Assembly (NCBI RefSeq): GCF_023824195.1
Contig: NZ_CP085444.1
Coordinates: 1 to 45,000, forward strand
Length of the DNA stretch: 45,000 bases
Direction: 5' to 3'
From: Priestia megaterium
GTDB taxonomy: Bacteria; Bacillota; Bacilli; Bacillales; Bacillaceae_H
Shown: positions 1 through 45,000 of the stretch, in pieces
How positions within the stretch are numbered: the first letter of the stretch is position 1
Layout: every line of letters starts with the position of its first letter
Program-made: the position numbers and the translations under genes
Notes under the pieces: model-generated
Told to the model about the DNA's origin: nothing
What the model saw: only the letters and a program-made list of their open reading frames with translations
Database searches by the model: none

Positions 1-1017
1 ATGAATATAAAGAGTATAGCTGGAAGTGGTGTTGAGATGAGTGAGGGTTCAAAATTGAAAACTAGTATCCATGCTTTTTTATCAAATCTAATTGATTACG
101 CTGGGTTATTTCCACCCGCTAATTTATCCCTGGAAACCTCAATAAAAAATTACAAGGAATTTCAAATTTGTAAAGATTCATGGATGCTCGGACGGTTTAT
201 CATTCCTATCTCACAACTAAACCAACTTATTCCGTATGTATCAATATTTTCAAAAGAACGTCCATTAATCATTTCAGCTTTAGGGTCTAGGAGTAATAAT
301 AAGATCGAATGCCTAAATAGCTTACATGCGGATCTTGAAATAGTTAGGTCTTTTCATAATGAATATAAGAGGAATATCAAAATTGACATATGCGAGATTC
401 CTCTCCCGCCTCATATACCTGACCGTGCTTTATTACAAACTATTACAAAAGCGACAGACAAGAGTAGGCTACAAACCTTTTGTGAAGCGACAATACCTTT
501 AGATAGGGACTGGGAATCTAAGATACTTGAAACTCTGGATATTATTGCTGCGCATAATAATGAAAGCGATTTCTTACTAGGGTTTAAATTACGGACTGGT
601 GGAGTTACAGCAGAAGCATTTCCAACTTCTCAGCAAATAGCAACCGTACTTGTCGGATGTCGTGATCGAGATATTCCCGTGAAGTTTACAGCCGGACTAC
701 ATCATCCAATTCGTATGTATCGTGAAGAAGTGAATACACGAATGCATGGTTTCCTCAATGTTTTTACAGCTGGGATGCTAGCTCATATCAAAAAACTAGA
801 TATAGTATCAACAGTAAAAATTCTTGCTGATGAGAAATCAAAGAATTTCAAGTTCACTGATAAAGGATTACAATGGCACGATTTAACCGTCCCAACTTCT
901 GAAATTATAAGATTACGAGAAAAATTACTTTGTTCATATGGAAGCTGTAGTTTCGATGAGCCCCGTGAAGACTTACGTACATTAGGAATTTATAGTATAG
1001 AAGAGGAGTGGAGATGA
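1..1017 (+). CDS. Conserved protein of unknown function in a homogentisate cluster
   Basis: 338 aa if started at the first base; the upstream region is outside the window, so the start cannot be checked. A second in-frame ATG at 37 follows a weak GGAAGTGG site and may be the true start. No signal peptide or membrane segment is visible. Conserved-looking stretches include an early DYAGLFPPA, a central FKLRTGG and a TAGLHHP segment. I do not recognise a named domain. From memory, proteins of this kind often sit beside fumarylacetoacetase in Gram-positive bacteria. The stop codon overlaps the next gene's start (ATGA), so translation is probably coupled, which points to a role in aromatic ring catabolism. 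The reaction is not known to me. Confidence 0.75.
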
Positions 1018-2300
1018 TGAAGTCATTTATAGAGGTAGATCCTAAATCTCATTTTCCCATTCAAAACCTTCCTTACGGTGTATTTCGCCCCCTTACGATG
1101 GGGGTTCCCCGTATTGGAGTTGCGATTGGTGATTATGTATTGGATCTTTCCGTGCTAGACGCTGAGGGATATTTTGATGGTACAGATGTAGGGGGAAAAG
1201 GAGTTTTTGAACAAGCTTCTCTTAATGAATTTATGGCTCTTGGAACTAAAGCATGGCGGGATGTAAGAGGACGTATCCAACAATTACTACATGAAGATGA
1301 GTCAATTTTACGGGATAACTATGCCCTTCGTAATATTGCATTAATCCCTCAAAAAAATGTCAAAATGCTTTTGCCTGCACAAATTGGGGATTATACAGAT
1401 TTTTATGCTTCAAAAGAGCATGCAACTAATGTAGGGATTATGTTTAGGGGAAAGGAAAATGCCCTAATGCCGAATTGGACTCACTTGCCAGTTGGGTATC
1501 ATGGACGAGCTAGTTCAGTAGTTCTTAGTGGGACTGATGTAAGGCGTCCACAAGGACAAATGAAACCAGCGAACTCAAATGCACCTTTATTTGGTCCGAG
1601 TTGTCAACTTGATTTGGAATTAGAGATGGGATGGTTTATTGGTCCAGGTAATGAAAGAGGGAAAAACATTGCCTTAAAAAATGCTGAGGAACAAATCTTC
1701 GGCCTTGTACTAGTCAATGACTGGAGCGCTCGAGATATCCAATCCTGGGAATATCAACCACTTGGCCCATTCTTAGCTAAGAGCTTTGCTACTTCAATTT
1801 CTCCTTGGGTGGTGCCATTTGAAGCTCTCGAGCCTTTTAGAGTAGCTGGACCAGAGCAGGAGCCAGAGCCGTTACCTTATTTACGTACAAATAAACCTGG
1901 TTCATTTGATATTCATTTAGAGGTGAATCTTAAGGGGGAAGGAATGAAAAATTCCAAAACCATCTCTACAAGTAACTTTCGTTATCTTTACTGGTCCATG
2001 GCTCAACAGATTGCTCACCATACAGTAGGGGGATGTAATTTACGTCCTGGTGATTTGCTTGCTTCAGGAACAATTAGTGGACCTGAAAAAGAGATGAGAG
2101 GAAGTTTATTGGAGCTAACATGGCGTGGAACTGAGCCGATAGAAATAGAAAATGGAGAACAAAGGGTTTGGTTAGAAGATGGAGATCAGCTAACGATTAC
2201 AGGGTGGTGTCAAGGAGAGGGATATAGGATTGGATTTGGGGAAGTGACAGGACGAGTTCTGCCAGCCCTTAAACAATCTTATACTTTATCTCACATTTAA
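1014..2300 (+). CDS. fahA: Fumarylacetoacetase
   Basis: Hydrolyses fumarylacetoacetate to fumarate and acetoacetate, the last step of the homogentisate branch of tyrosine breakdown, in the cytosol. The protein of about 428 aa has the usual length and layout of bacterial fumarylacetoacetases: a small N-terminal domain, then a FAH catalytic domain with YTDFY, the [10 protein letters not shown] stretch, LELEMG, NDWSARD and the [19 protein letters not shown] segment. ATG 1014 is preferred to GTG 1008 because GAGGAG (1003-1008) lies 5 nt upstream of it; ATG 1017 is also possible. It overlaps the stop of the upstream gene by 4 nt. No terminator is visible before the next gene, so one transcript could cover the cluster. 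Confidence 0.95.
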
Positions 2301-2460
2301 CTCGTAAAGCTCGTTCAGTATACTCCAAGACAGATGTGTTTGGGAATGGGATTAGAGTCAACTGATGGGCTTTACAACTAAGTAGAACTTATGGGTGAAA
2401 GTGGAGAAAAAAGTTGGAGAGATCACTGTATCAGTCTGTAACAAAATTACATAGAACAGG
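2301..2460. other. Short spacer between fahA and the aminotransferase gene
   Basis: 160 nt with no clear terminator. The 11-base string ATGGGTGAAAG occurs at about 2390 and again at 2461. All frames are broken by stops and I see no recognisable gene remnant. An hpd (4-hydroxyphenylpyruvate dioxygenase) gene is not here. Confidence 0.4.
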
Positions 2461-2472
2461 ATGGGTGAAAGC

Positions 2473-3576
2473 ATGGAAGTACTTGAACATAAAATCATCT
2501 CACGGAAAGAATTAGAAGGTCTTGATGTTTATAAACCAGGTAAGCCTATTGAAGAAGTGAAGCGAGAACTAGGTCTTAATCGCATTATTAAACTTGCTTC
2601 GAATGAAAATCCATTAGGTTATTCACCAATGGCAAAAGAGGCCATGATAAAAGAAATGGAAAAGTTAATGTTTTACCCGGAAGGAACGGCGCCTGTTCTG
2701 GTAAAAAAAATAGCGAAACAATTAAAAGTTAAGGAAGAGCAAGTTATAACAGGAAATGGGTCGGATGAAATTCTTCGTTTGCTCACACGCAGCTATATCC
2801 GTTCTGGGGACGAGGCTATCATGGCAGACGTCACATTCCCTCGTTATGAAACGAATGTCATCATCGAAGGGGGCAGGGCGATTAAAGTACCACTTGTGAA
2901 CGGGGTGCACGATCTTGGTGGTATGCTCGCTGCTATTACGGACAAAACGCGCATGATTTTTGTGTGTAACCCAAACAACCCTACTGGAACGATTGTTGGA
3001 AAGAGGGAACTGACATCATTTATTAATCAAGTTCCTAATCATATACTGCTTGTTGTTGATGAAGCTTATTTTGAATATGTGACAGCAGAAGACCACTTGG
3101 ATACGGTGCCACTTATTCACTCTCATGCAAACTTGATTGTCTTACGTACTTTTTCAAAAATTTATGGATTGGCTGCTCTACGTATTGGTTATGGAGTAAT
3201 GCATTCAAATTTTGTAAAGGAACTTATTAAGGTAAAGGAACCCTTTAACACTAATCGTATGGCACAAGTTGCAGCCACTACCTCTTTGGCAGATTTAGAG
3301 TTTGTTAGCAAGTGTAAAAAAGAGAATGAGAAAGGAAGGTTATATATTTCAGCAGAGGTCGAAAAAATGGGTCTCAGCTATTTTCCTTCCCAAGGTAATT
3401 TTGTAATGATAAGGCTAAATTCATCTGGTGATAATGTGTTTCAATCGTTACTGCATAAAGGAATTATCGTTCGTTCCGGAGGGGTATTGGGACTCCCAAA
3501 CACAATTCGTGTATCAATCGGAACAAAAGAAGAAAATGAAGCGTTTATCCAAGCACTTCGCGAAGTAATACAATAA
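2473..3576 (+). CDS. HisC-type PLP aminotransferase
   Basis: Class I/II PLP-dependent aminotransferase of the histidinol-phosphate aminotransferase type, about 367 aa, the family's usual length. Visible motifs are ASNENPLG near the N-terminus, GNGSDEI, the NPNNPTG substrate-binding loop, VVDEAYFEY and the PLP-lysine region TFSKIYGLAALRIGYG. Members of this family also transaminate tyrosine and phenylalanine. Lying between fahA and hmgA and far from any his operon, this copy probably makes 4-hydroxyphenylpyruvate from tyrosine; this is inference. ATG 2473 (MEVLEH) is preferred because homologues start there. An in-frame ATG at 2461 has its AGG too close. The hmgA ribosome binding site follows its stop directly. 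Confidence 0.88.
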   Translation: MEVLEHKIISRKELEGLDVYKPGKPIEEVKRELGLNRIIKLASNENPLGYSPMAKEAMIKEMEKLMFYPEGTAPVLVKKIAKQLKVKEEQVITGNGSDEILRLLTRSYIRSGDEAIMADVTFPRYETNVIIEGGRAIKVPLVNGVHDLGGMLAAITDKTRMIFVCNPNNPTGTIVGKRELTSFINQVPNHILLVVDEAYFEYVTAEDHLDTVPLIHSHANLIVLRTFSKIYGLAALRIGYGVMHSNFVKELIKVKEPFNTNRMAQVAATTSLADLEFVSKCKKENEKGRLYISAEVEKMGLSYFPSQGNFVMIRLNSSGDNVFQSLLHKGIIVRSGGVLGLPNTIRVSIGTKEENEAFIQALREVIQ

Positions 3577-3592
3577 GAGAGGAGCAGTGTTT

Positions 3593-4747
3593 ATGCCGCA
3601 TTATGTAAAGATGGGGAAGGTTCCTGCTAAACGCCATACACAATTCCGGAAAGAAGACGGGAGCTTACACTATGAGCAAGTTATGGGAACGAAAGGTTTT
3701 TCGGGTATTCAATCACTCATTTATCATATCAATCCCCCAACACAAGTAAGAGAGGCTAAAAAAATCACAGAAATCCATTATGAGATTGAAGAAAAAGAGG
3801 CACTTAAGCATCGTCACTTTCACACTTGGGAAACCGAAGCAGGAGGAGATTTCCTTGAAGCAAGAAAAATCTTTATGGTTAATGATGATGTAGCCATTGG
3901 AGTTGCCCGGCCAACAAAACAAATGTCATATTTTTATCGTAATGGGGAAGGCGATGAAATGCTGTATGTTCATGAAGGAAAAGGAAAAATAGAGAGTATC
4001 TTTGGTGAATTGTCTTTTCTTCCAGGTGATTACCTAGTTATTCCTATTGGTACTACATATAGAGTAGTTCTAGAAACAGAACAGGCACGATTTCTCATTG
4101 TGGAATCAAACTCAGCAATCATGCCTCCAAAACGCTATCGCAATGAGCATGGTCAACTTCTAGAGCACTCTCCCTATTGTGAGCGTGATTTAAGAACACC
4201 AGAAAAACTAGAGCCAAAAGATGAACGAGGAGAATTCGAGGTTCGTGTGCGAGCTCAAGGTATGTTGACTTCTTATTTATTTGACTTTCATCCATTAGAC
4301 GCTGTAGGTTGGGATGGGTATTTGTTTCCTTATGCTTTTAGTATTCATGATTTCGAACCAATTACAGGTAGAATTCATCAGCCACCTCCAGTTCACCAAA
4401 CATTTGAAGCTCATAACTATGTAATTTGTTCATTTGTGCCACGATTATATGATTATCATCCAGAGGCCGTTCCGGCTCCTTATGTGCACAGCAATGTAGA
4501 AAGTGATGAAGTACTATACTATGTGGATGGAGAGTTTATGAGTAGGCGTGGAATTGAAGAGGGATCTATTACTCTTCATCCAAGTGGGCTGCCACACGGT
4601 CCACATCCAGGGAAAATGGAAGAAAGCATCGGGAAAAAAGAAACGCGAGAACTAGCTGTTATGATTGATACATTCCGACCACTTCATGTCGTTAAGCAAG
4701 CGCATCGTTACGAAGATTCTTCTTACATGCAGAGCTGGTATAAATAG
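3593..4747 (+). CDS. hmgA: Homogentisate 1,2-dioxygenase
   Basis: Non-haem iron cupin dioxygenase that opens the homogentisate ring to maleylacetoacetate. The protein of about 384 aa is the shorter bacterial form. It opens with MPHYVKMGKVPAKRHTQFR, has a first cupin core with FLPGDYLVIPIGTTYR and a second half with HQTFEAHNYVICSFVPR, HSNVESDEVLYYVDG and LHPSGLPHGPHPG, which carry the histidines and glutamate expected to bind iron. ATG 3593 is chosen: GAGAGGAG lies 9 nt upstream, while GTG 3587 is too close. It starts 16 nt after the aminotransferase stop, so the two are probably co-transcribed. Maleylacetoacetate isomerase is not visible in this window. Confidence 0.93.
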   Translation: MPHYVKMGKVPAKRHTQFRKEDGSLHYEQVMGTKGFSGIQSLIYHINPPTQVREAKKITEIHYEIEEKEALKHRHFHTWETEAGGDFLEARKIFMVNDDVAIGVARPTKQMSYFYRNGEGDEMLYVHEGKGKIESIFGELSFLPGDYLVIPIGTTYRVVLETEQARFLIVESNSAIMPPKRYRNEHGQLLEHSPYCERDLRTPEKLEPKDERGEFEVRVRAQGMLTSYLFDFHPLDAVGWDGYLFPYAFSIHDFEPITGRIHQPPPVHQTFEAHNYVICSFVPRLYDYHPEAVPAPYVHSNVESDEVLYYVDGEFMSRRGIEEGSITLHPSGLPHGPHPGKMEESIGKKETRELAVMIDTFRPLHVVKQAHRYEDSSYMQSWYK

Positions 4748-4805
4748 AAAAATATACTTAGTTAAATTTTATGGCCGATATCATAGCCTTTATGCTTTTT
4801 GTACC

Positions 4806-4835
4806 GGGCGTTATTTAAACGCCCAGCTCCCTTTT
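4806..4835 (+). terminator. Probable terminator after hmgA
   Basis: GGGCGTT / AACGCCC stem (4806-4812 and 4818-4824) with a 5-nt loop, followed by a weak CTTTTATTT tail. It could end the catabolic operon. The rest of 4748-5042 is AT-rich and shows no gene. Confidence 0.55.
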
Positions 4836-5042
4836 ATTTAATCATTATTGAAGATAAATTGAAGTATGCTATTAAAATTTTTAAAGATAAGTATTCATGA
4901 AAACAGAAAAGTGGTATGGGAATAATCTGATAGGTAGAATAAAAAAATTTCCTTTTTTAAATTATTAAGGCCATTAATACACTTATTCTAGAAGAAGTGC
5001 AAATTATAAAACAAATATTCCATTTTTGAGGGGAGAACCTAC

Positions 5043-6482
5043 ATGGATTTATTTCGAAAAAAGTCAATTTCTCATATGTTGGCCAGTGTTCAAGAAACGG
5101 ATAAATCTCTGAACAAAGTACTTGGAGCTAAAGATCTAACAATGATGGGGATTGGCTGCATTATTGGCACAGGAATTTTTGTTTTGACAGGAGTAGCCGC
5201 CGCAGAACACGCAGGACCGGCTCTTGTGCTTTCGTTTATCTTTTCAGGACTTGCCTGTATATTTGCTGCGCTATGTTATTCAGAGTTTGCTTCTTCTATC
5301 CCTATTTCTGGTAGCGCTTACACCTACAGTTATGTCACTTTTGGTGAAGTGATGGCCTGGATTCTTGGTTGGGCATTACTGTTGGAATATGGACTTGCAG
5401 CTTCAGCAGTTGCTAGTGGCTGGTCAGGTTATTTTCAAGGCTTATTAAGTGGGTTCGGGTTGAAATTACCACTTGCTATAACAAGTGCTTACGATCCTGG
5501 AAAAGGTACCTTTATTGACATTCCAGCTATTACTGCTGTTTTAGTTATTACCTTTCTGCTCTCTCGTGGTTTACGTGAATCTACACGTGCAAATAATATC
5601 ATGGTTGTGATTAAGATTGCTGTTGTTCTTTTATTCATCGTCATCGGAATATGGTATGTAAAACCAGGAAACTGGACACCATTTATGCCATTTGGTTTCT
5701 CTGGGGTAACAGCAGGTGCTGCATCTGTCTTTTTTGCTTACCTTGGCTTTGATTCTATAGCTTCTGCAGCCGAGGAAGTAAAAAATCCTCAGCGCAATAT
5801 GCCTATCGGGATTATTTCTTCCCTTACTATATGTACGATCTTATATATTATTGTTTCCTTCATTCTAACAGGCATTGTTCCCTTTACTGAATTAAATGTG
5901 AAAAACCCGGTAGCTTTTGCTTTAAGTTATATTCACCAAGACTGGGTAGCAGGCTTTATTTCGGTAGGAGCTTTGACGGGAATGACTACAGTGTTACTTG
6001 TACTTTTATACGCACAAACACGTTTGTTTTTTGCTATGAGTCGGGATGGCTTATTGCCTAAAACAATGTCCAAAGTCGATTCAGTTAAGAAAGCCCCTAT
6101 TATAAATACGTGGATTACAGGAATCTTAGTTGCAATTTTTGTTGGATTCATTCCTTTACATAGATTAGCTGAACTAGTTAATATCGGAACACTCTTTGCG
6201 TACTTGGTTGTTTCGGTAGGCGTATTGGTTTTGCGTAAAACACAACCTGAACTACCACGCGCTTTCAAAGTCCCATTTGTTCCGTTTATCCCCATTATCT
6301 CTATGTTATTTTGTGGCTACCTTATGTTTAATTTACCGATGACCACTTGGATTGGATTCGGAATCTGGTTGGTGATTGGTCTTATTGTTTACTTTATATT
6401 TGGTTACAGAAATAGTGAATTAGGAAAGAGGGAGAAAAATTTAAAAGCTGATAAAGAAATAGATAAGAGAGAGATTCTATAA
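5043..6482 (+). CDS. APC-family amino acid permease (YfnA/CAT-like)
   Basis: 479-aa integral membrane transporter with about 12 hydrophobic segments. The first helix carries the APC substrate/ion motif GIGCIIGTGIFVLTG and the second region has the ALCYSEFASSIPISGSAY stretch typical of the cationic amino acid transporter branch (Bacillus YfnA-like). The C-terminal tail is short and charged. The start ATG at 5043 has GGGGAG about 7 nt upstream. It lies downstream of the homogentisate genes on the same strand, but behind a hairpin and a 295-nt gap, so it may have its own promoter. Uptake of an aromatic or branched amino acid feeding the pathway is a guess from position; the substrate cannot be read from sequence. 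Confidence 0.88.
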   Translation: MDLFRKKSISHMLASVQETDKSLNKVLGAKDLTMMGIGCIIGTGIFVLTGVAAAEHAGPALVLSFIFSGLACIFAALCYSEFASSIPISGSAYTYSYVTFGEVMAWILGWALLLEYGLAASAVASGWSGYFQGLLSGFGLKLPLAITSAYDPGKGTFIDIPAITAVLVITFLLSRGLRESTRANNIMVVIKIAVVLLFIVIGIWYVKPGNWTPFMPFGFSGVTAGAASVFFAYLGFDSIASAAEEVKNPQRNMPIGIISSLTICTILYIIVSFILTGIVPFTELNVKNPVAFALSYIHQDWVAGFISVGALTGMTTVLLVLLYAQTRLFFAMSRDGLLPKTMSKVDSVKKAPIINTWITGILVAIFVGFIPLHRLAELVNIGTLFAYLVVSVGVLVLRKTQPELPRAFKVPFVPFIPIISMLFCGYLMFNLPMTTWIGFGIWLVIGLIVYFIFGYRNSELGKREKNLKADKEIDKREIL

Positions 6483-6586
6483 GCCTTCTACATGCACTTA
6501 TCTAATTAATATATTCAAGTTAATTAAAAACGTCTATCTTAATACATGTAATCTTCTATTCATTAACTGCCTTAGGACAAACAATT

Positions 6587-6907
6587 TTGTGTGATAGAAT
6601 CTGTTTAATCAAACATTTTATTATAACTAAAGCTAAAAGGGATGCCTATTGGCATCCTTTTTTAGATGAAAATTATTTCATTTACCGCATACACCACAAT
6701 CTACTCATCCCCTACTGCAGTAGCTACATAGAAACAGTATTAAATCAGGATTCTAAATTACACCCAGATACCATTCATAAGTGGCTATTTCTCAACGGAA
6801 TGGGGTTTGCTGAAAAAGTAGACAAGTTTAAGACATTAATTATTACTTCCAAGAATGTTATAGATGGCAAGTTAATTACTGATTGGACTCAACTTCAACA
6901 AAGTTAA
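6587..6907 (+). pseudogene. Doubtful 106-codon reading frame, possible gene remnant
   Basis: Open from GTG 6587 to 6907, but no good ribosome binding site is visible and the frame runs straight through an intrinsic terminator at 6640-6663. The part after the hairpin (about 80 codons, ending in WTQLQQS) could be the tail of a decayed gene. I recognise no family. Confidence 0.25.
6640..6663 (+). terminator. Intrinsic terminator downstream of the permease
   Basis: GGATGCC-TATT-GGCATCC stem followed by a run of T. It lies about 160 nt past the permease stop, on the same strand. Confidence 0.8.
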
Positions 6908-6926
6908 TAACTAGATGAATAAAATA

Positions 6927-6961
6927 AAAAGCGACATACCTATTAATGGTAAGTCGCTTTT
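6927..6961. terminator. Bidirectional terminator at the 3' end of the sortase gene
   Basis: AAAAGCGAC / GTCGCTTTT stem extended by TACC / GGTA after an A-A mismatch, loop TATTAAT. A- and T-runs on both sides let it work in both directions. Its right edge overlaps the sortase stop codon. Confidence 0.8.
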
Positions 6962-7613
6962 AGTTATTTATCATTTCAGCTTGAATAATGTAGCGATCAG
7001 GCGCTTTTCCAATCATATCAAATGGATAGCAAGTTGTTAATGTAAGCGTAGGATTATCTTTAGGAACAATTACTGTCCGATCTTCTTTATGTGTAATCCA
7101 AATCTTTTTAATTTGGTATTCATAAAGCTTGTTATCAAATTCTACAATTAGATTGTCACCCGTTTTAAGTTCACCTAACCTTGTAAATACGGTGTCGCGG
7201 TGCCCACTTAATACTGTGTGCTCCATTCCCTTTGGAGTAGTAGTTAAATCACTAACAAACATTCCTACGCCTCTTTTTAAGGTATCAGCATCTGTTCCCC
7301 AATACACTGAGTATTTTAATTCGAGTTTAGGAATAACGAGATTCGCTACTTTTTGACCTTTGTTGTAATTATAATCTTCCATTTTCTCTGAAGACTTGGT
7401 GTCGACTTCTTCTAGATTCACATCGCTAGTTGAATCTTCTTGTTTTACTTCAGTGCTTTGTTGGCCTACATCTTCTTTTTCTTTTACTTCATAATGGTTT
7501 ATTTCCTTCTGAGATAGAGTCTCTGAAGATGATCTTCCTAAGTTCCACTCAAAGAATGAATAACCAGCTAGGGAAATGCCTATCACAAATAGACAAATGC
7601 CTAATATTCTCAT
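6960..7613 (-). CDS. srtD: Class D sortase
   Basis: Cysteine transpeptidase that cleaves LPxTx-type sorting signals and links surface proteins to peptidoglycan. The 217-aa protein has an N-terminal membrane anchor (about residues 3-22), an acidic linker to about residue 85 and the sortase barrel. Catalytic residues are visible: His in LSGHRDTVF, Cys in TLTTCYPF and Arg in the following PDRYIIQ. The TLTTCYPF form and single N-terminal anchor match the Bacillus YhcS (class D) group. ATG 7613 has AGAGGTG about 8 nt upstream. The gene just upstream on the same strand encodes an LPETAS-bearing protein, a likely dedicated substrate, separated by a partial terminator. Confidence 0.92.
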   Translation of the reverse strand: MRILGICLFVIGISLAGYSFFEWNLGRSSSETLSQKEINHYEVKEKEDVGQQSTEVKQEDSTSDVNLEEVDTKSSEKMEDYNYNKGQKVANLVIPKLELKYSVYWGTDADTLKRGVGMFVSDLTTTPKGMEHTVLSGHRDTVFTRLGELKTGDNLIVEFDNKLYEYQIKKIWITHKEDRTVIVPKDNPTLTLTTCYPFDMIGKAPDRYIIQAEMINN

Positions 7614-7628
7614 ACAACTGCACCTCTA

Positions 7629-7665
7629 TAAAAAAGAGACAGGAATAATCCCGTCCCTTTTATTT
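7629..7665. terminator. Terminator between the surface protein and sortase genes
   Basis: GGGACGGGA / TCCTGTCTC stem (minus-strand reading, with G-T pairs) followed by a T-run. It probably lowers sortase expression relative to its substrate. An A/T flank on the other side may also let it act on the plus strand. Confidence 0.65.
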
Positions 7666-7680
7666 TATATATCCATTATA

Positions 7681-8217
7681 TTATGCTTTTGAATTTTTAC
7701 GACGAGTAAATACTACCACACCAGCAGCCGCAACAGCTAAACCAGCTGCTACACCAAGTGGATTATTACTTGCTGTTTCAGGAAGCTCTTCGCCTTCTTT
7801 TTTGTCAGAAGTAGCTTTTTGCTCTGAAGAAGAATTGTCTTCTTTAGTAGCAGTTTCTTCTTTTGCAGGCTGTTCTTCAGTAGTTTGTTCTGTAGTAGTC
7901 TCTTCTTTAGTTGTTTCCTCTGAAGTAGCTTCTTCTTTCTTACCAATGCCGTTAATCTTAGAAGTATCATAGTCAGATGGAGCTTCACAAGGAATACCAT
8001 CGTCTACTTTGTTACCCCAGCCATCTAATCTCTCAGGATCATTTGTTGCTGTATAACCTTTTGAATTCCAGTAGTCTACTACTTCTTGGTATGGCTTACC
8101 TTTAAAATCAGAACAGTCTTTATCTAAACCGTTTGATTCTGCTGATGCTGTAGTTGCTACGGTACCAATTCCCCCAAATGTTAACGCTGCCGCCAAAGCA
8201 AATGTTACTTTTTTCAT
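7681..8217 (-). CDS. Cell-wall-anchored Excalibur-domain protein (LPETA signal)
   Basis: Secreted surface protein of 178 aa: signal peptide (about residues 1-27, ending ASA), an Excalibur-like domain (about 30-80) with paired cysteines and the DDGIPCE ending, a long Glu/Thr/Lys-rich spacer, then a sorting signal LPETAS, a hydrophobic stretch and the RRKNSKA tail. The Excalibur fold binds calcium in related proteins; here the usual acidic loop is partly changed (GNKVDDGIPCE). ATG 8217 is chosen because GGGGGTAGGAG sits just upstream. The downstream class D sortase is the obvious anchoring enzyme, since LPxTA-type signals suit that class. The biological role is not clear. Confidence 0.9.
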   Translation of the reverse strand: MKKVTFALAAALTFGGIGTVATTASAESNGLDKDCSDFKGKPYQEVVDYWNSKGYTATNDPERLDGWGNKVDDGIPCEAPSDYDTSKINGIGKKEEATSEETTKEETTTEQTTEEQPAKEETATKEDNSSSEQKATSDKKEGEELPETASNNPLGVAAGLAVAAAGVVVFTRRKNSKA

Positions 8218-8700
8218 TTCTCCTACCCCCAATAATTATGTGTCAGATTTGCTAACAATTTCATATTAAACTCTTTTTCTGGCAACTTCAACAATAATCT
8301 GGGGCATTAGCTACAATTTCCCTTTATTCGTCAATTTCTTCTGTTTAACATGACGATATCATTATATTTATCCATTTTATGTAATTAAACTAGTTTTAAA
8401 TGAGTGTTGTTTTCCCGTTTTTTTCTTCAGTTAAACCTCTCATTTTTTATTTACAATTTAAATTTTTGCTTCTTTTTTCTTTTTTCTAACCGGCTTATAC
8501 TTGGTTTATTTTCTCGTTAATTCTTTACATATCCATTTGATATACTTCTTTCTGAAAGTTTAAAAAGATATCCTTTGCTATGAAACAATCAGATCATTAC
8601 AAGCAATAGTAATTAATAAAATGTCCCGCATTGAGAACGAACACTCTATTTAGGTAAAATAAAGGAAAAACCATACAGGAAATTTAAAGAAGGTGTTCTT
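8218..8700. other. AT-rich intergenic region with a presumed promoter for the surface protein
   Basis: About 480 nt between divergent genes. It is very T-rich (8400-8530) and no reading frame of note is present. I could not pick a convincing -35/-10 pair. Confidence 0.4.
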
Positions 8701-8955
8701 ATGAAGAAAGTTGTGGCTGCAATTATAAAGGAGAAAGATCAAATATTAATCGCTCAAAGGCATTCAAAAGACCCTTTGGCCGGCAAATGGGAATTCCCCG
8801 GCGGCAAGTTGGAACCTGGTGAGACACCCAAAGAGTGTCTAGTAAGGGAGCTCAGAGAAGAGTTACGAGTAGAAGTAGAAATTGGCTCTTTTTATGATGA
8901 CAAGGTTCTGGTGCAAAGATTACGTCAATCTGAAAGAAAGCATGTAAATGGTTAA
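8701..8955 (+). pseudogene. MutT/Nudix hydrolase gene truncated by an IS240-like element
   Basis: The first 67 codons belong to a MutT-type Nudix hydrolase: an IIKEKDQILIAQR strand, the WEFPGGKLEPGE stretch and a Nudix box with GGKLEPGETPKECLVRELREE split over two lines of conservation (G, E, REL-EE all present). At base 8904 the insertion sequence begins, and the last 17 codons come from its end. A full MutT protein has about 130 aa, so the C-terminal half is lost and not found beyond the IS. The start has AAGGTG 8 nt upstream. Probably inactive. Confidence 0.85.
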
Positions 8956-9767
8956 ATACATCTATTCTTAATCAGCAATTTTGAATAGTTCATGAATGAA
9001 CTCCACTTGATTTTGGACAGACTTGTCTTGTGAAATAAGTTGTCCTTTTTTTATCATATGGATCGCTTCTATTCCTGAAAGAATGGATGTAGCTGTGCTA
9101 AAAGATTTTAATCCTAACATAGATCGAACTCGTTTTTTAATAAATCGATGATCCTGTTCGATGATGTTATTCAGATATTTGACTTGCTTTAATTGGATGC
9201 CTACAGGCATCTTTTTTTGGTTCTTTAATTCTTCAATCGCTATAGGATAAGCTGAGTTCTTGTCTACTGTGATCACACGGGGTTTGGAAACATGAAAAGA
9301 CCGCAAAGCTTTCTTGAAAAAGCGCTTTGCAGCCTTCGTATCTCTTGTTTTACTTAAATAAAAATCAATTGTATTTCCTTTAGAATCAACCACACGGTAG
9401 AGGTACATCCATTTTCCTTTCACTTTCACATAGGTCTCATCCACTCGCCAAGAATCATTTGTTGTCTTAAGGTGACGTCGCACGCGTTCATCTAACTCTG
9501 GTCCATATTGGTGAACCCAACGCATAATCGTAGTGTGAGCTATTGATAAACCTCGTTCTTCCATCATTTCCACTAAATCACGAAAACTAAGGTTGTACCG
9601 CAGGTACCATCGGGCGGTTAGTAAAATAATGTCCGGCTGATAATGTTTCCACTTAAATAGATTCTGCTTTTCCATACTGATCACGTCCCTTTTTTAGAGT
9701 ACTAGTATCAGTATGTCCAAGGTTTAGAGATTAATTGCAAGTTAGATTGATTTTTTGCACCAAAACC
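8904..9767 (-). mobile_element. IS240-like IS6-family insertion sequence, copy 1
   Basis: 864 bp bounded by imperfect inverted ends: GGTTCTGGTGCAAA at 8904 and the complement of GGTTTTGGTGCAAA ending at 9767. It contains one transposase gene. The 8-bp flanks (GATGACAA left, CCTAATTG right) do not match, so no target duplication is left. The second copy, at 22008-22871, is in opposite orientation and the same length. Confidence 0.93.
8968..9675 (-). CDS. IS6-family (IS240-like) transposase, copy 1
   Basis: DDE transposase of 235 aa, the usual IS240 length. It has an N-terminal helix-turn-helix region (about 10-60), then the catalytic triad: Asp in WRVDETYVKVKG, Asp in VITVDKN and Glu in NNIIEQDHR. 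It catalyses replicative insertion of the element. The MEKQN start at 9675 is preferred to GTG 9684, which sits too close to AAAGGGA. It differs from copy 2 at only a handful of residues (for example FRDL/FHDL, VVDS/AVDS, KPRV/KPHV, GIEAI/GIEAM), and both look intact. Confidence 0.95.
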   Translation of the reverse strand: MEKQNLFKWKHYQPDIILLTARWYLRYNLSFRDLVEMMEERGLSIAHTTIMRWVHQYGPELDERVRRHLKTTNDSWRVDETYVKVKGKWMYLYRVVDSKGNTIDFYLSKTRDTKAAKRFFKKALRSFHVSKPRVITVDKNSAYPIAIEELKNQKKMPVGIQLKQVKYLNNIIEQDHRFIKKRVRSMLGLKSFSTATSILSGIEAIHMIKKGQLISQDKSVQNQVEFIHELFKIAD

Positions 9768-9929
9768 CCTAATTGCGTTAGTCTAATAAAAGCCAAAAAG
9801 GAAAGAGTGAACCTGGAAGAAATAAAAGAGCAAGAAATAGATCTTGATAAAGTTTATAACTACGCTGAATATCCAGATAAGGTTTTATCAAGACCTAAAT
9901 TGAAAAAAGGCATAGAAAATAAAGGTTGA
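9768..9929 (+). pseudogene. C-terminal gene remnant beside IS copy 1
   Basis: An open frame enters from the end of the IS and continues for about 53 codons (…VNLEEIKEQEIDLDKVYNYAEY…GIENKG) to a stop at 9929. Its codon use looks coding, but it lacks its own start. It does not continue the Nudix gene on the other side of the IS, so the IS junction probably joins two different original sites. Family not recognised. Confidence 0.4.
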
Positions 9930-9966
9930 TACATATTGCACATGACTAATATGTATCAACCTTTTA
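9921..9966. terminator. Strong bidirectional terminator
   Basis: Perfect 17-bp stem, AAAGGTTGATACATATT at 9921-9937 and its complement at 9948-9964, with a 10-nt loop and T/A-rich tails on both sides. It serves the MapB gene on the minus strand and the remnant on the plus strand. Confidence 0.85.
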
Positions 9967-10040
9967 ATTTTTGCTCAATAAACGTGCCTGTTTGATGAAA
10001 TGCCTTAAACATCTATGGGATTAACATCTGAAAACAATAT

Positions 10041-10787
10041 CTAAGCTACCGTTGTAATTATCGGTTGATCCTTTGTAACAATTATTGTGTGCTCATGTTG
10101 TGCACAAAGACTATTATCGGGCACACATAAAGTCCACCCGTCAGGACTTCCAACTGTATACTCTGCTCCAGTTGATAAAAAAGGCTCAACAGTAATAACC
10201 ATACCTTCTTTCAATACTCGTTTATCATGCTTGTCATAAATAGGTAAAATATTTTCAGGTGTATCATGTAAAGACCTTCCAATGCCGTGACTGCACAGAT
10301 TCGTAATTACCTTATAACCACCTTTTCGGGCTTCATTTTGAATAATTCTTCCGATTTCATTCAATCTCGCCCCATGTTTAAGTGAAGAAATAACTTTCAT
10401 CATGGTATCGTGTGTGTGTTGACAGAGACGCGTTACAGAAGGGTTATATAAAGGCATCTGAAAGGAATGACCTGCATCGGCAAAGTAACCATTTAACTCC
10501 GCGGAGACATCAATATTTATTAGGTCACCTTCTTTAATCTTCCGATTCCCCGGTACTCCGTGAGCAACTTCATGGTTAATACTAATACATGTGTTCCCAG
10601 GGAAATTATAAGTTATCTTTGGTGCAGAAGTCGCGCCATATCTTCTTAAAAACCGTCCCCCGATTTCATCCAATTCTTTGGTCGTCATTCCAGCACGTGT
10701 CTGGTTTTTCATTTCACTTATTGTTAAAGCAACGATCTTGCCGATTTCCTTAAGCCCTTCAATATCTTCCTTACCTCCAACTGTCAT
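10041..10787 (-). CDS. mapB: Type I methionine aminopeptidase
   Basis: Removes N-terminal methionine from nascent proteins in the cytosol. The 248-aa length matches type Ia enzymes and the Bacillus YflG/MapB paralogue. All five metal ligands are visible: Asp in INIDVSAE, Asp in FADAGHSF, His in CSHGIGRSLHD, Glu in ITVEPFLS and Glu in AQHEHTIIV. The substrate histidine in NHEVAHG is also present. ATG 10787 is chosen because GGAGGG lies 7 nt upstream; an earlier in-frame start at 10802 overlaps that site. It is a cargo gene of the IS-bounded segment and probably duplicates the chromosomal Map. Confidence 0.94.
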   Translation of the reverse strand: MTVGGKEDIEGLKEIGKIVALTISEMKNQTRAGMTTKELDEIGGRFLRRYGATSAPKITYNFPGNTCISINHEVAHGVPGNRKIKEGDLINIDVSAELNGYFADAGHSFQMPLYNPSVTRLCQHTHDTMMKVISSLKHGARLNEIGRIIQNEARKGGYKVITNLCSHGIGRSLHDTPENILPIYDKHDKRVLKEGMVITVEPFLSTGAEYTVGSPDGWTLCVPDNSLCAQHEHTIIVTKDQPIITTVA

Positions 10788-11115
10788 ATACGAACCCTCC
10801 AATTTTCTTGATTTTTTAATTTACCAAAGGTAATGTTTCCGGTCCTCCATAAACTGGCCCGATTGCTTAATACCTATTATTACAAAGTTACAAAACTCAT
10901 ACCATTCACCTCCTAACTCATATTAACGTTCGGTCTGAAGACTTTACTACGCCTCCTGCTATAGGCTACATCCTCCATTTGCAACAAACTTATGTTCCTT
11001 TATAATATATACATATTGAACTATATTTATAGTATCTAAATAACGAATATAATATGTATAAGAAAAGAGGATATATGCTCATATATTGAACATAATAGCC
11101 TCTTATTAGTTTAGT
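10788..11115. other. Intergenic region with a micro-ORF behind a strong ribosome binding site
   Basis: About 330 nt, AT-rich. On the minus strand an AGGAGGTGA at about 10910 precedes an ATG followed by only six codons (MSFVTL, stop at about 10880). It may be a leader peptide or the remains of a decayed small gene. No other gene is visible. Confidence 0.35.
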
Positions 11116-11235
11116 CCATTTAATAAGGTCAGTGGCAGATGCGACAACTGCAACTCAGCTTACTTCAAAAGTTCCGTAAAAGGTGGCGTTTTCTTACGTG
11201 AATGTAGAGAATGTGGCATGAAGAAAAGCATTTAG
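11116..11235 (+). pseudogene. Zinc-ribbon fragment upstream of the SUKH gene
   Basis: An open stretch of 39 codons encodes SGRCDNCNSAYF, then VFLRECRECGMKKSI and a TAG stop. Two CxxC pairs 17 residues apart form a zinc ribbon. I find no in-frame start codon between it and the upstream TAG at about 11107, so it is probably the tail of a lost gene. It is in the same frame as the SUKH gene, separated from it by the TAG and a short linker. Confidence 0.5.
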
Positions 11236-11262
11236 TTGGTATTGATTGAAAGGGTTGGGGAA

Positions 11263-11721
11263 ATGAGAGATATTTGGGATGATGGATACAGTCAATCAAA
11301 GAAATTAACAGAAGAAATGGTCAAAGATGCAGAAAAGAAGTTGGGTGTGAAGTTGCCAAAATCCTATATTGAGTTATGTAAAATGCAAAATGGAGGCTCT
11401 TTAAAATATTGTGACTACCCTACCTCCGTTCCAACAAATTGGGCATACGATCATGTAAACCTCCCTGAAATTTATGGAATAGGAAAAGAAGGCATTTTAT
11501 CTAGTGACTATTATATAGAAGAATGGGAGTTACCAAAAGATATTGTTCTACTATGTGGAGAGGGACATTGGTGGGTTGCATTCGACTATCGGAATACAAA
11601 AGATAACCCTCCTGTAATTTATATGGATTTAGAATGGGGAACGGAAACACTTATTTTTGAATTAGCTCCTGATTTCGAGACCTTGGTAAATGGCTTATTT
11701 ATTTATGAAGATGAAGAATGA
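11263..11721 (+). CDS. SMI1/KNR4 (SUKH) family protein
   Basis: 152-aa cytosolic protein with SUKH hallmarks: an early helix followed by KKLGVKLPKSYIELCKMQNGG, a central INLPEIYGIG-like strand (VNLPEIYGIGKEG), and VLLCGEGHWWVAFDYR with the paired Trp typical of the fold. SUKH proteins are often immunity proteins of polymorphic toxins, though many stand alone. No toxin gene is adjacent, so it may be an orphan immunity gene or a housekeeping homologue. ATG 11263 is chosen, with AAAGGG and GGGG just upstream; a TTG at 11236 is less likely. Followed by a good terminator. Confidence 0.85.
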   Translation: MRDIWDDGYSQSKKLTEEMVKDAEKKLGVKLPKSYIELCKMQNGGSLKYCDYPTSVPTNWAYDHVNLPEIYGIGKEGILSSDYYIEEWELPKDIVLLCGEGHWWVAFDYRNTKDNPPVIYMDLEWGTETLIFELAPDFETLVNGLFIYEDEE

Positions 11722-11740
11722 CTACATTTATACAATACAC

Positions 11741-11773
11741 AGGAACTGACATTTAATTGTCGGTTCTTTTTTA
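11741..11773 (+). terminator. Terminator after the SUKH gene
   Basis: AGGAACTGACA / TGTCGGTTCT stem with one wobble and a 5-6 nt loop, then a T-run. Confidence 0.8.
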
Positions 11774-11811
11774 TTAGTTTCATATAATTTGATCCACCAA
11801 GCTCCCACTGT

Positions 11812-11900
11812 TCCTCATTATGTTTTACTTCAGTCCTTGGGACATCTTTGGATCCCTCGTCCATTTCATGAAAAGACAGGTGACTAGAACCACTTTGATT
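11812..11900 (+). repeat. Partial, degenerate third copy of the dispersed noncoding element
   Basis: Similar to 14890-14960 (shared pattern CCTCATTA…TACTT…TGGG(G/A)CA…CTCGTCCA(C/T)TT…ATGAAAA). It covers only the left part of the element described at 14937 and 28715. The rest of 11774-12080 shows no gene. Confidence 0.45.
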
Positions 11901-12080
11901 ATAAAAAAATTAAGAGGTTGGTCTATTTTGATTGCACAGCAAATATATTGTTAATCGGGTTGTTACCCAGGTCTTTGTACCCTTCATTTCTAAGGGACAT
12001 TTACCTAATTCCCAAGGGCGGATAAAACCAAAATACCTAGAGTATTATGTTTTAGAATTATTTATTTCAGGAGGATCCAT

Positions 12081-14729
12081 ATGTCTAAAAATTTAACATC
12101 AGCTATTCCAGTTTCACTAAAATCTCTTTCGGTTAGTCATAACTCAATCATTTCAACCACTAGTTCAAGCCAAGAACGAATACAATACCATAAAGCAGTC
12201 CTAGAGTCCGTTGGCATTACTTCAATCTCATCCCTTGGGACATTGAATTTATCAGGGAATTTAATACCCCAAGCAGGTGTTACAAGACCTGACTCTAATT
12301 TAATTGCTACCCAGGCCTACTTTCAGTCAGCTTATAAAGTAACCAATACTGTAAGCGCACCTGTACTTCAACCTTTTGGTGGCCAGGGTTCTATTTTAAA
12401 ATCAGTTCCATTTCCATTTAAAACAGTATCTTTTGCTTCCACACCCAGTATCGCTTCTCAAATTAATATCGATACAGCCTATTGGGTAGCGACGGAAATA
12501 AATCTACAGGATAATACCACTGTGGTTCTTAAGCAACCTCAACAATATCTTATTTTAATTGCGGAAAAAATTACAGTTGGAAAAAATGTTACGTTTACTT
12601 GGGAAAGGCCAAGCAAATCTATTCCATCTAAGCCTTGGAAACCTGGAACCCCTCCTCAAGCACCAACATCTACAACGCTTGTAGGAATTTCAGGAACAAA
12701 TGGTACACACGGTATCAAAGGTAGTAAAGCCCCAGACGGGAATAATGCACCTGAGTTAGAAGTATGGGTGCTTGATATGATTGGACGTCCTGCTTTTGAT
12801 TTAAGAGGACAAGATGGGACGACTGGTGGCGCCGGACAAGATGGGGGAAATGGTGGCCAAGGAGGAAAAGGAAAACCTGCTCAATTAGACTGGTCAGGAT
12901 TCTGTAAGGCAGGAGCAGGTGCTGGAGGTAACGGAGGGGTAGGTGGAAATGCGGGTCAGGGTGGAGACGGAGGACATGGAGGGCATGGAGGAAAGCTTTC
13001 AATTTATGCTCCACAAGCAGTTATCAACGAATACCTTAAGGGTTTTTATATTACTGTCGATGGAGGACGCGGGGGAAGTGGAGGTCAGCCTGGCTATCCA
13101 GGTATAGGGGGTGCTGGGGGTCCAGTTGGGGATTCTGTTAAAGCAAACTTTGGTGCAGTTTGTGGTCCTGGATCGAGAACTGCGGGATTAAAGGGACCTG
13201 ATGGTTCTTATGCTGGTCAAGGTTCTAGTGGATACAGTGGAGGGAAATTTGCAGAACCAATCGGTATGTACGTCATCGACCCAGATGATATTGGTATTAA
13301 ACTATTAGAGCCAGCTATTTTTGAAGCAGTGCCAGCTTATGCTTTTGCAGGTGATAGCATAACCTTAAAAGGTAAACGCTTTACAAAATCAGATACCGTG
13401 TTAGTAGATGGTTCTCCTGTGCAAACAAATGCTTTTAGTGACACTGCTCTGCAGTTTGCAGTACCTTCTTTAAAGGGTGGCCAGCATACAATTCAGGTAA
13501 AACAGATGGATGGAACTTTGTCTAATAAGGCTTCTATATATATTAAGCCTAAAATCGACTCTGCTCAGCAGGATAATCAAATCACTGGACGCGTGAGTCC
13601 AGGAAAGAAAGTAAGCTTAATAGGTAGTGGATTTTCAGAAAGTGCACTTGTCCGAATAAATGATCAAGATATGCCCGATGTTACCTTATTAAGTCCCACT
13701 CAGCTTGAGTTTACATTAGTTAGACCATCTTCAATAGAGGCAAACCCATCGGGGGAACCAGTAAAGGTGAGCGTTTTACTATCGGATGGAACACCATCTA
13801 ACACTATTAATTTAGTATTAGATACATTTCATACGCTTGTAATAGGCGATTCTGTTTCTTGGGGTCAAGGGTTAGCTGAACATGAAAAACATTATTCCCT
13901 TGTTGGAAATGCCATAAAAGCCCGAAATGGGAATATCGGATATTATACTCAAGTACTTGCTCATTCAGGGGCTATTATTGGAGTCAACGACCATTCATCT
14001 CTTCCAACGACAGATGGAGAGGTGCCTAACTCGTATCCTACTATCATTAAGCAGTGTGATTTATTTGTCGGAGATCCTTCTAAGGTAGATCTTATCATTA
14101 TGGATGGCGGGATAAACGATGTTAACCTTAGAACCGTCCTAAATCCTTTTACTGATATTGATTTAACTGAGCTACATCGTAAGCACTTTCTCGATGGTAG
14201 TAAGACCCTACTAGAGAAAGTAGCAACTACCTTCCCAAATGCTAAGGTAATTGTAACCGGATACTATCCACCCGTTTCTGAACATAGTGATTTAAGTGCT
14301 GTAGAAATTTTATTAGTTGCTTTGGGAATAGTAGTTCAAGGAATACCTGGTGGCATTGGTGCTGGCTTTTTGACCAATCATCACCTTCAAATCATACATG
14401 CAAGAAGTATGCAGCTGGCCAATGAGTCAAAAGTGTTTCTCCAACAGGCTGTAGATGAAACAAATGCTAACTTAACTGGGGAAAAACGCTTTTTCTTTGC
14501 TGACCCAAATATTGATGGGGAGCACTCTGCACTTACTGATGATCCATACGTATTTGGCATTAATTTAGATATGTCACCCCAAGATTTTATCGCAACAGAA
14601 AGGCTGGTCTCCTGCACAAAAGCCGGATGTACAGGAGTTGATTTTGAAATTTGCAAACGAGCTTCAATTGGCCATCCTAATAAAAAAGGCGCCATTGCTT
14701 ACGCAGAAGCAATCTATCCATTTTTATAA
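12081..14729 (+). CDS. Large collagen-like/IPT/SGNH-hydrolase protein
   Basis: 882 aa. Residues about 1-200 are a Ser/Thr-rich beta-type region. Residues about 215-385 are Gly-rich with GGxGG and GxxG runs, like PGRS or collagen-like surface segments. Two IPT/TIG-like immunoglobulin folds follow (about 408-490 and 500-590, with PAYAFAGDSITLKGKRF and GKKVSLIGSGFSES). The C-terminal 290 residues are an SGNH/GDSL esterase: block I VIGDSVSWGQG, block III GGINDV and block V ASIGHPNKKGA with the catalytic His. No signal peptide, membrane anchor or LPxTG motif is visible, so export is unclear. AGGAGG lies 7 nt before ATG. It has its own terminator. An extracellular or spore-surface role in ester removal is inference. 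Confidence 0.85.
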   Translation: MSKNLTSAIPVSLKSLSVSHNSIISTTSSSQERIQYHKAVLESVGITSISSLGTLNLSGNLIPQAGVTRPDSNLIATQAYFQSAYKVTNTVSAPVLQPFGGQGSILKSVPFPFKTVSFASTPSIASQINIDTAYWVATEINLQDNTTVVLKQPQQYLILIAEKITVGKNVTFTWERPSKSIPSKPWKPGTPPQAPTSTTLVGISGTNGTHGIKGSKAPDGNNAPELEVWVLDMIGRPAFDLRGQDGTTGGAGQDGGNGGQGGKGKPAQLDWSGFCKAGAGAGGNGGVGGNAGQGGDGGHGGHGGKLSIYAPQAVINEYLKGFYITVDGGRGGSGGQPGYPGIGGAGGPVGDSVKANFGAVCGPGSRTAGLKGPDGSYAGQGSSGYSGGKFAEPIGMYVIDPDDIGIKLLEPAIFEAVPAYAFAGDSITLKGKRFTKSDTVLVDGSPVQTNAFSDTALQFAVPSLKGGQHTIQVKQMDGTLSNKASIYIKPKIDSAQQDNQITGRVSPGKKVSLIGSGFSESALVRINDQDMPDVTLLSPTQLEFTLVRPSSIEANPSGEPVKVSVLLSDGTPSNTINLVLDTFHTLVIGDSVSWGQGLAEHEKHYSLVGNAIKARNGNIGYYTQVLAHSGAIIGVNDHSSLPTTDGEVPNSYPTIIKQCDLFVGDPSKVDLIIMDGGINDVNLRTVLNPFTDIDLTELHRKHFLDGSKTLLEKVATTFPNAKVIVTGYYPPVSEHSDLSAVEILLVALGIVVQGIPGGIGAGFLTNHHLQIIHARSMQLANESKVFLQQAVDETNANLTGEKRFFFADPNIDGEHSALTDDPYVFGINLDMSPQDFIATERLVSCTKAGCTGVDFEICKRASIGHPNKKGAIAYAEAIYPFL

Positions 14730-14810
14730 TAAGCTATTTTCATAAGGGTTCGATTTTTTTATGAATGGTAAGAAATGAAAAGGTATACCTAAGTATAGAT
14801 GTGGTAGCAG

Positions 14811-14841
14811 AAAGAGAAGGTTCAGTCCTTCTCTTTTTTAT
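14811..14841 (+). terminator. Terminator after the SGNH protein gene
   Basis: AAAGAGAAGG-TTCAGT-CCTTCTCTTT stem followed by T-rich sequence. Confidence 0.85.
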
Positions 14842-14936
14842 ATTTATTTTATTGGTGTAAATCGGAACGATTCACTAGAATCTGACTGATCCTCATTACA
14901 TTCTACTTTATATGTTGGGGCACTTTTAGATTTCTC

Positions 14937-15188
14937 GTCCACTTTATGAAAAAGATAGGCCTATAGGCCAAGTCCTACCTATATAAAAATCAAGCACCTT
15001 TTACATCACCAGCTACTGATTCATTACTGCAGTAGGGTTTCTTTTTATTTTTGAGTGGACAGGCAAGCTTAATGAAGTAGCTACATAGTATCTAAAGAAT
15101 CGCGACTTCGTTACCTAATCAGTAGCTAGTTCAGTAACGTTACCGCGTTAATACAAGCTTTATATGCGTAATGACACCCTTCACGTTG
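14937..15188 (+). repeat. Dispersed noncoding element, copy A
   Basis: About 250 bp resembling 28715-28965 over its full length. Shared blocks include GCCTATAGGCCAAG, a small stem-loop with CTGCAGTA and a T-run (about 15023-15052), GAGTGGACAGGCAAGCTTA, GTAGCTACATAGTATCTAAA and ACCGCGTTAATACAAGCT. The right end, with TAATGACACCCTTCACG at about 15170, corresponds to the oriT-like end of copy B but is degraded. No gene is visible in 14730-15268. Confidence 0.7.
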
Positions 15189-15268
15189 CTTTCTTTATTG
15201 GACCCTTAACTAGTTATAGATAATGACCTCACTTTTCCCTTATAGAAAAAGCAAGGCCGTCTAAAATG

Positions 15269-15517
15269 TTAGATATTTTTTTCAAACGTTACAACATGTA
15301 TTTCATTATCTATTAATTGAAAATATGTCTTTGGATATGATCCAATATAAATAGGTAATCTTCCTTTTTCGTTCTCCGTATAAACGTTATAACCTAACTC
15401 ATCGACAGTCTCAAATCCGTAATACTCCTGCCCTTTTATGATATTCAAGCCTTCAGCCAAACCATCTAAAACACATATGATTTTTATAAATTCAATTTCT
15501 TTATTTTTTTCACTCAT
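15269..15517 (-). CDS. Small protein of unknown function
   Basis: 82 aa, acidic, mostly beta-prone, with an internal KGQEYYGFETVDELGYNVYT stretch. No signal peptide or membrane segment. The start ATG at 15517 is supported by GGTGGGAG 9 nt upstream. Similar small proteins with a KGKxY-type strand occur in Bacillus, but I cannot name a family. It stands alone between the noncoding repeat and an intergenic gap, transcribed away from the Rpn gene. Confidence 0.6.
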   Translation of the reverse strand: MSEKNKEIEFIKIICVLDGLAEGLNIIKGQEYYGFETVDELGYNVYTENEKGRLPIYIGSYPKTYFQLIDNEIHVVTFEKNI

Positions 15518-15872
15518 AATTCCATTCTCCCACCTAAAAATTTCTGTATATTCAGAATTATATCGTTTTAAAAAGTGTTACTCCATACGCCAATCGACCC
15601 TATTAAATTAAATATCGATGTTTTTATGCAAAAACTGCAATCTCTAAAACTTGGATATGTACAAGAGGCCCATAAAAAAGACAGCTTTTGTTCAATTGTT
15701 CGAAGTTGAGACAAAAACTATTGTAGAATGAATGGGTTATTAAGAAGAGCTTGTACCTAAGAAGAGTAACAAGTTTTTCAATGTGAGCGTATGAAATTAG
15801 AACGTGTGATATAGGAAGAAGAAATCTAGTCGTGATATACTAATAACAAACATAAATATGACGGAGGGCATT
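15518..15872. other. Intergenic region before the Rpn gene
   Basis: About 350 nt with no credible reading frame. GTGATATACTAATA just before 15850 could be part of a promoter for the nuclease gene; this is weak. Confidence 0.3.
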
Positions 15873-16751
15873 ATGACGAAACGATTAGATTTGCGTGTCG
15901 ACTTTGCGTTTAAATCGTTATTTGGCACCCATGGAAATGAATCCATTTTAGCTGCCTTTTTAAATGCGGCACTTCGCTTTCCAGATGAGAAGAAGATTCA
16001 AATGGTTCAGTTATTAGATCCGCATTTTAATAAAGAAAACCAAGAAGATAAACGTTCGATTTTAGATGTACACGCGCAGTTAGAAGATGGAAGCCGCGTT
16101 AATATTGAAATTCAGCTTAATAATAAACATGATATGGAAAAGCGAACACTCTATTATTGGTCCAAAATGTATAGTAGCCAAATGAAGGAAGGTATGGATT
16201 ATGGAGAGCTTTGTAAAACCATTACGATTAACATTGTGAACTTCCGTTATTTATCACATATGCATGATTATCACTCCACCTTTCAGTTATATGAGCGCGA
16301 ACAGAAATTACTTTTAACCGATATACTGGAAATTCATTTTATGGAGCTACCTAAGTTATTAATTAAATGGCGTAATAGAGAGGTAGATCCTCGAGAAGAT
16401 CAACTTGTGCGATGGTTATTATTACTTGAAGCATCCGAAGATGAAGAAATCACACAAGTATTGGAGGAGATTGCGATGCAAGAAGATCACGTATTAAAGA
16501 AAGCAATGGATGAATGGGAGCGTGTGAGTCAAGATCCAGAAGTATTACTTGCTTATGAAGCAAGACGAAAAGCTCTTTTGGATGAAAAATCTGCTTTGAA
16601 AAGAGCAGAAAAACTGGGTGAAGAGCGAGGAGAAAAAAAGGGGATTCAGAAGGTTGCTTTAGGCATGATCCAAGAAGGTATAGACAGTAAAATGATAAGT
16701 AAACTGACAGGTCTTACAATAGAAGAAGTAGATAAACTTCGTTACCAATAA
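15873..16751 (+). CDS. rpn: Rpn family recombination-promoting nuclease
   Basis: 292-aa PD-(D/E)XK nuclease/transposase-like protein. It opens with RVDFAFKSLFGT and has the catalytic core ILDVHAQL…VNIEIQL, where Asp and the Glu-x-Gln form the active site. The C-terminal part is a helical tail ending in a helix-turn-helix-like LTGLTIEEVDKL. Rpn proteins of E. coli are DNA endonucleases that raise recombination and have been linked to phage defence; the same role here is by family only. ATG 15873 is chosen because GGAGG lies 6 nt upstream; ATG 15858 overlaps that site. A strong terminator follows. Confidence 0.9.
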   Translation: MTKRLDLRVDFAFKSLFGTHGNESILAAFLNAALRFPDEKKIQMVQLLDPHFNKENQEDKRSILDVHAQLEDGSRVNIEIQLNNKHDMEKRTLYYWSKMYSSQMKEGMDYGELCKTITINIVNFRYLSHMHDYHSTFQLYEREQKLLLTDILEIHFMELPKLLIKWRNREVDPREDQLVRWLLLLEASEDEEITQVLEEIAMQEDHVLKKAMDEWERVSQDPEVLLAYEARRKALLDEKSALKRAEKLGEERGEKKGIQKVALGMIQEGIDSKMISKLTGLTIEEVDKLRYQ

Positions 16752-16762
16752 ATATTAATAAA

Positions 16763-16793
16763 AAGAGCCGTATCGTATGATACGGCTCTTTTT
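16763..16793. terminator. Terminator after the Rpn gene
   Basis: GAGCCGTATC-GTAT-GATACGGCTC, a perfect stem with A- and T-runs on the two sides. Confidence 0.9.
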
Positions 16794-16828
16794 ATTATAG
16801 ATTAGGTCCTTGTTTTTCGTTACTCAAA

Positions 16829-16873
16829 TAAAATCACAAACCTCTTGTTCTACAAGAAAGTTTGTGATTTTTA
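16829..16873. terminator. Second convergent hairpin
   Basis: AAATCACAAAC / GTTTGTGATTT outer stem with an inner CTTGT / ACAAG stem, flanked by A/T. Probably backs up the preceding terminator and ends minus-strand transcription from the SDR gene. Confidence 0.7.
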
Positions 16874-16985
16874 GTATTTGATTCATCAAATTGAATTCCT
16901 GCTACTTATTGCTTTGTTCTCTGGTCTTATATTTTGAGGCAAACATCTAATGAATATGAATAATTCATCTTTAGATATAAAATGC

Positions 16986-17780
16986 TTAAAATACGCTACG
17001 TACTAGTCCTCCATCTATCCGCAGTGCTGAACCATTAATAGCTGAGGATAGTGGACTACTTAAGAAAGTAACAAGGTTTGCAATTTCTTCTGGACGGATA
17101 AACCTTTGGATAATAGAAGTGGGGCGATTTTCTTTCATAAATCGCGTTTCAGCTTCTTTTAGGGTTAATTGTTCATTTGGATAAAGACTATTTAGCATTG
17201 TTTCTACTCCTTCAGTTAGAGTTGAACCAGGCATAACGGTATTAACTGTCACATTTGTGCCTGTGCATAATTCAGCTAAACTACGAGAAAGAGACAATTG
17301 CATGGTTTTAGTTGCACTGTAATGAGCCATTTCTTGAGAAGGCATAATAGCTGCCTCACTTGCAATGAAGATTACTCTTCCTTCTTCTTTTTGAATCATT
17401 TTCTTGAGGTAAGAGCGTGTTAATCGAACACCACTCATAATATTGACTTCAAATAACCGAAACCAATCTTCATCTGGTATATCAAAGTATTCAACAGGTT
17501 CAAAAATACCAAGATTATTAATGAGAATATCTACTTCTGAATACTGTTCCATTAGCTGTTGACAACCCTGCTCTGTTCCTAGATCATGTACAGCTGGATG
17601 AAGAATAGATTGAGGATATTGAGTTTGAATATCTGTAATGGTTTCATGGACCTTTTCCTCTCGTCTTCCATTAATAAGAACTGTAGCTCCCTCTGCTACT
17701 AAGGACAGAGCGATAGCCTTACCTATACCGGCTGTCGATCCCGTAACTAGAGCTGTTTTTCCTTTTAAATTTAATTCCAT
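16986..17780 (-). CDS. SDR-family oxidoreductase
   Basis: 264-aa short-chain dehydrogenase/reductase, a usual length for classical SDRs. The cofactor motif TGSTAGIGKAIA lies near the N-terminus and the RR in INGRREEK suggests NADP preference. NNLGIFEP is the structural NNAG equivalent, and the catalytic set is Ser in FIASEAA plus YSATK. The substrate cannot be read. ATG 17780 has AGGAGTGA 6 nt upstream. It is one of three oxidoreductase genes on this strand, but a terminator hairpin separates it from the aldo-keto reductase, so it is probably expressed on its own. Confidence 0.9.
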   Translation of the reverse strand: MELNLKGKTALVTGSTAGIGKAIALSLVAEGATVLINGRREEKVHETITDIQTQYPQSILHPAVHDLGTEQGCQQLMEQYSEVDILINNLGIFEPVEYFDIPDEDWFRLFEVNIMSGVRLTRSYLKKMIQKEEGRVIFIASEAAIMPSQEMAHYSATKTMQLSLSRSLAELCTGTNVTVNTVMPGSTLTEGVETMLNSLYPNEQLTLKEAETRFMKENRPTSIIQRFIRPEEIANLVTFLSSPLSSAINGSALRIDGGLVRSVF

Positions 17781-17891
17781 ATCAGGTCACTCCTATTTTT
17801 ATATAAAAACTATATTTTTGGTTAATAGAACTAATAAAATAAATACAATCTGTCATTAGTTTGGATAAACCTTCGAATTTTAAACAAAGAA

Positions 17892-17925
17892 GGAGATAGA
17901 CAACTACTAGTGTGTCTATCTCCTC
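17892..17925. terminator. Terminator after the aldo-keto reductase gene
   Basis: GGAGATAGACA / TGTCTATCTCC stem with a 10-nt loop. On the minus strand it is followed by TTCTTTGTTT. Confidence 0.75.
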
Positions 17926-17934
17926 TCCCCCTCA

Positions 17935-18777
17935 TTAAAAATCAAAGTTGTCAGGATCTGGACCTACACGATGATTTTGATTCAATTCATCAATACGTTC
18001 TATTTCTTCTTTAGTTAATTCAAAATCAAAGATTGACGCATTTTCTACTATACGATGTTCTTTTGTTGATTTGGGAATGGTAATAATACCATTCTGTACA
18101 TCCCAACGTAGAATGACCTGGGCTACAGATTTATTATGCTTATTTGCAATCTCTGTTAAAACCTCATTATCTAATAATTCTCCTTGCATTAGTGGAGACC
18201 ATGCTTCAAGTTGAATATAATGTTTCTCACAGAATGCTTGAAGTTCTTTTTGCGTTAGACGCGGATGATATTCTACCTGATTAATTACAGGCTTGATTTC
18301 TGCATCTTCCATTAAATCTTTAAGGTGATGAACTTGGAAATTACTTACCCCAATTGCTTTAACCTTACCCTCTTTATAAAGGGTTTCTAAAGCTCTCCAT
18401 GCTTCTTTGTATTTTCCTTCAACTGGCCAGTGAATCAGATAAAGGTCTAAATAGTCTAATCCAAGTTTTTTTAGACTTGTTTCGTAAGCTGCAATTGTTG
18501 CGTCATATCCTAAGTCTGCATTCCATACTTTTGATGTGACAAATACATTCTCTCGTGAGATACCAGCTTCTTTTAGACCTTCACGAATCCCTTGGCCTAC
18601 ACCTTCTTCGTTACCGTAAATGGCTGCTGTATCAATACTACGATACCCATGTTTAATGGCTACTTTAATTGCATTTACTAATTCAGGACCTTCTTCTACT
18701 TTAAATACACCGAGACCAAATCCGGGCATCTTTACTCCATTGTGTAAAGTGACTGTATCCTGTAAATTTTTCATCAT
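17935..18777 (-). CDS. Aldo/keto reductase, YvgN-like
   Basis: 280-aa NADPH-dependent aldo/keto reductase. The catalytic tetrad is visible: Asp in SIDTAAIYGNEEGVG with its Tyr, Lys in VTSKVWN and His in YLIHWP. The C-terminal cofactor loop has IPKSTKEHR. It follows Bacillus subtilis YvgN (glyoxal/methylglyoxal reductase) closely over its length, including NFQVHHLK and QLEAWSPLMQG. It probably detoxifies reactive aldehydes in the cytosol. GGAGG is 9 nt before the start, and the upstream, truncated flavin oxidoreductase gene ends only a few bases away, so the two form one operon. Confidence 0.93.
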   Translation of the reverse strand: MMKNLQDTVTLHNGVKMPGFGLGVFKVEEGPELVNAIKVAIKHGYRSIDTAAIYGNEEGVGQGIREGLKEAGISRENVFVTSKVWNADLGYDATIAAYETSLKKLGLDYLDLYLIHWPVEGKYKEAWRALETLYKEGKVKAIGVSNFQVHHLKDLMEDAEIKPVINQVEYHPRLTQKELQAFCEKHYIQLEAWSPLMQGELLDNEVLTEIANKHNKSVAQVILRWDVQNGIITIPKSTKEHRIVENASIFDFELTKEEIERIDELNQNHRVGPDPDNFDF

Positions 18778-18784
18778 AACAATA

Positions 18785-19687
18785 TTACCTCCTGCTTACT
18801 ATCATGTTGTCGAAACCCGAATTGGTTCCAATTGTTTCTTCAACTTTTGGAAAGGCAGGTTGCCATGCTTCATACTCCGTAATATGAATAAAATCAAGAC
18901 CCGCATGCCCTAACTGACCAAAGATGATTTCAGCATCTCTTTCTTTTCCTGCCCACTTGTGATTATAATCATTTACCTTTCCTTGTGAAATCCGAATACC
19001 AATGGTAAAATGCTCTCCAACAGCCTCGCGAACTGCCTTAGAAACGTCAACCAATAATCGGACTCTATTTTCAGTAGAACCACCATATTCATCTATACGT
19101 TTATTAGTATAGTCAGTAAGAAACTGGTCAAGTAGGTAACCATTGGCTCCATGAATTTCAACTCCATCAAATCCAGCAGCTTTTGCATGTTTAGCCGTAT
19201 TAACAAACCCGTTTTTTACTTCTTTGATTTCTTCTTTCGTTGCTTCCCTTGGCGTCCGGTATAGGCCTTTCCCTTCATAAAACTCCATTTGTTTTCCTTT
19301 GGGTTGCACAGCCGATGGTCCAATTGTTTCTTGAATAAAACGATTCCCTTGTGAAAGGGCTCCCGCATGCATTATTTGTGCAAATATTTTAGCACCTGCT
19401 TGCTGGACAGAATCGACGACCTTTTTCCATGCATGTGTTTGTTCTTCATTAATAAGACCTGGATTATTAAAATATCCTTGACTATGTTTATCATCAGTAT
19501 AAATCGCTTCCGTAATAATAAGTCCAAATCCTCCATGTGCAAATGAAGTATAGTATGATACCATCTGATTGGTTGCCACACCTTCAAAAGTTGCGCTTGC
19601 GCGTGCCATTGGAGCAACCCCTATTCGGTTATTTAATGTTATATTGCCTAATGTAACATTTTTAAATAATAGTTTTGGATCGGTCAT
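18785..19687 (-). pseudogene. Old yellow enzyme-type NADH:flavin oxidoreductase, C-terminally truncated
   Basis: 300 aa against about 365-375 for the family (Bacillus YqiG type). The FMN barrel starts normally: NRIGVAPMARASAT, QIMHAGALSQ, GVEIHGANGYLLDQFLTDYTN and YGGSTENR. It stops shortly after FIHITEYEAWQP, with a short foreign-looking tail ending in IVSRR. The last barrel strands, including the FMN phosphate-binding segment, are missing, so activity is doubtful. AAAGGAGC lies 7 nt before the ATG at 19687. The stop is 7 bp from the aldo-keto reductase gene, which suggests that a deletion joined the two genes. Confidence 0.8.
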
Positions 19688-20011
19688 TGTTAAAGCTCCT
19701 TTCTTCTTAAAAAAGCTTTAGGCTATTTAATTTAAAAACATCTTAAAAGTCTTAATTAAAATAATATTAAATCATTCTTAAGCAGTCCATGTCACCAATA
19801 AACTGGTTAATTCAATTATTAAGTTTAATTATCTCCTCTAAGGCACAATCTCCTTTCCTGCTTAAAGACTAAAGACTACTCTTCTTTTAAATAGTTAAAG
19901 AGCCTATCAATTTCCTAATTTACGTTATAACCAACTATTTTTTTGTATGTATAGAATATATGATTTTGTAGCTCTTAAAAAAGCTACCCTTGTCCTTTTG
20001 GTTAGCAAACT
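19688..20011. other. AT-rich intergenic region
   Basis: About 320 nt upstream of the flavin oxidoreductase gene and probably holding its promoter. No reading frame, hairpin or repeat stood out. Confidence 0.3.
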
Positions 20012-20200
20012 TTAAAATCTGAAATAATTCCTGTAATATATCCCATTTTCAATCTCTATCTCATATCTAAGTCTTGTTTGTCTTTTGTAAAGTTCATCAG
20101 ACAAATAGTTAAATTCCTCTTCTGTGATATCCTCGTTTATTAAATCTTCAAATAATTCATCTAGATGTTGAGTTACTTCTTGAAGTTCTCGTTCTTTCAA
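20012..20200 (-). CDS. Small acidic helical protein
   Basis: 62 aa, starting at TTG 20200 with AAAGGTGAA upstream. It is rich in Glu and Leu and predicted mostly helical (QEVTQHLDELFEDL, then a second helix), with an aromatic tail YYRNYFRF. It resembles many short Bacillus proteins of unknown function. No partner is adjacent. Confidence 0.5.
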   Translation of the reverse strand: MKERELQEVTQHLDELFEDLINEDITEEEFNYLSDELYKRQTRLRYEIEIENGIYYRNYFRF

Positions 20201-20523
20201 CAGAATTCACCTTTCAAATGTTGTTTTATTCTCTTTCCTTTCCTATTTTCCGAAATATTCTCTACTTCGTCTATACATCCTTCATACTGTATTTTTGTTC
20301 CTGGAATTCCTTCTTTTTTCACCTTTTGTGCATGCTCAGGTAAAACAACTTAGTTAGTCAATTAGTTAGATATTTAATAGAATCATTACAAAAATATTTG
20401 GGGTTCAGAGAAAAAAGTTCTTTTTTAAGATGGGGTATAGAAAGATATATATTAGAAAGGAGGTGACCTGTTAAGCTTTAGCGAATTAAGGAAAGGAAAC
20501 AAATAGAGAAGGAGGACTTAATA
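20201..20523. other. Intergenic region with two ribosome-binding-site-like sequences
   Basis: A near-perfect AAAGGAGGTGACC at about 20457-20469 is followed by a CTG-started 13-codon frame ending in TAG at about 20507. The true site of the next gene, GGAGGA, is at about 20511. The first could drive a short leader peptide. Nothing else is visible. Confidence 0.35.
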
Positions 20524-20856
20524 GTGAAAGAATTAGTCATTAATGATGTTGTATTTGATGTAAAATATCTTACTACGTCTACAGTAAACAAAGAAGAAGT
20601 GGGACTTGAAAAAAGAATTATTAATAATGGAAAAATGACTAAGGGAAGAGATCAAATTAAGTTTTCATTTTCTGTTTTAGGTAAACAAGATTATCAATTA
20701 TATGATTCCTTTTTTGAGAATACTCATTATACTGTCGTGATTCCTGAAACGAGTGAAAGATTTATAGCTCATAGTGTTTCGCATAGTACATTTTATCAAG
20801 GAGCTGAAGTAGCAGATGACACAGAAGTGGTATTTAAAGTTACACTTACCAAATAA
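20524..20856 (+). CDS. DUF3219-like small protein
   Basis: 110-aa protein starting at GTG 20524 with GGAGGA 7-8 nt upstream. Its layout matches the Bacillus YkvR/DUF3219 group: an N-terminal strand (ELVINDVVFDVKYL), a core IKFSFSVLGKQDYQLYDSFF, then VVIPETSERFIAHSVSHST and a C-terminal VVFKVTLTK strand. An insertion of about 15 residues after the first strand makes it longer than YkvR. The function of the family is unknown. It is monocistronic, followed by a Nudix gene 139 nt away. Confidence 0.65.
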   Translation: MKELVINDVVFDVKYLTTSTVNKEEVGLEKRIINNGKMTKGRDQIKFSFSVLGKQDYQLYDSFFENTHYTVVIPETSERFIAHSVSHSTFYQGAEVADDTEVVFKVTLTK

Positions 20857-20995
20857 AGAAATCGTCTGTGTTTCAGCTCACAATGTAACTTTTTTAAAGG
20901 ACTTTCTTAAGGATATCATCGAGCTTGATTAAGTGCTATTTATAAGAAACGCCTGTACGCTGTACGCCTATAATGTTTTTTAAGGGGAGATCTTA

Positions 20996-21400
20996 GTGAA
21001 TACATGTAGTGGCTTTGCAATAATTTGCTTAAATGATAAAGACGAGGTATTAATGGTCTCCCAAGAGAAACCCAACATGCCAACGTGTTGGTCTGTTCCT
21101 TCTGGTGCTATCGAAGGATATGAAAGGCTCGAAGATTGTTGTATTCGAGAAGTATGGAATCAAACGGGTTATCAAGTAGAGATAGTAAAAAAAATACACG
21201 AGAATAGGTCTACTACCTATAATGTTGATGTTCACATGACCTATTTTGAGGTTGAAATATTAGCTGGAGAAAAGAAAGTCCCGACTGTAGACTCATATTT
21301 CTGGCAACCTATATCTAAAATTAATCATTTAAACCTATTATTTGAAGATGAGCGTGAAGTCGTACTAAATTATATAAAAAAGAAAAAACAATTCACTTAA
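20996..21400 (+). CDS. Nudix-domain protein with an altered Nudix box
   Basis: 134 aa with Nudix fold features: GFAIICLNDKDEVLMVSQ, WSVPSGAIEGYE and a box region reading G-x5-E-x7-REVWNQTGY. In the consensus the positions after REV-x are EE; here they are Asn-Gln, so the metal-binding glutamates are lost. It may be catalytically dead or bind a nucleotide without cutting it. GTG 20996 has AAGGGGAGA 5 nt upstream. It lies inside the IS-bounded segment and is unrelated in detail to the interrupted MutT gene at 8701. Confidence 0.8.
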   Translation: MNTCSGFAIICLNDKDEVLMVSQEKPNMPTCWSVPSGAIEGYERLEDCCIREVWNQTGYQVEIVKKIHENRSTTYNVDVHMTYFEVEILAGEKKVPTVDSYFWQPISKINHLNLLFEDEREVVLNYIKKKKQFT

Positions 21401-21630
21401 TCTTGCTCAAGGATATTATTTTACCCCTATACAGGTGCATGGAGGTCTGTTGTCTTTTGAAAAAACTATAAACATATATAGAGGGGAAGATAAATAATTG
21501 GTTAATACAACACTTAATTTAATAAAAATTGTCATGCATACTACTATGAGGAATAACTTAGTCTTTATGAATCATTACCTTAATTCGAGGGACATTTTGT
21601 TATCTAGATCTAAGAGACCATAAAGTATAT
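21401..21630. other. Intergenic region before the intron fragment
   Basis: About 230 nt, AT-rich, no gene seen. The boundary with the group II intron fragment is at about 21631. Confidence 0.3.
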
Positions 21631-21804
21631 TATTTATATCCTCCATTTGGAGCGTCGGCGTACGTTTTACTTACCAATACGGTATATGATGAAGATACGA
21701 CAGCAAATGGACCTGCAATGGGAGGCCTGAGCCGATGTGTCTTGAAAGGGACTCGCACGGTTCTTAGGGGAGGCAGGGGCAGCGATGCTCCTAACTTACC
21801 CGAC
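21631..21804 (+). ncRNA. 3' fragment of a group II intron (domains V and VI)
   Basis: Closely matches the last about 175 nt of the intron at 23642-24418. Domain V is at 21729-21763 (GAGCCG…CACGGTTC, pairing ends, GAAA-type loop). Domain VI follows, ending in TACCCGAC. The 5' domains are absent, so it cannot splice by itself. An A/T-only terminator-like hairpin (21811-21852) follows directly. Confidence 0.85.
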
Positions 21805-22007
21805 TGAACTAAAAAAAGAAAACCCCTTACATTTGAGAGATTTTCTTTTTTTAGATATTAGGGGTGTAATTGCTTATCACTTACATATCATTTAATATTT
21901 TTGTAGATATTCATTATAACCTATCCAGTCATTTCGATAAAGTATAAATGAAAGCGATTACGAAATATTTAAATTGAGGTAGCTTTCTATTTTTCCTTCT
22001 TACATAC

Positions 22008-22871
22008 GGTTCTGGTGCAAAAAATCAATCTAACTTGCAATTAATCTCTAAACCTTGGACATACTGATACTAGTACTCTAAAAAAGGGACGTGATCAGTA
22101 TGGAAAAGCAGAATCTATTTAAGTGGAAACATTATCAGCCGGACATTATTTTACTAACCGCCCGATGGTACCTCCGGTACAACCTTAGTTTTCATGATTT
22201 AGTGGAAATGATGGAAGAACGAGGTTTATCAATAGCTCACACTACGATTATGCGTTGGGTTCACCAATATGGACCAGAGTTAGATGAACGCGTGCGACGT
22301 CACCTTAAGACAACAAATGATTCTTGGCGAGTGGATGAGACCTATGTGAAAGTGAAAGGAAAATGGATGTACCTCTACCGTGCGGTTGATTCTAAAGGAA
22401 ATACAATTGATTTTTATTTAAGTAAAACAAGAGATACGAAGGCTGCAAAGCGCTTTTTCAAGAAAGCTTTGCGGTCTTTTCATGTTTCCAAACCCCATGT
22501 GATCACAGTAGACAAGAACCCAGCTTATCCTATAACGATTGAAGAATTAAAGAACCAAAAAAAGATGCCTGTAGGCATCCAATTAAGGCAAGTCAAATAT
22601 CTGAATAACATCATCGAACAGGATCATAGATTTATTAAAAAACGAGTTCGATCTATGTTAGGATTAAAATCTTTTAGCACAGCTACATCCATTCTCTCAG
22701 GAATAGAAGCGATGCATATGATAAAAAAAGGACAACTTATCTCACAAGACAAGTCTGTCCAAAATCAAGTGGAGTTCATTCATGAACTATTCAAAATTGC
22801 TGATTAAGAATAGATGTATTTAACCATTTACATGCTTTCTTTCAGATTGACGTAATCTTTGCACCAGAACC
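22008..22871 (+). mobile_element. IS240-like IS6-family insertion sequence, copy 2
   Basis: 864 bp with ends GGTTCTGGTGCAAA and its complement at 22858-22871. It is in the opposite orientation to copy 1. The 8-bp flanks (TTACATAC and CTAGAAAG) do not match each other or those of copy 1. Confidence 0.93.
22100..22807 (+). CDS. IS6-family (IS240-like) transposase, copy 2
   Basis: 235-aa DDE transposase, intact. The catalytic residues are the Asp of WRVDETY, the Asp of VITVDKN and the Glu of NNIIEQDHR. A few substitutions separate it from copy 1 (PAYPITIEE for SAYPIAIEE, IQLRQ for IQLKQ), so the copies are not products of a very recent duplication without drift. ATG 22100 is used; GTG 22091 sits too close to AAAGGGA. 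Confidence 0.95.
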   Translation: MEKQNLFKWKHYQPDIILLTARWYLRYNLSFHDLVEMMEERGLSIAHTTIMRWVHQYGPELDERVRRHLKTTNDSWRVDETYVKVKGKWMYLYRAVDSKGNTIDFYLSKTRDTKAAKRFFKKALRSFHVSKPHVITVDKNPAYPITIEELKNQKKMPVGIQLRQVKYLNNIIEQDHRFIKKRVRSMLGLKSFSTATSILSGIEAMHMIKKGQLISQDKSVQNQVEFIHELFKIAD

Positions 22872-22990
22872 CTAGAAAGAACCTTTTTCGAAAAAAAACC
22901 TGGAGCAAATTCAATATATAGGTAGTTTGGCAACCGACTTTGCTATTTTAATTGATACGAAGATATTCGACGAATGAAGGGACGTTAATA

Positions 22991-23404
22991 ATGAATAGAA
23001 ATATGACAAATCATTTAGCTTTTATAGACAAAATAAAGGATACGGCATCCATACTACCTTCTACAGATATAATTAAGTTTATAAAAATATTGGGCGAAGC
23101 CTATAATGAAAATCAAATAACTGAACGGGAGATAGAAAAGATTCATGCACAACGTGAAATTCTATTAATTGAAATTAAAAGAAAATATGACTTATACGAA
23201 AAAGTTTTCGAACGAATATTTGACGAGCGAAAAATTGCCATACACAAATCATTTGAAGTTATTGACCAGGGATTAGCAACAAGCAATCGTGAGTTAATTA
23301 GCACAGGGCTACATAGTTTAAGTCAAATTGTATCTAATAGCCCATTTACTGATTTTAAAAAATTATCAGATGTTCTTGAGAGTAGTAGTATTATAGAAAT
23401 TTAG
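22991..23404 (+). CDS. Helical protein of unknown function
   Basis: 137 aa, starting at ATG 22991 with GAAGGGACG about 7 nt upstream. It is almost entirely helical: an N-terminal LAFIDKIKDTASILPSTDII segment, then a long charged helix (EREIEKIHAQREILLIEIKR) and a C-terminal ISTGLHSLSQIVSNSPF element. It has no membrane segment. Similar proteins turn up on bacterial accessory elements, but I cannot assign a role. It lies between IS copy 2 and the group II intron, with no obvious operon partner. Confidence 0.6.
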   Translation: MNRNMTNHLAFIDKIKDTASILPSTDIIKFIKILGEAYNENQITEREIEKIHAQREILLIEIKRKYDLYEKVFERIFDERKIAIHKSFEVIDQGLATSNRELISTGLHSLSQIVSNSPFTDFKKLSDVLESSSIIEI

Positions 23405-23641
23405 AAAGAAGTTATATAGGCAGTTCAAGAAAACATATGGAAGGGATTAAGTGTAGCAATTGCAAATTAAATATGCTGTTTCCTTTTCTATAATTAAATC
23501 CATCTAACTACTATGCCATAGTTTTGATACTGTAACTTTTAAGAATGTAAAAAGATACACACACCGTGGGGGTGCTACTTAATATTTAATTATTACCCGA
23601 TTTTTCACATATCTTGATTTGTTCCTATAATCAAACTTATG

Positions 23642-24418
23642 GTGCGACAAGAAGTCGCTTTTATATAGTGTGGTTTACGCCACTGGTTTAGACGCAAAAA
23701 CTATCCCCGTCCAAAACTGCGGGCCTGGTAACGGGCTCGTGGGTTGCATGCGGAAATGCGGAAACAGAGAGTCAGTGCACGACTCGGAACACTGCTAGGG
23801 GAAGATGAGTATGGTGAACATTAGTGAAGGTTTGTAAGCTTCGTAAGTGTTAGCTCAGGATAGTGCACAGATTTGCTTGGGTATTGGCAAGAGGAAAAGC
23901 AGATTCATAATGCTGCTGTGAGGCGTCCCGTATCTTGCCCGGAGTAAAGAACCCACCTAACCTCGTCGTATCTATAAGATGCGGAACTTGGTAAGCCCTT
24001 TGTCATCTGTGTAAACAGTAGGATGACTGTAAAGTCAAACGATGTGATAGAGGGTAAAGGATACGAGAGAAAGCGAATGCCGTTACCTCGAAAGAGAACA
24101 GGAAAGCAGGAAACTGTATAACTGGACGGATACTATCGTCCTTACGGACAAACCCATGATAGGCCCGAAAGGGAGCCTACTTCTCGTTGGTCTCTCGTAG
24201 GAACATAAGGTTGTGGCTATCTTCTGACGAAAGAAACGTACTGTTATGTATACCTCCACTTGGAGCGTCGGCGTACGTTTTAACTTACCGTTATGGTATG
24301 TGATGAAGATACGACAGCAAATGGACCTGCAATGGGAGGCTTGAGCCGATGTGTCTTGAAAGGGACTCGCACGGTTCTTAGGGGAGGCGGGGGCAGTGAT
24401 GCCCCTAACTTACCCGAC
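23642..24418 (+). ncRNA. Group II intron without an encoded protein
   Basis: The 5' end is GTGCGAC, the group II consensus. The body of 777 nt has the structured GC-rich segments of domains I-III. Domain V is at 24343-24377 (GAGCCG…TGAAAGG…CACGGTTC). Domain VI ends in ACTTACCCGAC. No reverse transcriptase/maturase frame is present, so it would need a protein in trans. A terminator hairpin begins 13 nt after the 3' end. Confidence 0.85.
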
Positions 24419-24431
24419 TAAACTCTAAAGA

Positions 24432-24467
24432 AAAAAGCTACTCCCTTACCCATGGAAGTAGCTTTTC
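24432..24467 (+). terminator. Terminator hairpin just after the intron
   Basis: AAAGCTACT / AGTAGCTTT stem followed by TTCC. It lies directly downstream of the intron's 3' end, and the 3' intron fragment at 21804 has a similarly placed hairpin. Confidence 0.75.
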
Positions 24468-24628
24468 CTTAGAACATCATACATGAAGAATAGTAGGAAT
24501 TGGGGTTCCTATCCTCTTAGTTTGCTCTAAAAGTTGCATTTTATTCTTTTATTTTAAGTAAAAAAGAGAACACCAAAGGAATAATAACAAGCCTTCATCA
24601 TATCGCAAATTTTTGCAATTGATTTGCA

Positions 24629-24657
24629 TAAAAAACAGTCTCGAAGTAAGAGACTGT
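24629..24657 (-). terminator. Terminator of the MmyB-type regulator gene
   Basis: ACAGTCTC / GAGACTGT stem with a 7-nt loop, followed on the minus strand by a run of six T. Confidence 0.85.
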
Positions 24658-24689
24658 CATCTTAATCTGCTTACTATAATAAGATTTCT

Positions 24690-25544
24690 TTATAATTTCT
24701 CTATAGAAACTCTTTTCATTAGTCGTTTTAATTTATTTTCTGTATCTGTTTCCTCTACTGGTGTGTAGATACTACACCGTAAATCCATATCCCCTTGAAC
24801 TTGGAGGGAAGTTAAATTAAATAACATTTTCCCTGCTTTGGCATGTCTAAATTCAATAACCATTTCGGGAGCTTTACTTACTTGGCTTTCATTCCATAAG
24901 GCTTGGAATTCTGGATGTAAATGACTCATCTGACTAATAAACTGGTTGTACCATTCATCACCTAAATAGTGTCCATAATAGGTACGGAAAATAGCAAGAA
25001 AACCTTTCGCAAAATGCTCCCAATTGACAGCTAATGCTTTCAATTCTTTTCGGGCGAACACTAATTGAATTAGATTTCTTTGATCATTTGGAATTTGTTC
25101 GAAATCTAGAAAAACATGAGCTGCTGCGGGGTTCCATCCTACAATATGGCAATGGCGATCTGTCACGATAGTCGGACAATAGGTTAATTCAGCTAGTATT
25201 CGCTTTAGAGAAGGGCTAAGCTCTAATTGATCTTTTTTTGGATGAACAATTTCTAACTTTGTTTCTAATGCTAGATCATATAAATAGTCTCTTTCATCGC
25301 TATTTAGTTGTAGAGCTGTAGAAATACAATCAAGCACAATAGAAGAAACTTTTATATCTCTTCCTTGCTCTAACCATGTGTACCAAGTGGTACTTACCCC
25401 TGCTAATTGTGCAACTTCTTCTCGTCGTAATCCGGGTGTCCTTCTTCGGGTTCCAGCTGGTAACCCAATAGACTCTGGCTTAATTTGAGCACGTTTAGCT
25501 TTTAAGAATGTAGACAGGGCCTCAAGCCTAGTTTTATCGTTCAT
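24690..25544 (-). CDS. XRE-type regulator with MmyB-like ligand domain
   Basis: 284 aa. Residues about 7-75 form an XRE helix-turn-helix with the family signature RRRTPGLRREEVAQLAGVSTTWYTWLEQGRD, split here only by its length. The C-terminal two thirds are the MLTR (MmyB-like) PAS-type domain, with NPAAAHVFLDF and a final FNLTSLQVQ element. In actinomycete homologues this domain binds fatty-acid-like ligands and the gene is usually divergent from an enzyme gene. Here the divergent neighbour, 121 bp away, is a FabF-type ketoacyl synthase, which fits. GAGGAG lies 8 nt upstream of the ATG. It probably controls fabF and itself. Confidence 0.9.
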   Translation of the reverse strand: MNDKTRLEALSTFLKAKRAQIKPESIGLPAGTRRRTPGLRREEVAQLAGVSTTWYTWLEQGRDIKVSSIVLDCISTALQLNSDERDYLYDLALETKLEIVHPKKDQLELSPSLKRILAELTYCPTIVTDRHCHIVGWNPAAAHVFLDFEQIPNDQRNLIQLVFARKELKALAVNWEHFAKGFLAIFRTYYGHYLGDEWYNQFISQMSHLHPEFQALWNESQVSKAPEMVIEFRHAKAGKMLFNLTSLQVQGDMDLRCSIYTPVEETDTENKLKRLMKRVSIEKL

Positions 25545-25665
25545 TTTTAAAACTCCTCATCATACAATTTACCCTAGTAGTAGTTATACCAGGATAAACA
25601 ATCCCTTGTAATAGGATAAAAGGACTGTAAAATACAAGTATATTATTGATTTGGAGTGATGAAAA
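25545..25665. promoter_or_regulatory. Divergent control region between regulator and fabF
   Basis: 121 bp between opposite start codons. It must hold both promoters and probably the MmyB-type operator. I saw no clear FapR-type palindrome and did not find a convincing -35/-10 pair. Confidence 0.45.
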
Positions 25666-26901
25666 GTGGAAAGAGTTGTGATTACAGGTATGGGAGTAGT
25701 CTCTCCTATAGGAAATAACATCAGAACATTTTGGAACAACCTAATTAAAGGAGAGTCCGGCATCTCCTCTATAGATACATTTGATATTACTGACCATAAG
25801 GCAAAAATTGCAGGAATTGTTCGGGATTTTGATGCAGATGAAATTTTAGGAAAGAAAGAAGCAAGGCGTTTAGATCGCTTTTCCCAATTTGCTATAGCTG
25901 CAGCTGAACAAGCCTGGGCAGATTCTAAGTTAGATCTCAATCATATAGATCCAGAAAGGTTAGGCGTATACGTAGGTTCAGGTATAGGCGGCATTGAAAC
26001 CTTAATTGAAAATATTGATGCACTTAGACAGAAAGGGCCAAGGAGAGTCAGTCCAACTCTCGTGCCGGGTATGATTTCTAATGCTGCTGCAGCACAAATT
26101 AGCATCAAGTGGGATGCAATGGGCCCTTCTATGTCGCCTGTTTCTGCTTGTGCCATTGGAAATACTGCTATTGGCGAAGCTTTTAGACTTATTCGTTCTG
26201 GAGAAGTTGATGCTGTGTTTGCGGGTGGAACAGAGGCTGCTATAACTGACTTGTCAGTAGCCAGTTTTGGGAATGCTACCGCATTATCAACAAGAAATGA
26301 CGCTCCTACTCAAGCTAGCCGTCCTTTCGATGAAGACCGTGATGGATTTGTCATGTCAGAAGGAGCTGGAATTCTAATTTTAGAATCTCTATCTCATGCT
26401 TTGCGTAGAGGAGCAAAAATTCATGCAGAGGTCATTGGATATGGTGCAAGTTCAGACGCACACCATATGGTTGCTACACATCCAGAGGGTAAGGGTGCTT
26501 ATCTTGCGATGAGGGCAGCCTTAAAAAATGCAAACATATCCCTTGAAGAGATTGATGTTATTAGTGCTCATGCAACAAGTACAAAGGTGGGTGACATCTC
26601 TGAAACAAAAGCTATTAAGGAACTGTTTGGGAAACAAGCTTATCAGATTCCAATAACAGCTAATAAATCTATGGTTGGTCACATGTTAGGAGCAGCTGGT
26701 GGAGTTGAAGCAATTGCTTTGGCAATGAGCCTTAAAGAGGGCATTGTTCCTCCAACAATTAACTTAGAAAATCCCGATCCATTATGCGATTTAGATTATG
26801 TACCAGGTATTGCTCGCCAAGTGAAAATAAATACTGGTTTATCTAATTCCTTTGGATTTGGAGGTCATAATGCAGCTATTGTTTTGAAGAAATACGAGTG
26901 A
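25666..26901 (+). CDS. fabF: Beta-ketoacyl-ACP synthase II (FabF paralogue)
   Basis: 411-aa condensing enzyme that extends acyl-ACP with malonyl-ACP in fatty acid synthesis. The Cys-His-His triad is present: Cys in VSACAIGNTAIGEA, His in SAHATSTKVGD and His in NKSMVGHMLGAAGG. The C-terminal gate NSFGFGGHN is intact. GTG 25666 is used, with GGAG about 9 nt upstream. The active-site segment reads ACAIGN rather than the usual ACATGT or ACASGT. As an extra copy under its own regulator it might alter membrane lipids or tolerate FabF inhibitors; this is inference. Confidence 0.93.
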   Translation: MERVVITGMGVVSPIGNNIRTFWNNLIKGESGISSIDTFDITDHKAKIAGIVRDFDADEILGKKEARRLDRFSQFAIAAAEQAWADSKLDLNHIDPERLGVYVGSGIGGIETLIENIDALRQKGPRRVSPTLVPGMISNAAAAQISIKWDAMGPSMSPVSACAIGNTAIGEAFRLIRSGEVDAVFAGGTEAAITDLSVASFGNATALSTRNDAPTQASRPFDEDRDGFVMSEGAGILILESLSHALRRGAKIHAEVIGYGASSDAHHMVATHPEGKGAYLAMRAALKNANISLEEIDVISAHATSTKVGDISETKAIKELFGKQAYQIPITANKSMVGHMLGAAGGVEAIALAMSLKEGIVPPTINLENPDPLCDLDYVPGIARQVKINTGLSNSFGFGGHNAAIVLKKYE

Positions 26902-26910
26902 GTATATGGT

Positions 26911-26938
26911 AAAAAGAGCTGAATGTCAGCTCTTTTTA
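26911..26938. terminator. Bidirectional terminator between fabF and the anti-sigma gene
   Basis: AAAAAGAGCTGA-ATG-TCAGCTCTTTTT, a perfect stem serving the two convergent genes. Confidence 0.9.
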
Positions 26939-26948
26939 CAGAATAAAC

Positions 26949-28040
26949 TTATTGTGTTATTTTCACTTTAAAAGATTTAAATTTGACTGATTTTAAAGAA
27001 CCACCTTTAAAACCTAGATCTTTTGACTCGCCCTTTTCATCGAATTCAACTCCTCCACCATCTGTTGGAAGAGCTAAATAAGGAGTAACGGTCAATTCAG
27101 TAACATGTGAGTTAATTGGATCAAACTTTTTATTACTCTTAAATACTAGTTTATCTTTCACCATTTGACCTTCTGCCCCACCAGAATGGCTTGCAATCTC
27201 CTTCCCATCTTGATCAACTACTCGGAATTCTATATCTCCGGCTCTGCTTAGTTCAAAGTCCTCCCCTTTTTCAGCACTCTCATAAGATATACTCATACCT
27301 GTTTTACTTAAGGATAAATCTTCGACCTTAAGAGCAATGCCATCCACATTTTGTGAACGATGGATAGGAATCTTCTTAATATCCGTAATTTTTTTGATTG
27401 GATTTGAGAAATACCACGTCTCTCCATTCTTACCATGCAGGATTAATCCAAGATCAAAAGAATTTGGCATATCTTCAGATATGTTTATCTCCTGAATGGC
27501 CGTTCGGGTTGTTGCTGATTGAACTTTTTCCCCATATGAACCTGAGAATCCGTCAGGTGATTTTCCATTTATGGTAAAATCCATACCAGCACCAAAATAG
27601 TATTCTCCTAATTTTTTTTCTGATTTTATGATATAACCAAGGCTAATGCCATTTTGGTCATATAGAATTTCGTCAAGCGTAACAGATATTCCATTAACAG
27701 TTTGTGTCTCTCCGATCTGGCTGGTCAATCCATTTTTTTGAGCTTGTTTCAAACCAACGGAATTAGAATCTGCAAAAACAGAACCGATAATAGGTATTTG
27801 AGACAAAGTGCTTGCTAAAGCTGGAGATTGATAGGAAGAAGCAACTAATAGTCCAAAAGCGACTGCCACACTGGACAAAGCATATAAGCCCTTCCGTTTT
27901 CTGTTGCTAATTCTATATCTATGCTTATAACTTATCTTGTTGTCCTTCATTTGTTCTTCTGCTTGACCAATGCCTGCTTGAATAGCTGAACGAATCTGTT
28001 CTTTTGGGAAATTTTCTACCTGCTCATGAGATTCTTTCAT
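26949..28040 (-). CDS. DUF4179-type anti-sigma factor
   Basis: 363-aa membrane protein. The cytoplasmic N-terminus (about 1-50) is basic and helical, a single membrane helix follows (about 52-70, GLYALSSVAVAFGLLVASS), then PIIGSVFADSNSVGLKQAQ and extracellular beta-rich domains of the DUF4179/DUF5643 type. Such proteins hold an ECF sigma factor at the membrane until an envelope signal arrives. Its start lies inside the 3' end of the sigma gene (17-nt overlap), so translation is coupled and amounts are matched. AAAGGAG is just upstream of the ATG. The inducing signal is unknown. Confidence 0.88.
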   Translation of the reverse strand: MKESHEQVENFPKEQIRSAIQAGIGQAEEQMKDNKISYKHRYRISNRKRKGLYALSSVAVAFGLLVASSYQSPALASTLSQIPIIGSVFADSNSVGLKQAQKNGLTSQIGETQTVNGISVTLDEILYDQNGISLGYIIKSEKKLGEYYFGAGMDFTINGKSPDGFSGSYGEKVQSATTRTAIQEINISEDMPNSFDLGLILHGKNGETWYFSNPIKKITDIKKIPIHRSQNVDGIALKVEDLSLSKTGMSISYESAEKGEDFELSRAGDIEFRVVDQDGKEIASHSGGAEGQMVKDKLVFKSNKKFDPINSHVTELTVTPYLALPTDGGGVEFDEKGESKDLGFKGGSLKSVKFKSFKVKITQ

Positions 28041-28566
28041 TTAACTTATAGCTCCTTTCTAATTCACTTCTCAATTTTTTCTTTGCTCTACGTAAATACG
28101 TTTTTACTGTACTAACTGGTTTTTCCATCACATCCGAAATATCCTGAATGGACAGATCATGGTAGTAAAATAAGATAATAGACGTTTGATAAGATGAATT
28201 AAGTTTAGATAATGCCTCACTTAAATGAAAAGATTCAATTTCTTTTTCCTGTTTCTGATCTAACCTCTTTAATAATTCGTGTTCTTCATAAGGAACGATT
28301 TGTTCTCGTTTCTTTAATAGCTTGTAACACTCTCGTATAAGAATTCTAAATAACCAAGTTGAAAAATATTCTGGCTTTTGTAGATGACCTATTGCAAGAA
28401 ATGCTTTACATGCTGTTTCTTGAATAACATCAAGAGCATCTTCCTTTGTTCCAACATACGAAAGGGCCTTATAATAGAGCATTTTCTCTTCTTGGAAAAG
28501 TAATTCTTCGAAAGCTCTAGCGTCTCCATTAATTGCTTTTTTTACTGTATGTATATCATGTTTCAC
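28024..28566 (-). CDS. ECF-type RNA polymerase sigma factor
   Basis: 180 aa with region 2 (about 10-75; DALDVIQETACKAFLAIGHL and STWLFRILIRECYKLLKK) and region 4 (about 115-170; SIILFYYHDLSIQDISDVMEK with STVKTYLRRAKKKL). GTG 28566 is preferred because GAGGAGG lies 9 nt upstream; an ATG at 28599 lies before that site. A TGAAAC element at 28615-28620 (minus strand), typical of ECF -35 boxes, lies about 50 nt upstream of GTG and suggests autoregulation, though the -10 is not clear. Co-translated with its anti-sigma factor. Confidence 0.9.
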   Translation of the reverse strand: MKHDIHTVKKAINGDARAFEELLFQEEKMLYYKALSYVGTKEDALDVIQETACKAFLAIGHLQKPEYFSTWLFRILIRECYKLLKKREQIVPYEEHELLKRLDQKQEKEIESFHLSEALSKLNSSYQTSIILFYYHDLSIQDISDVMEKPVSTVKTYLRRAKKKLRSELERSYKLNERIS

Positions 28567-28614
28567 AGTGTCATCCCTCCTCTCATTAATTAGAGTCATC
28601 CTAACATAGAAAAA

Positions 28615-28620
28615 GTTTCA
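28615..28620 (-). promoter_or_regulatory. Possible ECF -35 element
   Basis: TGAAAC followed by a T-run on the minus strand, upstream of the sigma gene. It matches the -35 box of ECF promoters; the expected CGT-type -10 is not obvious. Confidence 0.35.
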
Positions 28621-28714
28621 CTATTCTTCTTTTTTTACAGTATTTTGATTTTACTATCCGTAAAGTGACCAATACCTCTCTTAAAATAAACTATCAAGGG
28701 ACCTTGGAATCCCT

Positions 28715-28965
28715 AATCCACTTAATGAAAAAGACAAGCCTATAGGCCAAGCCATAGCATATAAAAACCCATCACTTCTTACATAATTAGCTACCCCTTA
28801 CCTACTGCAGTAAGGGTTCTTTTTTATTTTTTGAGTGGACAGGCAAGCTTACTGCAGTAGCTACATAGTATCTAAAGAATCATACCTCCATTACCTAATC
28901 AGTAGCTAGCTCAGTGGCGCTACCGCGTTAATACAAGCTGTATACGCTTAGTGACGCCCTTCGTG
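28715..28965 (+). repeat. Dispersed noncoding element, copy B, with an oriT-like end
   Basis: About 250 bp shared with 14937-15188. It contains a terminator (CCCTTA / TAAGGG around CTGCAG with a T-run, about 28793-28830), GAGTGGACAGGCAAGCTTA and GTAGCTACATAGTATCTAAA. At the right end an imperfect inverted repeat (28925-28947, arms GCGT-ATAC and GTAT-ACGC) is followed directly by TTAGTGACGCCCTTCG (28948-28963). That order and sequence recall oriT nick regions of the RSF1010/pGO1 type (TAAGTGCGCCCT). Transfer-like genes start 115 bp downstream. Confidence 0.65.
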
Positions 28966-29078
28966 GAATCTGTAAGGGAGCTGAGCCGAAGAGGCGAAGG
29001 GGGCGACCGGATGCGTTGAGCTGAAATAATTGATACCTAAAAAGCAAAAAAATTAAATGAGAGAAAGAAGGTACCAAC

Positions 29079-29366
29079 ATGAGAAAAACAAAAGGATTGA
29101 CCTTTCGAAAAATCTTTCCTCCATCTCCCACGAGACCTCGTCCCTTCAAGGCTTATTCCTTTGTTCCATTTAGTCCACTAGCCATGCTTGACCCTACTAT
29201 TCTTACCATAGGAGGCATTGTATTAGGAATTGCGGTTATTGAACGAATCTTAGAACGCTGGGGTGTCATCGACCTGGTTGATCAATTGGCAAAGGTCATG
29301 CGCTTTATTTTACCTGTTGCGTTTTATAGCGCCTTGATTTACTTTTTTGCGACCTTTATGTTTTGA
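29079..29366 (+). CDS. Small two-helix membrane protein of a transfer-like operon
   Basis: 95 aa. The N-terminal 35 residues are basic and proline-rich (RKIFPPSPTRPRPF), followed by two hydrophobic helices (about 42-58 and 72-93). The start ATG follows AAAGAAGG at about 7 nt. It ends 12 nt before the FtsK-like gene and is probably co-transcribed with it. Small membrane proteins of this kind accompany FtsK-type ATPases in Gram-positive mobile elements; the precise role is unknown. Confidence 0.75.
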   Translation: MRKTKGLTFRKIFPPSPTRPRPFKAYSFVPFSPLAMLDPTILTIGGIVLGIAVIERILERWGVIDLVDQLAKVMRFILPVAFYSALIYFFATFMF

Positions 29367-29378
29367 GGAGGAATGTTG

Positions 29379-30512
29379 GTGTTTGAAAAACTAAAACTGC
29401 GTGGCCAATTGATTAAAGCGTTTCGTACAGCAGAGATTTATAGGGTCATAAAGCGTGGAGATCGTACTTCCTATCTGTTTCCGAAAATTCATCAAATTGA
29501 TAACCATCATACGTACACCCGGTACGTCTTTTCCTTACTAAATGGGATTGATCCTGAGCTTTTAAACAAAAAGAGATGGGCGTTACGCCAAGTATTAGGC
29601 AGCAACATCGAAATAAACGGCAGCCTAAAAAACTTTAGTATCACTGTCCACCATAAAAGCTTACCGAAGATACTTACCTACAAGTATGAAACCATTCACC
29701 CTCATATAGAGAAAATGGAGCTTCCGGTTTTCATTGGTCAAGATATCTATGGAAACCCCGTTTCATGGGATTTTGCAGATTTAGAAACGTTACTGATTTC
29801 TGGCGAAATTGGAGCAGGAAAGAGCAGTCTCATGCGTGTTATCCTCACCACATGGGTGAAATATACATCGCCTGACGATTTGCGATTAGTATTAGTCGAT
29901 CTCAAACGAGCCGATTTAGGGCTGTTTCATGGGATTGAGCATGTGGATGCGCTTTGTTTTGAGGCAAAGGATATGAGAAAACCTTTTGCTTTATTACGGG
30001 CTGAAATGTATCGAAGAGGCGATTTACTGATAGAGCATGGGGTGACGCATATCAGGAGGCTTCCTTTTAAGCTGCCTCGTATCGTTGTGGTAATTGATGA
30101 AATGTCTATAGTGAAGAGAGAAACGGATCTTGTAGAAATGATCCAACAGTTTGCCAGCCAAGGTCGTGCGTTAGGTGTTCATACGATTATTGCCATGCAG
30201 CGTCCCGATGCCGATTTGTTAAATTCAGCACTAAAAGCAACCTTACGGGTTCGGATCTCTGGCAGGCAGGCCGATGCGATAAATGCGAAAGTAGCCGGAG
30301 TAATTGGCGCAGAAGAAATCGATGCCGCAGCTAGGGGACGGATGAAAATTAAGATTGATGAGGTCAAAGAGTTTCAAGCCTTTTTCTTAGATGAAGGAGC
30401 TTGTAAGGAAATACTTTCACCTTATAAAACGCTCGTGAAAGATCCTGAACCAGAACTAGAAGTGGTATCACAGTCTATTTTTGGGTTATTAGAGAAGGAG
30501 GAGCAGCGATGA
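29379..30512 (+). CDS. FtsK/SpoIIIE-type DNA translocase of a mobile element
   Basis: About 377 aa. A beta-rich N-terminal part (to about 130) precedes the FtsK ATPase: Walker A in LISGEIGAGKSSLMR, VLVDLKRADLG, Walker B in IVVVIDEMS and a sensor-like GVHTIIAMQRPDADLL. There is no membrane segment of its own; the preceding small protein may supply it. Such short FtsK-like ATPases act as coupling or DNA-pumping proteins on plasmids and integrative elements. GTG 29379 suits GAGGAGG best; ATG 29373 is too close. The end overlaps the next gene by 4 nt (ATGA). Confidence 0.88.
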   Translation: MFEKLKLRGQLIKAFRTAEIYRVIKRGDRTSYLFPKIHQIDNHHTYTRYVFSLLNGIDPELLNKKRWALRQVLGSNIEINGSLKNFSITVHHKSLPKILTYKYETIHPHIEKMELPVFIGQDIYGNPVSWDFADLETLLISGEIGAGKSSLMRVILTTWVKYTSPDDLRLVLVDLKRADLGLFHGIEHVDALCFEAKDMRKPFALLRAEMYRRGDLLIEHGVTHIRRLPFKLPRIVVVIDEMSIVKRETDLVEMIQQFASQGRALGVHTIIAMQRPDADLLNSALKATLRVRISGRQADAINAKVAGVIGAEEIDAAARGRMKIKIDEVKEFQAFFLDEGACKEILSPYKTLVKDPEPELEVVSQSIFGLLEKEEQR

Positions 30513-31204
30513 GTTTCCGTTTATCTCAACGTGATAAAGACATCATAGCGTTTATTAATCAATTTAGAGCCGTGGATCGAGACTCATTAGTTGACCTATT
30601 CTTTAAACAACTGAAATCGCCCGTAAATGCATGTAATAGTGTGATGGTACGTTTATATCGATTAGGGGTAATTGAACGCACACAGCAGTATTCTCCGACC
30701 GTCTATTTACCCGTGGATGCAAAGATCAAAAAGAACTCTCAAAAAATATTACATTTCCTTTCTATCTTGGATGTCTATAAACAAATGTGTACGTATAGCA
30801 CACCTAAACAGGTCATTGTCGAAGATAAGCCCACCGGACGAAAAGGAGGGATTGAACCGGATCTGTTTTGTATTTTTAAAGGATCTCCTTTTTGGATTGA
30901 AATACAACGCAATCAGTATTCAGAACAGAAAATGCAAACGAAGATCAATCTCTATGAGGAATTTTTCTTTTCGGATGAATGGAAAGCATTGTATTGGCAG
31001 CCTAAGGACCGATCAACGATCTTCCCTTCTGTCATTTTAATTACACCTGTTCGTTATGCTGTATCTTCAGAACATATTCGTCTCATACAAGTAGCAAGTA
31101 TTCATGAATTGATGGAGAAATATAAGAGTCCTGTCAAACAACAAAAAGAATCGAGAATAAAAAACAATTCTTCTTCTAATGGAATCAAGATAAAGTTAAC
31201 ATAA
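30509..31204 (+). CDS. Replication-relaxation family protein
   Basis: 231 aa. The N-terminal 70 residues form a winged helix (LSQRDKDIIAFINQFRAVD…RLYRLGVIER). The rest is a nuclease-like domain with GGIEPDLFCIFKG and PFWIEIQRNQ, giving Asp and Glu-x-Gln in the order seen in PD-(D/E)XK folds, then a basic tail. It matches the Replic_Relax family, which occurs next to FtsK-like ATPases on Bacillus and Streptomyces elements. It probably acts at the element's DNA during replication or mobilisation. Whether it nicks DNA is not shown here. GAAGGAGGAG lies just upstream. Confidence 0.82.
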   Translation: MSFRLSQRDKDIIAFINQFRAVDRDSLVDLFFKQLKSPVNACNSVMVRLYRLGVIERTQQYSPTVYLPVDAKIKKNSQKILHFLSILDVYKQMCTYSTPKQVIVEDKPTGRKGGIEPDLFCIFKGSPFWIEIQRNQYSEQKMQTKINLYEEFFFSDEWKALYWQPKDRSTIFPSVILITPVRYAVSSEHIRLIQVASIHELMEKYKSPVKQQKESRIKNNSSSNGIKIKLT

Positions 31205-31298
31205 ACTATTTTAGGTTAATCAAAATTTCTAATTTAGTTATCATTAGGAATATAGTAAAGTTTGTAGAAAAGGTACTACTTTACGGAGGATACTTATT

Positions 31299-31535
31299 TT
31301 GTTAATTATAATTAGAAATTCTTTAATAATAGCTGTTTGTCTTTATTTGGCAGGTGTTTTTCTACCTGAAATAATGAATGTAAATGAGACCGTTGCAAAA
31401 TATTTATTTGTAATACCAGTTGGTATTTGGGGTATTAAGTCAAAGAATAAATGGTGGATTAACCTTATTTCTTTTCTTTTAGCTCTTATTATTCTAATTT
31501 TTTCTTTGGATTTATTACCCGAAAGCATGCTGTAA
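31299..31535 (+). CDS. Small three-helix membrane protein
   Basis: 78 aa with hydrophobic segments at about 4-24, 34-48 and 52-74. TTG 31299 has GGAGGA 8 nt upstream. It lies downstream of the transfer-like genes with its own terminator. No family recognised; a role in the membrane is all that can be said. Confidence 0.65.
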   Translation: MLIIIRNSLIIAVCLYLAGVFLPEIMNVNETVAKYLFVIPVGIWGIKSKNKWWINLISFLLALIILIFSLDLLPESML

Positions 31536-31546
31536 AAGATAAAAGT

Positions 31547-31579
31547 AAAAAGCTAACTCGTAGAATGAGATAGCTTTTT
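31547..31579. terminator. Terminator after the small membrane protein gene
   Basis: AAAAAGCTA / TAGCTTTTT outer stem with an inner CTC / GAG pair, T-run at the end. Confidence 0.8.
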
Positions 31580-31784
31580 ATTAGGACTGCTAATTATAAA
31601 GTACCAAAATATAACCGCAAGTAAACAATAGCACATTTTTGCCGTAATGGATATTTTTGGATGAATCGACATATGTATAAAAGGTAGTCTTTTTATACGC
31701 CTTTTCTTCACACACACCTGGAGAAATCACCGTCATATCAAAGGTGTATAAAAAGCTGCATATCCGATTAAAGGCACCCACGAG

Positions 31785-31812
31785 AGAACCCTTTTCCTGT
31801 AAGGGTTCTTTT
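31785..31812 (+). terminator. Stem-loop in intergenic DNA
   Basis: AGAACCCTT / AAGGGTTCT stem with a TTCCTGT loop, then TTTTG. No plus-strand gene lies just upstream; 31583-31784 shows no convincing gene. Confidence 0.6.
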
Positions 31813-31853
31813 GCTTTATTACTTCCTTGAAGAGTGTTTATGTAAACTAGATT

Positions 31854-31868
31854 TGTATATCGTATACA
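31854..31868. promoter_or_regulatory. Palindrome TGTATA-N3-TATACA upstream of the small gene
   Basis: Perfect 6-bp arms about 45 nt upstream of the extended -10 of the 33-aa gene. A similar string, TGTATACTTTATACA, lies at about 32125. It could be an operator, but the regulator is unknown. Confidence 0.35.
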
Positions 31869-31940
31869 TACCTGAATGTTTCTTATTTAGTAAAAGAATG
31901 GTGATATAATTATAGAAAGATCTATACAGGGAGTAGGAAT

Positions 31941-32042
31941 ATGATGAATCCAAAAGAAAAGCAAAGTTCAAAATTTAGCAATGTGTTTAAATCCTACGAA
32001 CAATTTTTGAAAAAGATTTTAAATATGTTTTTTACAAGATGA
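31941..32042 (+). CDS. 33-aa small protein with its own promoter and terminator
   Basis: ATG 31941 follows CAGGGAGTAGGAAT. The peptide starts MMNPKEKQSSKF, is Lys/Ser-rich at first and ends in an amphipathic stretch YEQFLKKILNMFFTR. An extended -10 (TGATATAAT at about 31900) lies upstream and a strong terminator (32053-32091) starts 11 nt after the stop, so it is a self-contained unit of about 180 nt. It could be a small membrane-active or regulatory peptide. I know no homologue. Confidence 0.55.
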   Translation: MMNPKEKQSSKFSNVFKSYEQFLKKILNMFFTR

Positions 32043-32052
32043 TATTTCATAC

Positions 32053-32091
32053 AAAAAGCTTTTAAGAAATATAACTCTTAAAAGCTTTTTT
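32053..32091 (+). terminator. Terminator of the 33-aa gene
   Basis: AAAAAGCTTTTAAGA / TCTTAAAAGCTTTTT, a 15-bp stem followed by further T. Confidence 0.9.
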
Positions 32092-32103
32092 GTTTCCTAG
32101 AAC

Positions 32104-32191
32104 TGTGATTATGTTAACTAAAGTTGTATACTTTATACAGCCTAAAGACAGAAAAACTCCCCCAATGCGTTAAGGGGGTTTTTCTGTTTTT
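32104..32191 (+). repeat. Repeat unit 1: gene-end remnant plus hairpin
   Basis: ATGTTAACTAAA, TATACAGC and ACAGAAAAACT occur here in the same order as in the unit at 32409-32484. Read as protein, both encode (L/I)MLTK-VY-IQ-K-RKT. The unit ends in a strong stem, ACAGAAAAACTCCCCC / GGGGGTTTTTCTGT (32148-32187), with a T-run. Confidence 0.55.
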
Positions 32192-32272
32192 AGGAGTTAG
32201 CTAAGTGATGATTCATCCATCTTGAGTAGTTTGCTCAAGATGTTATTTATTATTCATTTTTATAATTATTAT

Positions 32273-32500
32273 ATGAAAAGAAACAGACTTGTTAGGAAGT
32301 CTGCAACTGCAACAAGAAATAAAGCTATTTATATACAACAGGTATTGTATATGATCCAACGAACTTTAGCAGTCTGCCCTGTTGAGGAGATTCTATACTT
32401 TATTGATCTTATGTTAACTAAACATGTCTACCATATACAGCGTAAAAACAGAAAAACTACTGACCATGCTCCAGTAGTTTTCTCTATGAATAGTGAGTAA
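32273..32500 (+). CDS. Uncertain small protein overlapping the repeat unit
   Basis: 75 codons from ATG 32273 (MKRNRLVRKSATATRNKA…) to 32500. The middle (VEEILYFIDLMLTKHVYHIQ) is helical, and part of it is repeated as an end fragment at 32104-32170, which suggests a real small protein with a truncated paralogue. No ribosome binding site is visible, and the 3' part contains a hairpin (32450-32484). It may be a decayed gene. Confidence 0.3.
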   Translation: MKRNRLVRKSATATRNKAIYIQQVLYMIQRTLAVCPVEEILYFIDLMLTKHVYHIQRKNRKTTDHAPVVFSMNSE

Positions 32501-32576
32501 TTAGAAGTTGTTTTTGAAATCATATATTGACCTCTGGATTAGTTTGTTCAAGTTAGTAAGAACTTATGTATAGAGA

Positions 32577-32630
32577 AGAGAAAAACCTACTGTCTATGGG
32601 GTCAGTCCCATGTTCAGTAGGTTTTTCTCT
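32577..32630. terminator. Third AGAAAAAC-type stem-loop
   Basis: AGAGAAAAACCTACTG / CAGTAGGTTTTTCTCT, 16 bp perfect, with an inner ATGGG / CCCAT stem. It shares the AGAAAAAC arm with the hairpins at 32148 and 32450. Confidence 0.75.
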
Positions 32631-32761
32631 TAGCTTATTCATAGCACACAATGAAGGATTGAAAATGAACATCTCTCCATCTTTTCAATAGTGTGCTCAA
32701 TTAGGATATAAATCATTCACATAAATATTTCACCAGCTATGAAACATTTATGTATAGAAAA

Positions 32762-32819
32762 TGATACATCTTGTATTATTTTTGATACGAGATGTATCAA
32801 AAGCAGGCTTAAGCCTGCT
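32762..32819. repeat. Two adjacent palindromes
   Basis: TGATACATC / GATGTATCA (32762-32799, 20-nt loop) followed by the perfect palindrome AGCAGGCTTAAGCCTGCT (32802-32819). A smaller TAGCCTT / AAGGCTA pair follows. They could terminate minus-strand transcription from the HTH gene or form a cruciform. Confidence 0.55.
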
Positions 32820-32897
32820 CCTATAGCCTTAAAGGCTAATATATAGTTAAGAAAGACATATTAGTTTTTGTGAGGGTTCTTGATGTAGATTTTGAAA

Positions 32898-33068
32898 CTA
32901 TTTAACAGCTTCTGTCATAGACTGCGTGTTCAACTTTTTCAAGATACTCCTTCTTTGATTCTTAATTGTGCACTCTTCTTTATGGAGAATATCTTGTATT
33001 TCTGAGATAGAATGACCATCAATAGAAAGAGCAAAGACTTCTTGTTCTGCTTGAGTTATTTGATTCAT
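32898..33068 (-). CDS. Tiny LuxR/GerE-type HTH protein
   Basis: 56 aa, the whole protein being one LuxR-type helix-turn-helix: ITQAEQEVFALSIDGHSISEI, split here by length, then DILHKEECTIKNQRRSILKKL. It matches the GerE/LuxR_C pattern (xxEVxxLxxxGxSxxEIxxxLxxxxxTIKxxxxxIxxKL). ATG 33068 has a weak GAAAG upstream and starts 9 nt after the stop of the frame-shifted small gene, so the two form one operon. It probably binds DNA as a dimer, much as GerE does. Its target is unknown. Confidence 0.7.
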   Translation of the reverse strand: MNQITQAEQEVFALSIDGHSISEIQDILHKEECTIKNQRRSILKKLNTQSMTEAVK

Positions 33069-33077
33069 AAATACTTT

Positions 33078-33208
33078 CTATTCCAGGGTTTTACATTCTT
33101 TTTCTGCACTCTTTAGCCCAGCAACTTCATCAACTAAATCAGACGCTACACTCAAGATATTTTCAATACCCATTAATAGTTTTTCAATAGTTTTTCGCTT
33201 TTATCCAT
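33078..33208 (-). pseudogene. Small helical protein gene with a one-base frameshift
   Basis: Starts at ATG 33208 behind GGAGGG and reads MDKSEK, then the frame breaks at an A-run. If one base is added, it continues as TIEKLLMGIENILSVASDL and ends at TAG 33078, a 43-aa helical protein. The length of 131 nt confirms one missing base. It could be a mutation, a sequencing error in a homopolymer, or a -1 shift site. It precedes the LuxR-type HTH gene. Confidence 0.5.
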
Positions 33209-33280
33209 GATAAGGCCCTCCTACTTTTTGAGGGCAACCTATGTTATAATAAAAGTCCGTTACGTACTAAGTTTTGACAT

Positions 33281-33316
33281 GGGGGTGCTTTCCTAGCCGG
33301 GAAAGTGCCCTTTTTC
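33281..33316 (+). terminator. Stem-loop with T-run
   Basis: GGG-TG-CTTTCC / GGGAAAG-TG-CCC followed by TTTTT. It lies between the minus-strand HTH operon and the 517-aa gene, with no plus-strand gene just upstream. Confidence 0.65.
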
Positions 33317-33437
33317 ATGTTATTTTGTTTGGACTTGGATTGTTTATAATAATGTTTGATCAAGAATCTTGTATATAACAGGATTTTTTTGTTTGATAGT
33401 AAACCCATTTCATTGACTAAGAAATAGCTGAGTAATA

Positions 33438-33489
33438 CAATCGTTGGATTTAATTTATCTAACGATTGCTGTTTCGTTGTTGCTATACT
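33438..33489 (+). promoter_or_regulatory. Inverted repeat and -10-like box before the 517-aa gene
   Basis: CAATCGTT / AACGATTG arms at 33438 and 33461 (15-nt spacing), then TATACT at about 33484. This is a possible operator plus promoter, about 60 nt upstream of the start codon. The rest of 33317-33546 shows no gene. Confidence 0.4.
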
Positions 33490-33546
33490 AGGATTCGATG
33501 AGTTTTTAACGACTTAAATGTTTATCATGAAGAAGGAGAGAATTGA

Positions 33547-35100
33547 ATGGTTACAACAAAAACCCCAAAAAAGGTTGCAGCAAAAGATCTAGAAACTGAT
33601 ACAACAACTCTTGAACAGCTAGCGTATTATCGGATATTAGCCCCACTAAAAGTTAGATCACTCTTATCTCATCTTAATTCAAGTGAAAAGAAATCTATTT
33701 CCTTTGATTTCAAAAAAATGAAAAATGAAGATTTAGATCCTTTACGTCACACATTTATAGAAGAGGTAGACAAACAGCAAACACGCTCTACTGAAACATC
33801 CGAAAACAAAGAATCTACGCATTACAAAGTAGATCTTGTTAACATGCAAAAGAAAGCTTTTAATTTATATGAAGGGATGATTCACGTATATGGTATCCCA
33901 GACGACGGTATTAAGTTACCAGTGGAGGAAGTTAAAATAGATGAGTTAAAAATTGGAAAAAACGAAGTCGTTTATATGAACAGTGAATCCACCCTTGTTA
34001 CTTACCAAATCATTGAAACAGAGAAGGGATTCAAGGTCGTTATAGAAGATACTTTAACGTTGGATTTTGATAGAAGAAAGAAATCTGGTCTATTCCATCT
34101 AGAAAGAGTAAAAAGTCTCGGTTCCTATATGAAATGTTTACGATTAATAAACTATTACATACAGCGCAATAAGTTTCCCTTTCAATCTTTACAGTTATCT
34201 GGTGGAACATTAAATTTAAAGGGGCATCTCCAACAAATTGGGGAAGAGATTGAATCCTACAAAGAACTGAGAGATATTTGTACTCAAATTGGAATAAGTG
34301 AAAATTATATATTTGATGATAAGGAAGATTTCCCTTCCCTATTCAATGCTATAATCAATATCTTTAAAAATAAACAATATAGCTTACTAAATATTCATCA
34401 AGAAAAACTAGAAAAAACGGAGATGATCAATATTGAACTTTCCAAATATGTGAAACTAGCATTAGTGTATGCAGATGGATGTTTCCTTAACCTTTATAGT
34501 GAAGAAGCGTTAAAAATAACGAGTAGATATTCGTCTATAACAGATGTAGCTAGTAATCACGGGCAGGATACTGTTGAACCTGTTATGTTATCTGATAATC
34601 GGGAAAATCATGACCAAAAAGTAAGCATTTTCGCTTCTCGAAAAATTGAAGAAATGGTGAAAGATACAAACTTTGATTTTGACATAGTAAAATTATCTTT
34701 TGCCGATGAACATCATGATATACAAGCTGACTTAACAATTACTAGTTCTTTAGAATATATAGACTTTTACGATAAATCCCATGATGAAAGCTATTTAGAA
34801 TTTGCTCTTGATCTAAACCAACGATACTTAGCTAAGTATCCAGAAGATGATATTGCAAAGGTTAATATTTATATCATTAAACTCAAGCAAGGCCATGCGT
34901 TATCAGAAGAGGAAAAAAATGATCTTTACAACATAACAGAAAGAGCAGAAATGAATAACGAGCAAACAATATGTTTTGCATGTGAAGTTTTGTTGAAAAA
35001 TAAAGTAAAAGCGAAGAGAATATTTGCTACTCTTACTGGGGAGGAAAAAGAAGAAATCATGGAATTTCCAATTTACCGTTTTTATCAAAATTTGGAGTAG
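33547..35100 (+). CDS. 517-aa protein of unknown function
   Basis: Soluble, acidic, no signal peptide or membrane segment. ATG 33547 has AAGGAGAG 7 nt upstream. Residues about 20-115 are charged and helical. Residues about 115-210 are beta-rich (VVYMNSESTLVTYQIIET, then VVIEDTLTLDF). A HLERVKSLGSYMKCLRLI helix follows. The C-terminal 150 residues look like helical hairpins of TPR type (YLEFALDLNQRYLAKYP…). No nuclease or NTPase motif is visible. It stands alone, convergent with a small HTH gene. A stand-alone defence or plasmid-specific role is possible but unsupported. Confidence 0.7.
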   Translation: MVTTKTPKKVAAKDLETDTTTLEQLAYYRILAPLKVRSLLSHLNSSEKKSISFDFKKMKNEDLDPLRHTFIEEVDKQQTRSTETSENKESTHYKVDLVNMQKKAFNLYEGMIHVYGIPDDGIKLPVEEVKIDELKIGKNEVVYMNSESTLVTYQIIETEKGFKVVIEDTLTLDFDRRKKSGLFHLERVKSLGSYMKCLRLINYYIQRNKFPFQSLQLSGGTLNLKGHLQQIGEEIESYKELRDICTQIGISENYIFDDKEDFPSLFNAIINIFKNKQYSLLNIHQEKLEKTEMINIELSKYVKLALVYADGCFLNLYSEEALKITSRYSSITDVASNHGQDTVEPVMLSDNRENHDQKVSIFASRKIEEMVKDTNFDFDIVKLSFADEHHDIQADLTITSSLEYIDFYDKSHDESYLEFALDLNQRYLAKYPEDDIAKVNIYIIKLKQGHALSEEEKNDLYNITERAEMNNEQTICFACEVLLKNKVKAKRIFATLTGEEKEEIMEFPIYRFYQNLE

Positions 35101-35188
35101 TATGCTCATTTTCTTCTGTATATAGCTTGCTAGTAAACTTTTATAAAAGCTCCTTTTTATAAAGTTCTTTGTCTTTAGTACAATAAAT

Positions 35189-35218
35189 AAGCCCTACTTA
35201 CCCACAATAGGGCTTATA
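35189..35218. terminator. Bidirectional terminator between the 517-aa gene and the HTH gene
   Basis: AAGCCCTA / TAGGGCTT stem with an 11-nt loop and A/T flanks. Confidence 0.7.
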
Positions 35219-35435
35219 AATTAAAAAAGTCCTCTACTTTCAGTTTTGGGTCAATTTTTTTTAAGACATTCATAATTTTCTTAATCGTGGTACCTGATGG
35301 GATGTAATTTGAATCATTGTAAATCTTGCTAACTGTTTTTCTATCCATCTTAGTTACTTTAACTATTTCCGTTTGATTATAGCCTTTGTTCATTAAGTAT
35401 TTTCCTAATTTACTCTTTTGGGTTATCTTAGGCAT
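35214..35435 (-). CDS. Small XRE-type HTH protein
   Basis: 73 aa, essentially one helix-turn-helix: LGKYLMNKGYNQTEIVKVTK and MDRKTVSKIYNDSNYIPSG, with a final helix ending in EDFFNL. ATG 35435 is chosen because AAAGGAGTG lies 7 nt upstream. It is convergent with the 517-aa gene. It may be a repressor or the antitoxin-like half of a lost pair; no toxin is seen. Confidence 0.8.
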   Translation of the reverse strand: MPKITQKSKLGKYLMNKGYNQTEIVKVTKMDRKTVSKIYNDSNYIPSGTTIKKIMNVLKKIDPKLKVEDFFNL

Positions 35436-35624
35436 AAGAGCACACTCCTTTTTATAAAGGATTGACACTTTCAAAAAAAATATTCATTTTAGGGAAAAAA
35501 TTCCGCAATAAAATTTATTTATCACATATAATAAACTATAAAATAAACAATATATAAATATTACTTATGCAGAGTTAGAATAATGTCGATATTTTTGTCA
35601 TAGTCATATAGCATGAATACAGTT

Positions 35625-35665
35625 AAGACCGCCTTATACACTGATAAGTAATGGGCGGTCTTTGT
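35625..35665. terminator. Terminator of the membrane-anchored protein gene
   Basis: AAGACCGCC / GGCGGTCTT stem with a 20-nt loop, immediately downstream of the minus-strand gene. Confidence 0.75.
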
Positions 35666-35670
35666 TGTGA

Positions 35671-36561
35671 TTATTCCATATATTTGTCAGGTAGGGACTT
35701 TCCCCTCATCCAATCGTTCCAAAAAGAAAGTTTAATGTTACCCTTATTTATTTCTTTTAGATTCTGTTTAATTTCTTTTTCAGGAAGAGGATTTGTTTTA
35801 ACATCCTCGGGAAAAGAACGGTTTCCCGATGGGTCATCTATTAGTTTCAAAGCTTTTTGAAAATCTCGATAAGTAGATGCTATTTTTACTTCCTTCCAAG
35901 TTGAACTATTTCTTTCCTTTTGTCCTACATAAACAGGGGAATTTTCCTCATCACGATGGATAAAGACAGGCAGCGTATACTCAATTTCGCCAATAACTAA
36001 CCAGTTCTTGTTCCATCCCTTTGAAGGGATCCCTTTTTCACTTACAGCAAAATGAACTTGTCCCGCAGGAATTTCTTCATTTCTGTATACGATTAGCGAA
36101 TTAGCAAAGAGGTCAGCCATATCTAAATCGAAACTCTTTCTCTGATCTTTAAAACTTTCAGGGACAGACGCATTTCCGCCCTTTCGTTCAAAGTGTATTG
36201 ATACTCCTTTGTAATTGGCTCCCTTGCTATAAACGATGGTAGAAGGAGAATATGTAACGTTGAGTTGATCATTGTGTACATTTGCATCAATATGTGAATC
36301 ACCTTCAAGCATCCCATAAGAGAGGATTTCTTTCTCATCCTTATCGGGATGGGTTAGAGTCAGTTTATATCCAAAATCAGTAGTAGCTCCACAGTTTGTT
36401 TGATGGACTTTCATTACATAGCCACTCTTCATTTCTATCTTCTGAATGACATCATCGCTACATCCAATCTTTTGTACCATTGCAAGTAAGTATTTTCCTC
36501 CTAGAAATAGGATAAGGATACCTACAGCGACAGCTAGTAGTATTTTCTTTTTCTTTCTCAC
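35671..36561 (-). CDS. Membrane-anchored extracellular protein of unknown function
   Basis: About 296 aa. A basic start (RKKKKI) and one membrane helix (LLAVAVGILILFLGGKYLLA) anchor it, with the rest outside. The exported part has a single Cys pair region (IGCSDDV, HQTNCGATTDFGY) and beta-rich sequence. GTG 36561 has AAAAGGGGAA 6 nt upstream; an ATG at 36582 is an alternative. The Cys/TDFGY pattern near the anchor is seen in several small Bacillus lipoprotein-like proteins. No function can be assigned. It follows a zinc-ribbon membrane protein gene on the same strand. Confidence 0.65.
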   Translation of the reverse strand: MRKKKKILLAVAVGILILFLGGKYLLAMVQKIGCSDDVIQKIEMKSGYVMKVHQTNCGATTDFGYKLTLTHPDKDEKEILSYGMLEGDSHIDANVHNDQLNVTYSPSTIVYSKGANYKGVSIHFERKGGNASVPESFKDQRKSFDLDMADLFANSLIVYRNEEIPAGQVHFAVSEKGIPSKGWNKNWLVIGEIEYTLPVFIHRDEENSPVYVGQKERNSSTWKEVKIASTYRDFQKALKLIDDPSGNRSFPEDVKTNPLPEKEIKQNLKEINKGNIKLSFWNDWMRGKSLPDKYME

Positions 36562-36666
36562 GGGTTCCCCTTTTCTGTTCATCAATCCCCAAGCATAAAA
36601 TGTAATTGCTTTAATAACTAGGCATTGGCACTTTTTAAAACGACATCTTTTTAATTACACATTTTA

Positions 36667-37014
36667 TTACTGAGACTTCTTCAATTGTAGATTTCCTTTA
36701 TTAAAAATAATAACAGCATTATAAGCTTCGTATAAAGCATACACTGGGTAACAAAAAGCAGTAAATACAATCATTGTAGGTACCTTTTCCACAACGGGAA
36801 AGTGACCGGCTAAAAAGTTTTTCACGCTAATACCTAAGTACACCAACAAAGGAATGACAATCACAGCTAGTAACAATAACCACGGCGTCATCTTGGTTTC
36901 TTTTAATTTTGCTCGACAATGTGGGCATTTCATTGTAAAAGGACTTGAGAAATCCTCAAAGTGCTCGATTGTAATGGGTTTTTGACACCCTGGACAAGGT
37001 GTTGATGTGTTCAT
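36667..37014 (-). CDS. Zinc-ribbon membrane protein
   Basis: 115 aa. The N-terminus is a zinc ribbon (CPGCQKPI and CPHCRAKL, CxxC-x19-CxxC), followed by two or three hydrophobic helices (about 43-65 and 80-103). ATG 37014 has AAGGAGAGG 6-7 nt upstream. Such ribbon-membrane proteins are common in Bacillus and of unknown role. It lies downstream of the ParB-like gene on the same strand, 84 nt away, and could be expressed with it. Confidence 0.7.
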   Translation of the reverse strand: MNTSTPCPGCQKPITIEHFEDFSSPFTMKCPHCRAKLKETKMTPWLLLLAVIVIPLLVYLGISVKNFLAGHFPVVEKVPTMIVFTAFCYPVYALYEAYNAVIIFNKGNLQLKKSQ

Positions 37015-37098
37015 ATAGGCCTCTCCTTGTAATCGTTTATATTTAGGTTAATATCTGTTATATCGGTTAACAAATCGTAGGAGTCCAGCCCGTTATTC

Positions 37099-37866
37099 TT
37101 ATTTTTGATACTCATAGACAACCGGAACTTTGTCCATTTTGACAGTTTTGGCCACGACATAACGACGATAACCATCTTTTAAGACGTTCGATCCTTTTTC
37201 AATCGTTAGTGGCTCATCTAGGCGGCCCGTACGCTTCACAAAGTCAATGACCTTTTGTGTTTTTTCAGCGTTTGGTCGTGTCTTTAAGAACGCTTCAGGT
37301 ACGATAATGTCATCAAAGTTCAACAAATCTTGTGTTCCTTTTGGTTGGTTCGGTAGTGTTTTCTGTTTTGGCTCGGCCTTTTTTTCTTCTGTAGGATCTT
37401 GTTGTACCTCCGGCTGAACAGTCTTCGCTTCTTTCTTGTCTTCTTTTGCTGCAGGTTGAGAAGCAGTTATCGGTTTTTCTTCCGGCTTAGTAGCAGCAAC
37501 TTCTTGTTGTGCGGCAGAAGCTTCTTGTTTATCGTTTGAGTCATTGGTTTCTTTGTCTTTTTTATTCGGGAGAACGGTAATCTGGAAACAGATCACGCCT
37601 ATTTCACCAGGACATTCATCAATCGGAATATCTAACGTTGGTTCCCCTTGAATTAAGATTTTTTCATGCATAATACTTTTCTTAGTCAGACCAGTTTTAT
37701 TAAAGGCTTTCTTCGCAACAAATACGGTATACGAAATAAAGGTACTCTTCTTTAATCCTTTAGGCGCAGATGGTGACCCTTTTTCACGCATATCAAAGGC
37801 AACGTAGCGATCGTATTCTCGTAGTGGTCCTGTGGCTGATCCGGTTAACGTAATTTTATGTGGCAT
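37099..37866 (-). CDS. OB/SSB-like and ParB-like fusion protein
   Basis: 255 aa in three parts. Residues 1-100 look like a single-strand-binding OB fold (KITLTGSATGPLREYDRYVAFD, in two blocks, then strands ending GVICFQITVLPNKK). Residues about 100-180 are a Lys/Glu/Ala/Gln linker. Residues about 183-255 match the ParB/Sulfiredoxin N-terminal fold: LNFDDIIVPEAFLKTRP, then EPLTIEKGSNVLKDGYRRYVVAK, again in pieces. The GxRR-type loop (DGYRRY) is where ParB binds nucleotide. It lies downstream of the rep gene, so it is probably a plasmid replication or partition accessory. GGAGGAG precedes ATG 37866. Confidence 0.78.
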   Translation of the reverse strand: MPHKITLTGSATGPLREYDRYVAFDMREKGSPSAPKGLKKSTFISYTVFVAKKAFNKTGLTKKSIMHEKILIQGEPTLDIPIDECPGEIGVICFQITVLPNKKDKETNDSNDKQEASAAQQEVAATKPEEKPITASQPAAKEDKKEAKTVQPEVQQDPTEEKKAEPKQKTLPNQPKGTQDLLNFDDIIVPEAFLKTRPNAEKTQKVIDFVKRTGRLDEPLTIEKGSNVLKDGYRRYVVAKTVKMDKVPVVYEYQK

Positions 37867-37974
37867 AATGTTCTCCTCCTGCGTAGATTCTTAGGTACTG
37901 TTTATTTAGAACACAGTTCTAAATAAACATATTCTATTAAAACATAAGCTTCTAAGGAATTTCTACTTTTTTAA

Positions 37975-39276
37975 TTAGGAAGCTGTGTCTTCTAACTGGT
38001 TATGTTGACGCAAACATTCTTGTTCCTCTGGAGTTAAAGCTTGTCCTAGGTCTTGTTTTACCTGAGCTATCTCCAACAAGCTATACGTAGAACTGTGTTC
38101 CTGCAGCAAGTTTTCTTCCTCTGGTGTTAGCTCTTGTCCTAAATCTTGCTTCAACTCAATCATTTCAAGCTTCTGCTCCAACGTAACTTCTGTTTCTTCT
38201 GCATTGTCTTTTTGATCTTTTTCAGCTTTTAACCAACCAGGAACCAATTCCTTACGGATAATATGTTTCGGTTTAGCCAATGTTGTTGTTTCACTTTCGT
38301 TATGTATAACTTCTTGTTGGTTTGCGTATACTGATGAATAATCCTGCCCTTTAGGGTTTACCCATTCATAGAATTGATTTTTTGCAATTTGATAGATTAA
38401 TCGACACATATCCCGCAGGGATAAAGAATTGCCTTGTTGATTAGCTTCATGGACATATTTGTCTAATCCCAGGATGGATGTATACGCAATTTCATGTACT
38501 TGCTCTTTTTCAATCTCAATCTCTGTATCTCGTTTTACGGCTTTTGCAGCGTTTTGAATGCGAGCATAAAAGTCTTGTAGTTGATGTCCATACTTACCTG
38601 CATAGACTTGATTGACTTTTTTAGGCACACCTTTGATATAGGTGAAGGCCTGTGAAACAGACATTAAATGATTATTTATATGATTTACAGGTAAATCAAG
38701 GTTAATAAAGGCATCAGGTGATTTATCGGCCTCTAAGCTTGGTGTATCAACGTTTTCAGTGCTTTCTGGATGCGTCACAGGACGTGTCACAGGAGTGGTC
38801 ATTTCTTCTTGCTGAAGCGTTTGTACACCTGTTGTATCATGAGCAAAAAAGATTTCGTCGCAAATATGATGAAAGTTTTTATGGCTTTTAAGGATAAATA
38901 CATAACTATCAGGATGAGTACCTGTTGCATCCTCTTTAATGTATCGTGCCACAAGTATAAAGGGTGTCGCCTTTAACGAGCGTACAAAACGAGAAACCGT
39001 GCTTTTGGAAACATTAAATTTCTTCATAAGTGTTTCAGAACGGATCGCTTGAATGCCCGTAGCCACTAGGTTATAGATGACGTGATCGAGCATTTCCATT
39101 CTCTTTTTAGGAAATTCTTTATGTATAGCTGATTGTTGTTGTTTAAAGTGGGTACGAAGACTTTCTAAAAACTCTTCTTTCTTTTTACGAAGTGTGGACT
39201 TGTTGGTCCATAACCATTTGAACCGCCCATTGAAGGTATCTACATCTTTTAGATAACAGGTCAATATTTTTGTCAT
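37975..39276 (-). CDS. Putative plasmid replication initiator (RepM-like)
   Basis: 433 aa. An N-terminal helical region (1-70) is followed by a winged helix at about 75-125 (SETLMKKFNVSKSTVSRFVR). A Thr/Pro-rich linker leads to a helical domain (about 215-330) and a C-terminal tail with two copies of a repeat built on KQDLGQ(E/A)LTPEE. ATG 39276 is chosen, with AAGGAGA upstream. I cannot prove it is the initiator; the case rests on the wHTH, its attenuator-controlled leader and neighbours for partition. It may be related to RepM of B. megaterium plasmids. If so, the origin could lie inside or beside the gene. Confidence 0.65.
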   Translation of the reverse strand: MTKILTCYLKDVDTFNGRFKWLWTNKSTLRKKKEEFLESLRTHFKQQQSAIHKEFPKKRMEMLDHVIYNLVATGIQAIRSETLMKKFNVSKSTVSRFVRSLKATPFILVARYIKEDATGTHPDSYVFILKSHKNFHHICDEIFFAHDTTGVQTLQQEEMTTPVTRPVTHPESTENVDTPSLEADKSPDAFINLDLPVNHINNHLMSVSQAFTYIKGVPKKVNQVYAGKYGHQLQDFYARIQNAAKAVKRDTEIEIEKEQVHEIAYTSILGLDKYVHEANQQGNSLSLRDMCRLIYQIAKNQFYEWVNPKGQDYSSVYANQQEVIHNESETTTLAKPKHIIRKELVPGWLKAEKDQKDNAEETEVTLEQKLEMIELKQDLGQELTPEEENLLQEHSSTYSLLEIAQVKQDLGQALTPEEQECLRQHNQLEDTAS

Positions 39277-39303
39277 TTGTTCATCGTCTCCTTTAAGGAA
39301 CAC

Positions 39304-39343
39304 AAAAAAGACACTGTTTCCCTGGAAAAAGGAAAACAATGCC
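39304..39343 (-). terminator. Attenuator directly before the rep start
   Basis: On the minus strand a 13-bp stem (39331-39343 with 39310-39322, including G-T pairs) is followed by six T (39309-39304). It ends about 28 nt before the rep ATG, ahead of its ribosome binding site. It would stop rep transcription unless an alternative fold forms. Confidence 0.8.
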
Positions 39344-39365
39344 TTGATTTTGATGAACTAAGCCC

Positions 39366-39530
39366 TTGAAATAGATGTCAATTTCATATAAAATAAAAAC
39401 ATAAGTTTTATCTTATAGAAAAACTAACTCTATTAACAAGAGACTTCGACAAGTGTTTTCCCTACCGTGATTAGGGTGAACGGTTTAAGAGTGTTGACAG
39501 CACTTCTTAAACAGTTGAAGTCTTTTTTCT
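39366..39530 (+). ncRNA. Candidate antisense RNA over the rep leader
   Basis: Promoter TTGAAA (39366-39371), 17-nt spacer, TAAAAT (39389-39394). The transcript would start at about 39401. It ends in a branched fold: outer stem AGACTTCGAC / GTTGAAGTCT (39441-39450 with 39514-39523), inner hairpins at 39460-39476 (CCCTA / TAGGG) and 39483-39512 (GTTTAAGA / TCTTAAAC), then a T-run. It is fully complementary to the rep mRNA leader. Confidence 0.65.
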
Positions 39531-39554
39531 ATTCCGATCCTTTTTGTTAGTTTT

Positions 39555-39584
39555 ATTATAGCGTTAACTAGTCTCATAATTCAA
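39555..39584 (-). promoter_or_regulatory. Promoter of the rep gene
   Basis: On the minus strand TTGAAT, an 18-nt spacer, then TATAAT. The start would be at about 39548, giving a leader of about 270 nt before the rep ATG. Confidence 0.75.
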
Positions 39585-39762
39585 TAAAAATTAGCAAAAT
39601 ATATCAAAACGAGTATTTTAGGCTAATCTTTTTCATTTAGATAATAAATAATTTAAAAATTATTCATCTGAAAAACAAAATCTTTCTCTCTACTCTCAAT
39701 CAGTATGCAAAAGTGCAATTTTTAGTTTCAACAAAAGTGATCTTTCAAACTGGCATTATTTA

Positions 39763-39818
39763 AAAGAGGCATTGCCCTTAGTTAAGCTGACTTAACTAAG
39801 GGCAATGCCTCTTTCATT
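39763..39818 (-). terminator. Very strong terminator after the MerR-type gene
   Basis: A perfect 24-bp stem (39763-39786 with 39791-39814) with a CTGA loop. T-rich on the plus side and A/T-rich on the minus side. It separates the MerR-type gene from the rep promoter. Confidence 0.85.
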
Positions 39819-39845
39819 TTTTATATTTCACTAAAATTAGGTTAA

Positions 39846-40547
39846 TCATTGATTTTGTTTCATATCATACTCTCTTTCAAGTCGATCTACTAAATGTTCA
39901 CTTATATAATCTTCGATGAAAGCACGTTTTTTATTATAATTTTCTTCCCTTTTAAAACTAAACAGACCAGTTTTCACAGTTGTAGTCTGTTCCTCTTCGG
40001 GTAACATACCCCATTTTTCAATTGCTTCTTTTTTTAATTTGTTTCTAATTTTTAATTCGTTTAGACGTTGCTCTTTTTCCAAGATTCTTTGGTTGTTTGT
40101 AGTTGTAGGTGTTTCAGGGAGTGCCTTTAGTACATCTTGAAATTGAGATAAAATATTTTGATTTGTTTGTCCACTTTGTTTCATAAATGTTGTTAAAACC
40201 TGAACCATAGAATCAATTTTTTCAGTTGCCTCTGCTAATTGTTCTTCTAAATTCAATATTTTCTTCTCAAAAACTGTTTTCATAGGTTCATTCTTTTCTA
40301 ACATCTCCGATGTTGTTTCTCCATTAAAATGTGAACGGATTTGCTTAATAGAGTAACCATGTTCTTCTTTCAATCTCTTAGCCTCAAGTAACATATCAAT
40401 TTCTTCTCTTTTGAAACGACGATGACCACCTTGAGTACGAATCCCTTGAATATTAAAGTCCTCTTGATATCTTCGAATTGTTTGATCAGAAAGCCCAGTA
40501 AGTTTTATTACTTCACTTAATTTGAATTCTTCCTCAGTTTGTTTCAA
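39846..40547 (-). CDS. MerR-type DNA-binding protein with coiled coil (RacA-like)
   Basis: 233 aa. Residues about 8-78 form a MerR helix-turn-helix with wing: LSEVIKLTGLSDQTIRRYQE, then GIRTQGGHRRFKREEIDML. Residues about 95-130 are a coiled coil (KKILNLEEQLAEATEKIDSM), followed by a Gln/Asn linker and a basic C-terminal helix region. There is no ligand-binding cysteine set as in metal regulators. The layout recalls RacA, which anchors DNA. It is transcribed away from the 64-bp repeat array that starts about 180 bp upstream, so it may be the centromere-binding protein. GAGGAGG precedes the start. Confidence 0.8.
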   Translation of the reverse strand: MKQTEEEFKLSEVIKLTGLSDQTIRRYQEDFNIQGIRTQGGHRRFKREEIDMLLEAKRLKEEHGYSIKQIRSHFNGETTSEMLEKNEPMKTVFEKKILNLEEQLAEATEKIDSMVQVLTTFMKQSGQTNQNILSQFQDVLKALPETPTTTNNQRILEKEQRLNELKIRNKLKKEAIEKWGMLPEEEQTTTVKTGLFSFKREENYNKKRAFIEDYISEHLVDRLEREYDMKQNQ

Positions 40548-40728
40548 ATTAACCCCCTCCTCTTCTCAATTATAATAATAATAAATTTGTTGTTATTATA
40601 ACAGAACTGACATTAAATTTTGAGAGATTTAATGATGGATTTTGTGTTAGATTTACAGGTTCTTTTGCTATTTTTGAGAGAATAGGCAATTCAAAGTCAT
40701 AGTTTATTATAACAAAGTTCTTAAGAAG

Positions 40729-41291
40729 ACTAAAGAGATGGAATCTAACTATAAATCTGTAGTGAGTAACTGTTAAGTTTGGAATGGGATAGACTAAAGA
40801 GATGGAATCTAACTATAAATCTGTAGTGAGTAACTGTTAAGTTTGGAATGGGATAGACTAAAGAGATGGAATCTAACTATAAATCTGTAGTGAGTAACTG
40901 TTAAGTTTGGAATGGGATAGACTAAAGAGATGGAATCTAACTATAAATCTGTAGTGAGTAACTGTTAAGTTTGGAATGGGATAGACTAAAGAGATGGAAT
41001 CTAACTATAAATCTGTAGTAAGTAACTGTTAAGTTTGGAATGGGATAGACTAAAGAGATGGAATCTAACTATAAATCTGTAGTAAGTAACTGTTAAGTTT
41101 GGAATGGGATAGACTAAAGAGATGGAATCTAACTATAAATCTGTAGTAAGTAACTGTTAAGTTTGGAATGGGATAGACTAAAGAGATGGAATCTAACTAT
41201 AAATCTGTAGTAAGTAACTGTTAAGTTTGGAATGGGATAGACTAAAGAAATGGAATCTAACTATAAATCTGTAGTAAGTAACTGTTAAGTT
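40729..41291 (+). repeat. Tandem array of 64-bp repeats
   Basis: Eight full units beginning ACTAAAGAGATGGAATCTAA at 40729, 40793, 40857, 40921, 40985, 41049, 41113 and 41177, and a ninth partial one at 41241. Units 1-4 carry GTAGTGAG and units 5-9 GTAGTAAG; unit 9 has GAAATGG. Otherwise they appear identical, so the array has been homogenised. There are no unique spacers. Likely a plasmid centromere or iteron set. Confidence 0.95.
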
Positions 41292-41519
41292 TAACTTGAG
41301 TTTGACTAAAGCTGAAAACCTGACTGTGATTCTGTATTTAATTGCTGTTAGGTTTGATTTAGGTTGAACTAAAAGGAATGTGTGATTAAAAAACTATATT
41401 TAGTAGATATTATATTCAACTTAAGTTTAACTAAAGTCGAAGAAACTAACTATAAATCTATAGTAGGTGATTTTTGGATGTAAGGTTAATTGGGATTTTA
41501 ATATTTCTTTAACTCTTAG
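41292..41519 (+). repeat. Decayed repeats after the array
   Basis: Pieces of the unit recur (TTTGACTAAAG, TTGAACTAAAAGG, TTTAACTAAAG, then AACTATAAATCTATAGTAGG at about 41446) at irregular spacing, the remains of older units. No gene is present. Confidence 0.65.
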
Positions 41520-41636
41520 AAGGATGAAAATGTCGACGATCAAACGCATGACATTATTAAGGTTTCTTTGCGAAAAGAAGCGAACAAATGGGTGTTTTAT
41601 AGTATCGAAGAATTGAAAACAGAAATCATGAAATGA
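41520..41636 (+). pseudogene. C-terminal fragment of a lost gene
   Basis: 38 codons in one open frame (KDENVDDQTHDIIKVSL…WVFYSIEELKTEIMK) ending in TGA just before the next gene. The strand-rich IIKVSLRKEANKWVFYSI resembles the last strands of NTF2-like domains in VirB8/TcpC-type transfer proteins; that is only a hint. The 5' part was lost where the repeat array now ends. Confidence 0.5.
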
Positions 41637-41646
41637 GGTGGAACAG

Positions 41647-42540
41647 GTGGCATTTAAGAAGCAATTGGAAGACTATCGGTTTAATTTAAGTCGCAATCGA
41701 TCATGGAAGTATACAGCTGTTTTAATCTTTTTCTTTATTGGTTTTTCATCCTTACTGACATCAAAATTTTATTTGCAAATAGAAGATCCTTTGTACCATA
41801 CCAAAACCTATGAGGTGGTTTCTTCCAACATTACAGGAACCGTCACTATTGAAAAGCTTGTGTATCATCGGGCTTCAAGTTCACTGGATATGGTCATCAA
41901 ACTAGATCAAACAGATGAAGAAAAGGTAAGCTTCCTTGCACAAGAAAAAGCGAATCCAAACGTGAAATTACCTGTTCAATTATTGTATGAAGATGATGGA
42001 TATTACGTTGTCAGGATCAACGCTTTATCTCCAAACTGGGAAGTACTAGCATTTGATCTGTATCAAGAAAATGAAGAAAAAGAAACGGTAAACGTGGATG
42101 ATGTGACGAGTGATTCAGAAACAGGTTCAACAGAGAAAATAGATGCTCATGCGTTAATTACAACGCTCTATTCTGACCAACGAAAACGAAAAACGAAAAG
42201 TGAAGAAGGAAAAGGAATCAAAAACAAACAAGAATATGCACTTTTGGTCAATGAGTTGGAAAAAGATTTTGCCAAAAAGAAAATGAAAAACTATGAAAAA
42301 GCAATCACGGTAGAAACGAAACATAAACGTCAAACGCAACAGGAAATGAATGAATTACAACGTGATATGAAGTACCAAGTGGAGGAGGAAAAAGCAGATA
42401 CGGAATCAAAACTTGCGATGAAAAAGGATGCCATTCAATCAAGTGATGAAAGCATTCAGCTCCATGAAGATGAACAAAAAGGTTTACAAGAAAAGCTCCA
42501 AAAATTGAATGAAAAGCAACAAGATTTAGCCATGAAGTGA
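41647..42540 (+). CDS. Membrane-anchored coiled-coil protein, possibly for transfer
   Basis: About 297 aa. A short cytoplasmic N-terminus is followed by one membrane helix (about 22-42, YTAVLIFFFIGFSSLLTSKF). A beta-rich domain comes next (about 45-145) and then a long charged coiled coil to the C-terminus (KKKMKNYEKAITVETKHKRQ, and further heptads). GTG 41647 with AGGTGG 5 nt upstream is preferred to GTG 41638. It begins right after the remnant of a possible transfer gene, so it was probably part of a conjugation operon. Family not recognised. Confidence 0.7.
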   Translation: MAFKKQLEDYRFNLSRNRSWKYTAVLIFFFIGFSSLLTSKFYLQIEDPLYHTKTYEVVSSNITGTVTIEKLVYHRASSSLDMVIKLDQTDEEKVSFLAQEKANPNVKLPVQLLYEDDGYYVVRINALSPNWEVLAFDLYQENEEKETVNVDDVTSDSETGSTEKIDAHALITTLYSDQRKRKTKSEEGKGIKNKQEYALLVNELEKDFAKKKMKNYEKAITVETKHKRQTQQEMNELQRDMKYQVEEEKADTESKLAMKKDAIQSSDESIQLHEDEQKGLQEKLQKLNEKQQDLAMK

Positions 42541-42549
42541 AAAAACAGA

Positions 42550-42632
42550 GGGGGACGTAAAGGAGACATTGGGATTTTAAAGGGGGACGTGAAAGGGACG
42601 TACACCAAAAAAAGGGGACGCAAAGGGGACAT
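42550..42632 (+). repeat. Three GGGGAC direct repeats
   Basis: GGGGGACGTAAAGGAGACAT (42550), GGGGGACGTGAAAGGGACGT (42582) and GGGGACGCAAAGGGGACAT (42614), 32 bp apart each time. They lie just before a branched palindrome. Confidence 0.8.
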
Positions 42633-42655
42633 TTAGCGACTTTCTTTGATATCAC

Positions 42656-42705
42656 GGTTTTGCTAGGCTTTGCCTAGCCTATCACACCCTGTGATAGCAA
42701 AAACC
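42656..42705. repeat. Branched (cloverleaf-like) palindrome
   Basis: Two perfect adjacent hairpins, GCTAGGC-TTT-GCCTAGC (42662-42678) and CTATCACA-CCC-TGTGATAG (42679-42697), lie inside an outer pairing GGTTTTGCTA / TAGC-AAAAACC. No T-run follows, so it is not a simple terminator. The combination with direct repeats suggests an origin-type site. Confidence 0.75.
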
Positions 42706-42763
42706 CCTTATGCTCTTCTCTCTTTTGAAGTGGGGACTCACAATTTACAGGAAAGGAACGAAT

Positions 42764-43133
42764 ATGATGGATATGTTTTTACGAAATATAGATCCAATTG
42801 CCATTAAAAAATAAATGGAATTGAAAAATAAAAAAGATTTCTCGCTAAGATTTCTTTAAAAGTCGACTTAAAAAGGTGGAGGTATTGAGAGAGAAAAAGT
42901 ATTAGGACAAAAGGAAAAAGAGAAATTATAAAATGGATTTACAAAATCTTTTGCACGGAATAATGGAGCACAATCTACAAAAAAAGAATTGTAGCACAAG
43001 AAATGGAACGTTAAAAAAAGCAAAAGTTTGAAAGCGAAATGAAGGCAGAAGAGTCTTCTTTTTTTATATTAGGAAGGGAGAAGAAGAGAAGAAGAAGCAA
43101 GATAACCAGCGAATTAAGATTTGATTATTATTA
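42764..43133 (+). pseudogene. Decayed ribbon-helix-helix protein gene
   Basis: ATG 42764 behind AAAGGAACG starts MMDMFLRNIDPIAIKK and stops. Later frames read REKVLGQKEKEKL-like and RIVAQEMER…KKQKFESEMKAEESS pieces. Together they match small ribbon-helix-helix DNA-binding proteins with a helical C-terminus found on Bacillus plasmids. At least three frameshifts or stops are needed, so it is inactive. Confidence 0.6.
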
Positions 43134-43324
43134 ACAAGTACTATAACAAGCTAGCTTATTTTCATAATGGTTATATGGAAATCGTTGATCAAGTTAAAAC
43201 AACGGGAGAATTTTATGCTCATGAAGTTACAGGTGAAAAAGAGAACATGGGATTTTTTGTTTGTCCTTCTTGTCTGGTAAGAGTACATTATAAAAAAGAC
43301 CACTTCTTTTTACGTGAACATTAG
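43121..43324 (+). CDS. Small protein with a CoiA-like zinc-finger pattern
   Basis: 67 codons from TTG 43121; ATG 43175 is an alternative, and neither has a clear ribosome binding site. The end reads FFVCPSCLVRVHYKKDHFFLREH, in which CPSC and two later His give a C2H2-type pattern like the N-terminal finger of CoiA-type proteins. It may be a complete short protein or a fragment. A terminator follows 60 nt later. Confidence 0.45.
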   Translation: MIIINKYYNKLAYFHNGYMEIVDQVKTTGEFYAHEVTGEKENMGFFVCPSCLVRVHYKKDHFFLREH

Positions 43325-43384
43325 GCAAGTTGTACATATGTAAAGGGTCAGTTGGATAAAAAATATAGGTGAATAAAAGAGAAA

Positions 43385-43413
43385 GCCAGACTAGTTAAAA
43401 CCAGTCTGGCCTC
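43385..43413 (+). terminator. Terminator-like hairpin
   Basis: GCCAGACT / AGTCTGGC stem with a 10-nt loop, followed by a weak CTCTT tail. Confidence 0.6.
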
Positions 43414-43531
43414 TTAAGATAACATGTGCATTGAAATCGAAAGATATTTGGATTATAGCATATTCCAGTTGTCCGTAGAAGGATAGGCTGAAAATTTCCG
43501 TATTTAATAGAAAGTCCGGACTAATTAAAAT

Positions 43532-43569
43532 AAAAAAGGTGCTTTCCCTTAGGAAAAGCACCTTTTTTC
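43532..43569. terminator. Bidirectional terminator
   Basis: AAAAAAGGTGCTTT / AAAAGCACCTTTTTT stem, T-run on both strands. It probably ends minus-strand transcription from the 60-aa gene. 43325-43741 shows no convincing gene. Confidence 0.85.
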
Positions 43570-43741
43570 GAAATTAAAGTATTGGTTAAACGTATTATAA
43601 CATGTTTTGCTCCAAAAAGGTAGGGGGATTCTGTCATAACCAAAGTGCGAAACGTAGACAAATACGCATTGATCATAGCTAGGATATTCTGATGTGCAGT
43701 TTTAAAATGTTGAAAAAGCACCTCTGAACGGGTGCTGTGAA

Positions 43742-43924
43742 TTAAGCTAGTTCATCGTTCTGGTTTTTTAGGAACTTACTTTCTAACTCTAATTGTTTCA
43801 TTCGTCGTTGTAATCCTAAATTCTCTAAGTCTTGTTCTAACTCAGAAAATAAGTCAGTTCGTTCTTTAGCATTTCCCCTTAGTTTTCTAGTAGTTGCCAA
43901 CCGCTTTTGTTCTTTTGAATCCAT
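43742..43924 (-). CDS. Small coiled-coil protein
   Basis: 60 aa from ATG 43924, with AAGGGG 8 nt upstream; an earlier GTG frame is less likely. It is highly charged: MDSKEQKRLATTRKLRGNA, then a coiled coil (LFSELEQDLENLGLQRRMKQ) and NQNDELA. No family recognised. It may be an accessory of the decayed transfer region. Separated from the FbpB-like gene upstream by a terminator. Confidence 0.55.
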   Translation of the reverse strand: MDSKEQKRLATTRKLRGNAKERTDLFSELEQDLENLGLQRRMKQLELESKFLKNQNDELA

Positions 43925-44023
43925 ATTAACAGCCCCTTCCTTGTGACTTGCTAGATTCGACATGGCAGATGAAACATCCTGTAAAAAGACACTTATCTAG
44001 AAATGCGACAGCAGTACAATACA

Positions 44024-44055
44024 AAAAAACATCCGTTTAGATAGGATGTTTTTAT
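44024..44055. terminator. Terminator after the FbpB-like gene
   Basis: AAAAACATCC / GGATGTTTTT stem with a 9-nt loop. Confidence 0.85.
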
Positions 44056-44073
44056 TCTACTCTTATTTCGTTT

Positions 44074-44199
44074 TCATCTAGCCTGCTCCTGTCGAGCTTC
44101 AATTTTTTCTTCAATCTTTTCCATGACCTTTTTATCTTCTAGTATTTTATGTCTGTTTTCATTGACGAGGTTTTGAAAAGAGGGTTTTAACTTTCTCAT
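44074..44199 (-). CDS. FbpB-like small basic protein
   Basis: 41 aa, too short for a default gene finder: MRKLKPSFQNLVNENRHKIL followed by EDKKVMEKIEEKIEARQEQA. It fits the Fur-regulated basic protein B pattern (SFxxLVxENKxxLLxDxxxIExIExxIExR). In B. subtilis FbpB works with the small RNA FsrA to spare iron. Here the upstream region has only a partial Fur-box-like TATAATCATAC, so iron control is uncertain. The ribosome binding site is weak (AAAGAAGTG). A terminator follows. Confidence 0.65.
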   Translation of the reverse strand: MRKLKPSFQNLVNENRHKILEDKKVMEKIEEKIEARQEQAR

Positions 44200-44390
44200 A
44201 AGGGCACTTCTTTCTTACTGTTAAGTTTAGTCCGTAGACAAGTATGATTATAACCGTTAAATGAAATAAAGCAATTATTTGCTATCATAAAATGAAGAGT
44301 GGAATCCTTATTCTTATAATAGTCAACTTAAGAAGAGTAAGGTAGCTACAATAGTACATACCTTTTGTATTAGGGTTCTATTTCCGTTAT

Positions 44391-44419
44391 TTGCTATCAA
44401 TACGTCTATATGGTACACT
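44391..44419 (+). promoter_or_regulatory. Promoter of the cold-shock gene
   Basis: TTGCTA, a 17-nt spacer, then TACACT. The predicted start at about 44426 gives a 5' leader of about 130 nt, as is common for cold-shock genes that are controlled by leader folding. Confidence 0.55.
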
Positions 44420-44554
44420 ACCGTTAACTTATTTTTGTTCGGTATAGGATTGAGAGAAGAAAAAACCCTAAACAGAAGTTTTTATCTTGAAATAGTATGA
44501 TTGAGCAAGAGTGGTAATACATTTGTGGAGTATTCCACAGCAGGAGGCAACATT

Positions 44555-44755
44555 ATGACACAAGGTACAGTAAAATGGTTTAATGCAGACAAAGGTTTCG
44601 GTTTCATTGAAGTCGAAGGCGGAGACGATGTATTCGTTCATTTCAGTGCTATTCAAGGTGAAGGTTTCAAATCATTAGAAGAAGGTCAAAAAGTTACTTT
44701 TGATATCGAGCAAGGTCAACGTGGAGCACAAGCTGCTAACGTTCACAAAGCATAA
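44555..44755 (+). CDS. csp: Cold-shock protein (CspA family)
   Basis: 66-aa single-domain nucleic acid chaperone. Both RNA-binding motifs are intact: KGFGFIEVE (RNP1) and DVFVHFSAI (RNP2), with the start [14 protein letters not shown] and the ending AANVHKA typical of Bacillus Csp proteins. It binds single-stranded RNA and keeps mRNA unfolded, especially after temperature drops. ATG 44555 is chosen because AGGAGG lies 8 nt upstream. The long leader and own terminator make it monocistronic. Csp genes are known on large Bacillus plasmids as well as chromosomes. Confidence 0.96.
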
Positions 44756-44768
44756 TCAAAAGTGATAA

Positions 44769-44798
44769 AAAAGACTCCTATGAAGGAGTCTTTTTTTA
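44769..44798. terminator. Terminator of the cold-shock gene
   Basis: AAGACTCC-TATGAA-GGAGTCTT stem with a run of seven T. Confidence 0.92.
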
Positions 44799-44846
44799 TG
44801 GTCTTATAATTAGAAAGCCATGATTTATCTAATATTAGTTCAATAG

Positions 44847-44878
44847 AAAACCCAGGCTTTAAAAAAAGCCTGGGTTTT
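44847..44878. terminator. Second hairpin, probably for a gene beyond the window
   Basis: AAAACCCAGGCTTT / AAAGCCTGGGTTTT, symmetrical, able to act on both strands. Confidence 0.85.
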
Positions 44879-45000
44879 AGTCAAGACGATCGATACAAGG
44901 TTAACTAGTTATAACATAAAATAAAGATATAAAGCAAATGTAATTATATTAACAAGTATTTGTAACTAAGATAAATATCAGTAAGTTTTTTGATCTTTTT

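Follow-up and report, generated by a model that had tools for sequence, protein, structure and literature searches.

Among the described systems closest to the one analysed here, pT181 is a rolling-circle plasmid. In its leader, a terminator-like stem-loop is located just before the start codon, its 5′ arm is the pairing partner of an upstream segment known as the pre-emptor, and binding of the antisense RNA leads to termination, as described in PMC5703833. The same source places the antisense RNA of plasmid pSK41 approximately 100 nt upstream of the rep start (PMC5703833). On the other side of this comparison are the strains of Priestia megaterium, for which up to ten plasmids each are described (PMC8390425). 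The window analysed here, i.e., the complete stretch of 45,000 nucleotides from P. megaterium (positions 1 to 45,000 of contig NZ_CP085444.1), includes on its minus strand a gene (37975–39276) for a protein of 433 residues, which tblastn relates to the RepM-type replication proteins of Priestia plasmids. We consider it very probable that the region in front of this gene controls the copy number and the compatibility of a Priestia plasmid of the RepM type by antisense-driven attenuation.

A tblastn search with the window rep detected RepM homologues in 177 plasmid records, 174 of which belong to Priestia, and most of the 60 matches listed are annotated as “replication protein”. By similarity, the window would be a Priestia plasmid of the megaterium type with a RepM-type rep gene, and its replicon probably corresponds to the published repM100 replicon. 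The nearest stretch is that of p-LAD4 from P. aryabhattai LAD, with 99.9% identity in 861 bases that include the leader and the start of the gene. Several copies of this replicon can occur together; the assembly to which the window belongs (G000) has seven rep copies on seven contigs and, distributed over eight contigs, eight strong matches to the RNA element described below (E of at most 7.5e-18), and strain H2 has RepM on ten plasmids. The best element matches in the 5.2-Mb contig of G000 are weak (E 0.09 and 0.23), and three further rows (E 0.5–0.7) correspond to true copies read on the wrong strand. The AlphaFold model of RepM has a low mean pLDDT of 59, and a PDB search with this model gave no match at E 0.001, the top rows being winged-helix and MarR-like proteins. 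The RepA_N domain (PF06970) was absent from the Pfam matches of RepM and from those of 14 other products of genes that follow the element.

Other features were observed in the window. A MerR-like protein, with a tail that by eye looks like a coiled coil, is encoded upstream of rep (39846–40547, minus strand); we assume that this gene resembles Par of pSK1, a single-protein partition factor, and similar-looking genes were recognized by eye upstream of the element in loci L103, L106 and L107. Beside the replication region (40727–41292), a 64-bp unit is present in 8.8 copies with 99% identity, possibly forming a partition site or another binding array. Elsewhere, two reading frames of 238 residues (8968–9684, minus strand, and 22091–22807, plus strand) are nearly identical by eye, lie approx. 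12 kb apart in opposite orientation, and are presumably transposase-like.

The region in front of rep shows a compact organization. A promoter with the sequence TTGAAT-N18-TATAAT (39555–39584, minus strand) precedes an untranslated leader of approximately 272 nt (39277–39548), for which the predicted start lies near 39548. At its distal end the leader carries an attenuator, formed by a terminator hairpin and its T-run (39303–39345), that is followed by the ribosome-binding site AAAGGAG (39288–39294). The other end is occupied by a two-armed core (39434–39534), the putative target of the antisense RNA, which was delimited with two covariance models, R1 and R2, and by covariation. In this core, a closing stem (39523–39514 with 39450–39441) holds arm 2 (39483–39512), with a hypervariable loop at 39494–39500, and arm 1 (39455–39481), with a variable loop at 39465–39471. 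On the opposite strand, a second promoter, TTGAAA-N17-TAAAAT (39366–39394), would direct the synthesis of an antisense RNA of approximately 130 nt (39401–39530 as predicted from the fold), provided with its own terminator by the closing stem and a T-run. Both promoters were recognized by a consensus scan and by the conservation of their hexamers. All these elements, i.e., the two promoters, a leader of about 270 nt, the terminator just before the ribosome-binding site, and the branched plus-strand stem-loop with its T-run, had been claimed in the preliminary description, and each of them was found at its place. It was also claimed there that the segment GGAAAACA (the complement of 39461–39454) can pair with TGTTTTCC (the complement of 39338–39331) in one arm of the attenuator; this complementarity was verified. 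The first segment, located at the 3′ side of arm 1, is the candidate antiterminator, and the second belongs to the 5′ arm of the attenuator.

The scan for promoter-like sites gave four, at the level expected by chance (3.6 in shuffled sequences); six terminator-like rows were obtained versus 0.3 expected, one of them corresponding to the attenuator (39345–39308, with its T-run) and the other five to a hairpin at 39765–39812. The latter belongs to an inverted repeat (39763–39814) whose 24-bp arms match perfectly and are separated by 4 nt, which is terminator-like on both strands and perhaps acts as a two-way terminator that isolates the control region. The leader folds with −76.8 kcal/mol (z −5.4), and the plus strand from 39401 to 39534 adopts a branched fold with −39.5 kcal/mol (z −4.4); in both cases none of 200 shuffled sequences folded as well. 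The 12 hexamer bases of the rep promoter and the 12 of the antisense promoter are all 100% conserved in 39 of 39 RepM leaders, versus a mean of 92% and 95% in the respective spacers (weakest columns, 38% and 69%); this contrast is modest because the whole RepM leader is conserved. Mean conservation falls to 55% in the arm-2 loop and is 69% in arm 1. Behind the core, an antisense promoter that agrees with the consensus in 9 or more of 12 positions is present in 75 of the 81 leaders of all kinds, where 17.6 would be expected from mononucleotide shuffling, and in 36 of the 42 non-RepM leaders (6.9 expected), with the reservation that these counts are not independent tests because the leaders are related. 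It is the comparison, with the conservation of the hexamers and the covariation of the helices and of the antiterminator with the attenuator arm, that places the described features above chance.

The conservation of the Y-shaped RNA was evaluated with model R1, which was built from 22 aligned cores. In 81 loci (77 distinct sequences), 94.6% of the paired cells are standard pairs versus 79.4% after shuffling, 23 of the 27 pairs show changes on both sides among the distinct sequences, and the covariation score is 0.396 versus 0.122; none of 500 shuffles reached any of the five measures, in an alignment that was fitted to the model and is biased towards the structure. When the structure was slid by one to three columns, pairing reached 46.0% at most. 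RNAalifold, applied to the unfitted alignment of 22 sequences, detected two-sided changes in 9 of the 27 pairs. The helices of the branched fold thus covary, and the stems are kept while both loops vary.

The attenuator was analysed likewise. A script called a hairpin with a T-run in 79 of the 81 leaders, with one wrong call (L045); the comparisons that follow include 78 leaders, i.e., all but L045 and the two in which no attenuator was found (L052 and L054). Among these, the candidate antiterminator of arm 1 appears in 15 types and the 5′ arm of the attenuator changes alongside, as in CGGTAAAC with GTTTACCG, or GGGAAAAC with GTTTTCC. The antiterminator pairs with its own attenuator with −12.5 kcal/mol, versus −7.5 when the partners are swapped among the 15 types, and none of 20,000 permutations was as good. 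Six of the 15 types find no better partner than their own attenuator, and for the other nine, one to five other attenuators pair better. The covariation of the two complementary segments, which the preliminary description had suggested looking for in related plasmids, is therefore present across the 15 types and speaks directly for the proposed pairing.

The same description had also suggested folding the leader with and without the antisense RNA; equilibrium folds show no switch. With the window leader started at 39548 and the antisense region either blocked or free, the probability of the terminator at the first point at which its 3′ arm has been made is 0.72 without and 0.94 with the antisense RNA, and later it is 0.99 in both cases. 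The exact 8-bp antiterminator has a probability of up to 0.59 in shorter intermediates. For the 78 leaders, intermediates were folded from 8 nt before the core. Before the 3′ arm of the terminator exists, 65 leaders form at least four of the expected antiterminator pairs, and afterwards one does; when the leader is complete, the terminator forms in all 78. The antiterminator is weak in the tested intermediate of 13 leaders, including L007, from the genome of the window, and that of H2 plasmid 1 (L078); it is also weak in three of the four leaders of the L020 type. Given that equilibrium favours the terminator with or without the antisense RNA, the switch would have to be kinetic, and the folding results would agree with a race during transcription, short of proof.

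Another aspect of the leader is a 5′ box (39520–39535), formed by the first bases of the mRNA, which is complementary to the tail of the attenuator, i.e., the T-run and the next bases (39297–39312). This pairing is also better with the own partner (−13.9 versus −10.6 when swapped), and none of 20,000 permutations was as good in the 37 representatives of 77 leaders that were compared (a set without L045, L049, L052 and L054). This complementarity is equally describable as a likeness of two terminator tails.

From this organization, and from the conservation, the covariation and the distribution of loops reported here, we infer the existence of two RNAs with the ends given above, their kinetics, and their effects on the copy number and the compatibility of the plasmid, as follows. 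The rep mRNA would start near 39548, and GGAAAACA (39461–39454) would pair with TGTTTTCC (39338–39331) at a stage when the remainder of the terminator has yet to be transcribed, which would let the polymerase continue into rep. The RNA of approximately 130 nt from the opposite strand (39401–39530) would be made from every copy of the plasmid, and it would pair with the leader, probably through the loops in the first place. This pairing would occupy GGAAAACA, the attenuator would then form, and transcription of rep would stop. In such a scheme, the arm-2 loop of 6–7 nt would decide if two plasmids recognize each other. Antisense attenuation, as put forward in the preliminary description, accounts best for the conserved parts, and it is supported by the covariation of the segments in the relatives.

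The Y element is widely distributed. At E 0.01, model R1 matched 36 of 397 genomes of Bacillales. Five of these have only matches of approx. 40 nt, and without them 31 genomes remain, which represent 19 of the 135 genera sampled; six R1 matches of about this length (E 0.003–0.01) were set aside as likely due to chance. Loci L052 and L054 are R1 matches without an attenuator and without a gene found by the script. Model R2 at E 0.001 matched 8 of 398 class-sampled genomes, of which five belong to other orders; in the phylum-wide sample, also of 398 genomes, it matched 2, both within the order. These numbers count the own genome, and stricter filters apply at this search size. Five elements (L036, L041, L053, L054 and L072) were observed on contigs larger than 4 Mb; the downstream gene seems short in L053 and L072, and in L054 none was detected. 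These elements are perhaps integrated or decaying plasmids. Two Priestia-type replicons (L009 and L010) were observed in a draft named Sphingomonas sp. PsM26, probably as a result of assembly contamination.

Rfam has families for the RNAs of pT181 and Inc18 plasmids. When the whole window was compared with Rfam 15 at the gathering score, the sole match was a group II intron elsewhere (RF00029, 24341–24418, plus strand, 41.9 bits). In the region of the element, a search up to E 10 gave 11 sub-threshold matches of unrelated kinds, with no plasmid antisense family among them; the best was the U11 snRNA (E 0.088, 21.3 of the 39 bits required). For 20 diverse loci, the search up to E 0.5 returned one sub-threshold match to a microRNA, approximately 650 bases away from the element. 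The Bacillus-plasmid RNA (RF01691), presumed to be included in release 15, was absent from the matches of the window and of the 20 loci. Among the open-licence papers listed by our searches, no report of the element was found; older papers on Priestia replicons or on pLS32, which are outside that scope, may describe it.

Another question is the identity of the genes located behind the element, which we infer to be replication initiators. The downstream reading frame begins 138–167 nt past the core in 43 of 60 loci and 83–90 nt past it in five loci with shorter leaders; none was found in four, in one of these cases (L024) because the record ends. By blastp, 51 of the 56 products chain into one cluster, or 45 when 65% coverage is required. 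The possibility that the proteins of L020, L022 and L023 are unrelated to RepM, suggested by the absence of a significant link in BLAST, was ruled out by profile comparison (probability 99.9, E 1.7e-31), and phrog_1835 is matched by both RepM and L020. This comparison also covered L021, L033 and L047, for which no link to RepM or to the L020 group was detected (probability about 2%). L050 shows similarity to replication proteins of the DnaD-like and O-like kinds, and blastp connects L051 with it. Considering these links and non-links, the putative initiators behind the cassette fall into at least three groups, which may have a very distant kinship through the winged helix. It was also considered that L021 could correspond to RepN of pLS32. 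Proteins of the pLS32 type have been linked to RepA_N (PMC4490491), whereas L021 gave no Pfam match at E 0.1, and this identity was rejected. Plasmid pNCT2_3 (L020) carries a divergent gene for a Rep_3 initiator upstream of the element (439–1821, minus strand; PF01051, E 1.7e-37), and it may have two initiators.

The loops were read in 40 copies from seven Priestia strains (assemblies G000, G003, G006 and G009, and strains H2, NCT-2 and LAD), G006 contributing four copies, two of them on one contig. The arm-2 loop appears in 21 types, and it is shared in none of the 117 pairs within a strain (permutation mean 6.0, P = 0.0004) versus 40 of the 663 pairs between strains. The arm-1 loop, with 22 types, is shared in 4 of 117 pairs within and 33 of 663 between strains (mean 5.6, P = 0.33), and both loops together are shared in none of the 117 within-strain pairs (mean 1.8, P = 0.12). 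When 36 RepM copies were shuffled within their Rep clade, the arm-2 loop was shared in 0 pairs versus 4.3 expected (P = 0.003) and the arm-1 loop in 4 versus 6.3 (P = 0.21). Co-resident Reps can be up to 96.5% identical, as in H2 plasmids 10 and 11, which have equal arm-1 and different arm-2 loops; hence, Rep divergence alone does not explain the arm-2 pattern. Among pairs with at least 80% Rep identity, the arm-2 loop is shared in 0 of 46 within strains versus 28 of 238 between strains, and the arm-1 loop in 4 of 46 versus 24 of 238, in a comparison that lacks L096, one of the 36 Reps, whose record is cut there. With six genomes of other genera added (13 in total), the arm-2 loop is shared in 1 of 128 pairs (P 0.012), the arm-1 loop in 5 (P 0.85) and both loops in none (P = 0.29); the single case is G168, outside Priestia, where two copies have the same arm-2 loop and different arm-1 loops. 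Some of the added pairs are weaker as co-residents because they lie on a common contig (G340 and one pair of G342) or on one of chromosomal size (G340 and G365). A 301-kb contig of G006 (C7) carries two rep copies (L013 and L015) with different arm-2 loops, and looks as if two compatible plasmids had fused.

Exact queries with four common arm-2 loops retrieved 55 public plasmid records (15, 10, 24 and 6), including plasmids of LAD, NCT-2 and H2. A repeated arm-2 type was evident in a single strain, YC4-R4, with three records; the two that were compared are linear and have 17.7 kb in common at 99.9%, for which reason they were treated as redundant contigs. F16 and F20 are different strains, and the strain identity of the remaining records was judged from accession series and source. 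The motif YUNR forms a U-turn, which allows the loops of other plasmid antisense RNAs to pair fast. On either strand, it is present in 25 of the 37 distinct arm-2 loops versus 12.7 in shuffled loops (0 of 2,000 shuffles as high), and in arm-1 loops it is rarer than chance (12 of 57 versus 21.6); from this excess and this deficit, the two arms seem to differ in role. Judging from its distribution, the arm-2 loop behaves like a plasmid-identity tag, or a compatibility determinant.

Other explanations have to be weighed against antisense attenuation, and the least improbable of them, though still unlikely, is that compatibility is set by the specificity of Rep and the origin or by partition, the diversity of the loops merely following the plasmid lineage. 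Loop types do partly track lineages, the MerR-like gene at 39846–40547 may be a partition gene, and in most of the fetched relatives a gene for a “plasmid stabilization protein” follows rep; however, lineage would not account for plasmids with at least 80% Rep identity sharing the arm-2 loop between strains (28 of 238) and never within one (0 of 46), nor for a deficit that persists when copies are shuffled within the Rep clade (P = 0.003). The variation of both loops over stems that are kept, and the difference of the arm-2 loop among co-resident plasmids, also speak against the idea that the Y element is a leader that binds a protein, such as Rep, or senses a ligand in the manner of a riboswitch, the opposing promoter being incidental. 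It is general knowledge that a structured, conserved leader with an attenuator is the anatomy of a riboswitch too, but RepM leaders show no variation in the hexamers of this opposing promoter and no Rfam family is above threshold in the region, and we regard this explanation as highly improbable.

It could also be thought that the antisense RNA acts mainly on translation, by blocking the ribosome-binding site of rep, with termination as a secondary effect. The attenuator immediately precedes this site, and there is a precedent in pSK41, where the antisense RNA is described as inducing a stem-loop that sequesters the ribosome-binding site (PMC5703833). Nevertheless, a T-run follows the hairpin in the 78 leaders used, the 5′ arm of the hairpin covaries with the upstream antiterminator, and the hairpin of the window does not include the ribosome-binding site; we therefore give little credit to translation as the main target, and prefer transcription attenuation by the antisense RNA.

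On antisense attenuation, a broader proposal can be built, and the chances of this proposal we judge to be evenly balanced: that one cassette has spread over plasmids of Bacillales with several unrelated initiators, that the arm-2 loop is an identity code of 6–7 nt, whose diversification lets ten plasmids coexist in one cell without cross-inhibition although their Reps are closely related, and that the pairing of the 5′ box with the attenuator tail adds a step. To our knowledge, no step based on a complementarity between the start of the mRNA and the tail of the terminator has been known from pT181 or pIP501. The presence of the same putative switch with different loops before the rep gene of many plasmids may explain how ten plasmids with related rep genes are maintained per cell, and the exchange of a single loop of 6–7 nt could now test why Priestia plasmids do not exclude one another. 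If true, compatibility could be typed from sequence in this genus, which is of use in biotechnology; the element would also provide a natural set of RNA attenuators, possibly orthogonal to one another, and would represent an RNA family without a match in Rfam 15.

The comparison with the described systems reveals likeness and difference in each case. The Bacillus-plasmid RNA motif (RF01691) is also a structured RNA predicted on Bacillus plasmids in the survey by Weinberg in 2010 (PMC2864571), and differs in that it matches neither the window nor the 20 diverse loci. Plasmids pSK41 and pSK1 are theta plasmids of Gram-positives with an antisense RNA (RNAI) against the rep leader, as predicted for the present one; in the account given in PMC5703833, the induced stem-loop blocks translation and transcription attenuation is not involved. 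They are RepA_N replicons, whereas RepM has no RepA_N match. The attenuation of pT181 repC shares with the system predicted here an RNA counter-transcribed to the rep leader and the logic of pre-emptor and terminator, and differs in that pT181 is listed as a Rep_trans plasmid with an RNAI of 87 nt (PMC5703833). In pIP501 and pAMbeta1 (Inc18), which are theta plasmids, repR is controlled by an antisense RNA of similar length (RNAIII, 136 nt) and an attenuator in the leader (PMC4981023); this system adds the repressor CopR, and its initiator is the PriCT_1-type RepR instead of a RepM-type protein, as presented in PMC4981023 and PMC5703833. No Rfam match links the Inc18 and pT181 RNAs with that of the window. 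In the Inc18 system two loop pairs reportedly must interact simultaneously, as the title of a 2007 work by Heidrich and Brantl has it. The resemblance to the copy control of pT181 and pIP501 that had been proposed for this locus is therefore upheld in its logic, although the initiator is not the same and the RNA belongs to none of the listed families; the preliminary description had placed the novelty in the use with this Rep type, and the wide spread of the element, its lack of a match in Rfam 15 and its compatibility-like loops are more striking.
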